Shown here in pieces: positions 1-64,000 of a stretch of DNA of 64,000 bases (positions within the stretch are counted from its first letter, which is position 1; each line of letters begins with the position of its first letter). A program made the position numbers and the translations under genes. The notes under the pieces were generated by a model, which was not told where the DNA came from, searched no databases, and saw only the letters and a list, made by a program, of their open reading frames with translations. Source of the stretch: Bradyrhizobium guangzhouense. Lineage in GTDB: Bacteria > Pseudomonadota > Alphaproteobacteria > Rhizobiales > Xanthobacteraceae. Where the stretch lies: assembly GCF_004114955.1 (NCBI RefSeq), contig NZ_CP030053.1, forward strand, positions 62,001 through 126,000, read 5' to 3'.

Positions 1-1
1 C

Positions 2-1333
<1,332 letters not shown>

Positions 1334-1360
1334 TCGCTTCAGCCACATCGGAAACACGAA

Positions 1361-1388
1361 GGGCGGCCGAAAGGCCGCCCTTTTTGTT
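1361..1388 (+). terminator. Rho-independent terminator of pnp
   Basis: A GGGCGGCC / GGCCGCCC stem with a GAAA-like loop is followed directly by a T-rich run. It lies 27 bases after the pnp stop codon. Confidence 0.9.
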
Positions 1389-1406
1389 TGTGTTCGGGAG
1401 TGAGCG

Positions 1407-1430
1407 ACCTCTCCCGCGAGCGGGAGAGGT
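1407..1430. repeat. Perfect inverted repeat between pnp and katG
   Basis: Two perfect 11-base arms (ACCTCTCCCGC / GCGGGAGAGGT) are separated by two bases. The core CTCTCCCGC...GCGGGAGAG is the same as in the longer intergenic repeats near 24.7 and 61.1 kb. It sits just past the katG stop and could also act as a hairpin at the end of the katG transcript. Confidence 0.7.
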
Positions 1431-1439
1431 GCAACAAAC

Positions 1440-4646
<3,207 letters not shown>

Positions 4647-4653
4647 AGCCGCT

Positions 4654-5112
4654 ATGTCAGATCTGATCATCCGCCCGGCCCGCACCGACGAATATGACGA
4701 GATCGGCCGCGTCTGGATGGAGAGCTGGGTGTCGACCGGTCTCGCCGAGGTCAGCGAATTCCTGCTGGCGAACCTGCGTGCACGCATCCGACGCGAGATC
4801 GAAAACGGTTGGACCCTGTTCGTCGCCGACGATTTCGGCACAATCGCCGCCATGCTGGCGCTGCATCTGCCAAAACTCTATCTCGACATGCTCTTCGTCG
4901 GGCCCGCCTACCAGGGCCAATCGCTCGGTCGCAAGCTGCTCGCCTTCACGCGCACGCAGATGCCCGACGAGATGTCCCTGCGCTGCGTCCGCGAGAACGA
5001 GAAGGCCTGGCGCTGGTATGAGCGCGAAGGCTTTGTGTTCGAGAAGGAAGAGGTCGAGCCGTCGAATGGGTTCGTGATGAAATACTACCGGTGGAAGCGG
5101 CCCACGCGGTAG
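4654..5112 (+). CDS. GNAT-family N-acetyltransferase
   Basis: A 152-residue single-domain acetyl-CoA-dependent acetyltransferase. The acetyl-CoA binding loop is seen in VGPAYQGQSLGRKLLAF, followed by the C-terminal NEKAWRWYEREGFVFEKEE strand typical of GNAT proteins. The substrate cannot be told from the sequence. The start lies seven bases after the oxyR stop, so it is probably cotranscribed with oxyR and may be part of the oxidative stress response, though that rests on position only. Confidence 0.85.
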   Translation: MSDLIIRPARTDEYDEIGRVWMESWVSTGLAEVSEFLLANLRARIRREIENGWTLFVADDFGTIAAMLALHLPKLYLDMLFVGPAYQGQSLGRKLLAFTRTQMPDEMSLRCVRENEKAWRWYEREGFVFEKEEVEPSNGFVMKYYRWKRPTR

Positions 5113-5203
5113 GCGTCGAACTCCGGCCGCAGCTTGCGGTTGTCACGATCCCCACCTAGTGTGGCGAGACTGACGACCTCCTGCCTCTGATCTCCCGGAA
5201 TCC

Positions 5204-5478
5204 ATGCTCCGCATTGCTGTCTCGCTGATCGTGCTCTCGTCCATTTGGACCTCGGCAGTCGCGCAAACTCCTCCAACACCCGCCGTGCCTCCCGCTCGGA
5301 CTGCGGCGCCGGCCAAGCCGGCGGTCAAGCGGGCAGCGCCGAAGGCCAAGCCGGCTGCACAACAGCCGGTCGCGGCGGAGAGCGTCCCGTGTCAGATCCA
5401 TTGCTGCGTGACAGCACACGCAGCCTGCTCACGACTCAGCTGGACAAGTATCTACCCGCATACATCAAGGGCGAGTGA
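5204..5478 (+). pseudogene. Internally deleted, frameshifted paralog of the next gene
   Basis: From the ATG at 5204 the frame encodes a signal peptide (MLRIAVSLIVLSSIWTSAVA, then Q) and an Ala/Pro/Lys-rich stretch to about 5390. A different frame then takes over and ends at 5478 with PLLRDSTRSLLTTQLDKYLP, which resembles the C-terminus of the downstream protein (ALRDGVRAMLTESLDKTLP). The central domain of roughly 190 residues present in the downstream copy is missing. Read together, this is a tandem duplicate that lost its middle and its frame. The final TGA overlaps the GTG start of the next gene, as expected of a former operon. The alternative is a short 95-residue secreted protein ending at 5491. 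Confidence 0.65.
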
Positions 5479-6437
5479 GCACCCTTGCTGACGGGACGCG
5501 ACAAAGCATATCGCTGGTCCGCTTCCTGCGGCTGGCCGCATTTGACGTTCTGGCTCGGGTGGTCGTCACTGCGGCTGTCCTGTGGTGCTTTTCGACATCT
5601 GCTTCGGCGCAGACCAAATCGGAAACACGAGGGACGCAGACGGCAGGACCGGCGGTCAAGCAAGCCAACAGCAAATCGGCTGCTGGTCGTGAAGCGACGG
5701 GCAAGCCCGTGGCCGGTGGCTCGTGCGACTTCGGTGTCGTGGTCACCACCGGCGATGAATTCACCGTGCAGACGACCGGGCTCACCATATACCAGTATAA
5801 GAAGGTGGTGGTCCCGATCCCGGGCTGGGGGCTCAAGGATCTGATCTTCGCGCGGACTCGCGCCGCGATCCCTGCCGGCGTGTCCGTTCTGAGAATCCCC
5901 TACAACCCGGCGAAATTTCCTCCCCGCGATGAGTCCAAGGACACATTGAAGGATAGGTTGTTTCGCGATCTCGACGCGGAGCTGTCCGGATACATGCGCG
6001 AGGTCGCGAAAGGAACGAATTGCCGGCACTACATCCAGATCCTCAATTCAATCAGCCCTATCGGCACATCGAACTATACGGTCCGCGGTTTCGGCATCCT
6101 CAACCAGGATGTGGTGCTAGGGCGTCGCATCTTTCTGTATGCCCTGGCGTTTATCCGCATTTTTGACGGGCGCGACTTCTCCGTTGTCAGACAGAGCTCT
6201 GCGCTGATCAACCTGCATCATTCCCTGGTGGTACAGAGGCTTCTGGGCAGGCTAGTCGGCGGCCCCTATCGCGAATTACCTGCAGAATCGTTTCCAACGC
6301 GCCCTGAAGATGCCGCCGAAAATCCCGCACTGCGCGACGGCGTGCGCGCCATGCTGACCGAAAGCCTCGACAAGACGCTGCCGCTTTTGCTCGGGGTTCG
6401 ATCAGCAGCGCGTCAAAGCGGCGCAAAAGAACGTTGA
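5475..6437 (+). CDS. Secreted protein of unknown function
   Basis: I do not recognise the family. The 320 residues begin with a GTG that overlaps the preceding stop (GTGA). A hydrophobic segment (VVVTAAVLWCFSTSASA, then Q) looks like a signal peptide cleaved near residue 46, so the product is probably periplasmic or outer. An Ala/Lys-rich linker follows, then a folded domain starting GGSCDFGVVVTTGDEFTVQ. It contains two cysteines (GSC; GTNCRHY) that could form a disulfide, and ends with a charged tail. It is downstream of a decayed tandem copy of itself. Base composition is slightly less GC-rich than the neighbours. Confidence 0.65.
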   Translation: MSTLADGTRQSISLVRFLRLAAFDVLARVVVTAAVLWCFSTSASAQTKSETRGTQTAGPAVKQANSKSAAGREATGKPVAGGSCDFGVVVTTGDEFTVQTTGLTIYQYKKVVVPIPGWGLKDLIFARTRAAIPAGVSVLRIPYNPAKFPPRDESKDTLKDRLFRDLDAELSGYMREVAKGTNCRHYIQILNSISPIGTSNYTVRGFGILNQDVVLGRRIFLYALAFIRIFDGRDFSVVRQSSALINLHHSLVVQRLLGRLVGGPYRELPAESFPTRPEDAAENPALRDGVRAMLTESLDKTLPLLLGVRSAARQSGAKER

Positions 6438-6552
6438 CCCACATGTCGTTCACACCGCTTGCCGTCTGCCTAGGCGTAGTGCGTTGCGGATAAACGGCAA
6501 ACGCGGCATGAATTGCGCGCTGTTGGCCTTCCGACGATGAAAGGTTACCACC

Positions 6553-7149
6553 ATGATCAAGCTCTACTGGTCGCCGCGTTCCCGTTCGTTCTCGACACTC
6601 TGGCTGATGGAAGAGAGCGGGCTGCCCTATGAGCGCGTGCTGACCGACATCTCGACGGGCGCGCAGAAGGCGCCGGACTATTTGAAGATCAACCCGATGG
6701 GCAAGGTGCCGGCGCTTGCCGATGGCGACGCCGCGCTCGGCGAAGCCGCGGCGATCTGCGCCTATATTGCTGACCGCTATCCGGAGACGAAGCTCGCGCC
6801 AGCCGTGACCGACCCGCGCCGCGCGCGTTATCTGCAATGGCTGTTCTTTTCGCCGAGCTGCATCGAGCCGGCGATCATCCAGATCTTCACCAAGATCGAG
6901 GTGCCGACTTCGACCGCCGCGTGGGGCAGCGCGACGCAAGTGTTCGACGTGCTGGAAGCGGCGCTCGAAAAGGGGCCGTGGATTCTCGGCGAAGAGTTTT
7001 CCGCGGCTGACATCACGATCGGCGCGGGTTTGAATTTCGCGGTGCGCCTGTTCAAGATGGTGCCGTCGCGCCCGGCCTTCGATGCCTACATCGCACGCTG
7101 CATGGCGCGGCCGGCGTTCCAGCGCGCGGAGAAGATCGCGGCGGGTTAG
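6553..7149 (+). CDS. Glutathione S-transferase family protein
   Basis: A 198-residue cytosolic GST. The N-terminal thioredoxin-fold domain has SPRSRSFSTLWLMEE at the catalytic Ser/Tyr loop, the glutathione-binding GKVPALADGD strand and the acidic-residue motif LGEAAAICAYIADRYP. The C-terminal half is the all-helical domain. The substrate is unknown; family roles include detoxification and ring-cleavage steps. The gene converges on fabI and its stop codon overlaps that of fabI on the other strand, so the two 3' ends share bases. Confidence 0.88.
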   Translation: MIKLYWSPRSRSFSTLWLMEESGLPYERVLTDISTGAQKAPDYLKINPMGKVPALADGDAALGEAAAICAYIADRYPETKLAPAVTDPRRARYLQWLFFSPSCIEPAIIQIFTKIEVPTSTAAWGSATQVFDVLEAALEKGPWILGEEFSAADITIGAGLNFAVRLFKMVPSRPAFDAYIARCMARPAFQRAEKIAAG

Positions 7150-7946
7150 CCGTCCGCCTTCAAATCGTCCGGCCGCGGCATCAGCACGATGTTGTAGCCG
7201 GAATCGACGTAGTGGATTTCGCCGGTCACGCCGCCGGAGAGATCGGACAGCAGATACAGCGCCGAACCGCCGAGCTCGTCGAGCGTGACGCCGCGGCGAA
7301 GCGGCGAATGCTTCTGCATGAAGGCGAACATCGCCCGCGCCTCGCCGATGCCGGAGCCGGCCAGCGTGCGGATGGGGCCGGCGGAGATCGCATTGACGCG
7401 GATGCCGTGCGGTCCGAAATCGGAGGCGAGATAACGCACCGAGGCTTCCAGCGCCGCCTTGGCCACGCCCATCACGTTGTAGTTCGGCATCGATCGCTCC
7501 GAGGCGCCGAAGGTCAGCGTGATCATGCTGCCACCGTCCGTCATCAGCTCGGCCGCGCGTTTTGCCACCTCGGTAAACGAGAAGCAGGAAATCACCATGG
7601 TACGCGAAAAGTTCTCGCGGCTGGTGTCGGCGTAGCGGCCCTTCAGCTCGTTCTTGTCGGCGAAGCCGATCGCGTGGATGACGAAATCGAGTTTGCCCCA
7701 CTTCTCACGCAGCGCAGCGAAGGTCGCATCGACGCTGGCGATGTCCTCGACGTCGCACGGCAGCACCAGCTCCACGCCAAGCGATTCCGCCAGCGGCTTG
7801 ACGCGCTTGCCGAGCGACTCGCCCTGGAAGGTGAAGGCAAGCTCGGCGCCGTGAGCATGCAGCGTCTTCGCCATGCCCCAGGCGATCGAATGATCATTGG
7901 CGATGCCCATGATCAGACCGCGCTTGCCGTTCATCAAACCTTCCAT
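7146..7946 (-). CDS. fabI: Enoyl-[acyl-carrier-protein] reductase (NADH) FabI
   Basis: Catalyses the last reductive step of each fatty-acid elongation cycle. The 266 residues are family length. The N-terminal nucleotide loop is the FabI-type GIANDHSIAWGMA. The catalytic Tyr-x6-Lys is in PNYNVMGVAKAALE, and ISAGPIRTLAGSGI forms the substrate loop. FabI is the target of triclosan and diazaborines. It lies downstream of fabA and fabB on the same strand, but a 1.2-kb insertion sequence now separates it from fabB. It therefore either has its own promoter in the 109 bases before the repeat or depends on transcription coming through the element. Confidence 0.96.
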   Translation of the reverse strand: MEGLMNGKRGLIMGIANDHSIAWGMAKTLHAHGAELAFTFQGESLGKRVKPLAESLGVELVLPCDVEDIASVDATFAALREKWGKLDFVIHAIGFADKNELKGRYADTSRENFSRTMVISCFSFTEVAKRAAELMTDGGSMITLTFGASERSMPNYNVMGVAKAALEASVRYLASDFGPHGIRVNAISAGPIRTLAGSGIGEARAMFAFMQKHSPLRRGVTLDELGGSALYLLSDLSGGVTGEIHYVDSGYNIVLMPRPDDLKADG

Positions 7947-7971
7947 TGCCTAGCGGCTCCCATGATTTCGG

Positions 7972-8065
7972 TGTCATCGCCCGGCTTGACCGGGCGATCC
8001 AGTATTCCAGAGACAGCAGCAATTGAATCGAGAGGCCACGGCGTACTGGATGCCCCGGTCAAGCC
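7972..8065. repeat. Intergenic palindromic repeat, left part, split by the insertion sequence
   Basis: The left arm TGTCATCGCCCGGCTTGACC pairs with CCGGTCAAGCCGGGGCATGACA formed when the flanks of the insertion sequence are joined (8065 to 9275). This is an imperfect palindrome of about 105 bases with a central spacer. A related palindrome (CCGGGCTTGTCCCGGCC) lies at 11950-12072. Such elements are scattered through Bradyrhizobium intergenic regions. Confidence 0.7.
8056..8065. repeat. Target-site duplication, left copy
   Basis: CGGTCAAGCC, 10 bases, directly next to the left inverted repeat. It is repeated exactly at 9265-9274. Ten bases fits the 8-10 usual for ISAs1-family elements. Confidence 0.85.
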
Positions 8066-9264
8066 CAGGGGAATCGCATGTGGGTTTGAGGGTGGTATTG
8101 CGCGGGCCAGCGATATGGATTCTGAAGAGGACTCCCGATTCGGCGTGGGGGTCCTATGCGCAAGATTCGCAGTATCTTCAGTACGTTGCCAGATCCGCGT
8201 GCACCCAACGCACTGCACGACCTGCTGGACCTCATCGTCATCGCGCTGGCAACGGTGTTGTGCGGAGGACAGGGCGCGACGGATATGGAGGTTTTCGCGT
8301 CGTCCAAGGAAAAGCTGTTGCGGCAATTCCTTCGGTTGGAGCACGGAATCCCCAGTCACGATACGTTCAGCCGGGTCTTCAACGCGCTCGATCCGGGGGC
8401 TTTCGAACAGGCCTTCCGAAGCTTTATGGCAGCATTCGCAGAGGCCAACGGGATCAAGCTCACCGGCGTGGTGGCAGTCGATGGCAAAGCTGTTCGAGGA
8501 GCTTACGAACGCGGTCGCAGCGCCACGCCACTGCACATGGTCAATGTCTTTGCAACCGAAGCCCGCATGGCCCTGGCTGCATGCAAGGCGCCAGGCCGCA
8601 ACGAGGCCCAAGGTGCCCTGGATGTGCTGCAAATGCTTTCGCTCGAAGGCTGCATCGTCACTGCCGACGCCCTGCATTGCAATCGTCCCTTCGCCAAGAA
8701 GGTGCTCGAGCGTGGCGCCCACTACGTGCTGGCTCTCAAGGAAAATCAAAGCAAACTGTTCGCGGAGGTCGAGCGCTGCTTTGCCCGCTCGGGCAAGCGC
8801 AGCGTGGCTCAACGACGCGAGCCGAGCACGCACGATCGATGCGAATCCCGGCGCGCCACCGTCATGCGCAACATCAGTCTGGGTACGACAAACCGCTTTC
8901 CCGGAGTGGCGGCCGTGGCTCGCATCACTTCGCGCCGCCGACTGCATGGCAAACCCGCCGGCAAGCCGTCCGTGCGATATTACTTGTTGTCCAAATACCT
9001 GCCCGCAAGACGATTGTTGCAGGTCGTCCGAGGCCATTGGAGCATCGAGAATCAGTTGCACTGGGTGCTCGATGTCGTCTTTGGCGAAGACGCTTGCCGA
9101 ACCAGAAAAAACAACGGCCCCGAGAACTTCGCGATCTTGCGGCGAGCTGCAATCAATCTCATTCGAGCCCACCCCGCCCGCATCTCCATGCGACAGAAGG
9201 TCAAACGAGCAGGCTGGGAAGACGAATTCCTTCTCAGCCTTATCGGTCACATGCGATAGCCCTG
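8066..9264 (+). mobile_element. Complete ISAs1-family insertion sequence
   Basis: The element is 1199 bases, with terminal inverted repeats CAGGGGAATCGCATGTG on the left and CAGGGCTATCGCATGTG on the right (reverse complement), 15 of 17 identical. It is flanked by exact 10-base direct repeats. One intact transposase gene fills it. The size, the CAGGG ends and the duplication length all agree with the ISAs1 family. It interrupts an intergenic palindromic repeat between fabB and fabI. Perfect flanking repeats and an intact gene point to a fairly recent, possibly still active, insertion. Confidence 0.92.
8156..9259 (+). CDS. ISAs1-family DDE transposase
   Basis: A 367-residue transposase of the H-repeat/ISAs1 type. 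The N-terminal DDE_Tnp_1-associated domain is seen in IFSTLPDPRAPNALHDLLDL and in HDTFSRVFNALDP. The catalytic acids are in VVAVDGKAVRGAYERG (first Asp), CIVTADALHCNRPFAKKV (second Asp) and RGHWSIENQLHWVLDVVFGED (Glu). There is no internal stop or frameshift. It is read opposite to the surrounding fab genes. The stop codon lies five bases inside the right end of the element. Confidence 0.95.
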   Translation: MRKIRSIFSTLPDPRAPNALHDLLDLIVIALATVLCGGQGATDMEVFASSKEKLLRQFLRLEHGIPSHDTFSRVFNALDPGAFEQAFRSFMAAFAEANGIKLTGVVAVDGKAVRGAYERGRSATPLHMVNVFATEARMALAACKAPGRNEAQGALDVLQMLSLEGCIVTADALHCNRPFAKKVLERGAHYVLALKENQSKLFAEVERCFARSGKRSVAQRREPSTHDRCESRRATVMRNISLGTTNRFPGVAAVARITSRRRLHGKPAGKPSVRYYLLSKYLPARRLLQVVRGHWSIENQLHWVLDVVFGEDACRTRKNNGPENFAILRRAAINLIRAHPARISMRQKVKRAGWEDEFLLSLIGHMR

Positions 9265-9274
9265 CGGTCAAGCC
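9265..9274. repeat. Target-site duplication, right copy
   Basis: CGGTCAAGCC, identical to 8056-8065. The interrupted palindromic repeat resumes immediately after it. Confidence 0.85.
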
Positions 9275-9297
9275 GGGGCATGACAGCGAGCTGGCCG

Positions 9298-10521
9298 TCA
9301 CACGTCCATCCGGCTAAACACCAGCGTGGCGTTGGTGCCGCCGAAGCCGAACGAATTCGACAGCACGGTGCCGATTTTGACGTTGTCGATGCGCTTGCGC
9401 ACGATCGGCATGTCGGCGAACACAGGATCGAGCTCCTGGATGTGCGCGCTCTCGCAGATGAAGCCGTTGTTCATCATCAGCAGCGAGTAGATCGCCTCCT
9501 GCACGCCGGTCGCCCCCAGCGAATGGCCGGTCAGCGCCTTGGTCGCCGAGATCGGCGGGCACTTTTCGCCGGCGCCGAACACGCGACGGAGCGCGTCGAT
9601 TTCCGGCGGGTCGCCGGCCGGCGTCGAAGTCGCATGCGGGTTGATGTAGTCGACCTTGGTCTTCACCGTCGACATCGCCATGCGCATGCAGCGCTCGGCA
9701 CCTTCGCCCGACGGCGCGACCATGTCGTAGCCGTCCGAGGTCGCGCCATAGCCGACGATCTCGCCATAGATCCGCGCGCCGCGCGCCCTGGCATGCTCGA
9801 GCTCTTCCAGCACCAGCACGCCGGCGCCGCCGGCAATGACAAAACCGTCGCGATTGACGTCGTAGGGACGCGAGGCAGTGGCGGGCGTGTCGTTGTACTT
9901 CGAGGACATCGCGCCCATGGCATCGAACAGCACCGACAGCGACCAGTCGAGCTCCTCGCAGCCGCCGGCGAAGATGACGTCCTGCTTGCCGATCTGGATC
10001 GTTTCATAGGCATTGCCGACGCAGTGGTTCGACGTCGCGCAGGCCGAGGAGATCGAGTAGTTCACGCCCTTGATCTTGAACCAGGTCGCAAGCGTCGCCG
10101 ACGCCGTGGACGACATCGCCTTTGGCACGGCAAACGGACCGACGCGCTTCGGTCCCTTGGTGCGGGTGATGTCGGCAGCTTCGACGATGGTGCGAGCGGA
10201 CGGGCCGCCGGAGCCCATGATGATACCGGTGCGAATGTTGGAGACTTCATCAGGCGACAGACCGGAGTCCTGGATCGCCTGTTCCATTGCGATGTGATTC
10301 CACGCAGCGCCCTGACCGAGGAAACGCATCGCACGGCGGTCGACGACCGTGGAAGGATCGAGCGTGGGCGCACCTTGCACCTGCGACCGGAAACCGAGCT
10401 CGGCATATTTCTCGGCCCGCGAAATGCCCGACTTCGCCTCGTGAAGGCTTGCAAGCACTTCCTGGGTGTTGTTTCCGATCGACGAGACGATACCCATCCC
10501 GGTGACCACAACCCGCCTCAT
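9298..10521 (-). CDS. fabB: 3-oxoacyl-[acyl-carrier-protein] synthase I FabB
   Basis: Condensing enzyme needed to elongate unsaturated acyl chains. The 407 residues are full length. The catalytic triad is visible: Cys in [12 protein letters not shown], His in [13 protein letters not shown] and His in [10 protein letters not shown]. The glycine-rich end [14 protein letters not shown] is typical. It is called FabB rather than FabF because it directly follows fabA, as in the FabA/FabB pathway for unsaturated fatty acids. The ATG at 10521 lies 40 bases after the fabA stop, so the two genes are probably one transcript. Confidence 0.94.
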
Positions 10522-10560
10522 GACAGCCTCGCCTAAATCGTTGTCTTCTTGGTGATGCGC

Positions 10561-11082
10561 TTAGCCCAGGCTCGTGCCTTGCTTGAACAGGCCGACCTTC
10601 AGATCCTTGGCGCGATAAATAATCTGGTCGTCGACCGAAAGCCATCCGTCGGCAATGCCGAGCACCAGCTTTGAACGCATCACGCGCTTGATATCGACGT
10701 TGTACACAACCTTGCGAGCCTCGGGCAGCACCTGGCCGCCGAACTTCAATTCGCTGAGGCCAAGCGCACGGCCGCGACCTTCGCCACCGACCCAGCCCAG
10801 ATAAAAGCCGACCATTTGCCACAGCGCATCGAGGCCGAGGCAACCCGGCATCACCGGATCGTTCTTGAAGTGGCAGCCGAAGAACCAGAGGTCGGCCTTC
10901 ACGTCGAGCTCGGCGCGCACCAGGCCCTTGCCGAATTCGCCGCCATTGTCGTTGATTTCCGTGATGCGGTCGAACATCAGCATCGGCGGCAGCGGCAATT
11001 GCGCGTTGCCGGGGCCGAACATCTCACCGCGGGCACATGCCAGCAAGTCTTCGTATTCGTAACCGTTGCGCCTGTTCAGCAT
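10561..11082 (-). CDS. fabA: 3-hydroxydecanoyl-[acyl-carrier-protein] dehydratase/isomerase FabA
   Basis: Dehydrates 3-hydroxydecanoyl-ACP and isomerises the trans-2 to the cis-3 double bond, the branch point to unsaturated fatty acids. The active-site His and Asp lie in [23 protein letters not shown]. The frame is open to 11349, but the start at 11082 ([20 protein letters not shown]) gives 173 residues, the family length, and matches the normal FabA N-terminus. fabB follows on the same strand and irr is divergent. Confidence 0.95.
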
Positions 11083-11355
11083 GCGGAAGCCTCTGTTTGA
11101 ACCCCGATTGAGCGGCGTTTCTGGCAAAAATGGGCCCCGTCCTGCTCGGAAGGCAACACCAATTGCCGTCCTCAGGCGCCGATACCGAGAGCCGGATCGA
11201 CCGCGCGCCGGGTCCCAATGCCTGGCCGCGCCAAAATCGGTTGGGCGGAACCGCGCGCTCTCTAACACAGGCCTTTTCGGGTAGCAAAGCCGTCCCATGA
11301 AGGTAAAATGACGGAGCTTCGGGTGGGTTCCTGAGCTGATTAGAACCACTCTAGT

Positions 11356-11378
11356 TGCGAGAAACTTGCATCTGCATC
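11356..11378 (+). promoter_or_regulatory. Hexamer direct repeats upstream of irr, probable Fur-type binding site
   Basis: TGCGAG, then after five bases TGCATC and an immediately adjacent TGCATC, 55 bases before the irr start. From memory, the B. japonicum irr promoter is bound by Fur at a site made of imperfect direct-repeat hexamers of this kind. The match is read by eye. Confidence 0.55.
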
Positions 11379-11432
11379 TATCTGTCCATATATTGCAGGT
11401 AGATAGTGTTCACGCGTGCCCGAATTCTGGAA

Positions 11433-11921
11433 ATGAGCGAAAACAACGCGATCCGTCACGACGAAGATGCCCATGCGGCCCTTCTGTCCGGCCGCCAGCC
11501 GGCCCTGACCGGCTGCCCCTGGCACGACGTCAACGAAATGCTCCAATCTGCCGGCTTGCGCCCGACGCGTCAGCGCATGGCGCTGGGCTGGCTGCTGTTC
11601 GGCAAGGGTGCGCGCCATCTCACGGCTGAAATGCTCTATGAGGAAGCGACGCTGGCCAAGGTCCCGGTCTCGCTCGCGACCGTCTACAACACGCTGAACC
11701 AGCTGACCGATGCAGGCCTGCTGCGCCAGGTCAGCGTCGACGGCACCAAGACCTATTTCGACACCAACGTCACCACCCACCACCATTACTACCTCGAGAA
11801 CAGCCACGAGCTGGTCGATATCGAGGACCCGCATCTGGAGCTGTCCAAGATGCCGGAGGTGCCGGAGGGATACGAGATCGCGCGCATCGACATGGTCGTG
11901 CGGCTGCGCAAGAAGCGCTGA
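11433..11921 (+). CDS. irr: Iron response regulator Irr (Fur family)
   Basis: Heme-responsive regulator of iron and heme genes in rhizobia. Irr accumulates under iron limitation and is degraded when heme binds. The heme regulatory motif GCPWHD is seen with Cys28. The histidine cluster THHHYYLENSHELVD forms the second heme/metal site, and the Fur winged helix is RPTRQRMALGWLLF through VSLATVYNTLNQL. The ATG at 11433 gives 162 residues, close to the described B. japonicum protein; a GTG 27 bases upstream is less likely. The gene is divergent from fabA. It lacks the extra metal sites of ordinary Fur, which supports Irr. Confidence 0.95.
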   Translation: MSENNAIRHDEDAHAALLSGRQPALTGCPWHDVNEMLQSAGLRPTRQRMALGWLLFGKGARHLTAEMLYEEATLAKVPVSLATVYNTLNQLTDAGLLRQVSVDGTKTYFDTNVTTHHHYYLENSHELVDIEDPHLELSKMPEVPEGYEIARIDMVVRLRKKR

Positions 11922-11949
11922 GATCACCCTAGAATCGAACTGAGATCAC

Positions 11950-12072
11950 CATGGCCGGGCTTGTCCCGGCCATCCACGTTCTCGGGGCTAGCGAAGTACG
12001 CGGATGCCCGGGCCTTCGCCTCGCCGAAGCGGCTTCGGCCGCGCAGGCGGGACAAGCCCGGGCATGACGGCA
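11950..12072. repeat. Palindromic intergenic repeat after irr
   Basis: CATGGCCGGGCTTGTCCCGGCCATCC at the left is answered by GGCGGGACAAGCCCGGGCATGACGG at the right, giving a long imperfect dyad around a spacer. It is related in design to the repeat broken by the insertion sequence at 7972-9285. It lies between the convergent 3' ends of irr and the SH3 protein gene. Confidence 0.65.
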
Positions 12073-12097
12073 GTAGCTCGGGCTTCAGCCTACGGCG

Positions 12098-12631
12098 TCA
12101 ATTCACCTGCTCGTCCGCGTAGACGCCCCAGAGGCGTTCCTGCTGGATCCAGCCGTCAAAGCCGTTGCCGGTGACGTGGCACCAGCTGGTGTTGCATTTT
12201 TTCACTGACGTCACGACGCCGGCCTGGAGCTTTGCGGCCACTGCGCTGTCGGGATCGGCGCGGTCATAGATCGGCGCGAGCTCGGCCTTGTTCTTCATGG
12301 TGACTACCGCAGTGCGGCGGCCCGACAGCAAGGAGTGATAGACCCAACCCTCAGCACCTTCGGAATCGCGTACCCGGCGCCAGTTCTCGAACTCGGCGGT
12401 GATTTCGACCGGCAGGCCGGCGCGGGTGTAGACCCAGGCCACGTCATTGTCCTTGGTGGGGCCGGCGCGGACGTTGACGTGATCCGATTTGAGACTGACA
12501 TAGCGCGGCACCGGCAGACCGCTGGCGGTCTGGGGTGTGGGGTCCTTGGCCGAGTGCGAGGGGCCGACCGAAGCGCTCCACCAGGTGCAAACGAGCGCCA
12601 TCACCGAACAAAAACGCCCCAACGCCATCAA
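12098..12631 (-). CDS. Secreted protein with two SH3-like domains
   Basis: A 177-residue protein with an N-terminal hydrophobic export signal (about residues 3-27). Bacterial SH3 repeats follow: SDHVNVRAGPTKDNDVAWVYTRAGLPVEI (first) and a second unit AELAPIYDRADPDSAVAAKLQAGVV ending DGWIQQERLWGVY. Two cysteines in KKCNTSWCHVTG may pair. Proteins of this kind bind cell-wall peptides or act as wall-targeting modules. The precise role is unknown. Either of two adjacent Met codons could be the start. Confidence 0.8.
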   Translation of the reverse strand: MMALGRFCSVMALVCTWWSASVGPSHSAKDPTPQTASGLPVPRYVSLKSDHVNVRAGPTKDNDVAWVYTRAGLPVEITAEFENWRRVRDSEGAEGWVYHSLLSGRRTAVVTMKNKAELAPIYDRADPDSAVAAKLQAGVVTSVKKCNTSWCHVTGNGFDGWIQQERLWGVYADEQVN

Positions 12632-12953
12632 CCCGTCTCCTGTCGAAGTCCCGGCTGAACCGGGTCCTCACCCCAAATTCCAAAACCTGCCGCGTACGCC
12701 CCCTCTCCCGCCCCACGCGGGTGTTCCCGAAGCGCCAGCCCTGGTTCTTGTCTTGGCCCGGCCTTCTGCTAGAGAGGACGGACATCTGAACAACCAGTTT
12801 GCCCCGATTTTCCGGTCGGAAAGCGGGGTGATAGCTTGAAGGAAACGCCGGGGACGACACGGCAAAAGCAGTGTCGAACAACCGGGTTAATGAGGCCTCA
12901 ACAGCCGGCCATTGGCGACAAAGGCGGCCTGCAACGCCTCATGAGGGCAGGAC
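12632..12953. other. 322-base intergenic region with divergent promoters
   Basis: Lies between the start codons of two divergent genes. A possible sigma-70 promoter on the plus strand (TTCTTG at 12746, CTAGAG at 12769, 17-base spacer) and a short GC dyad near 12802-12829 are the only structures seen. No convincing gene is present. Confidence 0.35.
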
Positions 12954-13955
12954 ATGTCGGTGAAGAAAAAGCCCCTCGTCGTCGTGACGCGCAAGCTGCC
13001 GGACTCGATCGAGACCCGGATGCGCGAGCTGTTCGACGCACGCATCAATCTCGACGACACGCCGATGTCGGCCGAGCAGATCGCGGAGGCCGCCCGCACC
13101 GCCGACATCCTGGTTCCAACGGTGACCGATCATATCAGCGCCGACGTCGTCAACCAGCCCGACTGCAAGCTGAAGCTGATCGCCAATTTCGGCAATGGCG
13201 TCGACAATATCGACGTCGAGGCCGCACATGCCCGCGGCATCACCGTCACCAACACGCCGAAGGTCCTGACCGAAGACACCGCCGACATGACCATGGCGCT
13301 GATCCTGGCCGTGCCGCGCCGGATGATCGAAGGCGCCTCGGTGCTGACGGAAGGAAAACCCTGGGCCGGCTGGTCGCCGACCTGGATGCTGGGCCACCGC
13401 ATCGGGGGAAAACGCCTCGGCATCGTCGGCATGGGCCGCATCGGCCAGGCGGTCGCGCGCCGCGCCCGCGCCTTCGGCCTCCAGATCCACTATCACAACC
13501 GCCGTCCCGTCGCCCCGAAGATCGCCGAAGAGCTTGGCGCGACCTATTGGGAAAGCCTCGACCAGATGCTGGCGCGGATGGACATCATCTCGGTGAACTG
13601 TCCGCACACGCCGGCGACCTATCATCTGCTGTCCGCGCGACGGCTGAAGCTGATCCGCAAGGATGCCTACATCGTCAATACCGCGCGCGGCGAAGTGACC
13701 GACGAGGACACGCTGATCAAGTTGATCGAGGGCGGCGAGATCGGCGGCGCCGGGCTCGACGTCTACGAGCACGAGCCGGCGGTCAATCCGAAGCTGGTGC
13801 GGCTTGCAAAGGCCGGCAAGGTGATCCTGATGCCGCATATGGGCTCGGCCACGATCGAGGGCCGCGTCGAGATGGGCGAGAAGGTCATCATCAACATCCG
13901 CACCTTCCTCGACGCCCACAAGCCGCCGGACCGCGTCCTGCCGAGCATGCTGTAA
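12954..13955 (+). CDS. D-2-hydroxyacid dehydrogenase (glyoxylate/hydroxypyruvate reductase type)
   Basis: NAD(P)-dependent oxidoreductase of 333 residues. The nucleotide-binding motif is GKRLGIVGMGRIGQAVARRA. The catalytic Arg is in VNTARGEVTDEDTL, the Glu in LDVYEHEP, and the His in LMPHMGSATIEGR. The substrate-side motif NFGNGVDNIDVEAA is typical of glycerate and glyoxylate reductases. Whether the physiological substrate is glyoxylate, hydroxypyruvate or another 2-ketoacid cannot be decided. It converges with moeB. Confidence 0.9.
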   Translation: MSVKKKPLVVVTRKLPDSIETRMRELFDARINLDDTPMSAEQIAEAARTADILVPTVTDHISADVVNQPDCKLKLIANFGNGVDNIDVEAAHARGITVTNTPKVLTEDTADMTMALILAVPRRMIEGASVLTEGKPWAGWSPTWMLGHRIGGKRLGIVGMGRIGQAVARRARAFGLQIHYHNRRPVAPKIAEELGATYWESLDQMLARMDIISVNCPHTPATYHLLSARRLKLIRKDAYIVNTARGEVTDEDTLIKLIEGGEIGGAGLDVYEHEPAVNPKLVRLAKAGKVILMPHMGSATIEGRVEMGEKVIINIRTFLDAHKPPDRVLPSML

Positions 13956-13975
13956 GGCGCGAGAACTGATCGCAC

Positions 13976-14779
13976 TCAGGTGCGATGGACGCTGAGATCC
14001 GACATCACCGGCCCGTCGCCATTGAGCGGATTGGCCGGATCGCGCCCATAGCGCAACGTTTCGAAGCGCATCGCGCGCGCGTCGATCATCAGGAGACGGC
14101 CGACCAGGCCCTCGCCGAAACCGACGATCTCGCGGATCGCCTCCAGCGCCATCATCGAGCCCATCACGCCCGCGAGCGCACCCATGACGCCAGCTTCCGC
14201 GCAGGCCGGTACGGTGCCGGGCGGCGGCGCTTCCGGAAACAGGCAGCGATAGGTCGGGTTGAATTCGCCCTGCTCGTTCGTCTCATGCGCGCGGATGGTG
14301 GTGAGCGAGCCATCAAACGTGCCGAGCGCCGCCGTGATCAGCGGCCGCTTCGCGAAGAAGCAGGCATCGGAGGTCAGATAGCGCGTCGAGAAATTGTCGG
14401 AACCGTCGAGCACCAGATCGTAATCGCCGATCAGCGCAAGCGCATTGTCGGCGTTGAGCCAGGTGGCATGGCCGACGAAGGAGACATGCGGATTGAGGGC
14501 TGCGATCCGTTCGGCCGCGCTCTCGACCTTGTGCCGGCCGATATCGGGCGTGGTGTGGATCACCTGGCGCTGCAGGTTGGACAGCGACACCACGTCGTCA
14601 TCGACCACGCCCAGCGTACCGACGCCGGCGGCAGCCAGATACATCAGCGCCGGCGCGCCGAGCCCGCCGGCGCCGATCACCAGCACCGAGGCTCGCTTCA
14701 GCGCAGCCTGGCCCGGTCCGCCGACATCGCGCAGCACGATATGGCGGGCATAGCGCTCGAGTTCGTCCGGGCTCAACAC
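13976..14779 (-). CDS. moeB: MoeB/ThiF-family sulfur-carrier adenylyltransferase
   Basis: Activates the C-terminal glycine of a ubiquitin-like sulfur carrier (MoaD or ThiS) by adenylation. The ATP loop VLVIGAGGLGAPALMYLAAAGVG and the Asn/Arg/Gln strand SLSNLQRQVIHTT are clear. The conserved catalytic-loop Cys is in VPACAEAGVMG. The two Cys-x2-Cys pairs that bind zinc in E. coli MoeB are absent (TYRCLF; YGRDPANPL), so the structural zinc appears to be lost. No rhodanese domain is fused. MoeB and ThiF cannot be separated by sequence alone. It ends 21 bases from the convergent dehydrogenase gene. Confidence 0.85.
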   Translation of the reverse strand: MLSPDELERYARHIVLRDVGGPGQAALKRASVLVIGAGGLGAPALMYLAAAGVGTLGVVDDDVVSLSNLQRQVIHTTPDIGRHKVESAAERIAALNPHVSFVGHATWLNADNALALIGDYDLVLDGSDNFSTRYLTSDACFFAKRPLITAALGTFDGSLTTIRAHETNEQGEFNPTYRCLFPEAPPPGTVPACAEAGVMGALAGVMGSMMALEAIREIVGFGEGLVGRLLMIDARAMRFETLRYGRDPANPLNGDGPVMSDLSVHRT

Positions 14780-14870
14780 TGTCTGTTACTCCTGAACCAC
14801 CGCAACATTGTTCGCGACCAACGAGATGTGCTTCAATGGCTGTGCGTTCAATGGGCTGGCTGGATTTGTC

Positions 14871-16232
14871 ATGAGATCGATGCTTGCGGCAACACTGATG
14901 TTGGCGTCCGCCACAGGCGCCAGCGCCCAGATGACGACGCCGCAGCTCCCCGGCTCCAAGCCGAAAGTGGTCCAGACCGTTCCGATCAAGCCGCCCGCGC
15001 TGCAAACGCCGTCGGAAACGGCCGACGCGATGGCGCAGGCCGAGCGGCTGTCGCTCCAGTCCGACCTCGCCTGGGTGGGCCAATATAACGGCGCCATCAC
15101 CGGCGACGTCAGCTCGCGCATGGTCGACGCCATCAAGGACTACCAGAAGGCCAAGGGCGGCAAGCCGACCGGCGTGCTCAATCCGCAGGAGCGCGCCGCG
15201 CTCGCCGAGACCGCACGGCGCAAGCAGGACAGCGTCGGCTGGAAAATCGTAACGGAGATGACCAGCGGCGCGCGGCTCGGCATTCCCGGTAAGCTGGTGC
15301 CAAATCAAGCGACCGACGCCAACGGCTCGAAATGGACTTCGCCGACCGGCACGGTGCAGGTGCTGCTGAGCCGCCGCAAGGAGGCGAACCCGACCACCGC
15401 AAAACTCGCTGACACCGAGAGGAAAGAGCCGGCCGGTCGCAAGGTCGATTACACCGTGGTGAAGCCCGACTTCTTCGTGATGTCGGGCTTGCAGGGCCTG
15501 AAGAAATTCTACGTGCGCGGCACCTTCAAGGGCGACGAGGTCCGCATCATGACGATCCTCTATGACCAGGCCATGGAGAACACGGTCGAGCCCGTCGTGA
15601 TCGCGATGTCGAGCGCGTTCAGTGCGTTTCCCTCGGGGCCGCAAGCCGGACCGCCGCCGCGCAAGACCGTCGAATACGGCACCGGCATTATCGTCAGCGA
15701 GGACGGCGCGATTCTGGCGGACCGTCTCGTCACCGATTCCTGCCTCGCCATCACGATCGGCGGCTACGGCAATGCCGACCGCCTCGCCGAGGACAAGGAG
15801 CACGATCTCGCGCTGCTGCACATCTATGGCGCCCGCGGCCTGAAGCCGCTCAGCCTCGCGAGCGGCGCGGCGAAGACTGGCGTCGATGTCGTCGGTATCG
15901 CCGATCCGCAGAGCCAGGGCGGCGCAGCCGGCGTGTCGAGCGTCAAGGGCGCGCTGGTGCCGGTCACGGCGAGCGATTCCGCGCTGACGCCGCCACCCGC
16001 CGTCGGCTTCTCAGGCAGCCCTGCGATTGACGGCGATGGAAAGTTCGCGGGCATCGCGCTGCTGAAGCCGGCGATGGTTGCAGGCCCCGCGACGACTTTG
16101 CCGGCATCACAGGCGGTGATGGTTTCCGCGGAGACGGTGCGCGATTTCCTGAAAGCGAATGCCGTCACCGCGAATGGCACGTCGACCGACGCGAAGGCCG
16201 CCGTCGTGCGCGTGATCTGCGTGCGGAAGTAA
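14871..16232 (+). CDS. Secreted peptidoglycan-binding/trypsin-like protein with degenerate active site
   Basis: Starting at 14871, MRSMLAATLMLASATGASA is a clear signal peptide; the frame is open 63 bases further upstream. Residues about 60-110 resemble a peptidoglycan-binding repeat (LQSDLAWVGQYNGAITGDVSSRMVDAIKDYQ). Residues about 270-440 have a trypsin/DegP-like fold: EYGTGIIVSEDGAILADRLVT, the Asp in EHDLALLHIYG and the Ser in VGFSGSPAIDGDGKFAGIAL. The catalytic His expected after ADRLVT is missing. The protein probably binds rather than cuts, or acts in a changed way. The product is periplasmic. Confidence 0.75.
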   Translation: MRSMLAATLMLASATGASAQMTTPQLPGSKPKVVQTVPIKPPALQTPSETADAMAQAERLSLQSDLAWVGQYNGAITGDVSSRMVDAIKDYQKAKGGKPTGVLNPQERAALAETARRKQDSVGWKIVTEMTSGARLGIPGKLVPNQATDANGSKWTSPTGTVQVLLSRRKEANPTTAKLADTERKEPAGRKVDYTVVKPDFFVMSGLQGLKKFYVRGTFKGDEVRIMTILYDQAMENTVEPVVIAMSSAFSAFPSGPQAGPPPRKTVEYGTGIIVSEDGAILADRLVTDSCLAITIGGYGNADRLAEDKEHDLALLHIYGARGLKPLSLASGAAKTGVDVVGIADPQSQGGAAGVSSVKGALVPVTASDSALTPPPAVGFSGSPAIDGDGKFAGIALLKPAMVAGPATTLPASQAVMVSAETVRDFLKANAVTANGTSTDAKAAVVRVICVRK

Positions 16233-16239
16233 CTCGCTT

Positions 16240-16399
16240 GTCCCGGACGCACTGCGGCACGCAGTGACGCCGCGCAGAGCCGGGACCCATGCCACTTCAG
16301 GGTCGGTGCACGAAGATTCTGGGCCCCGGCTCAGCAGCGCATCACACCGGACGATGCTTCGCATCGCCGGGGGTGCTGCGCTGCGTCCGGGGCACGAGA
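16240..16399. repeat. Long palindromic repeat, family B, copy 1
   Basis: Starts GTCCCGGACGCACTGCGGCA and ends CGCTGCGTCCGGGGCACGAGA, with an inner GCAGAGCCGGGACCC / GGGCCCCGGCTCAGCAGCG dyad. The same layout occurs at 30341-30472 and 39457-39576. It fills the spacer between two convergent genes. Confidence 0.75.
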
Positions 16400-18079
16400 C
16401 TAGCTCAACCTGAATCGTACACCAGTCTTCGCAAGCCCGCCGGAGATCCCGACCGGCGTGCCATCCGCGCGCCAGCAGGCGGCGCCGGTCATGGTGCCGT
16501 CGTCGTGGAAGGCGATGCCGTTCATGCCGCCGGCGACGGTCGCGACGGGCTGGACCTTGTGTCCGAGCGCCGTAAGTTTTGAGCGCACCGCTGCCGGCAC
16601 AGCCTGTTCGACCTCGAGCGCATTGCCTTCGGTCCAGACGCGGGGCGCTTCGACCGCTTCCTGCAACGTCATGCCGTGATCGATCAAATTGACCAGCGCC
16701 TGCATCGCGCTCGGAAAGATGCGCTTGCCCCCGGGCAGGCCGAGCGCATAGCGCAGCTTGCCGCCGCACAGCGCCATCATCGGCGACATCGAGGTCGTCA
16801 CGCGCTTGCCCGGCGCCAGCGACAACGCATGGCCGGGACGCGGGTCGAACAGGTTCATGTAATTATTGGCGATGGCTCCTAAGCCCGGGATCATGATCTT
16901 GGCGCCGAACAGATTGTTGATGGTCTGCGTCGTCGCAACCACATTGCCGAAACTGTCCGCCGCCGTCATGTGCGTGGTGTGCGCGCTTTCGAGTTGCGTC
17001 ACACCGGCGCCAAAAGCCTGCGCACGCGCCGAATCGATGGCGCGACGGCGCTCCTCGGCATAGGCCTTCGAGGTCAGCTTCTCCACGGGCACGCCGACAT
17101 AATCAGGATCGCCGCTGGCCGCGGCGCGATCGGCGAAAGCGATTTTGAGGACTTCGGCGAGGTAGTGAATGGTCTCCGATGTACCGAAGCCGAGGCCGCC
17201 GATGTCGTAACCTTCGAGAATATTCAGCATCTGCGCGATGTGGACGCCGGAGGCCGCGGGCGGCGGCGGGCCCAAAATGGTCCAGCCGCGATAGTCGGCG
17301 CGGATCGGCTGCCGCTCGACCGTCTTGTAGCTCGTCAGATCATTGCGGCGGATGAAGCCGCCCGACTTCTCCATGTAATCGACCAGGATGTCGCCGAGCG
17401 GCCCGTCGTAAAGAGCCTTCTCGCCATGCTCGGCGATGTGGCGCAGGGTCTCGGCATATTCTGCCTGCACCACGCGCTCGCCGACCTTGAGCGGCTCGCC
17501 ATCGGGCAAATAGATTGCCGCGATCGGCTTGTCCTGGCGCATCGTGGCGGCGCTCTCGCTGATGCATTCGTGCAGATAGGGCGTCGCCGCATAGCCGCGC
17601 GCGGCGTGCTTGATCGCGGGCTGCATGACGTCGGCGAGGCTCATGGTGCCGAACCTTTGCAGCGTCTCGCACCAGGCTTTCAGCGAGCCCGGCGTCGCGA
17701 CCGCTTTCGGCCCGTTCAAATTCTCGTTGCCGACGGTATCGAACACGTCGTGAGCCGAGCCCGGCTTCGAAATGTAGGTGGTGTCGCGCACGGAAGCGGG
17801 CACGGTGCTTTGGCCGTCGATGATGCGGTGGCTGCCGTCGGCGAGGCGGATATGCGCCATGCCGCCCCCGATGATGCCGACCATCATCGGCTCGACCACG
17901 GTCAGCGTGAACAGTGTGGCGATCGCCGCATCGACAGCGTTGCCGCCGGCCGCCAGCATCTCGGCGCCGGCGCTGGACGCCAGCGGGTGGTTGCTCACGA
18001 CCATGCCGCGGCTCGACACCGCCGGCATCTTCTGACATTCAAAGCTCGTCGCCGTCCGGTCGCGCCAGTTTCCGCCCAT
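16400..18079 (-). CDS. Gamma-glutamyltransferase-family protein
   Basis: N-terminal nucleophile hydrolase of 559 residues. The self-processing threonine lies in ESAHTTHMTAADSFGN (about residues 368-369), which matches the TTH-x-S/T motif where the precursor is cut into large and small subunits. GIIGGGMAHIRL and PVGISGG regions are also typical. There is no export signal, so the product is probably cytoplasmic. The family includes glutathione hydrolases, cephalosporin acylases and homologs of unknown substrate; the substrate here is open. A tiny open frame overlaps the start. Confidence 0.88.
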   Translation of the reverse strand: MGGNWRDRTATSFECQKMPAVSSRGMVVSNHPLASSAGAEMLAAGGNAVDAAIATLFTLTVVEPMMVGIIGGGMAHIRLADGSHRIIDGQSTVPASVRDTTYISKPGSAHDVFDTVGNENLNGPKAVATPGSLKAWCETLQRFGTMSLADVMQPAIKHAARGYAATPYLHECISESAATMRQDKPIAAIYLPDGEPLKVGERVVQAEYAETLRHIAEHGEKALYDGPLGDILVDYMEKSGGFIRRNDLTSYKTVERQPIRADYRGWTILGPPPPAASGVHIAQMLNILEGYDIGGLGFGTSETIHYLAEVLKIAFADRAAASGDPDYVGVPVEKLTSKAYAEERRRAIDSARAQAFGAGVTQLESAHTTHMTAADSFGNVVATTQTINNLFGAKIMIPGLGAIANNYMNLFDPRPGHALSLAPGKRVTTSMSPMMALCGGKLRYALGLPGGKRIFPSAMQALVNLIDHGMTLQEAVEAPRVWTEGNALEVEQAVPAAVRSKLTALGHKVQPVATVAGGMNGIAFHDDGTMTGAACWRADGTPVGISGGLAKTGVRFRLS

Positions 18080-18200
18080 GCCTGATGTCCTTCTTGTTCA
18101 CGATAGCGAGCACATCACACGCAGGATTACGGGTCCAGTAATGGTACGGATTAGCTGGCATTCCTGATTCTGCCATCATCGTTAGCGTTGATTCGGACAT
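18039..18200 (-). CDS. Possible 53-residue protein upstream of the gamma-glutamyltransferase gene
   Basis: An ATG at 18200 preceded by a purine-rich AAAGGGGGG stretch opens a frame for 53 residues (MSESTLTMMAESGMPANPYH at its start). It overlaps the first 41 bases of the gamma-glutamyltransferase gene in another frame. It could couple translation to that gene or be chance. I recognise no family. Confidence 0.3.
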   Translation of the reverse strand: MSESTLTMMAESGMPANPYHYWTRNPACDVLAIVNKKDIRHGRKLARPDGDEL

Positions 18201-18324
18201 CCGCGGTCCCCCCTTTGGATCGGGCAAGGCACGTCCTGAGCGAGAAGAGCTCAGCATCGAAAAAGCGATGCACGTTCGCGTGGCGTTATCCCAGACCCAA
18301 GCACTCCAAAGGATTCAACTCTCC

Positions 18325-19065
18325 ATGCACACGATCGTACTCGCCACCCAAAAGGGCGGCAGTGGCAAGAGCACCCTCGCCATCGGCCTCGCGCTGGCTG
18401 CAAAGCAGGCCGGCTTCACCGTCCGCCTGATCGAGACCGACCCGCAGGGCACCCTGTCCAACTGGGCGCGCCGCCGCAACAATGACGATGTCGTCGTCGA
18501 GCCGATCTATCACGCCGCCGATTTCGCGCCGCGGCTGAACATGCTGGCCGACAGCGGCCTCCAGCTCGCGATCGTCGACACCGCGGCCGGCCTGTCCGCC
18601 GCCACCACCGCCGCGATCCGCCACTCCGACCTCTGCCTGATCCCGGCCCGCCCGAGCGTCGCCGACATCGAGGCCACCGTCTCCACCGTCAGCGTCGCGC
18701 GCGCCTGGAAGCGCCCCTACAGCTTCGTGCTGAACCAGACGCCGATCCGCGGCCAGCGCATCGACAACGCGGCGAGCGCGCTCGCCGAGGAAGCCGCCCT
18801 CGATCTCACTGACGTGCTCGCCCGCCCGCTGATCGTGATGCGCAACGACCACCAGGACTCGCTCGCCTCGGGCCTCGCCGTCAGCGAGTTCGCGCCGAAC
18901 GGCAAGTCGACCGAGGAGGTGCGCGGCCTCTGGCGCTGGATCGAGACCCGCCTCGAGCTCTCCGCCGGCAATCTCCTGATCGATCAGGTCATGTCGGCGG
19001 CGGACGGAGTGCTGCATGCCGCCACCGAGCTTTCGGCGGACGAGACTACGGTTCTGGCGTCCTGA
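18325..19065 (+). CDS. ParA/MinD-family ATPase
   Basis: A 246-residue protein beginning MHTIVLATQKGGSGKSTLAI, the deviant Walker A motif of ParA-type ATPases. The A' motif follows (RLIETDPQGTLSNW) and then Walker B (LQLAIVDTAAGLS). No ParB gene or parS-like site is adjacent, so it is probably an orphan that positions some cargo rather than the chromosomal segregation protein. The frame is open 57 bases further upstream, but the ATG at 18325 gives the normal ParA N-terminus. Confidence 0.85.
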   Translation: MHTIVLATQKGGSGKSTLAIGLALAAKQAGFTVRLIETDPQGTLSNWARRRNNDDVVVEPIYHAADFAPRLNMLADSGLQLAIVDTAAGLSAATTAAIRHSDLCLIPARPSVADIEATVSTVSVARAWKRPYSFVLNQTPIRGQRIDNAASALAEEAALDLTDVLARPLIVMRNDHQDSLASGLAVSEFAPNGKSTEEVRGLWRWIETRLELSAGNLLIDQVMSAADGVLHAATELSADETTVLAS

Positions 19066-19126
19066 GCGGGGCGATCGCTCAAGGTCCAGACGGGCTCTTC
19101 GCCATCCGGTGAATGAGCCCAAGCGA

Positions 19127-19164
19127 CGAAGCAATCCGGCCACCAGCCCGGCCGGATTGCTTCG
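19127..19164. terminator. Hairpin after the ParA-like gene
   Basis: Arms CGAAGCAATCCGGCC and GGCCGGATTGCTTCG are perfect over 15 bases with an 8-base loop. There is no T run, so it may be a bidirectional transcript end or a repeat. Confidence 0.5.
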
Positions 19165-19208
19165 CTTCGCGTTTCAGGCGGGAACGAACGCGGCCCCGGC
19201 CAAAATCT

Positions 19209-19232
19209 CGAAAACAACCCCATGCACAGTAG
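19209..19232. repeat. 24-base motif, copy 1
   Basis: Begins CGAAAACAACCCCATGCACA and ends GTAG. An identical copy lies at 59961-59984 just after ugpC. It is not palindromic and lies in noncoding sequence at both places. Confidence 0.75.
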
Positions 19233-19401
19233 GACCGCGTCCAGCCGAGTTATCGCGGCGACGGCACGCAGATGTCTGACTTGTCGGGCAAAATGGCTGT
19301 TCGCGAGCGACGGCGCTCTATCCCGTCATTGCGAGCGCAATGACGTGGTGGGGCCGTCGTCTTCGCCGAGACTCACGACCTGTCGGCGGCAGGCCCGATC
19401 T

Positions 19402-20283
19402 TCACTTCTGACATTTCGGACACCAGAACGTCGATCGCCCGTTCTGGGTGAAGCGCTTGATGGTGCCGCCGCAGCGCGGCGTCGTGCATGTCTCGCCTTC
19501 GCGGTCATAGACGTTGAAGGAGTGCTGGAAATAGCCGAGCTCGCCGGAGGTCTGGCGATGATCGCGCAGCGACGAGCCGCCGGCCTTGATGGCGTCGTTG
19601 AGCACGGTGTGGATGGCGCCGACCAGTCGCTTGGCATGATCCGTGGCTTCGCCCTTCTTGGTCGAGAGCGTCGCGGCGATGCGGCGCGGCGACAAATGCG
19701 AGCGGTGCAGGGCTTCGCAGACATAGATGTTGCCGAGGCCGGCGACGACGCGCTGGTCGAGCAGCGCGGCTTTCAGGCTGGTAGCCTTGTCCTGGCAGGC
19801 GCGCGCCAGCATCGCGGCGTCGAACTCGTTGCCGAGCGGCTCGGGGCCGAGGCCGCGCAGCAGCGGCTCGTCCTCGAGCGCACTGCGCGCGATCACTTTC
19901 ATGTAACCGAAGCGCCTGGGATCGTTGAAGACGATGTCGGCGCCCGAGGACATCCGAAACAGCACGTGGTCGTGCGCGGAGTCCTTCCCCTTGGGATAGT
20001 GAAACTCGCCTGATACCGCCTCGTTGTCCGGCTTGATGACGCGGAACGAGCCCGACATGCCCAGATGCATCAGCAGCACGTCGCCGGAGCCGAGATCGGC
20101 CATGAGATATTTTGCACGTCGGCCGAGCCCCGTGACGATCTGTCCCTGCAGCCGGGCCACGAAATCGGGCTGGAACGGAAAGCGCAAATCGGGCCTGCGG
20201 GCCTCCGCGACCATGATTTTCGCACCCTCCATGACGGGCTGAAGGCCGCGGCGGACGGTCTCGACTTCGGGCAATTCAGGCAT
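19402..20283 (-). CDS. mutM: Formamidopyrimidine-DNA glycosylase MutM/Fpg
   Basis: Base-excision repair enzyme that removes 8-oxoguanine and cuts the abasic site. The N-terminus [14 protein letters not shown] holds the catalytic Pro1 and Glu2. The helix-two-turn-helix region reads [17 protein letters not shown]-terminal zinc finger is complete ([12 protein letters not shown], then FWCPKCQK), which confirms that the 293-residue protein is intact. It is divergent from ubiE with an 81-base spacer, the order common in Rhizobiales. Confidence 0.96.
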
Positions 20284-20364
20284 GGTCAGGCATTCACCTT
20301 ATGAGGGCGGTGTGATAGCGCCATTGCGGCGGGCGGGCTATGGTCCGCCCAGTGGAGTAGAGTA

Positions 20365-21126
20365 ATGGATCGGCCGGGCGAAACTACGCATTTTGGCTTC
20401 AAAGACGTTCCCCTGGGGGACAAGCAGACGCTGGTGAACGATGTGTTTCACAGCGTGGCGTCGCGCTATGATTTGATGAACGATTTGATGTCCGGCGGCC
20501 TGCACCGGGTCTGGAAGGACATTATGATCAACACGCTCGACCCGCCCCGCGGCGACCGGCCGTTCGCGCTGCTCGACGTGGCCGGCGGCACCGGTGACAT
20601 CTCGTTCAGGGCCGCCAAGGCGGCGGGCCCCGGCTTCCACGCCACCGTCTGCGACATCAATTCCGACATGCTCGCCGTGGGCCGCGAGCGCGCCGCCAAG
20701 CGTCATCTCGAGAGCCAGGTCGATTTCGTCGAAGGCAATGCCGAAGCGCTGGCCTTCGCCGACCGCAGCTTCGACGCATATACGATCGCTTTCGGCATTC
20801 GCAACGTGCCCCAAATCGACAAGGCGCTGCGCGAGGCCTATCGCGTGCTCAAGCCCGGCAGCCGTTTTCTCTGCCTGGAATTCTCCACGGTCGAGGTGCC
20901 CGGGCTCGACAAGCTCTATGATCTGTTCTCGTTCAAGGTGATCCCGCCGCTCGGACGCATGGTCACTGGCGATGCCGAGTCGTATCAGTATCTCGTCGAA
21001 TCGATCCGCAAGTTTCCCAAGCCCAACGCCTTCGCCGACATGATTCGCGAGGCCGGCTTCTCCCGCGTCAGCTGGCAGACCCTGACCGGCGGCATCGTCG
21101 CACTGCATTCGGGCTGGCGTTTGTGA
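20365..21126 (+). CDS. ubiE: Ubiquinone/menaquinone biosynthesis C-methyltransferase UbiE
   Basis: S-adenosylmethionine-dependent C-methylation of the quinone ring. The 253 residues include the UbiE signature region [23 protein letters not shown], the SAM loop [16 protein letters not shown] and the conserved [21 protein letters not shown]. The C-terminus [12 protein letters not shown] is typical. The stop overlaps the GTG start of ubiB, so translation is coupled and both products serve ubiquinone synthesis. Confidence 0.96.
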
Positions 21127-22697
21127 TTTCTGCCATCACCCACATCACGCGCCTGATCCGCGCTGCGTTCGTGTTTGCGCGCGAGGGCGTGTTCGGCGCC
21201 GTCGACCCGAGCCTGGTGCCGCCGCCCGGTCAGCTTGCGCTGAAGCTGGCGCGTCTCGTCGAACGCCGCGGCGTCAAGCAGGGACCGCGGCTCTCGCGCG
21301 CGTTGACGCGCATGGGCCCGGCCTATCTCAAGCTCGGCCAGTTCCTCGCAACGCGCCCCGACGTCGTCGGCTTCAACATGGCCCGCGACCTCGAAAGCCT
21401 GCAGGATCGCCTGCCGCCGTTTTCGCAAGCCGAGGCGGAAGCCGCGATCGCGACGTCGCTGGAGCGGCCGCTGAAGGATATTTTCGTCACATTCGGCCCG
21501 CCGGTGGCGGCCGCCTCGATTGCGCAGGTGCATCGTGGCGAAGTGATGCGTGACGGCATCCGCAAGGCAGTGGCGGTCAAGGTGCTCAGGCCCAACGTGG
21601 CCTCGCGCTTCCGCCGCGACCTCTCCGATTTCTTCTACGTCGCGCACAAGGCCGAAGCCTATTCGGCCGAGGCACGGCGGCTGCGCCTCGTCGAGGTCAT
21701 CAACACCATGTCGCGCTCGGTCGCGATGGAGATGGATTTGCGGCTTGAAGCGGCCGCGCTGTCGGAGATGGCGGAGAATACGGAAGGCGATCCTGATTTC
21801 CGCGTACCTGATGTCGACTGGGACCGCACCACGCACAACGTGCTGACGATGGAGTGGATCGACGGCATCGCGCTGAACGATCACAAGCGCCTGGAAGAGG
21901 CGCAGGTCGATCTGCCCGATCTCGGCCGCAAGGTGATCCAGAGCTTTCTGCGCCACGCGCTGCGCGACGGCTTCTTTCACGCCGACATGCATCCGGGCAA
22001 TCTGTTCCTCGATGACGCCGGCCGCCTCGTCGCGGTCGATTTCGGCATCATGGGCCGGCTCGGCATGAAGGAGCGGCGCTTCCTCGCGGAAATCCTGCTC
22101 GGCTTCATCACCCGCGACTATCGACGCGTCGCCGAAGTGCATTTCGAGGCGGGCTATGTACCCTCGCATCACTCGGTCGAGAATTTCGCGCAAGCGATCC
22201 GCGCCATCGGCGAACCGATCCACAACCGCACCGCCGAGGAGATCTCGATGGCGCGCCTGCTCACGCTGCTGCTCGAGGTCACCGGCCTGTTCGACATGAC
22301 GACGCGGCCCGAGCTGATCCTGCTGCAGAAGACCATGGTGGTGGTCGAGGGTGTGGCGCGCGGCTTCGATCCCAGGCTCGACATCTGGAAGGTCGCCGAT
22401 CCCGTCGTCCGCGAATGGATCGAGCGCAATCTCGGACCTGTCGGCCGTATCCAGGGCGCGATGTCCGGCGCCGGTGTGCTGGGTCACCTGCTTTCGAAAC
22501 TACCCGAGATCGCGAACCGCGCCGTCACCGTGCTGGAGCAGATGGAAGACATGACTCGCGAGGGTCACTTCCTGTCGCCGGACACGATCGAGGCCTTGGG
22601 TCGCAAGGAGGCCAAGAAAGCCCGTGTCAGCACAATCGCGCTCTGCGTCATCGCTGCCGCCTCCATCGGCATTCTCGTCGCCCTGTTGCGCATGTGA
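21123..22697 (+). CDS. ubiB: Ubiquinone biosynthesis kinase-like protein UbiB
   Basis: Membrane-linked atypical kinase/ATPase of the ADCK/UbiB family, needed for ubiquinone synthesis. The family marks are [14 protein letters not shown] (KxGQ motif), the alanine-rich loop [16 protein letters not shown], the catalytic [12 protein letters not shown] and the metal-binding AVDFGIMG. The C-terminus ends in a hydrophobic segment that anchors the protein. The GTG start overlaps the ubiE stop (GTGA). Its TGA stop lies inside the first of two palindromes that precede coaBC. Confidence 0.95.
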
Positions 22698-22712
22698 TTG
22701 CATTGCAATCAC
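22694..22712. promoter_or_regulatory. Operator-like palindrome 1 before coaBC
   Basis: GTGATTGCA-T-TGCAATCAC, a perfect dyad. It contains GATTGC and GCAATC half-sites three bases apart. It overlaps the ubiB stop codon and lies 23 bases upstream of a second palindrome with the same half-site layout. Confidence 0.7.
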
Positions 22713-22715
22713 GCT

Positions 22716-22736
22716 AATGATAGCATCGCTATCATT
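22716..22736. promoter_or_regulatory. Operator-like palindrome 2 before coaBC
   Basis: Perfect 9-base arms AATGATAGC and GCTATCATT flank ATC. The GATAGC-N3-GCTATC core has the same geometry as palindrome 1. From memory, TGATAGCA/TGCTATCA is the half-site bound by the gonococcal antitoxin FitA, whose fold is encoded at the start of the gene that follows. Confidence 0.75.
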
Positions 22737-22753
22737 CCGTGCTGGAGGGCGTC

Positions 22754-24214
22754 ATGGCAAGCCTGACCATCCGTAAGCTCGACGACACCGTCAAAGCCTA
22801 TCTGCGGCTGCGCTCGGCCAGGAATCACAGGTCGGTCGAGGAAGAGGTCCGGGTCATCCTGCGGGAGCTGATCGAGGGCCGTGAGGAGCCGCTGACGCCG
22901 TTCTCGGCGCCGCCCGAGGCATCTCCCGCGCCGGCGCCCGTGCGCTCCAGCGCCGTCCCCGAGGCCAGCGTCACCCTCATTATCGGCGGCGGGATCGCGG
23001 CCTTCAAATCGCTCGACCTGATCCGCAGGCTGAAGGAACGGCGCATCGAGGTGCGCTGCGTACTGACCAAGGCGGCCGAGCAATTCGTCACGCCGCTCTC
23101 GGTCAGCGCGCTCTCCCATGAGCGCGTCTATATTGATCTGTTCGATCCCCAGAGCGAGTTCGACGCCGGCCATATCCGCCTGGCGCGCGACTGCGACCTG
23201 ATCGTGGTGGCACCGGCGACCGCCGATCTGATGGCGAAGATGGCAAACGGCCATGCCGACGATCTCGCCAGCGCCATCCTGCTCGCGACCAACCGCAAGA
23301 TACTTCTGGCGCCGGCCATGAATCCGCTGATGTGGAACAACGCCGCGACCCGCCGCAACGTCGCGCAGCTTCAGCGCGATGGCGTGCTGCTGATCGGCCC
23401 CAATTCCGGCGAGATGGCGGAAGCGGGCGAAGCCGGCGTCGGCCGCATGTCGGAAGCAATCGAGATCGCCAATGCTGCCGAGAAACTGCTACGGCCGCCG
23501 CTGCCGCGGCCGCTCGCCGGCAAGCGCGTGCTGATCACCGCGGGCCCCACGCACGAGCCGATCGATCCGGTGCGCTATATCGCCAACCGCTCCTCCGGCA
23601 AGCAGGGTTTTGCCATTGCTGCCGCAGCGCAAGCCGCGGGCGCGGAAGTGATCCTGGTGAGCGGCCCTGTGGATCTCGACGATCCCGCCGGCGTCACCGT
23701 GAAGCACGTGGAATCGGCGCGGCAGATGCTGGAGCAGGTGCAATCGGCGCTTCCCGCCGACATCGCGATCTTCGCTGCCGCCGTCGCCGACTGGCGCGTT
23801 GCCGTCGAGGGCGAGCAGAAGCTGAAGAAGACCGCGGCCGGCATGCCGCCGCTTCAATTGGTCGAAAACCCCGACATCCTCGCCACGATCTCGAAGCTCG
23901 CCGACAAACGTCCGCCGCTGGTGATCGGCTTCGCCGCCGAGACCGAGCATCTCATCGACAACGCGAAGTCGAAACTCGCGCGCAAGGGCTGCGACTGGAT
24001 CGTCGCCAACGACGTCTCGCCTGCATCAGGCGTGATGGGCGGCGACCGCAACACCGTGCATCTCATCAGCAAGAATGCCGAGAACAACGGCGAGCTCACA
24101 GTTGATTCCTGGCCCGTCATGACCAAGGAACAGGTCGCCATCGAACTGGTCGCGCATATCGTGAAAAGCGTGACCGACAAATCCGTCGACAAATCGTTGG
24201 AGCCGGCCTCTTGA
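22754..24214 (+). CDS. coaBC: Ribbon-helix-helix domain fused to phosphopantothenoylcysteine synthetase/decarboxylase CoaBC
   Basis: Makes 4'-phosphopantetheine for coenzyme A: the CoaB half ligates cysteine to phosphopantothenate and the CoaC half decarboxylates the product. With the ATG at 22754 (GGAGGG ribosome site) the protein has 486 residues, longer than the usual 400 or so. Residues 1-42 ([20 protein letters not shown] onward) match the FitA/VapB antitoxin DNA-binding domain. A Pro/Ala linker spans about 43-71. The flavin CoaC domain follows with catalytic His140 (AGHIRLARD) and Asn190 (LAPAMN), then CoaB ([28 protein letters not shown]). The substrate-flap Cys of E. coli CoaC is not seen ([15 protein letters not shown]). 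The stop overlaps the TTG start of dut. A GTG at 22739 is the alternative start. Confidence 0.9.
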
Positions 24215-24669
24215 GCAGCAAAGTCACGGTCGAACTGCAACGCCTGCCGCACGCGGAAGGCTTGGCCCTGCCGGCGTACCAGACCGCAGAGGCCGCCGGC
24301 CTCGATCTGATGGCGGCGGTGCCGGAGGGCGAGCCGATGACGCTCGCGCCGGGCCAATACGCGCTGGTGCCGACCGGGCTTGCGATTGCCTTACCGCCCG
24401 GGCACGAGGCCCAGGTGCGGCCGCGCTCCGGCCTTGCGGCCAAGCACGGCGTCACCGTGCTGAACTCGCCCGGTACTGTCGACGCCGACTATCGCGGTGA
24501 GATCAAGGTGATCCTGATCAACCACGGCCCGGCGCCATTCGTGATCAAGCGCGGCGAGCGCATCGCGCAGCTGGTGATTGCGCCCGTGGTGCAGGCCGCG
24601 CTGGTTCCGGTGGCGACGCTGTCGCCGACCGATCGCGGCGCCGGCGGGTTTGGGTCGACGGGGCGGTAA
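24211..24669 (+). CDS. dut: Deoxyuridine 5'-triphosphate nucleotidohydrolase (dUTPase)
   Basis: Hydrolyses dUTP to dUMP, which keeps uracil out of DNA and feeds dTMP synthesis. All five trimeric-dUTPase motifs are present: [54 protein letters not shown]; and the C-terminal [11 protein letters not shown] that closes the site. The 152-residue length is normal. The TTG start overlaps the coaBC stop. This pairing of coaBC and dut is common in bacteria. Confidence 0.95.
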
Positions 24670-25042
24670 GCCGAGCTGCGAGTTGGTCTCACCTCTCCCG
24701 CTTGCGGGAGAAGTCGCGCCGAAGGCGCGGGTGAGGGTTCTTTCCTCCGGGGGAGTGTCCCGGTGTGGAGAGAGCCCTCTCCCCAACCCTCCCCCGCAAG
24801 CGGGGGAGGGAGCGCACCTTGCTTCGCGGAAACAATCTCATCAGCCGCTAACACCCAGCACCACCAACCAAATCACCGCAGAATTACGTGAGGCTGGAAC
24901 TCCTCGCCGCGCATTTTTTTGGGGCCGGGTTTGCGTTCACGGTCTGGACTCTTACCGGTGGAGTCGCGGTGGGGGTATTGTCGTTTGATTCGCGCGCGAC
25001 GGGGGTCGCCGCGAGGTCAATTCGTGCGGTCTTGGGGCAACT
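24670..25042. other. 373-base region between dut and divL
   Basis: The first part (24690-24811) is a palindromic repeat of family C. The rest up to the divL start should hold its promoter. I see no clear CtrA box (TTAA-N7-TTAA) or gene. Confidence 0.5.
24690..24811. repeat. Palindromic repeat, family C, copy 1
   Basis: Begins CACCTCTCCCGCTTGCGGGAG and ends CCTCCCCCGCAAGCGGGGGAGG, with GGTGAGGGTTCTTTCCTC inside. The copy at 61111-61261 has the same parts in the opposite orientation (GGAAAGAACCCTCACC). Confidence 0.75.
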
Positions 25043-27547
25043 ATGTCAGGCGTGATCGTGTCGATGCGTCGGACGCTGCTGTCGTGCACTTCGTTGGCGC
25101 GCAACAGCCTGTTGGGAGGCGCTCTCGCGGCGCTGTTGCCGGCTGAGCCGGCTGATGCCGCCGACCTCGTCGACACACTCTCGATATTGCTGGATTTCAA
25201 CCGGCAGGAGCTCGCGGTGCTCGCCACCGCGCTGGCTCTGCTCGGCTTCACGGTCGTGGCTGCAATCCTGTTGATGCGGACTCGCGTGCGCACGGCCAAG
25301 AACGAGGCGGCGCTGCAGGAGCGGATCCGGGAACTCCAGTTGCAGACCGACCGCTTCGGCGCACTGCTGTTCGCCGAGCCGCAGATCCTGATCTCGTGGC
25401 CGGCGGGCGATGATCGCGCGCAAATCTCGGGCGACATCTCCATGGTGGTGCCACGCGACTCGTCGCCGCAGCGCGTGCTCGCCTTCGGAACCTGGCTGCC
25501 GCCGGAACCGGCGCTGCAAATGGATCACGCCGTCGACGGCTTGCGCGAGCGCGGCGATGGTTTCCAGCTGACGCTGACCACCGCCAACGGCCATACGCTG
25601 GAAGCGCTGGGCCGCGCCATCGGCGGCCAGGCCATTGTCCGGATTCGCGAACTCTCCGGCCTGCGGCGCGATCTCGCCGAGACCAATCTGCGCTACAAGG
25701 CGCTCTCGGACGAGACCGAGATGCTGCGCGGCTTCGCCACCGCCGCGCCATGGCCGATCTGGGCCAAGGGCGAGAACGGCGCGCTGACCTTCGCCAATCC
25801 GGCCTATGTGCGGGCGACCGAGGCCACGAGCATCGCGGATGCCCAGGACCGCAGGCTCGAGCTGCTCGATAGCGCCGACCGCAGCGCGATGGAGCGCAGC
25901 CTGAAGGATACCGCTCACTTCACCTCGCGGCTGCCGATCGTGATCAGCGGCGAGCGGCGCATGTACGACGTGCGCTCCGTCAATGTCGGCCACGGCAGTG
26001 TCGGTGTCGCGATCGACGCATCCGAAGCCGATGCCCTGAGCGCGGCGCTGGTGCGGATGGCGGAGGCGCATCGCCGCACGCTCGACCAGCTCTCGTCGGG
26101 CGTTGCCGTGTTCGACGGCCAGCGCCGTCTTGCCTTCTACAACGATTCCTACCGGCGGCTGTGGGACCTCGATCGCAATTTCCTCGACACCCACCCCGAC
26201 GATTCCAGCGTGCTCGACCAGCTTCGCGCCGCGCGCAAATTACAGGAGCAGCCTGATTTCCGCGCCTGGAAGGCCAAGCTGCACGAGGCCTATCGCGCGG
26301 TCGAGGCCGCCAAGGACACCTGGTACCTGCCCGACGGCCGCGCGCTCTCGGTCGTCACCACGCCGAACCCCGAGGGCGGCGTCACCTATCTGTTCGACGA
26401 CGTCACCGAGAGCCTCGAGCTCGCCCGCCGCTTCGACGGCATGATCCGGGTGCAGCGCGAGACGCTGGACAGCCTCGCCGAGGGCGTCGCCGTGTTCGGC
26501 AGCAACGGCAAGGCGCAGCTGTTCAATCCGGCTTTCCTGCGGATGTGGAAGCTCTCCAACGACGCCATGCGCGAGGAGCCGCATATCCAGACCGTCGAAG
26601 GCTGGTGCCATCAGCTGTTCGACGATCCCGTGGTGTGGCGCCAGATCCGCGAGGCCATCACCTCGATCGAGAACCGCAGCGACGTGCCGCTCAAGCTGGA
26701 GCGCAAGGACGGCAGCGTGCTCGACGGCATGATCCGGCCGCTGCACGACGGCGCGACCATGCTGACTTTCCTCGACATCACCGACACCGAGAATGTCGAG
26801 CGCGCGCTGCGCGAGCGCAACGAGGCGCTGGAGGCGGCCGACCAGATGAAGGTGGATTTCGTCCACCACGTCTCCTACGAGCTGCGCTCGCCGCTCACCA
26901 CCATCATCGGCTTCGCGCATTTCCTCAGCGATCCCTCGACCGGGCCGCTGACGCCGAAGCAGGCCGAATATCTCGACTACGTCACCAAATCGACCAACGC
27001 GCTGCTGGCGCTGACCAACAACATCCTCGATCTCGCCACCATCGATGCCGGCGCCATGAAGCTGGAGCTCGGCCCGGTCGACGTCAGCAAGACCATCGAG
27101 CTTGCCGCCGAAGGTATCCAGGACCGGCTCGCCACCGATCGCATCCGCCTCAAGGTCGAGATCGCGCCCGATGTCGGCAGCTTCATCGGCGACGAGAAGC
27201 GCGTGGTGCAGGTGCTCTATAACCTCCTCGCCAATGCCGTCGGCTTCTCGCCGCAGGATTCCACCGTCGGCATCAGCGCGCGCCGCACCGAGCGCAGCGT
27301 GGTCTTCATTGTGACAGATTCCGGACCTGGAATACCTGCCGACATGAAGGACAAGGTGTTCAACTGGTTCGAAAGCCGCTCGCAAGGCTCGCGTCATCGC
27401 GGCGCCGGCCTCGGGCTGTCGCTGGTGCGCTCCTTCGTCGAGCTGCATGGCGGCAAGATTCAGGTGGATTCGGTCGTCGGCAAAGGCACGGTCGTCACTT
27501 GCGACTTCCCGACCGACCAGGCGGCGCATCGCGACGCCGCCGAATGA
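25043..27547 (+). CDS. divL: DivL-type cell-cycle histidine-kinase homolog with Tyr at the phospho-acceptor site
   Basis: A membrane signalling protein of 834 residues. One transmembrane helix lies at about 57-78, followed by several PAS-like domains (about 90-590), a dimerisation helix (about 598-665) and an ATPase domain. The H-box reads FVHHVSYELRSPLTTIIGF: Tyr612 (codon TAC at 26876) stands where other kinases have His. This is the hallmark of Caulobacter DivL, which reads the state of DivK and controls CckA and CtrA. The ATP-binding N, G1 and G2 boxes remain (YNLLANAVGFS; DSGPGIP; GAGLGLSLV). The TGA overlaps the ATG of the next gene. Confidence 0.88.
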   Translation: MSGVIVSMRRTLLSCTSLARNSLLGGALAALLPAEPADAADLVDTLSILLDFNRQELAVLATALALLGFTVVAAILLMRTRVRTAKNEAALQERIRELQLQTDRFGALLFAEPQILISWPAGDDRAQISGDISMVVPRDSSPQRVLAFGTWLPPEPALQMDHAVDGLRERGDGFQLTLTTANGHTLEALGRAIGGQAIVRIRELSGLRRDLAETNLRYKALSDETEMLRGFATAAPWPIWAKGENGALTFANPAYVRATEATSIADAQDRRLELLDSADRSAMERSLKDTAHFTSRLPIVISGERRMYDVRSVNVGHGSVGVAIDASEADALSAALVRMAEAHRRTLDQLSSGVAVFDGQRRLAFYNDSYRRLWDLDRNFLDTHPDDSSVLDQLRAARKLQEQPDFRAWKAKLHEAYRAVEAAKDTWYLPDGRALSVVTTPNPEGGVTYLFDDVTESLELARRFDGMIRVQRETLDSLAEGVAVFGSNGKAQLFNPAFLRMWKLSNDAMREEPHIQTVEGWCHQLFDDPVVWRQIREAITSIENRSDVPLKLERKDGSVLDGMIRPLHDGATMLTFLDITDTENVERALRERNEALEAADQMKVDFVHHVSYELRSPLTTIIGFAHFLSDPSTGPLTPKQAEYLDYVTKSTNALLALTNNILDLATIDAGAMKLELGPVDVSKTIELAAEGIQDRLATDRIRLKVEIAPDVGSFIGDEKRVVQVLYNLLANAVGFSPQDSTVGISARRTERSVVFIVTDSGPGIPADMKDKVFNWFESRSQGSRHRGAGLGLSLVRSFVELHGGKIQVDSVVGKGTVVTCDFPTDQAAHRDAAE

Positions 27548-29076
27548 GCGAACCCGCCAAACTCTCCGTCGCGCTCCACAACGAGACGGCGACCGCGCAA
27601 TTGATGGCCGACCTCGCGCTGCTGGTCGGCCCCGGCGACACCATCACGCTGACAGGGGATCTCGGTGCCGGCAAGACGGCCGCGGCCCGCAGCCTGATCC
27701 GCTATCTCGCCGGCGACGACGCGCTGGAAGTGCCGAGCCCGACCTTCACGCTGGTGCAGAGTTACGAGCTCGCAGCCTTTGCCGTGATGCATGCCGACCT
27801 CTACCGCGTCGAGGACGAGAGCGAGCTCGAGGAGATCGGATTGTCGCCGCTGCCCGACGCGACGCTGGTGCTGATCGAATGGCCCGAGCGTGCGCCATCG
27901 GCCATGCCTGAAGACCGCATCGACATCGCGCTGACACATCGCCCGGCGCTGGGCTCGAATGCGCGCGCCGCCGACATCACCGGCTACGGCAAGAGTGCAG
28001 CCACCGTTGCTCGGCTGAAGACGCTGCGCGAATTCCTCGAGGCGTCAGGCTATGTCGATGCGACGCGCAAGCACATGCCCGGCGATGCCTCGACGCGCTC
28101 CTATGCGCGCCTGATCCGCGACGACGGCAGCGTCATCCTGATGAACTCGCCGCAGCGCCCGGATGGCGCTGCGACCTACAATGGAAAGTCCTACAGCGCC
28201 GCGGTGCATCTGGCTGAGAACATCAAGCCGTTCGTCGCGATCGACGAAGGTTTGCGCGCGGCGGGGATCTCGGCGCCGAAAATCCACCATTGCGACCTCG
28301 ACCATGGCTTTCTGATCTCGGAAGATTTCGGCAGCGAAGGCGTGATCGAAGGCAATCCGCCGCGGCCGATTCCCGAACGCTATGAAGCCGCGACCGACGT
28401 GCTGGCCGTGCTCCACGGCAAGACGCTGCCGGAGACGCTGCCGCTGGACGGGCAGACCTATGCCATTCCGGCCTGGAACACCGAGGCGCTGCTGATCGAG
28501 ATCGGCTTGATGGCTGAATGGTATCTGCCCGATCGCAACGCGCCATTGAGCAGCGAGAAGCGCGCGGAATTCTTCGCGATGTGGCGCGAGCTCCTGAAGA
28601 AGCCACTGGCCGCGCCAAAGACCTGGGTCATCCGCGACTACCATTCGCCGAACCTGATCTGGCTCGCGGATCGCTCCGGCATGGCGCGCGTCGGCGTGAT
28701 CGACTTCCAGGACACCGTGCTCGGCCCGCGCGCCTATGACGTGGTGTCGCTGCTTCAGGACGCCCGCATCGACGTGCCCGAGAGCCTCGAGCTGACGCTG
28801 CTGTCGCGCTACATCAAGACGCGCCGTGCAGGAGACGCGAGCTTCGATGCGGCCGGCTTTGCCGAGCTCTATGCCATCATGTCGGCGCAGCGCAACACGC
28901 GCCTGCTCGGCACCTTCGCCCGGCTCAACCGCCGCGACGGCAAGCCGCATTATCTGCGCCACCAGCCGCGGATCTGGACCTATCTTCAGCGCTCGCTCGC
29001 GCATCCGGCCCTCGTGCATTTGCGCGACTGGTATCTCGCCAACGTCCCGCCGCCGCAAAGGCCGCCTGGAGGCTGA
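27544..29076 (+). CDS. Fusion of TsaE ATPase and AmgK-like sugar phosphotransferase
   Basis: Residues 1-150 are TsaE, the ATPase that supports t6A formation at tRNA position 37 (P-loop LTGDLGAGKTAAARS; SPTFTLVQSYE; HADLYRVED). Residues about 170-505 are an aminoglycoside-phosphotransferase-like kinase (catalytic WVIRDYHSPNLIWL; metal-binding VGVIDFQDTVLGP) resembling AmgK, which phosphorylates the anomeric position of MurNAc or GlcNAc. A MurU-like gene follows 530 bases later, which supports the AmgK assignment. The same fusion is known in other alphaproteobacteria. The ATG at 27544 overlaps the divL stop; an upstream in-frame Met is inside divL. Confidence 0.9.
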   Translation: MSEPAKLSVALHNETATAQLMADLALLVGPGDTITLTGDLGAGKTAAARSLIRYLAGDDALEVPSPTFTLVQSYELAAFAVMHADLYRVEDESELEEIGLSPLPDATLVLIEWPERAPSAMPEDRIDIALTHRPALGSNARAADITGYGKSAATVARLKTLREFLEASGYVDATRKHMPGDASTRSYARLIRDDGSVILMNSPQRPDGAATYNGKSYSAAVHLAENIKPFVAIDEGLRAAGISAPKIHHCDLDHGFLISEDFGSEGVIEGNPPRPIPERYEAATDVLAVLHGKTLPETLPLDGQTYAIPAWNTEALLIEIGLMAEWYLPDRNAPLSSEKRAEFFAMWRELLKKPLAAPKTWVIRDYHSPNLIWLADRSGMARVGVIDFQDTVLGPRAYDVVSLLQDARIDVPESLELTLLSRYIKTRRAGDASFDAAGFAELYAIMSAQRNTRLLGTFARLNRRDGKPHYLRHQPRIWTYLQRSLAHPALVHLRDWYLANVPPPQRPPGG

Positions 29077-29164
29077 GCCGGAACCGATTTACCGGCTGTT
29101 AGCCATCACACCGGTATCATCGCCCGCGGGCAGCCGGACAAGGACGGGCTGGAGCTTGAGGCAG

Positions 29165-29482
29165 ATGGCGGTCAAGACGGATCATCGCGGGAATAACAGG
29201 GTTGTTTTCGAGCGCGGGGTTTTGGCCCAGATGATGGGCATTGACGGCACCTGGCGGCGCGAATGCACCATGGAGGACGTCTCCGAGAGCGGCGCCAAGC
29301 TGACCATCGACGGCTCGGTCGAGGGTCTGCATCTGAAGGAATTCTTTCTGGTGCTGTCGTCCACCGGGCTCGCTTATCGGCGCTGCGAACTGGCCTGGGT
29401 GAATGGCGACCAGATCGGCGTCAATTTCCTGAAGGTCGGCGACAAGAAGAAAAAGGCGCGTTCCACAGCCGTCGGGGCGTGA
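29165..29482 (+). CDS. PilZ-domain protein
   Basis: Short 105-residue protein starting at 29165 after a GAGG site. The PilZ marks are a basic HRGNNRVVF segment and EDVSESGAKLTI (D-x-S-x-x-G), which in active members bind cyclic di-GMP. The spacing between them is about 25 residues, as in the family. The C-terminus is lysine-rich. It sits between the TsaE/AmgK fusion and murU, so it may be transcribed with them, but its partner is unknown. Confidence 0.8.
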   Translation: MAVKTDHRGNNRVVFERGVLAQMMGIDGTWRRECTMEDVSESGAKLTIDGSVEGLHLKEFFLVLSSTGLAYRRCELAWVNGDQIGVNFLKVGDKKKKARSTAVGA

Positions 29483-29605
29483 CGGCAACACACGTCGCAC
29501 AACCGTCACGGCGGGAGCTTAAGGCCGTTGAGATGCGGTGCGGCCGACTGCGGTCCGTGCTAGGATTGCTGCAAACGCGAATTCGAGGTTCGAGAAAGCC
29601 AAAGC

Positions 29606-30328
29606 ATGTCCGTCAAACCGACCAAAGCCATGGTGCTCGCCGCGGGGTTCGGCCTGCGCATGCGTCCGCTGACGGACAAGATGCCGAAGCCGATGGTGCC
29701 GGTGGCCGGCCAGCCGCTGCTCGACCACGTGCTCGACAAGCTCGCCCAGGCCGGCGTCACCGACGCAGTGGTCAACGTGCACTATCTGCCCGACCAGATC
29801 ATCGCGCACACCAGAGCGCGCCAGCATCCGCGCGTGACCATCTCGGATGAACGCGACCAGGTGCTCGGCACCGGCGGCGGCGTGGTCAAGGCACTGCCGC
29901 TGCTCGGCGATGCGCCGTTCTTCCACGTCAATTCCGACACGCTGTGGATCGACGGCGTGCGCTCCAATTTGACGCGGCTCGCGGAAAATTTCGACCCCGC
30001 AAGCATGGACATCCTGCTGCTGATGGCGCCGACCGCAACCAGCATCGGCTATAGCGGCCGCGGCGATTACGGCATGCTGCCCGACGGCGCCCTGCGCAAG
30101 CGCAAGGAAAAAGAGATCGTCCCGTTCGTCTATGCGGGCGCGGCGATCCTGTCGCCTAAGATCTTCGAAGGCGCGCCGCAGGGCGAATTCTCGCTGACCA
30201 AGATGTTCGACCGCGCCAACGAGCAGGAGCGCCTGTTCGGCCTTCGCCTCGACGGCGTCTGGATGCATGTCGGCACGCCCGATGCGGTCCACGCCGCGGA
30301 AGAGGCTTTTCTGGAGAGCGTGGCGTAG
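29606..30328 (+). CDS. murU: MurU-like nucleotidyltransferase
   Basis: A 240-residue sugar-phosphate nucleotidyltransferase. The signature AMVLAAGFGLRMRPLTDKMPKPMVPVAGQ holds the nucleotide-binding loop and catalytic Lys. Also seen are TGGGVVKALPLLG, the metal-binding HVNSDTLW and the closing WMHVGTPDAV. MurU makes UDP-MurNAc from MurNAc-1-phosphate in the recycling route that bypasses de novo synthesis and fosfomycin. The neighbouring AmgK-like kinase supplies the substrate, so the pair is coherent. A general mannose- or glucose-1-phosphate enzyme is the alternative. Confidence 0.83.
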   Translation: MSVKPTKAMVLAAGFGLRMRPLTDKMPKPMVPVAGQPLLDHVLDKLAQAGVTDAVVNVHYLPDQIIAHTRARQHPRVTISDERDQVLGTGGGVVKALPLLGDAPFFHVNSDTLWIDGVRSNLTRLAENFDPASMDILLLMAPTATSIGYSGRGDYGMLPDGALRKRKEKEIVPFVYAGAAILSPKIFEGAPQGEFSLTKMFDRANEQERLFGLRLDGVWMHVGTPDAVHAAEEAFLESVA

Positions 30329-30340
30329 GGGCCGCTCCTG

Positions 30341-30472
30341 TGTCCCCGACGCGGTGCGGCGCGAAGTGCCGCTCCGCAGAGCCGGGCACCACGTCGCCAC
30401 AATCACTATGACGCAGCATGGGCCCGGCTCAGCAACGCGTCATTTCTTGCCGCGTTGCATCCGGGGCACGCG
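30341..30472. repeat. Long palindromic repeat, family B, copy 2
   Basis: TGTCCCCGACGCGGTGCGGCG on the left and GCGTTGCATCCGGGGCACGCG on the right enclose the GCAGAGCCGGGCACC / GGCCCGGCTCAGCAACGCG dyad also seen at 16240 and 39457. It lies between murU and addB, on the same transcript direction. Confidence 0.75.
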
Positions 30473-30565
30473 ACCGGTCGCAAACAGCGGGGACTATCTC
30501 CTCCCCACCCATGACCATTCTCGCCCGCGTCCCTATATTGCCTGATCCTTCGAATCAGGCAGCTC

Positions 30566-33500
30566 ATGCGCGTATTCAGCGTTCCCCTCTCGGTTCCGTT
30601 CCTGCGCACGATCGTCACGAGCCTGCTCGACGGCCGGCTGGTCGAGGGATTCGAGGCGCGCAAGGAACCGGCGCGGCTGGCTGACGCGACGCTCTATCTG
30701 CCCACACGTCGCGCCATGCGCGTGGTGCGCGAGATCTTCCTCGACGAGATGGCAGCCGACGCCGTCGTGCTGCCGCGTATCGTCGCGCTCGGCGATATCG
30801 ACGAGGACGAGCTCGCTTTCGCCGACGAAGGCGAGCCATTTTCAGGCACCACGCCGCTCGAGATTCCGCCGCGGCTCGGCGAGCTCGAACGGCGGCTGAC
30901 GCTGGCGCAACTCGTCGCCGCCTGGGCCAAGGGCCCGGTGCTGGCGCCGCTGGTGGTCGGCGGCCCCGCCTCGACGCTGGCGCTGGCCGGCGACCTCGCG
31001 CGCCTGATCGACGACATGGTGACGCGCGGCGTCGACTGGAGCAAGCTCGACGGGCTCGTGCCTGACATGCTCGACCGCTACTGGCAGCACTCGCTCGAGT
31101 TCCTGCGCATCGCGCGCGTTGCCTGGCCCGCTCATCTCGCCGAGATCGTCAGGATCGAGCCGGCGGCGCGGCGCGATCTCCTGATCGCGGCGGAAGCAAA
31201 GCGCCTGACCGCGCATCCGCATGGCCCGGTGATTGCGGCCGGTTCGACCGGCTCGATGCCGGCCACCGCAAAATTCCTGCATGCGGTTGCCTCGCTGCCG
31301 CACGGCGCCGTTGTGCTGCCGGGTCTCGACACCGATCTCGACGAGGAAGCCTGGCGGATCATCGGCGGCAGCAGGGACCTGCTGGGCGTCACCGAGAATC
31401 CCACCTCGAACCATCCGCAATATGCGATGCACGGATTGCTCCAGCGCTTCGGCATCAAGCGCAGCGACGTCGAGATCCTGGAGCCAGCTGCACCGCACGG
31501 GCGCGATCTCCTTGCTTCCGAATCAATGCGGCCGTCGAGCGCAACCGAGAAATGGCATGACCGGCTGAAGCAGCCGGATGTCGCCGCGAAGATCGCAGGC
31601 GGCATGAAGAACCTCGCCGTGGTCGAGGCGCCCAATCCGGAAATGGAAGCGCTCGCGATCGCCATCGCCATGCGCGAGGCGCGGCATCTCGACAAATCAG
31701 CGGCGCTGGTGACGCCCGACCGCGCGCTGGCGCGCCGCGTGATGGCCGCGCTGACGCGATGGGATCTCGCCTTCGACGATTCCGGCGGCGACGCGCTGAT
31801 GGAAACATCCGCCGGCGTCTTCGCGCGCCTTGTGGCGGAGACCGCGACCAGGGGCTCGGAGCCGCCGACGCTGCTGGCGATGCTGAAGCATCCGCTGTGC
31901 CGGCTCGGCCGCGCACCCGGCGCATGGAAGGCGGCGATCGGGGATCTGGAGCTTGCGGTCCTGCGCGGCACGCGCCCGCCCGCGGGCACCGGCGGTCTGC
32001 TCCGCGAATTCAATCGCTTTCGCGAGGAGCTGGCAAAGCTCTGGCGCAGGGAAGTCTCCGCGCTGCACGCGGCCGAGCCGCGCGCGCGTCTCAAGGCGGA
32101 AGATCTCGATGGCATCCAGGCGCTGATCGATTCGTTGCAGAAAGCCCTGGCGCCGATCGAGAGCCTCGCAGCATCAAAGCCCTTCGACTTTGCCGAGCTC
32201 GCGCACCGCCATCGCGAGATCATGATCGAGCTGTCGCGCGACGAGCAGGGCATTTCGCTCGCCTTCGAGGAGCGCGAAGGCCTCGCGCTCGCCGGCGCCT
32301 TCGACGATCTCCTGCGCGGCGGCACCACCAGCGGATTGATGGTGACGCTGCCCGATTATGCCGACGTCTTCCAGACCGCGTTCAGCGACCGCGCGGTACG
32401 CCGCAGCGACAAGCCCGGCGCGCGCCTGCAGATCTACGGCCCGCTGGAATCGCGCCTGATGCAGGCCGACCGGATCATCATCGGCGGGCTGATCGAGGGC
32501 GTCTGGCCACCGGCGCCGCGCATCGATCCCTGGCTGAGCCGGCCGATGCGGCATGAGCTGGGTCTCGATCTGCCGGAGCGCCGCATCGGGCTCTCCGCGC
32601 ATGACTTCGCCCAACTGCTCGGCGGCAATGAAGTCATCCTCACCCATTCCGCCAAGGCCGGCGGCGCACCGGCCGTCGCCTCGCGCTTCCTGCATCGGCT
32701 GGAAGCTGTTGCGGGCGACGAACTCTGGATGGCGGCTGTCCGCGCCGGCGAAAAATACGTGCAGTTCGCAGGCGCGCTGGACCAGCCCGCCGAGGTCAAG
32801 CCGATCAAGCAGCCCGAGCCGCGACCGCCGCGCGCGACGCGGCCGCTGAAGATGTCGGTGACCGCGATCGAGGACTGGCTGCGCGATCCCTACACGATCT
32901 ACGCCAAGTACATCCTGCGGCTCGATGCGCTTGATCCCGTCGACATGCCGCTGTCGGCGGCCGATCGCGGCTCGGCGATCCACGATGCGATCGGTGAGTT
33001 CACCGAGACCTACGCTGCACGCCTGCCCGATGATCCCGCCCGCGTGCTGCGTGCGATCGGCGAAAAGCATTTCGCGCCGCTGATGGAGCGGCCCGAGGCA
33101 CGGGCGCTGTGGTGGCCGCGCTTCCAACGCATCGCGCGCTGGTTCGGCGAGTGGGAGACGGCGCGGCGCGACGCGATCGAAGCCATCACCGCGGAAACCC
33201 GCGGCGAGATCTCGATCCGGCTCGACCAAGAGCGCAGCTTCATTCTCTCGGCCCGCGCCGACCGCATCGAGCGGCGCCAGGGCGGCGGCTGCGCGATTCT
33301 CGATTACAAGACCGGCCAGCCGCCGACCGGCAAGCAGGTCCGCATGGGCCTGTCGCCGCAGTTGACCCTGGAAGCCGCGATTCTGCGCGAGGGCGGTTTC
33401 CCCGACATCGACGCCGGCGCGTCGGTGAGCCAGCTCGTCTATGTCCGCCTCAGCGGCAACAACCCGCCGGGCGAGGAACGCATCCTGGAGCTCAAATACA

Positions 33501-33709
33501 AGCCGGGCGACGAGCCGCAGCCGCCCGATACGGCTGCAGCCGAAGCGCGGGCCAAGCTGGAGGCGCTGATCCGCGCCTTCGACGACGAGAACCAGCCCTA
33601 CACCTCGCTGAACCTGCCGATGTGGACCAACCGCTACGGCGCCTATGACGATCTCGCCCGGATCAAGGAATGGTCCGCGGCCGGCGGCCTGGGGATCGAG
33701 GAATGGTAA
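30566..33709 (+). CDS. addB: Double-strand break repair protein AddB
   Basis: Helicase/nuclease-like partner of AddA in the AddAB complex that resects double-strand breaks for recombination, the alphaproteobacterial counterpart of RecBCD. The 1047-residue protein has the AddB-type N-terminus (LYLPTRRAMRVVREIF), an inactive-helicase-like middle (QADRIIIGGLIEGVWPPAP) and a C-terminal PD-(D/E)XK nuclease (CAILDYKTGQPPTGKQV). No Cys cluster for an iron-sulfur site is seen around the nuclease, unlike Bacillus AddB. Its end overlaps the addA start. Confidence 0.93.
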   Translation: MRVFSVPLSVPFLRTIVTSLLDGRLVEGFEARKEPARLADATLYLPTRRAMRVVREIFLDEMAADAVVLPRIVALGDIDEDELAFADEGEPFSGTTPLEIPPRLGELERRLTLAQLVAAWAKGPVLAPLVVGGPASTLALAGDLARLIDDMVTRGVDWSKLDGLVPDMLDRYWQHSLEFLRIARVAWPAHLAEIVRIEPAARRDLLIAAEAKRLTAHPHGPVIAAGSTGSMPATAKFLHAVASLPHGAVVLPGLDTDLDEEAWRIIGGSRDLLGVTENPTSNHPQYAMHGLLQRFGIKRSDVEILEPAAPHGRDLLASESMRPSSATEKWHDRLKQPDVAAKIAGGMKNLAVVEAPNPEMEALAIAIAMREARHLDKSAALVTPDRALARRVMAALTRWDLAFDDSGGDALMETSAGVFARLVAETATRGSEPPTLLAMLKHPLCRLGRAPGAWKAAIGDLELAVLRGTRPPAGTGGLLREFNRFREELAKLWRREVSALHAAEPRARLKAEDLDGIQALIDSLQKALAPIESLAASKPFDFAELAHRHREIMIELSRDEQGISLAFEEREGLALAGAFDDLLRGGTTSGLMVTLPDYADVFQTAFSDRAVRRSDKPGARLQIYGPLESRLMQADRIIIGGLIEGVWPPAPRIDPWLSRPMRHELGLDLPERRIGLSAHDFAQLLGGNEVILTHSAKAGGAPAVASRFLHRLEAVAGDELWMAAVRAGEKYVQFAGALDQPAEVKPIKQPEPRPPRATRPLKMSVTAIEDWLRDPYTIYAKYILRLDALDPVDMPLSAADRGSAIHDAIGEFTETYAARLPDDPARVLRAIGEKHFAPLMERPEARALWWPRFQRIARWFGEWETARRDAIEAITAETRGEISIRLDQERSFILSARADRIERRQGGGCAILDYKTGQPPTGKQVRMGLSPQLTLEAAILREGGFPDIDAGASVSQLVYVRLSGNNPPGEERILELKYKPGDEPQPPDTAAAEARAKLEALIRAFDDENQPYTSLNLPMWTNRYGAYDDLARIKEWSAAGGLGIEEW

Positions 33710-36700
33710 GGCTGCCGCGCCCCATCCCCGACGAGGTGCGCGCGCGGCAGGCGCGCGCATCCGATCCGACTGCGTCGGCCTTCGTGTCGGCCAATGCCGG
33801 CTCGGGCAAGACGCATGTGCTGGTGCAGCGCGTGATCCGCCTGCTGCTATCGGGCGTGCCGCCGGAAAAGATCCTCTGCATCACCTTCACCAAGGCCGCC
33901 GCCGCCAACATGGCGGAGCGCGTGTTCACGACGCTGGGACATTGGGTGACGCTCGACGATACCAGTCTCGATGCCGCGATCCGCGCCGTCGGCATCCCCC
34001 ATCCCGATCGCAAATTACGCCGGGAGGCGCGAAAGCTGTTCGCCTGCGCGCTGGAGACGCCGGGCGGATTGAAGGTGCAGACCATCCACGCGCTCTGCAC
34101 CCGCCTGCTCCAGCAATTCCCGTTCGAGGCCAACGTGCCGGCGCGGTTCGCCGTCATGGACGATCGCGACCAGACCGACATGATGGAGCGCGCCAATCTG
34201 AAAGTGCTGCTGGAGGCCGCGCGCGATCCTGACAGCGTCACCGGCCGCGCATTGCTGACCGCGATGGCGAGCGCCGCCGACGTCACCTTCAAGGAGGTCG
34301 TGCGCGAGGCGTGCCTGAGCCGCGACCACTTCATGGCCTGGACCGACGAGGCCGGCAATGCGGGGGCTGCGGCCGAACAGATGGCAGCCGTGCTGGGCGT
34401 CGACGCGAGCGACCGCATCGAGGATGTCGAGACCGAAATCCTCGACGGCCCTTTCCTGCCGCGCTCGCGCTGGGACGATATCGCCTTCGCGCTGGAAGAC
34501 GGCAGCAAATCCGACAACGACCAGGCGGGCCGCCTTCGCGAGGCCAAGGCGTTTTCCGGCGCGGCGCAGGTCGATGCGTATCTGTCCGTCTTCCTCACCG
34601 ACGAGAAGCTGCCGCGCAAGGCGGTGCTGACCAAGAAGTTCGGCGAGCAAAATCCGTCCGTTGCGCGGCTGTTCGAGAACGAGGCGTCTCGCCTGTGTGG
34701 CCTGATCGAGAAGCGCCGCGCCGTCACCATGCGTGACCGCACCGCGGCCCTCCTGCACATCGCGACCGCCGCCGCCGCAAACTATCGCCGCGAGAAGCAG
34801 GAACGCGGTCTGCTCGACTACGACGATCTCATCGACAAGACGCTGGCGATGCTGAATCGCATCTCCTCCGGCTGGGTGCATTACAAGCTCGACCGCGGCG
34901 TCGATCACGTGCTGATCGACGAGGCCCAGGACACCAGCCCGCGGCAATGGGACATCGTCGCGCACATCATCTCGGAGTTCACGGCCGGCGAAGGCGCACG
35001 CGAGGGGCTCAACCGCACGGTGTTCGCGGTCGGCGACGAGAAGCAGTCGATCTTCTCGTTCCAGGGCGCGGCGCCCCACGAATTCGACGCGCGCCGGCGC
35101 GAGCTGCACCGCAAGTTCACCGCGGCCGGGCTGAAATTCGATCCGGTCGCTTTCACCTATTCGTTCCGCTCGGGTGCTGCGATCCTGCATTCGGTCGACC
35201 ACGTCTTCCGCGATCCCGCGATCTACAGGAGCATCCACTCGGTCGAGATCGGCCATCCCCTGCACAACGCGCTGGCCGATGCCGGCCCGAGCGTGATCGA
35301 GCTGTGGGATCTCGCCGAGGCCGACGACCGACAGGAGATCGAGGGTTGGCGCGCGCCGTTCGACGGCGTCGCCGTCACCAGCCCCGAGGTCAAGCTCGCG
35401 CGCCGCATCCAGGCCGAGATCAAGCGGCTGGTCGAGAGCGGCACGCTGACGGGGCACGAGGGCGAGCGACGCCCCCTGCGCTATGGCGACATGCTGATCC
35501 TGGTGCGCCGGCGCGGCAATGCGTTCGACGCGGTGATCCAGGCGCTGAAGCACGCCGGCGTCCCCGTCGCCGGCGCCGACCGGCTGAAGCTGACCGAGCA
35601 CATCGCCATCATCGATCTGATGAACCTCGCCGATGCGCTGCTGCTGCCGCAGGACGATCTTGCGCTGGCGGTGGCGCTGAAGAGCCCGCTGTTCGGTCTT
35701 GATGACGACGATCTGTTTCAGCTCGCTCATGACCGCAAGGGATCGCTGCGCCGCGCGCTCGGCGAGCATGCGGCTGACAGCGAGAAATTCGCGACCGTGC
35801 TGCGTCGCCTGGAAGCCTGCGAGATTCGCGCCCGCGAGGAGACGCCGTTCGCCTTCTACGCCTGGCTGCTCGGCGGCGATGGCGGCCGCGCGCGCATCCT
35901 GCGCCGGCTCGGTCATGAAGCGAATGACGCGCTCGACGAATTTTTGGAGCTGGCGCTGAATTGCGAACGCAAGGCACCGGCCTCGCTGCAAGGCTTCATG
36001 GCCTGGCTGCGCTCCGCCGACACTGAAGTGAAGCGCGACATGGAAATCACCCGGGACGAAGTCCGGGTGATGACGGTGCACGGCGCCAAGGGCCTCGAGG
36101 CCTCGGTCGTGTTCATGGTCGACACCACGTCGTCGCCCGCGGACTCCCAGCGTATCAGGCTCATCAACGTGCCGCGCGGCAATGGCGGCGAGGTGGTGGT
36201 GTGGGCCGGGCGCAAGGCGGATGATCCAAAACCCGTCGCCGACGCGCGCAAGGCGATGCTGGAGGAGACCGAAGACGAATATCGCCGCCTGCTTTACGTC
36301 GCGATGACGCGCGCGGCCGACCGCCTGATCGTCGGCGGCTGCATGCCCGGCAATATGCGGACGGTCCGCAAGCTGAGCTGGTACGACCTAATCGATACCG
36401 GGCTCACCGGCTCGGGCCTGGATAAGCAAACGGTCGAGACGCCACTCGGCAAGGTGACCCGATTCGCCCGTCCCGAGGATGCGGCGGCGCTGGGCACGCC
36501 GGCGGCATCCGAGGACCAGACCATCACCTTGCCGGGCTGGCTGCGGACGCCGGCACCGCGCGAATTGATCGACGACGATCCGGTTCGCCCCTCCGGCCAG
36601 CCGGCCGAGGAAGGCCGCGCGGTCCGATCAGGTGAATCAGTTCAGTCCCGCGCACTGGCGCTCCAGCGCGGCACGCTGGTGCACCGGTTGCTGCAGTCGC

Positions 36701-37212
36701 TGCCCGACCTCGCCACCGAGCGCCGGCGCGAGGCGGCGCTCGGCTTCATGGCCCGCAATGCGACTGACTGGACCGAGGCCGACCGCGCCGTTTTGGCCGA
36801 CAAGGTGCTCGCCTTGATCGCCGAGCCGCGATTCGCTGCGGTCTTTGCCGCGGGCAGCCGGGCCGAGGCCGCCATCGTCGGCCGGCTGGAGCGGCCGGGC
36901 CGCTCGCCAGCGCTGGTGTCGGGGCAGATCGACCGGTTGGTGGTGACGCCATCAGAGGTTCTGATCGTCGATTTCAAGACCAACCAGACGGCTCCGAAGA
37001 GCGCCGCCGATGCGCCCGCCGCCTATGTCAGGCAGCTCGCGCTGTACCGGGCGGTGCTTTCGCGGCTTTATCCCCAAAGGCCCATCCGCGCCGTGCTGCT
37101 CTGGACCGAGACCCTTGAATATATGGAGATTTCGGCCCCCGCGCTGGACGCGGCGCTGGCATCTCTTCATCTCGGTGTGAGCGTCCTTGACCCGGCAAGG
37201 GGCCGTTCATAG
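33703..37212 (+). CDS. addA: Double-strand break repair helicase/nuclease AddA
   Basis: UvrD-type 3'-5' helicase with a RecB-type nuclease, the motor of AddAB. Visible motifs are Walker A SANAGSGKTHVLVQRV, motif Ia CITFTKAAAANMAERV, DEAQDTSP (motif II), GDEKQSIFSFQGA (III), VMTVHGAKGLEASVVF (V) and LLYVAMTRAADRLIVGG (VI). The C-terminal nuclease reads VLIVDFKTNQTAP. With the ATG at 33703 (overlapping the last seven bases of addB) the product has 1169 residues, as expected. A Met 33 bases upstream is inside addB and less likely. Confidence 0.94.
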   Translation: MVRLPRPIPDEVRARQARASDPTASAFVSANAGSGKTHVLVQRVIRLLLSGVPPEKILCITFTKAAAANMAERVFTTLGHWVTLDDTSLDAAIRAVGIPHPDRKLRREARKLFACALETPGGLKVQTIHALCTRLLQQFPFEANVPARFAVMDDRDQTDMMERANLKVLLEAARDPDSVTGRALLTAMASAADVTFKEVVREACLSRDHFMAWTDEAGNAGAAAEQMAAVLGVDASDRIEDVETEILDGPFLPRSRWDDIAFALEDGSKSDNDQAGRLREAKAFSGAAQVDAYLSVFLTDEKLPRKAVLTKKFGEQNPSVARLFENEASRLCGLIEKRRAVTMRDRTAALLHIATAAAANYRREKQERGLLDYDDLIDKTLAMLNRISSGWVHYKLDRGVDHVLIDEAQDTSPRQWDIVAHIISEFTAGEGAREGLNRTVFAVGDEKQSIFSFQGAAPHEFDARRRELHRKFTAAGLKFDPVAFTYSFRSGAAILHSVDHVFRDPAIYRSIHSVEIGHPLHNALADAGPSVIELWDLAEADDRQEIEGWRAPFDGVAVTSPEVKLARRIQAEIKRLVESGTLTGHEGERRPLRYGDMLILVRRRGNAFDAVIQALKHAGVPVAGADRLKLTEHIAIIDLMNLADALLLPQDDLALAVALKSPLFGLDDDDLFQLAHDRKGSLRRALGEHAADSEKFATVLRRLEACEIRAREETPFAFYAWLLGGDGGRARILRRLGHEANDALDEFLELALNCERKAPASLQGFMAWLRSADTEVKRDMEITRDEVRVMTVHGAKGLEASVVFMVDTTSSPADSQRIRLINVPRGNGGEVVVWAGRKADDPKPVADARKAMLEETEDEYRRLLYVAMTRAADRLIVGGCMPGNMRTVRKLSWYDLIDTGLTGSGLDKQTVETPLGKVTRFARPEDAAALGTPAASEDQTITLPGWLRTPAPRELIDDDPVRPSGQPAEEGRAVRSGESVQSRALALQRGTLVHRLLQSLPDLATERRREAALGFMARNATDWTEADRAVLADKVLALIAEPRFAAVFAAGSRAEAAIVGRLERPGRSPALVSGQIDRLVVTPSEVLIVDFKTNQTAPKSAADAPAAYVRQLALYRAVLSRLYPQRPIRAVLLWTETLEYMEISAPALDAALASLHLGVSVLDPARGRS

Positions 37213-37229
37213 GTTGACGCCATGATCCC

Positions 37230-37252
37230 CGGCGCGATTCCAGGTCGCGCCG
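37230..37252 (+). terminator. Hairpin between addA and trxA
   Basis: CGGCGCGA / TCGCGCCG arms are perfect over eight bases, followed by ATTCTCTTTC. The poor T run makes this a weak terminator or attenuator ahead of trxA. Confidence 0.4.
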
Positions 37253-37281
37253 ATTCTCTTTCAACCGAGTGAGGTACTCCA

Positions 37282-37602
37282 ATGGCCGTTGGCAAGGTTT
37301 CCGATAGCGATTTCGAAGCCGAAGTGCTCAAGGCGAACGGCCCCGTGGTCGTCGATTTCTGGGCCGAGTGGTGCGGTCCCTGCCGCATGATCGCCCCCGC
37401 CCTCGACGAGATCGCCGGTGCGATGGGCGACAAGGTCAAGATCGTGAAGCTCAACGTCGACGAGAGCCCGAAGACCGCATCGAAATACGGCGTGATGTCG
37501 ATCCCCACCCTGATGATCTTCAAGGGCGGCGAGATGGCCTCCCGCCAGGTCGGCGCCGCGCCGAAGGCGAAGCTGCAGCAGTGGATCACCTCCGCGGTCT
37601 GA
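37282..37602 (+). CDS. trxA: Thioredoxin TrxA
   Basis: Cytosolic disulfide reductase of 106 residues. The active site [13 protein letters not shown] has the redox pair Cys31 and Cys34, and the cis-proline lies in [15 protein letters not shown]. Length and sequence are those of the housekeeping thioredoxin, which reduces ribonucleotide reductase, PAPS reductase and peroxidases. It follows addA by 69 bases and ends at a strong terminator. Confidence 0.96.
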
Positions 37603-37631
37603 TCCACGCCGCAATGCGGTGATTTTCGACA

Positions 37632-37662
37632 ACGGCCGGCGCTTCGCCGGCCGTTTTATTTT
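37632..37662 (+). terminator. Rho-independent terminator of trxA
   Basis: ACGGCCGGCG-CTT-CGCCGGCCGT stem followed by TTTATTTTG, 30 bases after the trxA stop. Confidence 0.88.
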
Positions 37663-37667
37663 GCTCG

Positions 37668-37708
37668 TAGCCCGGATGGAGCGCAGAGCTGCGCCCCATC
37701 CGGGCTAC
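37668..37708. repeat. Inverted repeat at the MarR-gene end
   Basis: GTAGCCCGGATGG and CCATCCGGGCTAC are perfect 13-base arms around GCGCAGAGCTGCGC-like sequence. The right arm includes the stop codon of the minus-strand MarR gene. A related AGCCCGGATTG / CAATCCGGACT dyad lies near 38660-38690. Confidence 0.7.
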
Positions 37709-38172
37709 TCATCAGCGCGCTCATTGCCTTCGACGAGTGCCTGAAACATCGCGACCAGCCGCTTGGTATCGGACCCCAGTGGCTCAAAGAACGCGGTGTC
37801 GGCCTCCTCGACCGCCACCACGGCCTTGCGGGCAAGATCACGTCCCGTCTTGGTGACCGAGATTGCCTTGGCGCGCGGATCCTCGGGGTGGTCGATCCGC
37901 TGGATCAACTGCGCCGCTTCCAGCGCCCGCAGCACCTGCGACGTCGTCATGGGATCGACGCCGCAGAGCTGCGAGAGCCGCGCCTGGGTCAGCGTCTCCG
38001 AGCTACCGAACCACGTCGCCGTCGCCAGCAGCACGAATTGGGAATGCGTGAGCTCATAGGGCTGGAGCGCGGCCCGCTGCCGCCGCTGCCAGGCGTTCGA
38101 GATCTTCCAGAGCAGAAAGCCCGGGCTTTCGGCGGGGCCGGACAGACGGGTCGGGAGCGGCGACTTCGTCAT
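37705..38172 (-). CDS. MarR-family transcriptional regulator
   Basis: A 155-residue winged-helix dimer. The DNA-binding core reads LTQARLSQLCGVDPMTTSQVLRALEAAQLIQR with the wing HPEDPRAKAISVTKTG. The ATG overlaps the stop of the upstream SRPBCC gene, so it is the second gene of a two-gene operon. The near-perfect 29-base palindrome before that operon (38612-38640) is a likely binding site, giving autoregulation. The inducing ligand is unknown. Confidence 0.88.
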   Translation of the reverse strand: MTKSPLPTRLSGPAESPGFLLWKISNAWQRRQRAALQPYELTHSQFVLLATATWFGSSETLTQARLSQLCGVDPMTTSQVLRALEAAQLIQRIDHPEDPRAKAISVTKTGRDLARKAVVAVEEADTAFFEPLGSDTKRLVAMFQALVEGNERADE

Positions 38173-38594
38173 CGCGTCCCTTCAGCCAGTTTGGCAAGGC
38201 TGGCCAGCACTTCGGGAAAGTCGGCGGAAACGGCCGGACCGATCTCGGCGGCCTGCGGCCCTCGGGCATCGACCGCGTAAACGATGCGCGTGCGCGCCGG
38301 GCCAAGCGGCTCGATGCGATGGACGACAAGGATGGCGAGATGGCCGACCCGCGTTTCATCGACGAAGCAAACGTTCTCGCGAACATCGACCAGGAGCGAT
38401 CGCAGCGCCTCCTCGCCGGGCGGCTTCATGGTGAACCAGGTGCCTGATGCAAACGGCCCGTCGATGGCGATCTGCTCGATGCCCGCATTCCAGTTCTTCC
38501 AGGCGGGAACATCGCGAAAGATGCTCCAGATCGTCTCTGGAGAAGCCGACGTCTCGATGGCGTATTCGCTCCGCCAGGTGCTTTCGTCGCGCAT
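38169..38594 (-). CDS. SRPBCC-family (START/Bet v1-like) protein
   Basis: A 141-residue single-domain protein with the usual first strand and helix of polyketide-cyclase/dehydrase-like SRPBCC proteins (RSEYAIETSASPETIWSIFRDVPAWKNWNAGIE). Members bind hydrophobic ligands in a deep pocket and some are enzymes or co-chaperones (AHSA1 type). A GGGAGG ribosome site precedes the ATG at 38594. It is the first gene of an operon with a MarR regulator, so its ligand may also be the regulator's signal. Confidence 0.82.
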   Translation of the reverse strand: MRDESTWRSEYAIETSASPETIWSIFRDVPAWKNWNAGIEQIAIDGPFASGTWFTMKPPGEEALRSLLVDVRENVCFVDETRVGHLAILVVHRIEPLGPARTRIVYAVDARGPQAAEIGPAVSADFPEVLASLAKLAEGTR

Positions 38595-38611
38595 GCATGA
38601 CCTCCCGCTTG

Positions 38612-38640
38612 ATATGTGCGCTTATAATAAGCGCGCATAT
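38612..38640. promoter_or_regulatory. Palindromic operator of the SRPBCC-MarR operon
   Basis: ATATGTGCGCTTAT and ATAAGCGCGCATAT are 14-base arms with one mismatch, separated by one base. It sits directly before the ribosome site of the SRPBCC gene. AT-rich long dyads of this kind are typical MarR sites. Confidence 0.75.
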
Positions 38641-38701
38641 GATATTGTCAAGCCAGGAGCCCGGATTGCGCTGCGCTCAATCCGGACTAGGGGGGATTGG
38701 T

Positions 38702-39442
38702 CTACTTGATCCACCCCGTCGCCAGCGCGTTCGCCAGCCCCGGCTGGTTGTTGCGGCGGGCGAGTACGGCCATCGCTTCATGGTCATAGGCGATCTGGCG
38801 GAACGTCACCTGCCAGGCGCCATCGACTCGTTCGAGGATCGCGTAGCGCGCGTGTGGCGTGCCGGCTTCGACGACGTGCGGGAATGGATGCTTGTCGCGA
38901 TAACCGGGGCAGCCGACACTTCCGGGATTGACGATCAACCTGGCGTCGCGAAGCCGTACAGCGCGGGCGAGATGGGTGTGGGCGCACAAGATCAGCGACT
39001 GCGTGACGCCTTGCGCGAACTGCTCGATGCGGTCGAGCGGTGATAGCGCCACGGTGCCATCAGGGTGCACGGTATCGAGCCAATAGATTTCGTCATCCTC
39101 GGGCGTCGCGTGGCAAAGGAAGACCTGATCCCGAAACACGCGCGTCATTGGCTGCGCGCGCAGCCAGTCGAGCTGTGCGGCATTGAGCTGCGCATGCGCC
39201 GGGCGATCCCACGAGCCCATCTTTTCCGGCGGACGATCGAGCAGATAGCGGTCGTGATTGCCGAGCACGTGCACGGCATCGAGCGCCATCAGGATCTCGA
39301 TGGTGCTGACAGCATCGAGCGGACCGCTCAGCATGTCGCCGAGATTGACGATGTCGGCAATGCCTTGCGCGCGGATGTCGGCGAGCACCGCCTCCAGCGC
39401 GAGATGGTTTCCGTGGACGTCGGCAATCGCGGCGAAACGCAT
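38702..39442 (-). CDS. Metallophosphoesterase (calcineurin-like)
   Basis: Two-metal phosphoesterase of 246 residues. The metal ligands are seen in MRFAAIADVHGNHLALEAVL (Asp, His), NLGDMLSGP (Asp), VHVLGNHDR (Asn-His-Asp), and the late histidines LILCAHTHLAR. NPGSVGCPGY follows, as in YfcE/MJ0936-type phosphodiesterases. The substrate is unknown. The frame is open to 39574, but the start at 39442 matches the family N-terminus and excludes the palindromic repeat upstream. Confidence 0.88.
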   Translation of the reverse strand: MRFAAIADVHGNHLALEAVLADIRAQGIADIVNLGDMLSGPLDAVSTIEILMALDAVHVLGNHDRYLLDRPPEKMGSWDRPAHAQLNAAQLDWLRAQPMTRVFRDQVFLCHATPEDDEIYWLDTVHPDGTVALSPLDRIEQFAQGVTQSLILCAHTHLARAVRLRDARLIVNPGSVGCPGYRDKHPFPHVVEAGTPHARYAILERVDGAWQVTFRQIAYDHEAMAVLARRNNQPGLANALATGWIK

Positions 39443-39456
39443 TTGGGATTCTCTCT

Positions 39457-39576
39457 TGCCCCGGACGTAGCGCAGCACGTCAGTGGTGCGCTGCTGAGCC
39501 GGGGCCCATGTGGCGGCATTCTGGGTCCCGGCTCTGCGCAGCAACGCTAGGGCGTTGCAGCGCGTCCGGGACACGA
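39457..39576. repeat. Long palindromic repeat, family B, copy 3
   Basis: TGCCCCGGACGTAGCGCAGCA at the left and GCAGCGCGTCCGGGACACGAG at the right, with GCTGAGCCGGGGCCC / GGGTCCCGGCTCTGCGCAGC inside. It lies between the phosphoesterase gene and folC. Confidence 0.75.
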
Positions 39577-39580
39577 GAGC

Positions 39581-40924
39581 TCATGCAGGAGGCGTGCCGT
39601 TGAGTCCGAGCACGTGGCCGGCGAGATAGAGCGAGCCTGTGATCAGGATGCGCGGCGGCACCTCATAGGCGAGCTTCGCCAGGGAGCGCAGCGCGGCCTC
39701 GATACCGGGCGCGATCTCGACGCGCATGCCGAGGCTGCGGACGGCATCCGCAAGACGGTCGACCGGCATCGCATTCTCGGTGTCGGGAATAGGCACCGCG
39801 ATGATGTGACGCGTGAGCCCGGCGAAATTGGCGAGAAACGCCTTCGCATCCTTGTTGGCCATCATGCCCGCGATGACGACGAGGGGCCGCGACACCCGCT
39901 CTTCGAGATCGCCGAGCGCGGCGGCGGCGACGCGGCCGCCTTCGGCATTGTGCCCGCCGTCGAGCCAGATCTCCGACCCCTGCGGTCCGAGAGCGAGCAA
40001 CTCGCCCGAAGTGAGCCGCTGCATCCGCGCCGGCCATTCGGCGCTGAGGATGCCGGCCTCGAACGCCGCCTGATTGACCCCAAAAGTCTGGATCGCACGC
40101 AGCGTCGCAATGGCAAGGCCGGCATTGTCGAACTGGTGGCGGCCGAACAGGCGCGGCGCAGCGAGATCCATCAGGCCGCGCTCGTCGGAATAGACCAGGC
40201 GGCCATGCTCGACATTGACGTGCCAGCTCTCGTTCGCGGCAAACAGCGGCGCCCGCATCTGCCTGGCCTGCGCCTCGATGACGGCCATCGCCTCGCCCGT
40301 CTGCTCGGCACAAATCACCGGCACCCCGCGCTTGATGATCGCGGCCTTCTCGGCGGCGATCGAGGCCAGCGTGTCGCCGAGGAAATCCATGTGGTCCATG
40401 CTGACAGGCGTGATCACGCAGGCCGCCGGCGTATCGACCACATTGGTCGAATCCAGCCGGCCGCCGAGACCGACTTCGAGCAGCACCGCGTCGGCAGGGT
40501 TTTGCGCGAACAGCAGGAATGCGGCTGCGGTCTTAAGCTCGAAGACCGTCGCAGGCTCGCCGGCATTGACGCGCTCGACCTGTTCCAGTGCCGCGCGCAA
40601 TTCGTCGTCGGAGACGAGCACGCCGCCACCGGCGCGGCCGAGCCGGAAACATTCGTTGATGCGGACCAGATAGGGCGAGGTGTAGGCGTGGGCGCGCAAG
40701 CCGGCCTTCTCCAGCGTCGCGCGCAGATAGGCCACCGTCGAGCCCTTGCCGTTGGTGCCGGCGACGTGGATCACCGGCGGCAGCTTGCGTTCCGGGTGAT
40801 CGAGCCGCTCGAGCAGGCGATGCATCCGCTCGAGCCCGAGATCGATACGCTTCTGATGCAGGGCCGACAGCCGCCCGATCACTGCATCGAGCGACGCCTT
40901 TGCGCTGTCAGGAGATGCGTTCAC
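39581..40924 (-). CDS. folC: Bifunctional dihydrofolate/folylpolyglutamate synthase FolC
   Basis: Adds glutamate to dihydropteroate and to folates. The 447 residues contain the Mur-ligase-type P-loop [20 protein letters not shown], the catalytic [21 protein letters not shown] and the C-terminal domain with [11 protein letters not shown]. The start overlaps the accD stop by four bases, so it is the last gene of the trpF-trpB-trpA-accD-folC run found in many alphaproteobacteria. Confidence 0.95.
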
Positions 40925-41862
40925 GCGTGCGGCGCGGCCGGGGCCGTCTCGGGAGCCGATACGATCTGCGCCGGGGTCGTCACCGGCTGGACCGATTTCG
41001 AGGCGCCATCAAGCGCCGGCGCCCTGGTCAGCAGCCGGCACAGCCGCGCCAGCGTCGGACGCAGCTCGTGGCGATGCACGACCATGTCGACCATGCCGTG
41101 CTCTTTCAGATATTCGGCGCGCTGGAAACCTTCCGGCAGCTTCTCGCGGATGGTCTGCTCGATCACGCGCGCGCCGGCAAAGCCGATCAACGCGCCGGGC
41201 TCGGCGATCTGCACATCGCCCAGCATCGCATAGGATGCGGTGACGCCGCCGGTGGTCGGGTTGGTCAGAACGACGATGTAGGGCTGCTTGGCCTCGCGCA
41301 GCATCTGCACCGCGACGGTGGTGCGCGGCATCTGCATCAGCGACAGGATGCCTTCCTGCATGCGCGCGCCGCCCGAGGCGGCGAACACGATGAAGGGCGA
41401 CTTCTTCTCGACCGCGAGCTCGAGCCCGCGGACGATGGCTTCGCCCGCGGCCATGCCGAGCGAGCCGCCCATGAAATCGAAATCCTGCACGGCGACGACC
41501 ACGCCGGCGCCTTCGAGCTTGCCGTAGCCGACCTTGATCGCATCGTTCAGATTGGTGCGCGCCCGGGCATCCTTGATGCGGTCGACATACTTCTTCTCGT
41601 CGCGGAACTTCAGCGGATCCGGCGTCACGTCGGGCAGGGCGACGTCGAACCAGGTCTCGTTGTCGAAGATCGACTTCAGCCGCGCCACCGCGCCCATGCG
41701 CATGTGGTAGTTCGAGCCGGGAATGACGAACTGGTTGGCCTCGACGTCCTTGTAGAACACGAGCTGTCCGGAATCCGGGCACTTGATCCAGAGATTCTCC
41801 GGCGTCTCCCGCCGCAGCATGTTGCGGATCTTCGGCCGGACCACATTGGTAAGCCAGTTCAT
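40921..41862 (-). CDS. accD: Acetyl-CoA carboxylase carboxyltransferase subunit beta AccD
   Basis: With AccA it transfers carboxyl from biotin to acetyl-CoA, the first committed step of fatty-acid synthesis. The carboxyltransferase core is complete ([58 protein letters not shown]). The N-terminal zinc ribbon is degenerate: only [11 protein letters not shown] keeps a Cys and the later pair is replaced ([10 protein letters not shown]), so zinc is probably not bound. Other Rhizobiales look similar. The 313 residues are family length. Confidence 0.95.
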
Positions 41863-41956
41863 GGTTTGCTCCGATGTGCGAACCCGCTGGGGATCGCCTG
41901 AAGGGATATATGGCGGCCGGGTCTTTGCCCGGCAAGCCGCGGTGCCGCCCGCGTTA

Positions 41957-42005
41957 GAGCATGATCCGGAAAAGTGTGAAGCGGTTTTCCGACAGGATCA
42001 TGCTC
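41957..42005. repeat. Palindromic repeat between accD and trpA
   Basis: GAGCATGATCC and GGATCATGCTC are perfect 11-base arms around an inner GGAAAAG...GGTTTTCC dyad. From memory this GAGCATGATCCGGAAAAG element is common between genes in rhizobial genomes. Confidence 0.75.
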
Positions 42006-42032
42006 AAACGAAAGCCAAAGCGGAATTATGGC

Positions 42033-42865
42033 CTATTCGGCCGCTTGTTTGGCGGCCTTGACGCCCTGGGCCAGGGCCGCAGTCAGCTCGGCCACGGCGT
42101 TAACGGTTTTGGCGGTTGCCCGTCCCTCGGCATCGAGGCTGTTCTTGAGCGCGTCGACCAGCGCGGTGCCGACCACCGAACCATCGGCCTTCTCGGCAAT
42201 GGCGCGCGCCGCCTCCGGCGTTCGGATGCCGAAGCCGACGCAGATCGGCAGCCCGGTATGCCGCTTGATGCGCGCGACGGCCTGACCGACGACATTGGCA
42301 TCCGCTGCTGCTGCACCGGTGATGCCGGCGATCGAGACGTAATAGACAAAGCCCGAGGTGTTCGTGAGCACTGCGGGCAGGCGCTTGTCGTCGGTGGTCG
42401 GGGTCGCCAGGCGAATGAAGTTCAGCCCCGCCTTCAGCGCGGGAATGCAGAGCTCGTCGTCTTCCTCCGGCGGCAGATCGACGATGATGAGGCCGTCAAC
42501 GCCTGACGACTTGGCATCCGCCAAGAACTTGTCGACGCCGTAAATGTAGATCGGATTGTAATAGCCCATCAGCACCAGCGGCGTGACGTTGTCCACCTTG
42601 CGGAAGCCGCGCACGAGATCGAGCGTCTTCTTCAAGGTCATGCCGACCTTGAGCGCGCGCAAACCTGCCGCCTGAATCGAGGGACCGTCCGCCATCGGAT
42701 CGGTGAAGGGAATGCCGAGCTCGATGACGTCGGAGCCGGCCTTTGGCAGCGCCTTGACGATCTCGAGCGACGTCGTGGGATCGGGATCGCCCGCCATCAC
42801 ATAGGTGACAAAGGCCGCGCGGCCCTGCTTCTTCAGCTCGGCGAAACGGGTGTCGATACGCGTGG

Positions 42866-42869
<4 letters not shown>
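42033..42869 (-). CDS. trpA: Tryptophan synthase alpha chain
   Basis: Cleaves indole-3-glycerol phosphate to indole and glyceraldehyde 3-phosphate. The catalytic Glu and Asp are in [21 protein letters not shown]. Phosphate-binding loops [13 protein letters not shown] and [14 protein letters not shown] are present. The 278 residues are normal. The ATG overlaps the trpB stop by four bases, coupling the two subunits. Like its neighbours it is followed by accD and folC. Confidence 0.96.
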
Positions 42870-44079
<1,210 letters not shown>

Positions 44080-44083
<4 letters not shown>

Positions 44084-44739
44084 CGAACGCTCAACTCTCG
44101 AGTGGCGCGCGCGGCGCGAATGAAGGCCTTGATCAGCTCCGGGTCTTTCACACCGGGGGCGCTCTCGACACCGGAGGAGACGTCGACGCCGCCGGCACGG
44201 GTGATGCGAACGGCCTCGGCGAGGTTTTCGGCATCAAGGCCGCCCGAAACCATATACGGCAGATCGAGCTCCAGGTTTTCCAGCAGATGCCAATCGAAGG
44301 GCGCGCCCAAGCCGCCGGGGCGGGTCGCATCCTTCGGCGCCCGGGCATCGAACAGGATGCGATCGGCGACCGCGGCATAGCCGGGCAGCACGGCGAGATC
44401 CGCGGATGTTGCAACCGGTACCGCCTTCATCACCGGGCGGCCGAACTTCTGCTTGATGTCGCGCAAGCGCGCCACGCTCTCCCGGCCGTGGAGCTGGAAG
44501 ATGTCGGGCGACAGCGCGTCCATGATGTTGTCGAGCGTGGCATCGTCGGCATCGACCGTGAGCGCCACTTTCAGTGCGCGCTTTTTCACCTGCCGGCCGA
44601 GTTCGCGCCCCGTCTCCAGCGAGACGTGCCGCGGCGAGGGCGGAAAGAACACGAAGCCCACCATGTCGGCGCCCGCATCGAGCGCCGTTTGAAGCGTCTC
44701 GCGCGTGGACAGGCCACAGATCTTGACGAGCAGGGACAT
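44080..44739 (-). CDS. trpF: Phosphoribosylanthranilate isomerase
   Basis: Amadori rearrangement in tryptophan synthesis. The catalytic Cys is in [13 protein letters not shown] and the Asp in FDARAPKD. The phosphate loops [14 protein letters not shown] (as [10 protein letters not shown]) and [15 protein letters not shown] complete the (beta/alpha)8 barrel. The 219-residue protein is the first gene of the trpFBA-accD-folC run. No leader peptide or trp attenuator is obvious in the 64 bases before it. Confidence 0.95.
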
Positions 44740-44803
44740 GGTCTCAATGCAGATGGTGGCCGCAAGTGGCGGCCGGGAAACGGGCTTTTCAGTTGGGCCG
44801 CTT

Positions 44804-45196
44804 CTACAACGTCGCGCGCTGCTTGTCTCGCCCGATGGCCCCGTAAAGGCCGACCCCTGAGGGCACCGGGAGGCGCTGGGCCTCGGGCTTTGCCGGGGCC
44901 GTCTGGGCCCGCAGGCCGGCCAGTTCGCTCCTTACGGCCCGGGCATCGGCCTCATGCCGGCGTGCGGCACGCCGCCAGTGCCGCTGGCCGAACCAGACGG
45001 CGCAGCCGCCGGCGATGACGCCCACGGCAGCCACCAGGATCAGCAGGAGAAACAGCGGCAGCGTGACCGACAGGGCCGGATCGGCCGCCATGAAGGGATC
45101 GAAGGAGACAGTGACGAAATGCCGGTTGGCGACGGCGAACGTCACCAGGATGAGACCCAGCGGAATCACGATCAGCGCGGTCAGGAATTTTCGCAT
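44804..45196 (-). CDS. LapA-domain (DUF1049) inner-membrane protein
   Basis: A 130-residue protein with two transmembrane helices (about residues 5-24 and 42-68) separated by AVANRHFVTVSFDPF, the LapA/YciS signature. A charged cytosolic tail follows. E. coli LapA helps control lipopolysaccharide synthesis; here the role is inferred only from the family. It lies between ihfB and trpF on the same strand, next to ihfB as in many proteobacteria. Confidence 0.82.
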   Translation of the reverse strand: MRKFLTALIVIPLGLILVTFAVANRHFVTVSFDPFMAADPALSVTLPLFLLLILVAAVGVIAGGCAVWFGQRHWRRAARRHEADARAVRSELAGLRAQTAPAKPEAQRLPVPSGVGLYGAIGRDKQRATL

Positions 45197-45267
45197 CGCG
45201 ATCGCTCGTCTTGAATCAAGCTTGCGGCCGCATCATGCGGCCATCAGGTAAAACCCGGACGACAGAC

Positions 45268-45573
45268 TTAATCGGGCGCGCCCGGATCCGGATGGTCGCG
45301 GTTGAGCCGCTCGCGCATTTCCTTGCCGGTCTTGAAGAACGGAACGCTCTTCTGATCGACGGGGACATGGGCGCCGGTGCGCGGATTGCGGCCGGCGCGG
45401 GCGGGGCGATGCTTGACCGAGAAAGCGCCGAAGCCGCGCAGCTCGACGCGGTCACCGCGTGCGAGTGCCGCTACGATCTCTTCGAGAATCGCATTCACAA
45501 TGTTCTCGACATCCCGCTGGTACAGATGCGGGTTGTGCTCGGCGATACGCTGAACAAGTTCGGATTTGATCAT
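45268..45573 (-). CDS. ihfB: Integration host factor subunit beta
   Basis: DNA-bending protein of the HU/IHF family that works with IhfA. The 101 residues start [20 protein letters not shown], and the beta-arm reads [30 protein letters not shown] with the conserved Pro that inserts into the minor groove. The N-terminus with NPHL and the rpsA-sppA-ihfB-lapA order favour IhfB over IhfA or HU. Confidence 0.94.
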
Positions 45574-45755
45574 CGAGAGATAGGACCCGGAAGCGTGCGG
45601 ATGACCATTTCCGTGAAAATGCCTTGATCTGTCAAGACGCTAAATGAAGGTTGCGCGTCGTGAAAATGCGTGACATTTGCCGAAAAAGCGGGCTGCGAAG
45701 CTACCCGCCAGACGGGAAAAAGGTCCGGAGCTCGCGCGGTTCCGTCAGTTTCAGG

Positions 45756-46736
45756 TCAATTCGACGCAGCCGGCTCCCACAGGGCCAGCATTCCATCCAA
45801 CCCGGCACGATCGACCGCCTGCGCAAGGCCGGTTTGCTCGATTTGATGCGCAATCGCGCTGAATCCAAGCGCTTCCAGCGTTACTGAGGCCGCGGTCTTG
45901 AGGAACGTCAGGTCGCCGAAGCGGGGCTCGAGCTTGTAATCGCGCACCGAAAGACCCTTCTTGACGCCCTTCTGCTCCTCGAGCCAGGTCACCGCGGTCT
46001 TCTCGTCGCCGAGCTGATCGATCAGCTTGAGATCGATCGCCTGGCGGCCCGTGAAGACGCGGCCATCGACCACTTTTTCGAGCTGCGTGTCATCCATGCC
46101 ACGGCGCTGCTTCACCAGATCCTTGAACCAGGCATAGGAATCCTTCACCAGCGCATCCAGCGCCGCGCGCGCTTCCGGACTGGTCGGCTCAAAACCGTTG
46201 GGCGCGGCCTTGAGCGGCGTGGATTTTACCTCCTCGACCTTGACGCCGATGGTCTTCAGCAGCTCGGTGAAGTTCGGAAACTGGAACAGCACGCCGATCG
46301 AGCCGACCAGCGAGCTTTGCTGGGCGATGATGTGATCGCTTGCGATCGCGGTGATGTAGCCGCCGGAGGCCGCAAGGCCCTCGACCACGACGACCAGCGG
46401 CTTCTTCGCCTTCAGGCGCGTCAGGGAATCATAGAGCTGCTCGGAGCCGGCGGTGGTGCCGCCGGGCGAATTGATGTGAACGATCACGGCAGCGGCCTGC
46501 GAATTCTCCAGCCGCTCCAGCGCGTGCGTGCGCTCGGCATCGCTGCGGATCAGGCCCTCGATCTGCACACGCGCGATGGAGCCTGCGGAGACGAAGCTGC
46601 CGCGCGCGCCAGGCGTCGCGATCATCGCAATGCCCGCGATCGCGGCGATCGCGATCAGCGCGGCCATCACGCGCCAGAACGTCAGCTTGCGGCGGATCCT
46701 GCGGCGATCGACGATGATGTCCGAATCGAGCGACAT
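45756..46736 (-). CDS. sppA: Signal peptide peptidase SppA
   Basis: Membrane-bound serine protease that degrades cleaved signal peptides. One transmembrane helix lies at about residues 23-44. The nucleophile Ser is in VEGLAASGGYITAIASD, flanked by INSPGGTTAGSEQLY and the conserved SSLVGSIGVL. The general-base Lys is probably in VKSTPLKAAPNGFEP. The 326 residues correspond to the short (single-domain) SppA. It is cotranscribed in the rpsA-ihfB region. Confidence 0.93.
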   Translation of the reverse strand: MSLDSDIIVDRRRIRRKLTFWRVMAALIAIAAIAGIAMIATPGARGSFVSAGSIARVQIEGLIRSDAERTHALERLENSQAAAVIVHINSPGGTTAGSEQLYDSLTRLKAKKPLVVVVEGLAASGGYITAIASDHIIAQQSSLVGSIGVLFQFPNFTELLKTIGVKVEEVKSTPLKAAPNGFEPTSPEARAALDALVKDSYAWFKDLVKQRRGMDDTQLEKVVDGRVFTGRQAIDLKLIDQLGDEKTAVTWLEEQKGVKKGLSVRDYKLEPRFGDLTFLKTAASVTLEALGFSAIAHQIEQTGLAQAVDRAGLDGMLALWEPAASN

Positions 46737-46914
46737 CGAGATATCTCCAAATGAAAGGCCGCTGGCAGTTGTGCCGTCACGACGTGACCATCAGCTTGTC
46801 TGGATACATCAATTGCGGCGCAATTTGAAGAAAACAAGGCCTGGTGAGAGCCAAGGAAGCCGCAACAAACTCATTCGTCATCCCCGCGAAGGCGGGGATC
46901 CATAGCGACCGCAA

Positions 46915-46943
46915 CAAAAAAGCCCCGGCTCGCGCCGGGGCTT
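46915..46943 (-). terminator. Rho-independent terminator of rpsA
   Basis: On the minus strand AGCCCCGGC / GCCGGGGCT form a 9-base stem followed by a run of T. It lies 27 bases past the rpsA stop. A second GC-rich dyad (ATCCCCGCGAAGGCGGGGAT) lies 15 bases further on. Confidence 0.88.
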
Positions 46944-46969
46944 CCCTGTCAGCGAAACGAACGTTTCGC

Positions 46970-48676
46970 TTACTTGCTGTCGCGATTCTTGAGCGCGGTG
47001 CCCAGGATGTCGCCGAGCGTCGCACCCGAATCCGAGGAGCCGTATTGCGCGATGGCTTCCTTCTCTTCGGCGACTTCGAGCGCCTTGATCGACACCTGGA
47101 CCTTGCGGGCCTTCTTGTCGAACTGGATCACGCGGGCATCGACCTTCTCGCCGACGGCGAAGCGTTCGGCGCGCTGGTCGTTGCGGTCACGCGCGAGCTC
47201 CGAGCGCTTGATGAAGGTCGAGAAGTCGGTCCCGGCGATCTTCACCTCGATACCGCTTTCCTTCACTTCGAGCACTTCGCAGGTCACGACGGCGCCCTTC
47301 TTGACATCGCCCGGCTCGGCGAAGGGGTCGCCTTCGAGCTGCTTGATGCCGAGCGAGATGCGCTCCTTCTCGACGTCCACATCGAGCACCACGGCCTTCA
47401 CCATGTCGCCCTTCTTGTAGTTGTCGATCACCTGCTCGCCCGGAAGCTTCCAGTCGAGGTCGGAGAGATGGACCATGCCGTCGACGTCGCCCTCGAGGCC
47501 CAGGAACAGACCGAACTCGGTCTTGTTCTTGACTTCGCCCTCGACCACCGAACCGGTCGGGTGACCTTCGACGAAGACCTCCCAGGGGTTGCGCATGGTC
47601 TGCTTGAGGCCGAGCGAGATGCGGCGCTTGACGGAATCGACTTCCAGCACCTGCACGTCGACTTCCTGCGAGGTCGACACGATCTTGCCGGGGTGCATGT
47701 TCTTCTTGGTCCACGACATCTCGGAGACGTGGATCAGGCCTTCGATGCCCGGCTCGAGCTCGACGAACGCACCGTAGTCGGTGATGTTGGTGACGCGGCC
47801 GGTGAAGCGGGCACCCAGCGGGTACTTGGCTTCGATGCCCTGCCACGGATCGTCCAGCAGCTGCTTCATGCCCAGCGAGATGCGGTGCGTCTCGTGGTTG
47901 ATCTTGATGATCTTGACCTTCACGGTCTGGCCGATCGAGAGCACCTCGGTCGGGTGGTTGACGCGGCGCCACGCGATGTCGGTGACGTGCAGCAGGCCGT
48001 CGATGCCGCCGAGATCAACGAACGCACCGTAATCGGTGATGTTCTTGACCACGCCGTCGATGACCTGGCCCTCTTCGAGGTTCTGCACCAGCTCCTGACG
48101 CTGCTCGGCGCGGGTCTCTTCGAGAACCGTGCGGCGGGACACGACGATGTTGCCGCGGCGGCGGTCCATCTTGAGGATCTGGAACGGCTGCGCGTTGTTC
48201 ATCAGCGGCGCAACGTCGCGGATCGGACGGATGTCGACCTGCGAACGCGGCAGAAAGGCAACGGCACCGTCGAGGTCGACGGTGAAGCCGCCCTTGACCT
48301 GGTTGAAGATGACGCCCGTGACCTTCTCGTTGTTCTGGAATGCCTTCTCCAGCTTGCCCCAGCTCTCCTCGCGGCGCGCCTTGTCGCGCGACAGCACGGC
48401 CTCGCCGAGGGCGTTTTCGATGCGATCGAGGAACACTTCCACCTCGTCGCCAACCTTGATTTCGCTGTCACGGCCGGGGCCGGAAAATTCGCGCAGCGCA
48501 ACGCGGCCTTCGGTCTTCAGGCCGACGTCGATGACGGCCATGTCCTTTTCAATAGCAACCACCTTGCCCTTGACGACGGAGCTCTCCTGCAGGTTGCCAC
48601 CTGCGAAGGACTCGTCGAGCATCGCGGCGAAATCGTCACGCGACGGGCTATAGGTATCAGCGGAAGTCGAAGCCAT
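46970..48676 (-). CDS. rpsA: 30S ribosomal protein S1
   Basis: Multi-domain mRNA-binding protein of the small ribosomal subunit. With the ATG at 48676 (GGAG six bases before) the product has 568 residues. Six S1/OB repeats are visible, for example GKVVAIEKDMAVIDVG, GVVKNITDYGAFVDLG, GRVTNITDYGAFVELE and GEVKNKTEFGLFLGLE, each followed by an HVTD/HVSE/HLSD-type strand. The tail ends ILGTALKNRDSK. The frame is open 78 bases further but without family support. Confidence 0.96.
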   Translation of the reverse strand: MASTSADTYSPSRDDFAAMLDESFAGGNLQESSVVKGKVVAIEKDMAVIDVGLKTEGRVALREFSGPGRDSEIKVGDEVEVFLDRIENALGEAVLSRDKARREESWGKLEKAFQNNEKVTGVIFNQVKGGFTVDLDGAVAFLPRSQVDIRPIRDVAPLMNNAQPFQILKMDRRRGNIVVSRRTVLEETRAEQRQELVQNLEEGQVIDGVVKNITDYGAFVDLGGIDGLLHVTDIAWRRVNHPTEVLSIGQTVKVKIIKINHETHRISLGMKQLLDDPWQGIEAKYPLGARFTGRVTNITDYGAFVELEPGIEGLIHVSEMSWTKKNMHPGKIVSTSQEVDVQVLEVDSVKRRISLGLKQTMRNPWEVFVEGHPTGSVVEGEVKNKTEFGLFLGLEGDVDGMVHLSDLDWKLPGEQVIDNYKKGDMVKAVVLDVDVEKERISLGIKQLEGDPFAEPGDVKKGAVVTCEVLEVKESGIEVKIAGTDFSTFIKRSELARDRNDQRAERFAVGEKVDARVIQFDKKARKVQVSIKALEVAEEKEAIAQYGSSDSGATLGDILGTALKNRDSK

Positions 48677-48944
48677 TTGTTCTCCAGTTGCGGATGTCTT
48701 GCCGGCCGTTGGGTTCATGGGCGTATCGCGCACGCAGTGTCGGAAGGCCCGCAAGACCTTCGAGCGACCGCTCGTTGCTCCGGCCTGGAGCCGAAACAGC
48801 GAAAGCGGGCCGGCAGAGGCCCGCGCGTTCGATACGTGGAAATCGTTGTGTCCGGAGCCTGGATCGCGTCGGTCCCCAAGCAGGGACCGAGAGTATCGAC
48901 CTCAAAGAGCGGGAGCGGGCGCTTCCTCCAATGACGGCTGCGGC

Positions 48945-49583
48945 TTAACCCCGCGACCGGCCCGCTCGGACGGCCTCGATAATGTCGATGGCGGCCCGGA
49001 CGCCGCCTTCTATATCCAGTTGGGAGTTATCTAGCAAGTAAGCATCCGCCGCTGGTTTTAAGGGCGCAATCGGCCGGTTCTTGTCCCGTTCGTCGCGCTG
49101 GATGATGTCCGCCAGCACGGCTGCCTCGTCCGCCTCCTCGCCCCGCGCCTTGGCCTCCATGGTGCGCCGGCGGGCCCGAACCCTGGGGTCGGCCACGACG
49201 AAGATCTTCACGTCGGCATCCGGGCAGATCACGGTTCCGATGTCCCGTCCGTCCAGCACCGCCCCGGGCGGATCGGCGGCGAATTGCCGCTGGAAATTGA
49301 CCAGGACCTCGCGAACCCTCGGGATGGCCGAGACAATGGAAGCGCCCTCGCCGGCCTTCTGGGTCTTTAGCGCGGGATTGCCGAATTTTTCCGGATCGAG
49401 TTCCAGGGCGGCCTGCACCGCGGCGACCTCGTCCCTGAGATCATGGCCTGATTCCATCAGGGCGTAGGCGACCGCGCGATAGATCACGCCGGTATCGAGA
49501 TGACGATAACCGTAGTGATGGGCAAGGCGCTTGCCGAGCGTGCCCTTGCCCGAAGCTGCGGGTCCGTCGATGGCGATGATCAT
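48945..49583 (-). CDS. cmk: Cytidylate kinase
   Basis: Phosphorylates CMP and dCMP with ATP. The P-loop is [20 protein letters not shown], and [29 protein letters not shown] and the lid ARRRTMEAK follow. The ATG at 49583 starts the normal Cmk N-terminus and gives 212 residues; an upstream frame is open but lies in the preceding gene. In relatives it sits directly between aroA and rpsA, but here two extra genes separate it from aroA. Confidence 0.95.
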
Positions 49584-49588
49584 ATGAC

Positions 49589-49996
49589 TTAAACCTTGGC
49601 TGTCTGCGGCCGGCGCGCGCGTCGCAATGGCCGTTCTTCGGTGAAAATATTGCGGGACGCGAATTCTGCGGGGCTGGCGAAGGTGAGATATTCGCGCATT
49701 GCGTCGGACGGGGATGACGCGGTAAACCACGGCTCAGCTAGACGCCGGGCCGGATTGCAGACCCACGCCGGCACCCGGCCAAGCCGACGTTGCTTGGATA
49801 GATATTCGGCGATCGCGCCGACCAGGGCATCGAGCCGGTCGTTTTGCGTCAATGCCGGCTCGTCCTCGATTGTCTCGTATTGAGCCTCGCTCGATCCAGC
49901 CAAATCGAACGTGTCTACGAATTCGGCCAACGTCGCGTCCTGCGGTGCGCCGGCGCGAATGCAGTCGACAGCTTCAGCGAGGGTATTTGGGCGCAT
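49589..49996 (-). CDS. Uncharacterised partner of the upstream nucleotidyltransferase
   Basis: A 135-residue, mostly helical, soluble protein with no motif I recognise ([20 protein letters not shown] at its start; a Trp-containing [17 protein letters not shown] segment; basic C-terminus). It overlaps the nucleotidyltransferase gene by 23 bases and ends five bases before the cmk start, so all are on one transcript. The tight overlap suggests the two proteins act together, perhaps as a toxin-antitoxin-like pair. That is inference. Confidence 0.55.
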
Positions 49997-50579
49997 TCGC
50001 TCCTCCCCCGAGGTCCATGTGCTTCAACAAGAAGCGCTGCTTCTCCGAGGACGCCGCGCTCACCGGAAAATACCGGCCGAGCAGAACTATAGCTTCCTCT
50101 ACGGTCGAGATCCCAACCACTTTCATCAAGTTCAAGATATCCAGCCGTTCCGTCTCCCCGCGTACGGGATCCGCGATGCGGAAAGCCTTCAATTTCAATG
50201 CGAGAAGGTAAGCAGCAGACGGCACCGAAACCTCAAGCCCTGGCGGTGAGCCGTCGCGCGGGAAACTGCCGAATTCGAGATGATCCGCGGCGCGGTCTGC
50301 CAACGGGCTGAGATGGAAGACGACGTGATCGTTGAGCCAGTCAGCGTCCCATCCGTTTCGCGCGGCGATTTCGGCTGTCGTCCGCGCCAGCCAATCGGGC
50401 AGGGGATGCTCCAGCTTCGAGACATCGACGTCTTCGGTCGCAAAGCGAAAATTGCTGGCGAGCATGAGGGCCGAGCCACCATAGACCGCAATTTGAAGCT
50501 TGGTTCCGGCCTCGGCCGCAGCACGGCCGATCGAATCGAAAGCATCCAGCAGAGCATCGCGGTCGAAGGCTGCGCTCAT
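49974..50579 (-). CDS. Nucleotidyltransferase-fold protein (DUF6036-like)
   Basis: A 201-residue protein with the minimal nucleotidyltransferase signature YGGSALMLASNFRFATEDVDV: the GGSA loop followed by the D-x-D metal site. A helical C-terminal part (AAYLLALKLKAFRIADPVRGETERLDILNL) is like AbiEii/MNT-type enzymes, several of which are toxins that transfer nucleotides to tRNA or to proteins. The start at 50579 lies 11 bases from the aroA stop. It forms a pair with the overlapping downstream gene and interrupts the usual aroA-cmk linkage. Confidence 0.7.
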   Translation of the reverse strand: MSAAFDRDALLDAFDSIGRAAAEAGTKLQIAVYGGSALMLASNFRFATEDVDVSKLEHPLPDWLARTTAEIAARNGWDADWLNDHVVFHLSPLADRAADHLEFGSFPRDGSPPGLEVSVPSAAYLLALKLKAFRIADPVRGETERLDILNLMKVVGISTVEEAIVLLGRYFPVSAASSEKQRFLLKHMDLGGGANAPKYPR

Positions 50580-50589
50580 GGCAGCTGCC

Positions 50590-51927
50590 TCATGAAAACT
50601 CGGCCCCAAGCGAACGCATCATTGGAATGAAGTCAGGGAAACTGGTCGCGATGAACGCAGTGTCGTCGACGGTCACCGGCTGGTCGGAGGCGCAGCCCAT
50701 CACCAGCGCCGACATCGCGATACGATGGTCCATATGCGTGGCGACGATACCGCCGCCGGGGACATGGCCGCGCCCCTCGACGATCAGATCGTCGCCGGAG
50801 ACGGTGACCTTCACGCCGTTGACGCGAAGCATGTCGGCGGTGGCCTCGAGCCGGTCGGATTCCTTGACGCGGAGCTCCTGCAGGCCCCGCATGATCGTGG
50901 TGCCTTCGGCAAACGACGCCGCCACGGCGAGCACCAGATATTCATCGATCATCGAGGGCGCGCGCTCCGGCGGCACCTCGACGCCGCGCAGCTTTGAGGC
51001 GCGTACCCGCAAGCGCGCCATCGGCTCGCCGGCGTCGCCGCGCACTTCGCTTTCCTCGATGGACGCGCCCATCTCACGCAGCGTCGTGAACAGGCCGGTG
51101 CGGAGCGGATTGGTCATGACATCCGAGAGAACGATGTCCGAGCCTTCGACGATCAATGCCGCGACAACAGGAAAAGCCGCCGACGAGGGATCCGCGGGCA
51201 CGATGACGGTGGCGCCATGCAGCTCGGGCTGGCCAACAAGCGTGATGCGGCGGCCGTGAGCGCCCTCGGCAATCGAAGTGACGTCGGCACCAAAATGCTT
51301 CAGCATCAGCTCGGTGTGGTCGCGGCTGGCCTCGTTCTCGATCACGGTGGTGGTGCCCGGCGCGGCGACGCCCGCCAGCAGCACCGCCGATTTGATCTGG
51401 GCCGAGGCGACCGGGGTCTTGTAGGTGAGCGGCAGCGGATCGCGCGCGCCCTGGAGGGTCAGCGGCAGGCGGCCGCCCTCGCCGCCAGAGACGACCTTGG
51501 CGCCCATCTTTTCGAGCGGATCGAGGATCCGGCGCATCGGGCGGCTGCGCAGCGAGGCATCCCCGTCGAAAATTGCCGAGATCGGGCAGCCGGCGACGGC
51601 GCCCATGACCAGCCGGCAGCCGGTGCCGGAGTTGCCGAAATCCAGCGCCGCCTTCGGCTGGGCAAAGCCGCCGACACCCACGCCGTTCACCTTCCAGGCG
51701 AAATCGCCGGTGCGCTCGACCTTGGCGCCGAGGGCCTGCATGGATTTGGCGGTGTTGAGGACGTCCTCGCCCTCGAGCAGGCCCGTAATGCGGGTCTCGC
51801 CGACCGCCAGCGCGCCCAGGATGAGGGCTCGGTGGGAGATCGATTTGTCTCCGGGCACCCGTACTTTTCCGGTCAGGGGACCGCTCGAGCTCGACTTCAG
51901 CGGTGTCGGCTTGTCGGAATGGGTCAA
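50590..51927 (-). CDS. aroA: 3-phosphoshikimate 1-carboxyvinyltransferase (EPSP synthase), class II type
   Basis: Shikimate-pathway enzyme that joins PEP and shikimate 3-phosphate. The 445 residues resemble the class II (Agrobacterium CP4) group: [75 protein letters not shown] and [12 protein letters not shown]. The PEP-loop reads [12 protein letters not shown] with Gly101 where CP4 has Ala, so the best-known glyphosate-insensitive feature is absent. It is the first gene of the minus-strand run to ihfB. Confidence 0.95.
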
Positions 51928-52087
51928 GATTGTGTCCTTGGATGCGCCTCAGAGGCTGGCGGGCACCTACCACATGGCCTCCCCGCCGTCACGAGCATGT
52001 CTTTCTCTCGTAATGCGCTATTGACAGCGGGCCGCCAACTAGCCAAGTGAAACACCGCTTTTCAGACATTCCCAGGATTCCTCTGCC

Positions 52088-52495
52088 GTGGCCAAGTCCG
52101 AACTCGGAACCAAACGTATTTGCCCGACCACGGGCAAGAAGTTCTATGACCTCAACAAGAATCCGGTGATCTCGCCCTATACCGGCGAAGTCGTGCCGAT
52201 CGCGCCCGTGGCGCCAGCCCGCATGCCTCGCGGCGCCGAGGCTCGTCACGCAGCAGCCACCGATACCGCGCCGGAGCCCGCCGAGGTCGAGGAGGTCTCG
52301 CTCGAGGAGGCCGATGCCGAGGAGAACACCGGCAAGGTCAAGGCCGTCGTCCCCGAATCCGAGGACGATATCGAGGTCGACGAGACCCTCGACGACGACG
52401 ATGACGATGATTCGACCTTCATTGCCGACGAAGAAGAGGGCGATGAGGACGTGACCGACATCATTGGTGATGTCGGAGGTGATGAAGAGACTTGA
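52088..52495 (+). CDS. TIGR02300-family (FYDLN acid) protein
   Basis: A 135-residue protein from a GTG start at 52088. The conserved N-terminus (MAKSELGTKRICPTTGKKFY, then DLNKNPVISPYTGE) gives the family its name. The C-terminal half is almost entirely acidic (Glu/Asp-rich with runs of Asp). It is widespread and conserved in Alphaproteobacteria but has no established function. It is divergent from aroA and lies just before a tRNA gene. Confidence 0.9.
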   Translation: MAKSELGTKRICPTTGKKFYDLNKNPVISPYTGEVVPIAPVAPARMPRGAEARHAAATDTAPEPAEVEEVSLEEADAEENTGKVKAVVPESEDDIEVDETLDDDDDDDSTFIADEEEGDEDVTDIIGDVGGDEET

Positions 52496-52586
52496 GATCA
52501 GTCCTGATCTGTGAAAAAGGGTGCACCGCGCGAGTCGGAAGGCTCGCCGGCCGGGAGTGATCCCCCAGGATCATCCCGAGGGTTAA

Positions 52587-52662
<76 letters not shown>

Positions 52663-52664
52663 GG

Positions 52665-52749
52665 CTTCGCCCTTCGGGCTACGCGTGGCGCAGCCACGAC
52701 GGAGCCTGAAGGGCGAAGCGTGGTGTCCGGCGAAGCCCGAAGGGCGAAG
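52665..52749. repeat. Inverted repeat between tRNA-Ala and the GIY-YIG gene
   Basis: CTTCGCCCTTCGGGCT (52665-52680) and AGCCCGAAGGGCGAAG (52734-52749) are perfect 16-base arms. Between them lies another partial copy (CCTGAAGGGCGAAGCG). The left arm begins three bases after the tRNA 3' end. Confidence 0.8.
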
Positions 52750-52818
52750 ACGGACTGGTAGCGTTCTGAGATTCCTTCCTTCTCTATCTTTGTCCGACTG
52801 CCCAGACGCGAGCCGTCA

Positions 52819-53061
52819 ATGTGGTACGTCTACATCCTCCGCAGCATCGAATTTCCGGATCAGGAATACATCGGCGCCACGGAAGATCTGAAGCGCCGAC
52901 TTCCGGAGCACAACGCCGGCAAGTCCGCTCACACCGCCAAGTTCAAACCGTGGAAGCTGGTCTGGTACTGCGCTTTCCCCGACAAGATGAAGGCCTTGGC
53001 GTTCGAGACTTATCTCAAGTCACACTCAGGCCGCGCTTTCTCGAAAAAGCGGCTCTGCTGA
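52819..53061 (+). CDS. GIY-YIG nuclease-domain protein
   Basis: An 80-residue stand-alone GIY-YIG domain (UvrC/intron-nuclease fold). The motif pair is MWYVYILRS and YIGATEDLKRRLPEHNAGKS with the catalytic Arg, followed by AFETYLKSHSGRAFSKKRL. It has no ribosome-binding site worth naming. It lies just downstream of tRNA-Ala beside a perfect inverted repeat. From memory, genes of this kind occur in many copies after tRNAs and other genes in Bradyrhizobium, which suggests a small selfish element rather than a housekeeping enzyme. Confidence 0.85.
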   Translation: MWYVYILRSIEFPDQEYIGATEDLKRRLPEHNAGKSAHTAKFKPWKLVWYCAFPDKMKALAFETYLKSHSGRAFSKKRLC

Positions 53062-53065
53062 GGCC

Positions 53066-53524
53066 CTACTCCCCAATCACCGCATTCAACCGGTCCCGCA
53101 ACGCCACGATCTCGTCCTTCATCGCGACCAGCTCCGACACCGAGCAGTCCGAGGCCGCCAGGATCGACTGCGGCACGTTGCGCGCCTTGTCTTTCAGCGC
53201 GTGGCCCTGCGGCGTCAGCGCGATCAGCACCTGGCGTTCGTCCTCGCTCGAGCGCGTGCGCTTGACTAGATGCACGGACTCCAGCCGCTTCAGCAGCGGC
53301 GTCAGCGTGCCCGAATCCAGAAACAGCCTTTCGCCGATGTCCTTCACCGGTACGTCGTCGCGCTCCCACAGCACCAGCATGACGAGATATTGCGGATAGG
53401 TCAGGCCGAGCCGCTCGAGCAGCGGCTTGTAGACGCGGTTGAAGGCATGCGCGGCCGAATAGATCGCGAAGCAGATCTGATTGTCGAGGCGTTGCGGATC
53501 GAGGGTCGCTGATTTCCGGGCCAT
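53066..53524 (-). CDS. ohrR: Organic hydroperoxide-sensing MarR-family repressor OhrR
   Basis: Represses ohr until oxidised by organic hydroperoxide. The reactive Cys18 lies in LDNQICFAIYSAAHAFNR, the OhrR signature, and Cys127 (AASDCSVSEL) is placed for the two-cysteine mechanism known in Xanthomonas OhrR. The helix-turn-helix reads LFLDSGTLTPLLKRLE. The ATG at 53524 gives 152 residues; the frame is open 90 bases upstream through the operator region, which argues against the longer start. It is divergent from ohr. Confidence 0.93.
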   Translation of the reverse strand: MARKSATLDPQRLDNQICFAIYSAAHAFNRVYKPLLERLGLTYPQYLVMLVLWERDDVPVKDIGERLFLDSGTLTPLLKRLESVHLVKRTRSSEDERQVLIALTPQGHALKDKARNVPQSILAASDCSVSELVAMKDEIVALRDRLNAVIGE

Positions 53525-53573
53525 AGAGAATCTCTCGAGACTGACCCGCATTGTGGGACCGGGCGGATCTACA

Positions 53574-53632
53574 TTCAATTGCGAACAATTAAATGTGAGA
53601 CATGCCGATTTCAATTGCGCACAATCTAATTG
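53574..53632. promoter_or_regulatory. Probable OhrR operator region between ohrR and ohr
   Basis: TTCAATTGCGAACAATT (53574-53590) is repeated as TTCAATTGCGCACAATC (53610-53626), 36 bases apart, and the second is followed by TAATTG to form a CAATTG...TAATTG dyad. The sites are AT-rich, like known OhrR boxes, and lie in the divergent promoter. Confidence 0.65.
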
Positions 53633-53680
53633 TTTGCGATATGAAAGCCACCCAAACCGAAGCCCCCAAGGGAGACGAAA

Positions 53681-54106
53681 ATGTCAGTGAACGTCCTGTA
53701 CAAGACCAGCGCAAAGGCCACCGGTGGCCGCGACGGCCATGCTGCGACCCTCGACGGCGCGCTCGACGTCAAACTCACCACGCCGAAGGAACTCGGCGGT
53801 GGCGGCGGCGCCGGCAACAATCCCGAGCAGCTGTTTGCGGCCGGCTATGCCGCCTGCTTCATCGGCGCAATGAAGTTCGTGGCCTCGCAGGGCGGCCCGA
53901 AGGTTCCCACTGACGCCTCCGTGACCTCGACCGTCGGCATCGGTCCGCGCTCGGCCGGCGGCTTCGGCCTCGACATTGACCTCGCCGTCTCGTTGCCGGG
54001 CCTGTCCCGCACCGAGGCCGAGGCGCTGGTCGAGAAGGCGCATCAGGTGTGCCCGTACTCCAACGCCACCCGCGGCAATGTCGAGGTTCGCCTGACGGTC
54101 GTCTGA
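53681..54106 (+). CDS. ohr: Organic hydroperoxide resistance protein Ohr
   Basis: Thiol peroxidase that reduces fatty-acid and other organic hydroperoxides. The 141 residues include both catalytic cysteines: Cys59 in [16 protein letters not shown] and Cys124 in [13 protein letters not shown]. The conserved Arg and Glu network residues are present in the N-terminal half ([23 protein letters not shown]). Divergent from ohrR, which normally represses it. Confidence 0.95.
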
Positions 54107-54276
54107 TCCGACGGTGAATTGGCTGGCCCGGGATCCTCTCGGGCCGGCCGCTTCCATGAGATTTTCCACGCCGCGGATTGCGCGGCGACGCATACGCCCC
54201 CACGCGACAAGCCATTGCTGGCGCGATCGAACCTCGCTAGGCCTGAGATCAATTTCGACACAGGGGAAGCGACGGC

Positions 54277-55494
54277 ATGACTGAAGCAGCCGGTTCTGAA
54301 GCAGCGTTGGGCGCAATGAGCGGATTGCGCGTCATCGATCTCACGCGCGTGCTCGGCGGTCCCTACTGCACCCAGATCCTCGCCGACCATGGCGCCGACG
54401 TGATCAAGGTCGAGCCGCCCGCCGGCGACGAGGTGCGCGATTGGGGCCCTCCCTTCCACGACGACGACGCGGCCTATTTCATCGGCATCAACCGCAACAA
54501 GCGTTCGATCGGCCTCGACCTCGCCTCGGAAGGTGGCCGTGTCGTGCTGCGGAAGATGCTGGAGACGGCCGACGTCCTGATCGAGAATTTCAAGCCAGGC
54601 ACGCTGGAGAAATGGGGCATCGGCAACGATGTGCTCAGCAAGAAATATCCGCGCCTCGTGCATTGCCGGATCTGCGGCTTCGGCGCCGACGGCCCGCGTG
54701 GCGGCAATCCCGGCTATGACGCCATCATCCAGGCCATGACCGGCATGATCGCCGCGACGGGGTCGCCCGAGAGCGGCCCGATGCGGATCGGCGTGCCGCT
54801 GGTCGACATCACCACCGGGCTCTACGCGGCGATCGGCATCCTGATGGCGCTCTCCGAGCGGCAACGCTCGGGCAAGGGCCAGTTCCTGGAGACGACGCTG
54901 TACGAAACCGGCCTCGCCATCATGCATCCGCACACCGCGAATTATTTCATGCACGGCAAGCCGCCCGGCCTCACGGGCAACGAGCACCCGAACCTCGTGC
55001 CCTACGCGATCTTCCCGACCAAGACCGACAACATCTTCATCGGCGTCGGCAATGACGGCACCTTCCGCAAGCTTGCCAAGGAGATCGGCAAGCCCGAGCT
55101 CGGCACCGATCCGCGCTTTGCCCGCAACAAGGATCGCATCGCCAATCGCGAAGCGCTGCGCGCCGAGCTCGCCGCCGTGTTCAGCCAGCACGAGGCCGAG
55201 CCGTTGTGCAATCGCCTGCTCGCCGCAGGCCTGCCCGCAGGCCCGGTGCAGAAGATCGACCAGGCGCTGACAAACCCGCACACCATCGCCCGCGGCGATG
55301 TGATCGAGAAGGACTGGTACAAGGGCGTGGCTTCGCCGATCCGGCTCGATCGCAGCAAGCCGAGCCTGCGCCGACTGCCGCCGAAATTCAACCAACACTC
55401 CCAGGAGGTACTGGGCGAGTTCGGCTACTCAAAGTCGGAGATCGACGCCATGGTCGAGACCGGCGTGGTCTGCGGGCCGGAGCGCAAGCGCTAG
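54277..55494 (+). CDS. CaiB/BaiF-family CoA-transferase
   Basis: Class III CoA-transferase of 405 residues. The N-terminal fold reads LRVIDLTRVLGGPYCTQILADHGADVIKVEPP. The catalytic Asp is expected in NPGYDAIIQAMTGMI, with RIGVPLVDITTGLYAAIGILMAL behind it. It moves CoA between organic acids such as carnitine, formyl/oxalyl or succinyl/dicarboxylic acids; the substrate is not clear. It stands alone, followed by a GC-rich hairpin. Confidence 0.88.
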   Translation: MTEAAGSEAALGAMSGLRVIDLTRVLGGPYCTQILADHGADVIKVEPPAGDEVRDWGPPFHDDDAAYFIGINRNKRSIGLDLASEGGRVVLRKMLETADVLIENFKPGTLEKWGIGNDVLSKKYPRLVHCRICGFGADGPRGGNPGYDAIIQAMTGMIAATGSPESGPMRIGVPLVDITTGLYAAIGILMALSERQRSGKGQFLETTLYETGLAIMHPHTANYFMHGKPPGLTGNEHPNLVPYAIFPTKTDNIFIGVGNDGTFRKLAKEIGKPELGTDPRFARNKDRIANREALRAELAAVFSQHEAEPLCNRLLAAGLPAGPVQKIDQALTNPHTIARGDVIEKDWYKGVASPIRLDRSKPSLRRLPPKFNQHSQEVLGEFGYSKSEIDAMVETGVVCGPERKR

Positions 55495-55502
55495 ATGCTG
55501 CG

Positions 55503-55528
55503 CTCCCTCGCCGCAAGCGGCGAGGGAG
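55503..55528. terminator. Hairpin after the CoA-transferase gene
   Basis: CTCCCTCGCCG and CGGCGAGGGAG are perfect 11-base arms around CAAG. It starts nine bases after the stop codon and is followed by A-rich rather than T-rich sequence, so it may be a hairpin-only end or a repeat. Confidence 0.5.
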
Positions 55529-55666
55529 CAGAAAAACCCTGGCGATGCCGCACTGCGGCGCGGGCACAAGTGTGCACCGCGAACGATTGCGGCTGCGCGC
55601 GGCGCGTTCGCCTATTTGATGGCTTCCCTTTTCCAGCGCTTGCCGCTTTCGTTTCGGCCGCTTACA

Positions 55667-55684
55667 CAGTCATGTGAACGTCAT
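55667..55684 (+). promoter_or_regulatory. PHO-box-like site before ugpB
   Basis: CAGTCAT-GTGA-ACGTCAT, two 7-base repeats with a 4-base spacer, matches the 7-4-7 layout of the PhoB site (CTGTCAT repeats) with one and two mismatches. It lies 53 bases before ugpB, which PhoB activates under phosphate starvation in other bacteria. Confidence 0.6.
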
Positions 55685-55737
55685 ACGGCGCTGCTAGCGC
55701 AAGCGCTTCTTTATTGACGGCTGAGGGAGGTTTCTTG

Positions 55738-57054
55738 ATGGCTCTTCGATTCTTTGGGGCGGCTGCCACTGTTGCAGTCGCTGTCGGCATGACGGCTTCG
55801 CCGGCGCTGGCCGTGACTGAAATCCAGTGGTGGCACGCGATGACGGGCCCCAACAACGACGTCGTGGTCAAGCTTGCCAACGATTTCAACGCATCTCAGA
55901 GCGACTACAAGATCGTTCCGACGTTCAAGGGCAGCTATGCCGACACGCTGAACGCGGGCATCGCGGCGTTCCGCGCCGGCAACGCACCCGGTATCATGCA
56001 GGTGTTCGAGGTCGGCACGGCGACCATGATGGCCGCCAAGGGCGCCATCAAGCCGGTCTCCGACCTCATGAAGGAGCAAGGCGAGAAGTTCGACCCGCAA
56101 TCTTATCTGCCGGCCATCACGGGTTACTACTCGACTGCAAAGGGCGAGATGCTCTCGTTCCCGTTCAACTCGTCGAGCATGGTGATGTGGGTCAATCTCG
56201 ACGCCCTGAAGAAGGCCGGCATCGACGCGCCGCCGAAGACCTGGCCCGAGGTGTTCGCCGACGCCAAGAAGTTGCACGCGACGAGCCCGACATGCGGCTT
56301 CTCCTCGAGCTGGATCACATGGGGCCTGATCGAACAGTTCTCGGCCTGGCACAACATTCCGATCGGCACCAAGGCCAACGGCCTCGACGGCTTCGACACC
56401 GTGCTGGAATTCAACAACCCGCTCGAGACCAAGCTGCTCGAAAACCTCGTCGAGCTTCAGAAGGACAAGAGCTACGACTATTCCGGTCGCACCAACACCG
56501 GCGAAGGCCGCTTCACTTCGGGCGAATGCGCGCTCTACATGACGTCGTCGGCCTTCTATCCGAACGTCAAGGCGAACGCGAAGTTCAACTATACGGCCGT
56601 TCCGATGCCGTACTTCCCGGACGCCAAGGATGCGCCGCAGAACTCCATTATCGGCGGCGCCTCGCTGTGGGTGATGGGCGGCAAATCCAGTGAAGAGTAC
56701 AAGGGCATCGCGAAGTTCTTCACCTTCCTGTCCGACACCGATCGTCAGGTCTATCTGCACGAGGTCTCCGGCTATCTGCCGATCACCAAGGCGGCCTACG
56801 ACAAGACCAAGGCGTCGGGCTTCTATGAGAAGAACCCGATCCTGGAAGTGCCGCTGAAGGAACTCACCAACAAGCCGCCGACCGAGAACTCGCGCGGCCT
56901 GCGTTTCGGCGGAATGGTGCAGATGCGCGACGTCTGGTCCGAGGAGATCGAGGCGGCGCTCGCCGGCAAGAAGTCGGCGAAGGAAGCGCTCGACGCTGCC
57001 GTCTCGCGCGGCAACCAGATGCTGCGTCAGTTCGAGCGGACCGCGACCAAGTAA
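55738..57054 (+). CDS. ugpB: sn-Glycerol-3-phosphate ABC transporter substrate-binding protein UgpB
   Basis: Periplasmic binding protein of the Ugp importer. A signal peptide (MALRFFGAAATVAVAVGMTA, cut after SPALA) precedes a mature domain starting VTEIQWWHAMTGPNNDVV, the UgpB hallmark. Further UgpB-like parts are SFPFNSSSMVMWVN, FSSSWITWGLIEQFSAWHN and GGASLWVMGG. The ATG at 55738 has a GAGGGAGG ribosome site seven bases before; a TTG 24 bases upstream is unlikely. The 438 residues are full length. First gene of ugpBAEC. Confidence 0.93.
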   Translation: MALRFFGAAATVAVAVGMTASPALAVTEIQWWHAMTGPNNDVVVKLANDFNASQSDYKIVPTFKGSYADTLNAGIAAFRAGNAPGIMQVFEVGTATMMAAKGAIKPVSDLMKEQGEKFDPQSYLPAITGYYSTAKGEMLSFPFNSSSMVMWVNLDALKKAGIDAPPKTWPEVFADAKKLHATSPTCGFSSSWITWGLIEQFSAWHNIPIGTKANGLDGFDTVLEFNNPLETKLLENLVELQKDKSYDYSGRTNTGEGRFTSGECALYMTSSAFYPNVKANAKFNYTAVPMPYFPDAKDAPQNSIIGGASLWVMGGKSSEEYKGIAKFFTFLSDTDRQVYLHEVSGYLPITKAAYDKTKASGFYEKNPILEVPLKELTNKPPTENSRGLRFGGMVQMRDVWSEEIEAALAGKKSAKEALDAAVSRGNQMLRQFERTATK

Positions 57055-57120
57055 GATCTCATCGGTCGTGGCTGCGGACGGTCCGCAGCCACGACTTTCA
57101 GCGAGTGAGGCGGGGGCTTC

Positions 57121-58002
57121 ATGGAGAACCGGGCGATCTTTCCAGGCAGGCTGCTCGCCTGCCTCCTGGTGTTTCCGCAGCTTGCGGTCTCCCTGATCTT
57201 CTTTTATTGGCCGGCCGCGCAAGCCCTCTGGCAATCCTTCCTGGTGCAGGATGCCTTCGGGCTCTCGACCGAGTTCGTCTGGTTCGAGAATTACGCCAAC
57301 CTGCTGAAGACGCCCGAATATTATCACGCGATCGGCACGACCTTCGTATTTTCACTGCTCGTCGTGTTCTTCTCTCTTGCGATCGGCCTGCTGCTCGCCG
57401 TCATGGCGAACCGAAACATCGCAGGCGTGCAGATCTATCGCACCTTCCTGATCATTCCCTACGCGGTCGCACCTGCAGTGGCGAGCGTGCTGTTCATCTT
57501 CATGTTCCAGCCCGGGCTCGGCATGATCGCGCGCGCCTTGCAGCGTAACGGCATCGATTGGAATCCGGTGCTCAATGGCACGCATGCCATGATCCTGATC
57601 GTCATCGTCGCGGTCTGGAACCAGATCAGCTACAATTTTCTGTTCTTTCTCGCCGGCCTGCAGTCGATCCCGAAGAGTGTGATCGAGGCCGCGGCGATCG
57701 ACGGCGCACGGCCGATGCGGCGGTTCTGGACCATCGTATTCCCGCTGCTGTCGCCGACGACGTTCTTCCTGATCGTCGTCAACATCACTTACGCCTTCTT
57801 CAACACGCTCGGCATCATCGATACCGCAACCGAAGGCGGGCCGAACGGCTCCACCTCGACGCTCGTCTACAAGGTTTTCCTGGACGGCAAGGCGGGCTCG
57901 GACCTCGGCGGCTCGGCCGCGCAATCCGTGATCCTGATGATCATCGTCGTCGTGCTCACCGCAGTCCAGTTCCGCTACGTCGAAAAGAAGGTCCATTACT
58001 GA
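57121..58002 (+). CDS. ugpA: sn-Glycerol-3-phosphate ABC transporter permease UgpA
   Basis: Six-helix inner-membrane permease of 293 residues. The EAA loop that contacts the ATPase is VIEAAAIDGARPMRRFWTIVFPLL. The N-terminal LLACLLVFPQLAVSLIFFYWPAAQALWQSF and the NITYAFFNTLGIIDTATEGGP loop are typical of UgpA. It follows ugpB by 66 bases and precedes ugpE by two. Confidence 0.94.
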   Translation: MENRAIFPGRLLACLLVFPQLAVSLIFFYWPAAQALWQSFLVQDAFGLSTEFVWFENYANLLKTPEYYHAIGTTFVFSLLVVFFSLAIGLLLAVMANRNIAGVQIYRTFLIIPYAVAPAVASVLFIFMFQPGLGMIARALQRNGIDWNPVLNGTHAMILIVIVAVWNQISYNFLFFLAGLQSIPKSVIEAAAIDGARPMRRFWTIVFPLLSPTTFFLIVVNITYAFFNTLGIIDTATEGGPNGSTSTLVYKVFLDGKAGSDLGGSAAQSVILMIIVVVLTAVQFRYVEKKVHY

Positions 58003-58004
58003 CA

Positions 58005-58853
58005 ATGGTCGAGCATCGACGATTTGGAAATCTGTTGCCGCACCTGGTGCTGATCGCCGGCGTGATCGTGGTCGCCTTCCCGGTCTATCTCGCGATCATC
58101 GCCTCCACCCACGACAACTCCGTGATCGCCAACGGCCAGATGCCGCTCTATCCGGGCAGCCACGCGCTGGACACCTACTGGAACACGATCATGTCCGGCA
58201 CCGGCAAGACGACGCGCGAGCCGGTGGGCAGCATGCTGCTGTCGAGCTTCATCATGGCGGTCGGTATTGCGCTCGGAAAAATCGCGATCTCGATCATATC
58301 GGCCTACGCCATCGTGTTCTTCAATTTTCCGTTCAGGATGGCGACGTTCTGGACCATCTTCATCACGCTGATGCTGCCGGTCGAGGTGCGTATCTTCCCG
58401 ACCTACAAGATCACGTCCGACCTGCACATGCTGGATTCCTATTCCGGCCTGATCCTGCCTCTGATCGCGTCGGCAACCGCGACGCTGCTGTTCCGGCAGT
58501 TCTTCATGACGGTGCCGAAGGAGCTGGTCGAGGCCTCGAAGATGGATGGAGCAGGTCCGATCCGCTTCTTCTTCGATACGCTGTTGCCGCTCTCGGTGAC
58601 CAACATCGCCGCGCTGTTCGTGATCCTGTTCATCTACGGCTGGAATCAATATCTCTGGCCGCTCCTGATCACGACGCGCGACGACATGCAGACCATCGTG
58701 ATCGGCATCAAGAAGATCATCGATGTGAAGGACGCACTCACCGAATGGTCGGTCGCCATGGCCACCGCGGTGCTCGCGATGCTGCCACCGGTGGCGGTCG
58801 TCGTGCTGCTGCAACGCCTGTTCGTCAAGGGCCTGATCGAAACGGAGAAATAG
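58005..58853 (+). CDS. ugpE: sn-Glycerol-3-phosphate ABC transporter permease UgpE
   Basis: Second permease, 282 residues, from the ATG at 58005 just after the ugpA stop. The EAA loop reads [23 protein letters not shown], and [28 protein letters not shown] is the UgpE/MalG-type region before it. [20 protein letters not shown] near the end is characteristic of UgpE. An apparently longer frame starts inside ugpA and is not used. Confidence 0.94.
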
Positions 58854-58857
58854 GCCC

Positions 58858-59940
58858 ATGGCCAATGTTACGCTGCGCAACGTCCGCAAGGCCTATCCCA
58901 ACGGCTTCGAGGCCATCAAGGGCGTCGATGTCGATGTGGCCGACGGGCAGTTCTGCGTGCTGGTCGGCCCTTCGGGCTGCGGCAAGTCGACCCTGCTCAG
59001 AATGGTCGCGGGGCTCGAGACCATCACCTCCGGCGAGATCGACATCGGCGGCCGTGTCGTCAACCAGGTCGAGCCGGCCGACCGCGACATCGCGATGGTG
59101 TTCCAGAACTACGCGCTCTATCCGCATATGAGCGTCTTCAACAACATGGCTTACGGCCTGCGCAATCGCGGCATGAAGGAAGCCGAGATCAAGACCCGCG
59201 TCGAGGAAGCCGCACGCGTGCTCGAGCTCGGGACCATGCTGACCCGCAAGCCGGGGCAGCTCTCCGGCGGCCAGCGCCAGCGCGTCGCCATGGGCCGCGC
59301 CATCGTGCGCCAGCCGAAAGTGTTCCTGTTCGACGAGCCGCTCTCCAACCTCGATGCCAAGCTGCGCATCGCGATGCGCGTCGAGATCCGCAAATTGCAG
59401 CGCCGGCTCAACGTCACCTCGATCTACGTCACCCACGACCAGCTCGAGGCGATGACGCTCGCCGACGTTCTCGTCGTGATGAACGGCGGCCAGGTCGAGC
59501 AAATCGGCAATCCGCTCGCGATCTACGAGAAGCCGGCGACGACCTTCGTCGCCTCCTTCATCGGCGCACCGCCGATGAATTTGATGTCGACGCGCGCGGA
59601 CGAGATCAAGTCGCAGCTCGGCAGCGCGGGCGACGCCGGCATCCTCGGCATCCGCCCGGAGGACTTCGTCATCACCGACCAGACGCCAGCGGGCGGCGTT
59701 GCGCTGTCGCTGACGGTGGAAGCGATCGAGCGGGTCGGCGCGGAGACTTTCGTCTACGGCGCGCGCGCCCAGGACGAGCAGCGCGTCGCGGCGACGCCGG
59801 GCGAGCTGCCGCCGGGCGAGGTCATCGTCCGCATCCCCGGAACCGAGGCCCCGGCCATCGGCGCGAGGATCCGTGTCGCCGCTATCCGCAACAAGCTGCA
59901 TCTGTTCAGCGGGGACGGGCGGACGCGGATCGAGATCTGA
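58858..59940 (+). CDS. ugpC: sn-Glycerol-3-phosphate ABC transporter ATP-binding protein UgpC
   Basis: ATPase that powers the Ugp importer. Walker A is [18 protein letters not shown], the signature [16 protein letters not shown] and Walker [17 protein letters not shown], with the switch His in [15 protein letters not shown]-terminal MalK-like TOBE domain completes the 360 residues. It starts four bases after the ugpE stop and is the last gene of the operon. Confidence 0.95.
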
Positions 59941-59960
59941 CCGGTTCCGCCCCCGATCAG

Positions 59961-59984
59961 CGAAAACAACCCCATGCACAGTAG
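59961..59984. repeat. 24-base motif, copy 2
   Basis: Identical over 24 bases to 19209-19232 (begins CGAAAACAACCCCATGCACA). It starts 20 bases after the ugpC stop codon. Confidence 0.75.
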
Positions 59985-60089
59985 AAGGGGGTCTGTTTTC
60001 ATTGGGATAATCGGCCGGAGAGTTTGTCACCGCCGTGCGAGAGCGGAAGCAGTGAATCCACAGCCCCCGGCCACGTCCTTGAACCCGCT

Positions 60090-60175
60090 CGGGGATATGA
60101 CCATATTGCTGACCAAGGGGCGCCTTCCCGGGCCCTGAAATGCCAAAGTCGCTTTCCGCGAGGACTTTGTAAACT
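60090..60175 (+). promoter_or_regulatory. ROSE-type RNA thermometer in the small heat-shock gene leader
   Basis: The 3' hairpin at 60145-60168 folds AAAGTC-G-CT with AG-GACTTT. The ribosome-binding AGGA (60161-60164) pairs with TC-CT of the TCGCT motif, leaving its G (60151) bulged. A U(U/C)GCU motif pairing with the Shine-Dalgarno sequence with a bulged G is the defining ROSE feature, first described for Bradyrhizobium small heat-shock genes. Upstream dyads (ATATGACCATAT; GGGCGCC) could form the other stems. Heat would melt the hairpin and allow translation. Confidence 0.75.
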
Positions 60176-60601
60176 ATGTCTCGTGTTCCAACGCTTTCCA
60201 GTCCGTTCCTTCTGGGCTTCGACGAAATCGAGCGCGTGCTTGATCGCGTCGTCAAGGGCGCCGACGGTTATCCTCCCTACAACATCGAGAGATGTGGCCA
60301 GGCGGACGGCCAGCCCGAGCGTTTGCGCATCACACTGGCGGTCGCCGGCTTCACCCGCGACCAACTCGATGTAACCATTGAGGAAAACCAGCTCGTGATC
60401 CGCGGGCGGCAGCAGGACGACAAGACCCGGCAATACATCCACCGCGGCATCGCCGCGCGCCACTTCCAGCGCACCTTCGTGCTGGCGGAGGGGATGCTGG
60501 TGCTGGGTGCGGATCTGAAGAACGGGTTGTTGTCGATCGACCTGGCCCGGCCAGAACCGGAGAGGATCGTTAAGACAATCGCTATCAATGAGCACGAATA
60601 A
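60176..60601 (+). CDS. Small heat-shock protein, Hsp20 family
   Basis: ATP-independent chaperone that holds unfolding proteins. The 141 residues have an N-terminal FLLGFDEIERVLDRV region and an alpha-crystallin domain from YNIERCGQADGQPERLRITLAVAGF to LKNGLLSIDLARPEPE. NGLLSIDL is the A-x-x-x-n-GVL-like closing motif. The C-terminal tail is short. The leader carries a ROSE-like hairpin, and a DUF1150 gene follows, the common alphaproteobacterial pair. Confidence 0.92.
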   Translation: MSRVPTLSSPFLLGFDEIERVLDRVVKGADGYPPYNIERCGQADGQPERLRITLAVAGFTRDQLDVTIEENQLVIRGRQQDDKTRQYIHRGIAARHFQRTFVLAEGMLVLGADLKNGLLSIDLARPEPERIVKTIAINEHE

Positions 60602-60652
60602 TGGAACGAGTAGCGGACTCGACCGCTTAGTTTCTGTGAAGGAGTCGAGACC

Positions 60653-60925
60653 ATGAGTGAAGGTCACGTTGCGTTCGAATACGAAGCCAAGAACGTCTCA
60701 CCCGAGACGCTGGCAAACCTCGGCGAAGGCCACATCGCCTATGTGAAGCAGATCCGCTCCGAGGATGTGCCCGGCCTGTTTCCCGAAGCCCCGAAGATCG
60801 CGCCCGGCCTCAAGCTGTTCGCGCTCCACGCCGCCGACGGCACGCCGATCATGCTGACTGACAGCCGCGAAGCCGCGGTCGCCAACGCCTGGAGCAACGA
60901 GCTGCAAGCGGTGAGCGTGCACTGA
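60653..60925 (+). CDS. DUF1150 family protein
   Basis: A 90-residue protein of the DUF1150 family, recognised by LANLGEGHIAYVKQIRSEDVPGLFPEAP and the closing FALHAADGTPIMLTDSREAAVANAWSNEL. Its function is unknown. It almost always follows an hsp20 gene in Rhizobiales, and here starts 51 bases after it with an AAGGAG ribosome site, so it is likely heat-induced with its neighbour. Confidence 0.92.
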   Translation: MSEGHVAFEYEAKNVSPETLANLGEGHIAYVKQIRSEDVPGLFPEAPKIAPGLKLFALHAADGTPIMLTDSREAAVANAWSNELQAVSVH

Positions 60926-60955
60926 GGCGCGCGCGAAGCACGAAAAGAGTTTTGG

Positions 60956-60992
60956 CGGGCATGCCTTCGCACGAAGGCGTGCCCGTTTTCAT
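60956..60992 (+). terminator. Rho-independent terminator after the DUF1150 gene
   Basis: A stem of CGGGCATGCCTTCG and CGAAGGCGTGCCCG around CA is followed by TTTTCATTT. One mismatch lies in the 14-base arms. Confidence 0.88.
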
Positions 60993-61110
60993 TTGCGATG
61001 TGATGTTTCGCGTCGCTATTGCGAGCCAACGGGATTCGATGATGCTCCTGCCCGCCTGCGGGGCGGGGCAATCGCATATGTTTGCATGATGCGGCGGCAT
61101 CGGCACTAGG

Positions 61111-61261
61111 CTCCCTCTCCCGCTTGCGGGAGAGGGCTGGGGAGAGGGTGTCTCCGCAACGGGACAATCCCCAAGAGGAAAGAACCCTCACCCGCCACGC
61201 TCGGGACGATGCTTCGCATCGCCCGAGGCGTGTCCGCCTCTCCCGCAAGCGGGAGAGGCGG
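61111..61261. repeat. Palindromic repeat, family C, copy 2
   Basis: CTCCCTCTCCCGCTTGCGGGAG on the left and CCTCTCCCGCAAGCGGGAGAGG on the right, with GGAAAGAACCCTCACC and an inner CGGGACGATGC / GCATCGCCCG dyad. It is related to 24690-24811, inverted. Confidence 0.75.
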
Positions 61262-61365
61262 AGCAAACCACAGGCAATCCTCGTGAAACCCATATGCGAT
61301 GTCCCTGCCCACATGCGGGGGCGGCCTCGGCTCACACGCGCGCACGAGACCGTCATCAATCCGTG

Positions 61366-61402
61366 ATTTGACATTTCATCCATCTTTGTCAAATCTGACA
61401 AA
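61366..61402. promoter_or_regulatory. Overlapping palindromes at the TetR start, probable operator
   Basis: ATTTGACA (61366-61373) is answered by TGTCAAAT (61387-61394), and TTTGTCA-AATC-TGACAAA (61385-61402) forms a second perfect dyad that ends at the base before the ATG. The shared TTTGTCA/TGACAAA half-sites suggest binding by the TetR protein encoded next. Confidence 0.72.
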
Positions 61403-62044
61403 ATGCAGGCCAAGGCCCCACCCCAGGACCGCATCCTCGACGCCGCCATGCGCGTGTTTCGGCGCCACGGCTTCCGCCGCTCCTCGATCGAGCAGGCGGC
61501 GGAGGAGGCCGGGCTGACGCGTCAGGCGCTGTACCATCACTTCGCCTCCAAGGAGGCCCTGTTCCGCGCGGTGATCGAGCGGCTTTATGAGCAAGGGCTT
61601 GCCGCCGAGATCGAGGCGGCAAAGGCGGCCGAGGTGGAAGGCCTCGAGCTTGCGGAGATCCTGGTTGCCGAGATCGGCGCGCGGATGCAGTCGCTGCTCG
61701 CTTCGCTCAAGGACTCGCCCCATACCGAGGAGCTGTTTTCCGAGCACCTCGCGCAGGCGCGCGACCTCTACCAGAGCTATTCCAGCCGCTTCGCCGACGA
61801 GATCGCAACCACGATTGCGCGGGTGTGCCGCAAGCGAAAGTTCACGCTCGCAAGCGGCATCACGGTGCGCGAGCTCGCGCGCTGCGTCGAGATGGCGGTC
61901 CACGGCACCAAATCCGCTTTCCCTGCCATGCAGCCGGTCGAGGCGTTTCTGAAACAGCTCGAGACCATGCTGCGCATGCTGATCGCCGGCGCGATGGCGC
62001 CGTCAGCGAAGAAGTCCCCACGCAAAACGGGAGTTCGAAAATGA
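61403..62044 (+). CDS. TetR-family transcriptional regulator
   Basis: A 213-residue repressor. The helix-turn-helix is RILDAAMRVFRRHGFRRSSIEQAAEEAGLTRQALYHHFASKEALF. The C-terminal ligand domain is not specific enough to name the inducer. No ribosome-binding site stands before the ATG, since palindromic operator sequence runs to the start codon, so translation may be leaderless. The stop overlaps the ATG of the oxidoreductase gene, which it probably controls together with itself. Confidence 0.88.
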   Translation: MQAKAPPQDRILDAAMRVFRRHGFRRSSIEQAAEEAGLTRQALYHHFASKEALFRAVIERLYEQGLAAEIEAAKAAEVEGLELAEILVAEIGARMQSLLASLKDSPHTEELFSEHLAQARDLYQSYSSRFADEIATTIARVCRKRKFTLASGITVRELARCVEMAVHGTKSAFPAMQPVEAFLKQLETMLRMLIAGAMAPSAKKSPRKTGVRK

Positions 62045-64000
62045 CCACCACGACCGTCAATGGAAGGCCTTTTGCGCTCCCAGACGATCCGGATGCGCTC
62101 TTGATCGACGTGATCCGCGACGGCGGCCTCACCGGCACCAAGCTCGTCTGCGGCTCCGGCGTCTGCGGCGCCTGCACCGTGCTGCTCGACGGCACGCCCG
62201 TCGTGAGCTGCCTGTTGCCGGCGCAGGCGGCCGCCGGCAAATCGCTGACGACCATCGAGGGCATAGGAGCTGCCGGATTGCATCCGGTGCAGAAGGCGTT
62301 CATGGCGCACGACGCCCTGCAATGCGGCTTCTGCACGCCCGGCTTTGTCGTCGAAGCCACCGCCTTCCATGACAGCTGGCGCGCGACCAGGGGCGCGGCG
62401 ACACCCTCGCGCGAGGAGATCGCCGCCGCGCTCTCAGGGCATCTCTGCCGCTGCGGCGCCTATGAAGGCATTTTTCGCGCGGTGGCGGAGGCTTGCTCGG
62501 GCCGCTTCGACGGCAACGATCCCATCGCACCGCGGCTGGAAGCCCGCGACAAGGTGACGGGCCTCGCCCGTTACACCGTCGACATCCACCATGACGGCCA
62601 GCTCGAAGGCGTCATCCTGCGCGCGCATGTCGCGCATGCGCGGATCACCTCGCTTGATCTGGCGCCGGCGCGCGCCGTGGAAGGTGTTGCCGCGGTCGTT
62701 CCGCTGCTCGACGACGACAACATGATCCGCTTCGTCGGCGCGCCGATTGCAGCCGTCGCCGCCAGGGATCGCCGCACCGCGCTGAAGGCGATCGCCGCGA
62801 TCACCTTCAAGCTAGAACCTTTTCCCGCGGTGATCGGGCTCAATGCCGCGCGACGCGACGATGCGCCCGTCGTGTTCGACAAGAAGGACCGCAAGCGTGC
62901 CGGCAACGTGTCCGAGGGCGCCGGCGGCGCTCCGGTGTCGTGGAAGGGCAATGTGCGCGGGCCTTCGGCGCCGTTCTCGCAGAAAGCCAAGCAGGCCAAG
63001 AGCTGGCTCGACGAGGCGCGGGCGCAACGCAATCCGCTGCTGGTCGAGGAAACCTTCCGCGTCTCGACGCAACAGCACGCAAGCCTCGAACCGCATGCCG
63101 CCGTGGCCAGGCTCGATGGCGATCAGCTCACCGTGCACATCTCGACCCAGGCCATTCACGAGAGCATGGAGAAGATCGCCAAGCGCTATGGCCTTCCGCA
63201 CGACAAGGTGCGTGTGATCGCCGATCATGTCGGCGGCGGATTCGGCTCCAAGGGCAGCGTTGGGCTGGAGACCATCGCCGCGATCGAGCTTGCGCGCGCC
63301 GCCAAGGCGCCGGTGCGGGTCGCCTTCGATCGTGAGGAGGAGCTTTCCGTCACCGGCTATCGTCCGGCCGCCGAATTGAAGCTCTCCTTGCTGCCTTCGG
63401 CGGACGGCCGCCTCAAGGCGCTGTCGCTCACCGCGCATGCCGATACCGGCGCTGCCGTGAACTCGCTGATCGCCGGCCTGGCGCGGCTGATCTATCCGGC
63501 CGAAGCAAAAGAACTCGTCGACTTCGACGTGCTGAGCAATCTGCCGCCCGGCGCGCCGTTCCGCGGCCCCGGCGGTCCGCCGATGTCGTTTGCGCTGGAG
63601 CAGGCGGTCGATGAAGCCGCGCTCAGGATGAACGTCGATCCGATCCAGTTGCGCAAGCGCTGGGATACCGATCCCAACCGGCAGCGGCTTTACGACTGGG
63701 CCGCCGGCCTCGACGTCTGGAAGAACCGCAAGCCGGCCGCCTCGCAAACCGGCCGTTTCAGGCGCGGCGTCGGCGTCGCCACCGGCTACTGGCTCTATCT
63801 CTGGCAGACCGGCTCCTCGGTCGAGCTCGCGATCAAGGGCGGCCGCATCGTCGCAAGCTGCGCGGTGCAGGACATCGGCACCGGCACGCGCAGCGTGATC
63901 GCGAACACCGTCGCGAAGGCGTTCGATCTCGACCCGCAGGACGTGGACGTTCGCATCGGCCGCTCCGACCTGCCGCCCGGGCCGGGCTCCGGCGGCAGCC
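62041..64000 (+). CDS. Fused [2Fe-2S]/molybdopterin oxidoreductase of the xanthine dehydrogenase family (3' end outside window)
   Basis: The first 653 codons of a larger gene. Residues 1-145 bind two [2Fe-2S] clusters: Cys37, 42, 45 and 57 (VCGSGVCGACTVLL) and Cys95, 98, 136 and 138 (QCGFCTPGF; HLCRCGAYEGIF). From about residue 165 the molybdenum-cofactor subunit follows in the same frame (RLEARDKVTGLARYTVDIHH; DHVGGGFGSKG; GAPFRGPGGPPMSFALEQ). There is no FAD domain between them, so a separate flavin subunit or another electron acceptor is needed. The family oxidises aldehydes and N-heterocycles; the substrate is unknown. It is coupled to the TetR gene. Confidence 0.9.
   Translation, partial: MTTTTVNGRPFALPDDPDALLIDVIRDGGLTGTKLVCGSGVCGACTVLLDGTPVVSCLLPAQAAAGKSLTTIEGIGAAGLHPVQKAFMAHDALQCGFCTPGFVVEATAFHDSWRATRGAATPSREEIAAALSGHLCRCGAYEGIFRAVAEACSGRFDGNDPIAPRLEARDKVTGLARYTVDIHHDGQLEGVILRAHVAHARITSLDLAPARAVEGVAAVVPLLDDDNMIRFVGAPIAAVAARDRRTALKAIAAITFKLEPFPAVIGLNAARRDDAPVVFDKKDRKRAGNVSEGAGGAPVSWKGNVRGPSAPFSQKAKQAKSWLDEARAQRNPLLVEETFRVSTQQHASLEPHAAVARLDGDQLTVHISTQAIHESMEKIAKRYGLPHDKVRVIADHVGGGFGSKGSVGLETIAAIELARAAKAPVRVAFDREEELSVTGYRPAAELKLSLLPSADGRLKALSLTAHADTGAAVNSLIAGLARLIYPAEAKELVDFDVLSNLPPGAPFRGPGGPPMSFALEQAVDEAALRMNVDPIQLRKRWDTDPNRQRLYDWAAGLDVWKNRKPAASQTGRFRRGVGVATGYWLYLWQTGSSVELAIKGGRIVASCAVQDIGTGTRSVIANTVAKAFDLDPQDVDVRIGRSDLPPGPGSGGS

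Follow-up and report, generated by a model that had tools for sequence, protein, structure and literature searches.

A FitA-like ribbon-helix-helix head on CoaBC and the putative operators that accompany it

The essential coenzyme A synthesis enzyme CoaBC encoded in the 64 kb window (the whole stretch of DNA analysed here) carries an N-terminal FitA-like ribbon-helix-helix (RHH) head, and its gene is preceded by two palindromes built from the half-site found before free FitA-like antitoxins. We consider it about 85% probable that CoaBC is an autogenous repressor, acting through its RHH heads on clustered half-sites over its own promoter. The evidence consists of the head, the selection acting on it, the operators, the co-occurrence of head and operator under phylogenetic control, and the presence of the same half-site before free antitoxins. 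From this evidence, DNA binding by CoaBC, repression, and the position of the promoter are predicted.

The ribbon-helix-helix head of CoaBC

The coaBC gene (22754-24214, plus strand) encodes a protein of 486 aa with matches to PF22513, PF02441, PF04127, and TIGR00521. The original prediction set the gene at 22694-24214, a start that takes in the operators, whereas the gene itself begins with the ATG at 22754. A Shine-Dalgarno sequence (GGAGGG) lies at 22744-22749, and residues 1-42 are thus made from an ordinary start. These residues had been predicted to form an RHH domain, and a search of the N-terminus against RHH families had been proposed as a check; PF22513 (FitA-like_RHH) matched residues 2-38 strongly, with 60.1 bits (E 2e-16) for the N-terminal piece alone and 55.1 bits (E 7e-15) in the whole-protein search, against a gathering score of 27.

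The head (residues 1-41; 22754-22876, plus strand) comprises a strand (ASLTIRKL) and two helices (residues 11-24 and 28-41). In the predicted structure, which has the RHH fold, pLDDT was 90 or more in 33 of the 61 residues of the head model, and the structural neighbours were CopG, the PutA RHH domain, Arc, and FitA in complex with DNA. T5, R7, R26, S27, E29, E31, and R33 were invariant across 23 diverse heads. The head is followed by a fast-evolving Pro/Ala-rich linker (residues 42-70; 22877-22963, plus strand), of which residues 46-68 had pLDDT under 50, and by the CoaC (PPC decarboxylase, FMN) and CoaB (PPC synthetase) domains (22964-24211, plus strand). TIGR00521 covered residues 73-469 (E 2.4e-115), showing that both enzyme domains are complete, and the architecture of head, Pro/Ala linker, and complete enzyme was therefore as originally described. 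The motifs GHIR, PAMN, AAVADWR, and KxKK were invariant in 18 fused CoaBC proteins.

Purifying selection acts on the head and far less on the linker. The dN/dS values, estimated without L175, were 0.06-0.21 for the head, 0.40-0.74 for the linker, and 0.05-0.17 for the enzyme domains. In the group that includes the window's gene, the head had about three times the value of the enzyme domains (0.21 against 0.07-0.08). A translation start downstream of the head, which would have undone the fusion, was rejected because the head is under selection at the protein level.

The fused architecture is already visible in automatic Pfam annotation, and searches of the open PubMed Central literature found no account of CoaBC with such a head. 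A query with the head region, combined with a CoaBC length filter, retrieved 1681 proteins at E 0.01; 118 of the 120 proteins listed contained PF22513 and both CoaBC domains, and the other two were shorter and lacked PF04127. Within the genus, 34 of 35 other genomes matched from residue 1 or 2, and the remaining one ended at a contig end. Sampling of the family by one genome for each of 46 other genera identified the head in 27 (one of them a broken gene) and plain CoaBC in 17, together with one cut gene and one genome without a match. Matches were also sought in a sparse class-wide sample of 389 genomes; of those listed, none from another genus than the window's started at residue 1, and five (G557, G489, G637, G698, and G669) began between residues 19 and 45.

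A second fused group was found in named genomes of Phyllobacterium, Zhengella, Bartonella apis, and a Nitratireductor MAG. In its apparent family, that of G058 on the Rhizobiaceae side, 34 of 151 genomes matched from residue 1 or 2, and the CoaBC of G058 grouped with that of Rhizobium in the tree of the enzyme body. This tree, which like the later one omits L135 and L175, separated the two fused groups by supported plain lineages (98/91). A single origin of all fused genes was rejected on this separation of the enzyme bodies; the two heads, compared over only 42 columns, may share an origin or have arisen apart. In L136 and L299, which represent one contig (an Afipia MAG by the title of L299), the head and operator were kept and the linker was out of frame. 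The frame break lies near a C run and leaves the head and enzyme in different frames, reflecting either a sequencing error or a real split.

Half-sites upstream of coaBC and of free antitoxins

Two perfect palindromes whose starts are 23 bases apart had been reported directly before coaBC, and both are present. Palindrome 1 (TGATTGCATTGCAATCA; 22695-22711) is TGATTGCA-T-TGCAATCA, a perfect 8-N1-8 arrangement; the upstream ABC1/UbiB-type gene ends within it, with bases 1-3 of the palindrome as its stop codon. Palindrome 2 (TGATAGCATCGCTATCA; 22718-22734) is TGATAGC-ATC-GCTATCA, a perfect 7-N3-7 arrangement; its right arm reads CGCTATCA rather than the TGCTATCA that had been stated. Both putative operators are conserved in relatives. 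Perfect 7-N3-7 palindromes were seen 20 times in the window, compared with 9.6 expected from a first-order model, and two pairs lay within 40 bases of each other (the coaBC pair and 59536/59560), compared with 0.15 expected. From these counts, the pair alone is only suggestive, and the weight rests on its conservation in relatives.

The half-site TGATNKCA (reverse TGMNATCA) was fixed on a first set of relatives and then applied unchanged to later sets. Of 139 fused genes, 123 had two or more half-sites in the 120 nt before the start and 134 had at least one, while two or more occurred in 0.4% of shuffles and in 1 of 139 blocks at 200-320 nt upstream. For plain genes, the beginning of the enzyme body served as the reference point for the upstream block; none of 23 had two or more half-sites and a single one had one. 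L056 (a short contig end) was left out of this set, and the 23 plain genes are the 25 initially classed as unfused minus the broken fused genes L135 and L136. Five fused genes had no site within 120 nt: L093, L106, and L169 have half-sites 156-282 nt upstream, beyond apparent inserted repeats, and in L104 and L159 the 400 nt before the gene contain none. Apparent repeat elements between the half-sites and coaBC were seen in L139 as well as in L093, L106, and L169.

The same pattern was obtained with the later sets, which are not all independent, because the named genomes overlap the unnamed ones. Within 130 nt in the named genomes, at least one half-site was present in 54 of 57 fused genes and two or more in 50, compared with 1 and 0 of 21 plain genes, respectively (counts corrected for L287, at a contig end, and L299, from the contig of L136). 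In the second clade, all 34 fused genes had at least one half-site and 27 had two or more, whereas of the 36 plain genes two had a single half-site and none had two or more. Under one genus code (g370), L334 had both head and sites and L355 had neither. The spacing of the half-sites differed by lineage (+- 9, ++ 9, +- 18, and ++ 22/23). An extra half-site, TGCAATCA, was observed immediately ahead of the coaBC start codon (at -9), over the ribosome binding region, in L332, L333, L334, L335, and other second-clade loci.

Shared ancestry was taken into account using a CoaBC body tree of 117 sequences, thinned from 151, in which the placement of the long-branched L378 and L401 is unsure. The distribution of the head required 16 changes on this tree, of which 14 were forced by supported branches. 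For 14 independent head/no-head pairs, the presence of at least one site agreed with the head in 13.3 on average and opposed it in none (median p 0.00024), and that of two or more sites agreed in 10.6 on average and opposed it in none (median p 0.001). L136, with its head in another frame and its operator kept, was left out of the pair test. Among the fused rows of the thinned set, 15 of 71 lacked two exact half-sites and 4 of 71 had none. The survey of CoaBC architectures and upstream palindromes that had been suggested for relatives thus showed operators that track the head under phylogenetic control, and palindromes that are conserved where the fusion is.

Free FitA-like antitoxins were examined at 34 loci (two from the window's own genome, five from genomes of the genus, and 27 of 28 others, L248 being left out for its long open frame). 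Within 120 nt, 23 of them had at least one half-site, 11 had two or more, and 11 had none; the shuffle mean was 0.03 half-sites per locus, and none was found 240-360 nt upstream. The half-sites before coaBC are the same as those before these antitoxins, and since they are shared by 23 of the 34 loci, the operator code belongs to the head. The half-site type that the original prediction attributed to FitA is consistent with this result. The sequence of the gonococcal FitA operator was not found in the open PubMed Central literature. Two free FitA-like antitoxins, similar to each other and about 5 kb apart, are encoded in the window's genome (L192 and L193, at about 5.73 Mb on C1). One of them has exact half-sites and the other has none, and each is followed by an open frame that resembles a PIN-type toxin by eye.

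Across the window's genome, TGATNGCANNGCNATCA has three exact matches, and the coaBC palindromes account for two of them; the third, with the looser arrangement of palindrome 2, is at C1:2540911. As far as exact sites go, a wide CoA regulon was considered and rejected, because the exact arrangement TGATNKCA-N1-TGMNATCA occurs once in the genome, before coaBC; degenerate sites may mark further targets. Of seven other places, six were inspected, five from the search for half-site arrangements and one from the TGATNGCANNGCNATCA search, and no CoA genes were recognised at them by eye. All six coincide with one or more mechanically called open frames at least 100 aa long, which may or may not be coding; L405, which has two-base spacing, is in addition a short distance ahead of two divergent open frames, one of them Crp/FNR-like by eye.

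Proposed autoregulation and alternative explanations

A candidate promoter, TTGCAT-N17-TAGCAT with TG one base before the -10 element (22698-22726, plus strand), was proposed by our own loose scoring and matches the consensus at 7 of 12 positions, its -35 element lying inside palindrome 1 and its -10 element inside palindrome 2. A stricter sigma-70 scan requiring nine matches returned no plus-strand promoter and one weak minus-strand pair. With the loose score, 109 of the 140 fused loci had a promoter-like pair, where shuffled sequences gave a mean of 40.9, and with a higher score 81 had one against 11.5; the figure for plain loci was 6 of 23 against 2.1 in shuffles. Among the 109 pairs, a half-site was overlapped by the first hexamer in 79 and by the second in 65.

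The gene is flanked by the ABC1/UbiB-type gene upstream and by dut (dUTPase; 24211-24669, plus strand; PF00692) downstream. The TTG start of dut overlaps the coaBC stop codon, and the two genes are probably co-transcribed. The apparent position of this TTG over the stop codon (24205-24214) also suggests translational coupling. The gap between dut and the next gene contains G+C-rich inverted repeats (cctctcccgcttgcgggag / ccctcccccgcaagcgggggagg; 24680-24830) that look like dispersed repeats.

In the proposed mechanism, the heads of neighbouring protomers would pair, such that each two-stranded beta ribbon recognises a half-site of 8 bp (TGATNGCA). As an oligomer, the enzyme would present several head pairs, which would sit together on the clustered half-sites at the coaBC promoter and probably cover its -35 and -10 elements. 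Both coaBC and the overlapping dut would be held down, and the promoter would shut when CoaBC is ample. Multivalency is suggested by analogy with the mycobacterial enzyme, which is reported to be a dodecamer whose six edges are formed by CoaB dimers and whose four vertices are formed by CoaC trimers (PMC7794376). If the enzyme encoded here assembles likewise, its twelve heads could pair as six RHH dimers, a number sufficient for the window's four half-sites. The variable spacing of half-sites between lineages fits this model only loosely.

Binding in the service of repression was weighed against three other explanations. The head could bind the sites mainly as an activator or as a tether between enzyme and DNA; the evidence that the sites overlap promoter hexamers depends on loose scoring, and the RHH protein AmrZ is reported to be both an activator and a repressor. 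We regard this as unlikely, since the half-sites are clustered just before coaBC, and the FitAB and VapBC complexes are reported to control their own transcription through operators that lie within their promoters. Still less probable is that the operator is bound in trans by a free FitA-like antitoxin or another regulator, leaving the head as a partner-binding or stability module. Such a regulator might be sought in the two free antitoxins of the window's genome, one of which has similar half-sites, but a single PF22513 match (E 1e-5) was found in 52 of 60 genomes of the genus, in 51 of those within a CoaBC-length open frame (G035 is the exception, with a cut coaBC and a free antitoxin present). 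Moreover, the operator follows the CoaBC head in about 13 of the 14 independent contrasts.

We give hardly any credence to the head being a passive relic of a fusion, with the palindromes reflecting promoter symmetry only. The conserved sequence can partly be read as -35 and -10 hexamers; however, dN/dS in the head is far below that in the linker, the sites are gone from genes without the head, a second clade shows the fusion again, and the same sites stand before free antitoxins.

Autogenous repression through the head therefore remains our preferred reading. The original prediction held that CoaBC had captured an antitoxin head with its operator and represses its own gene. The phylogeny-controlled co-occurrence of head and operator supports this, with head and operator apparently gained or lost together; their joint capture is likely, and self-repression is what the sequences would imply. 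More tentatively, and in our view less likely than not, an RHH head and operator may form a portable cassette that passed from toxin-antitoxin modules onto CoaBC at least twice in Hyphomicrobiales and was gained and lost as a unit, with CoaBC being metabolite-gated via the active site that CoA thioesters inhibit, thereby tuning CoA capacity, and dUTPase, to CoA/acyl-CoA. If autogenous repression holds, transcriptional control of an essential pathway would be built into CoaBC itself, as an enzyme that reads DNA, in a large group of soil-dwelling and symbiotic bacteria, an antitoxin domain would have been domesticated along with its operator, and the 14 independent contrasts would represent a natural experiment on an enzyme turning into a regulator.

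Comparison with known systems

BirA and NadR are enzymes that also repress genes of their own pathways in response to a known effector; their DNA-binding heads and the enzymes themselves differ from those of CoaBC. The mycobacterial-type CoaBC (Dfp) shares the complete CoaC and CoaB domains with their conserved motifs, and differs in that the protein encoded in the window has about 70 extra N-terminal residues bearing the RHH head. Mycobacterial CoaB is inhibited by CoA thioesters, and the control described for it is not transcriptional (PMC7794376).

The type II toxin-antitoxin systems FitAB and VapBC share with coaBC the PF22513 family (FitA) and the same type of half-site before their own genes. 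FitA is reported to contact DNA by RHH dimers within a larger FitAB complex. Unlike in these systems, no PIN-domain toxin gene is adjacent to coaBC, whose head continues in frame into CoaC-CoaB in place of an antitoxin tail, and the neighbouring genes are the ABC1/UbiB-type gene and the dUTPase gene. The coaBC locus is not a toxin-antitoxin locus, because no toxin gene follows.

Trifunctional PutA of the E. coli type resembles CoaBC in having an N-terminal RHH head on a flavin-dependent metabolic enzyme, and it represses its own operon. CoaBC is different from PutA in that it functions in CoA synthesis and not in proline oxidation, is encoded by a biosynthetic gene, carries a FitA-type head, and has no known membrane switch. 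The RHH head of PutA mediates autogenous repression, and the E. coli head grafted onto a headless PutA is reported to have conferred DNA binding (PMC5293562). The PutA RHH structures 2gpe and 2rbf were among the best structural neighbours of the CoaBC head. Judged from sequence, coaBC encodes a metabolic enzyme with an RHH head and has matching putative operators in front of it, and PutA is its closest working precedent.
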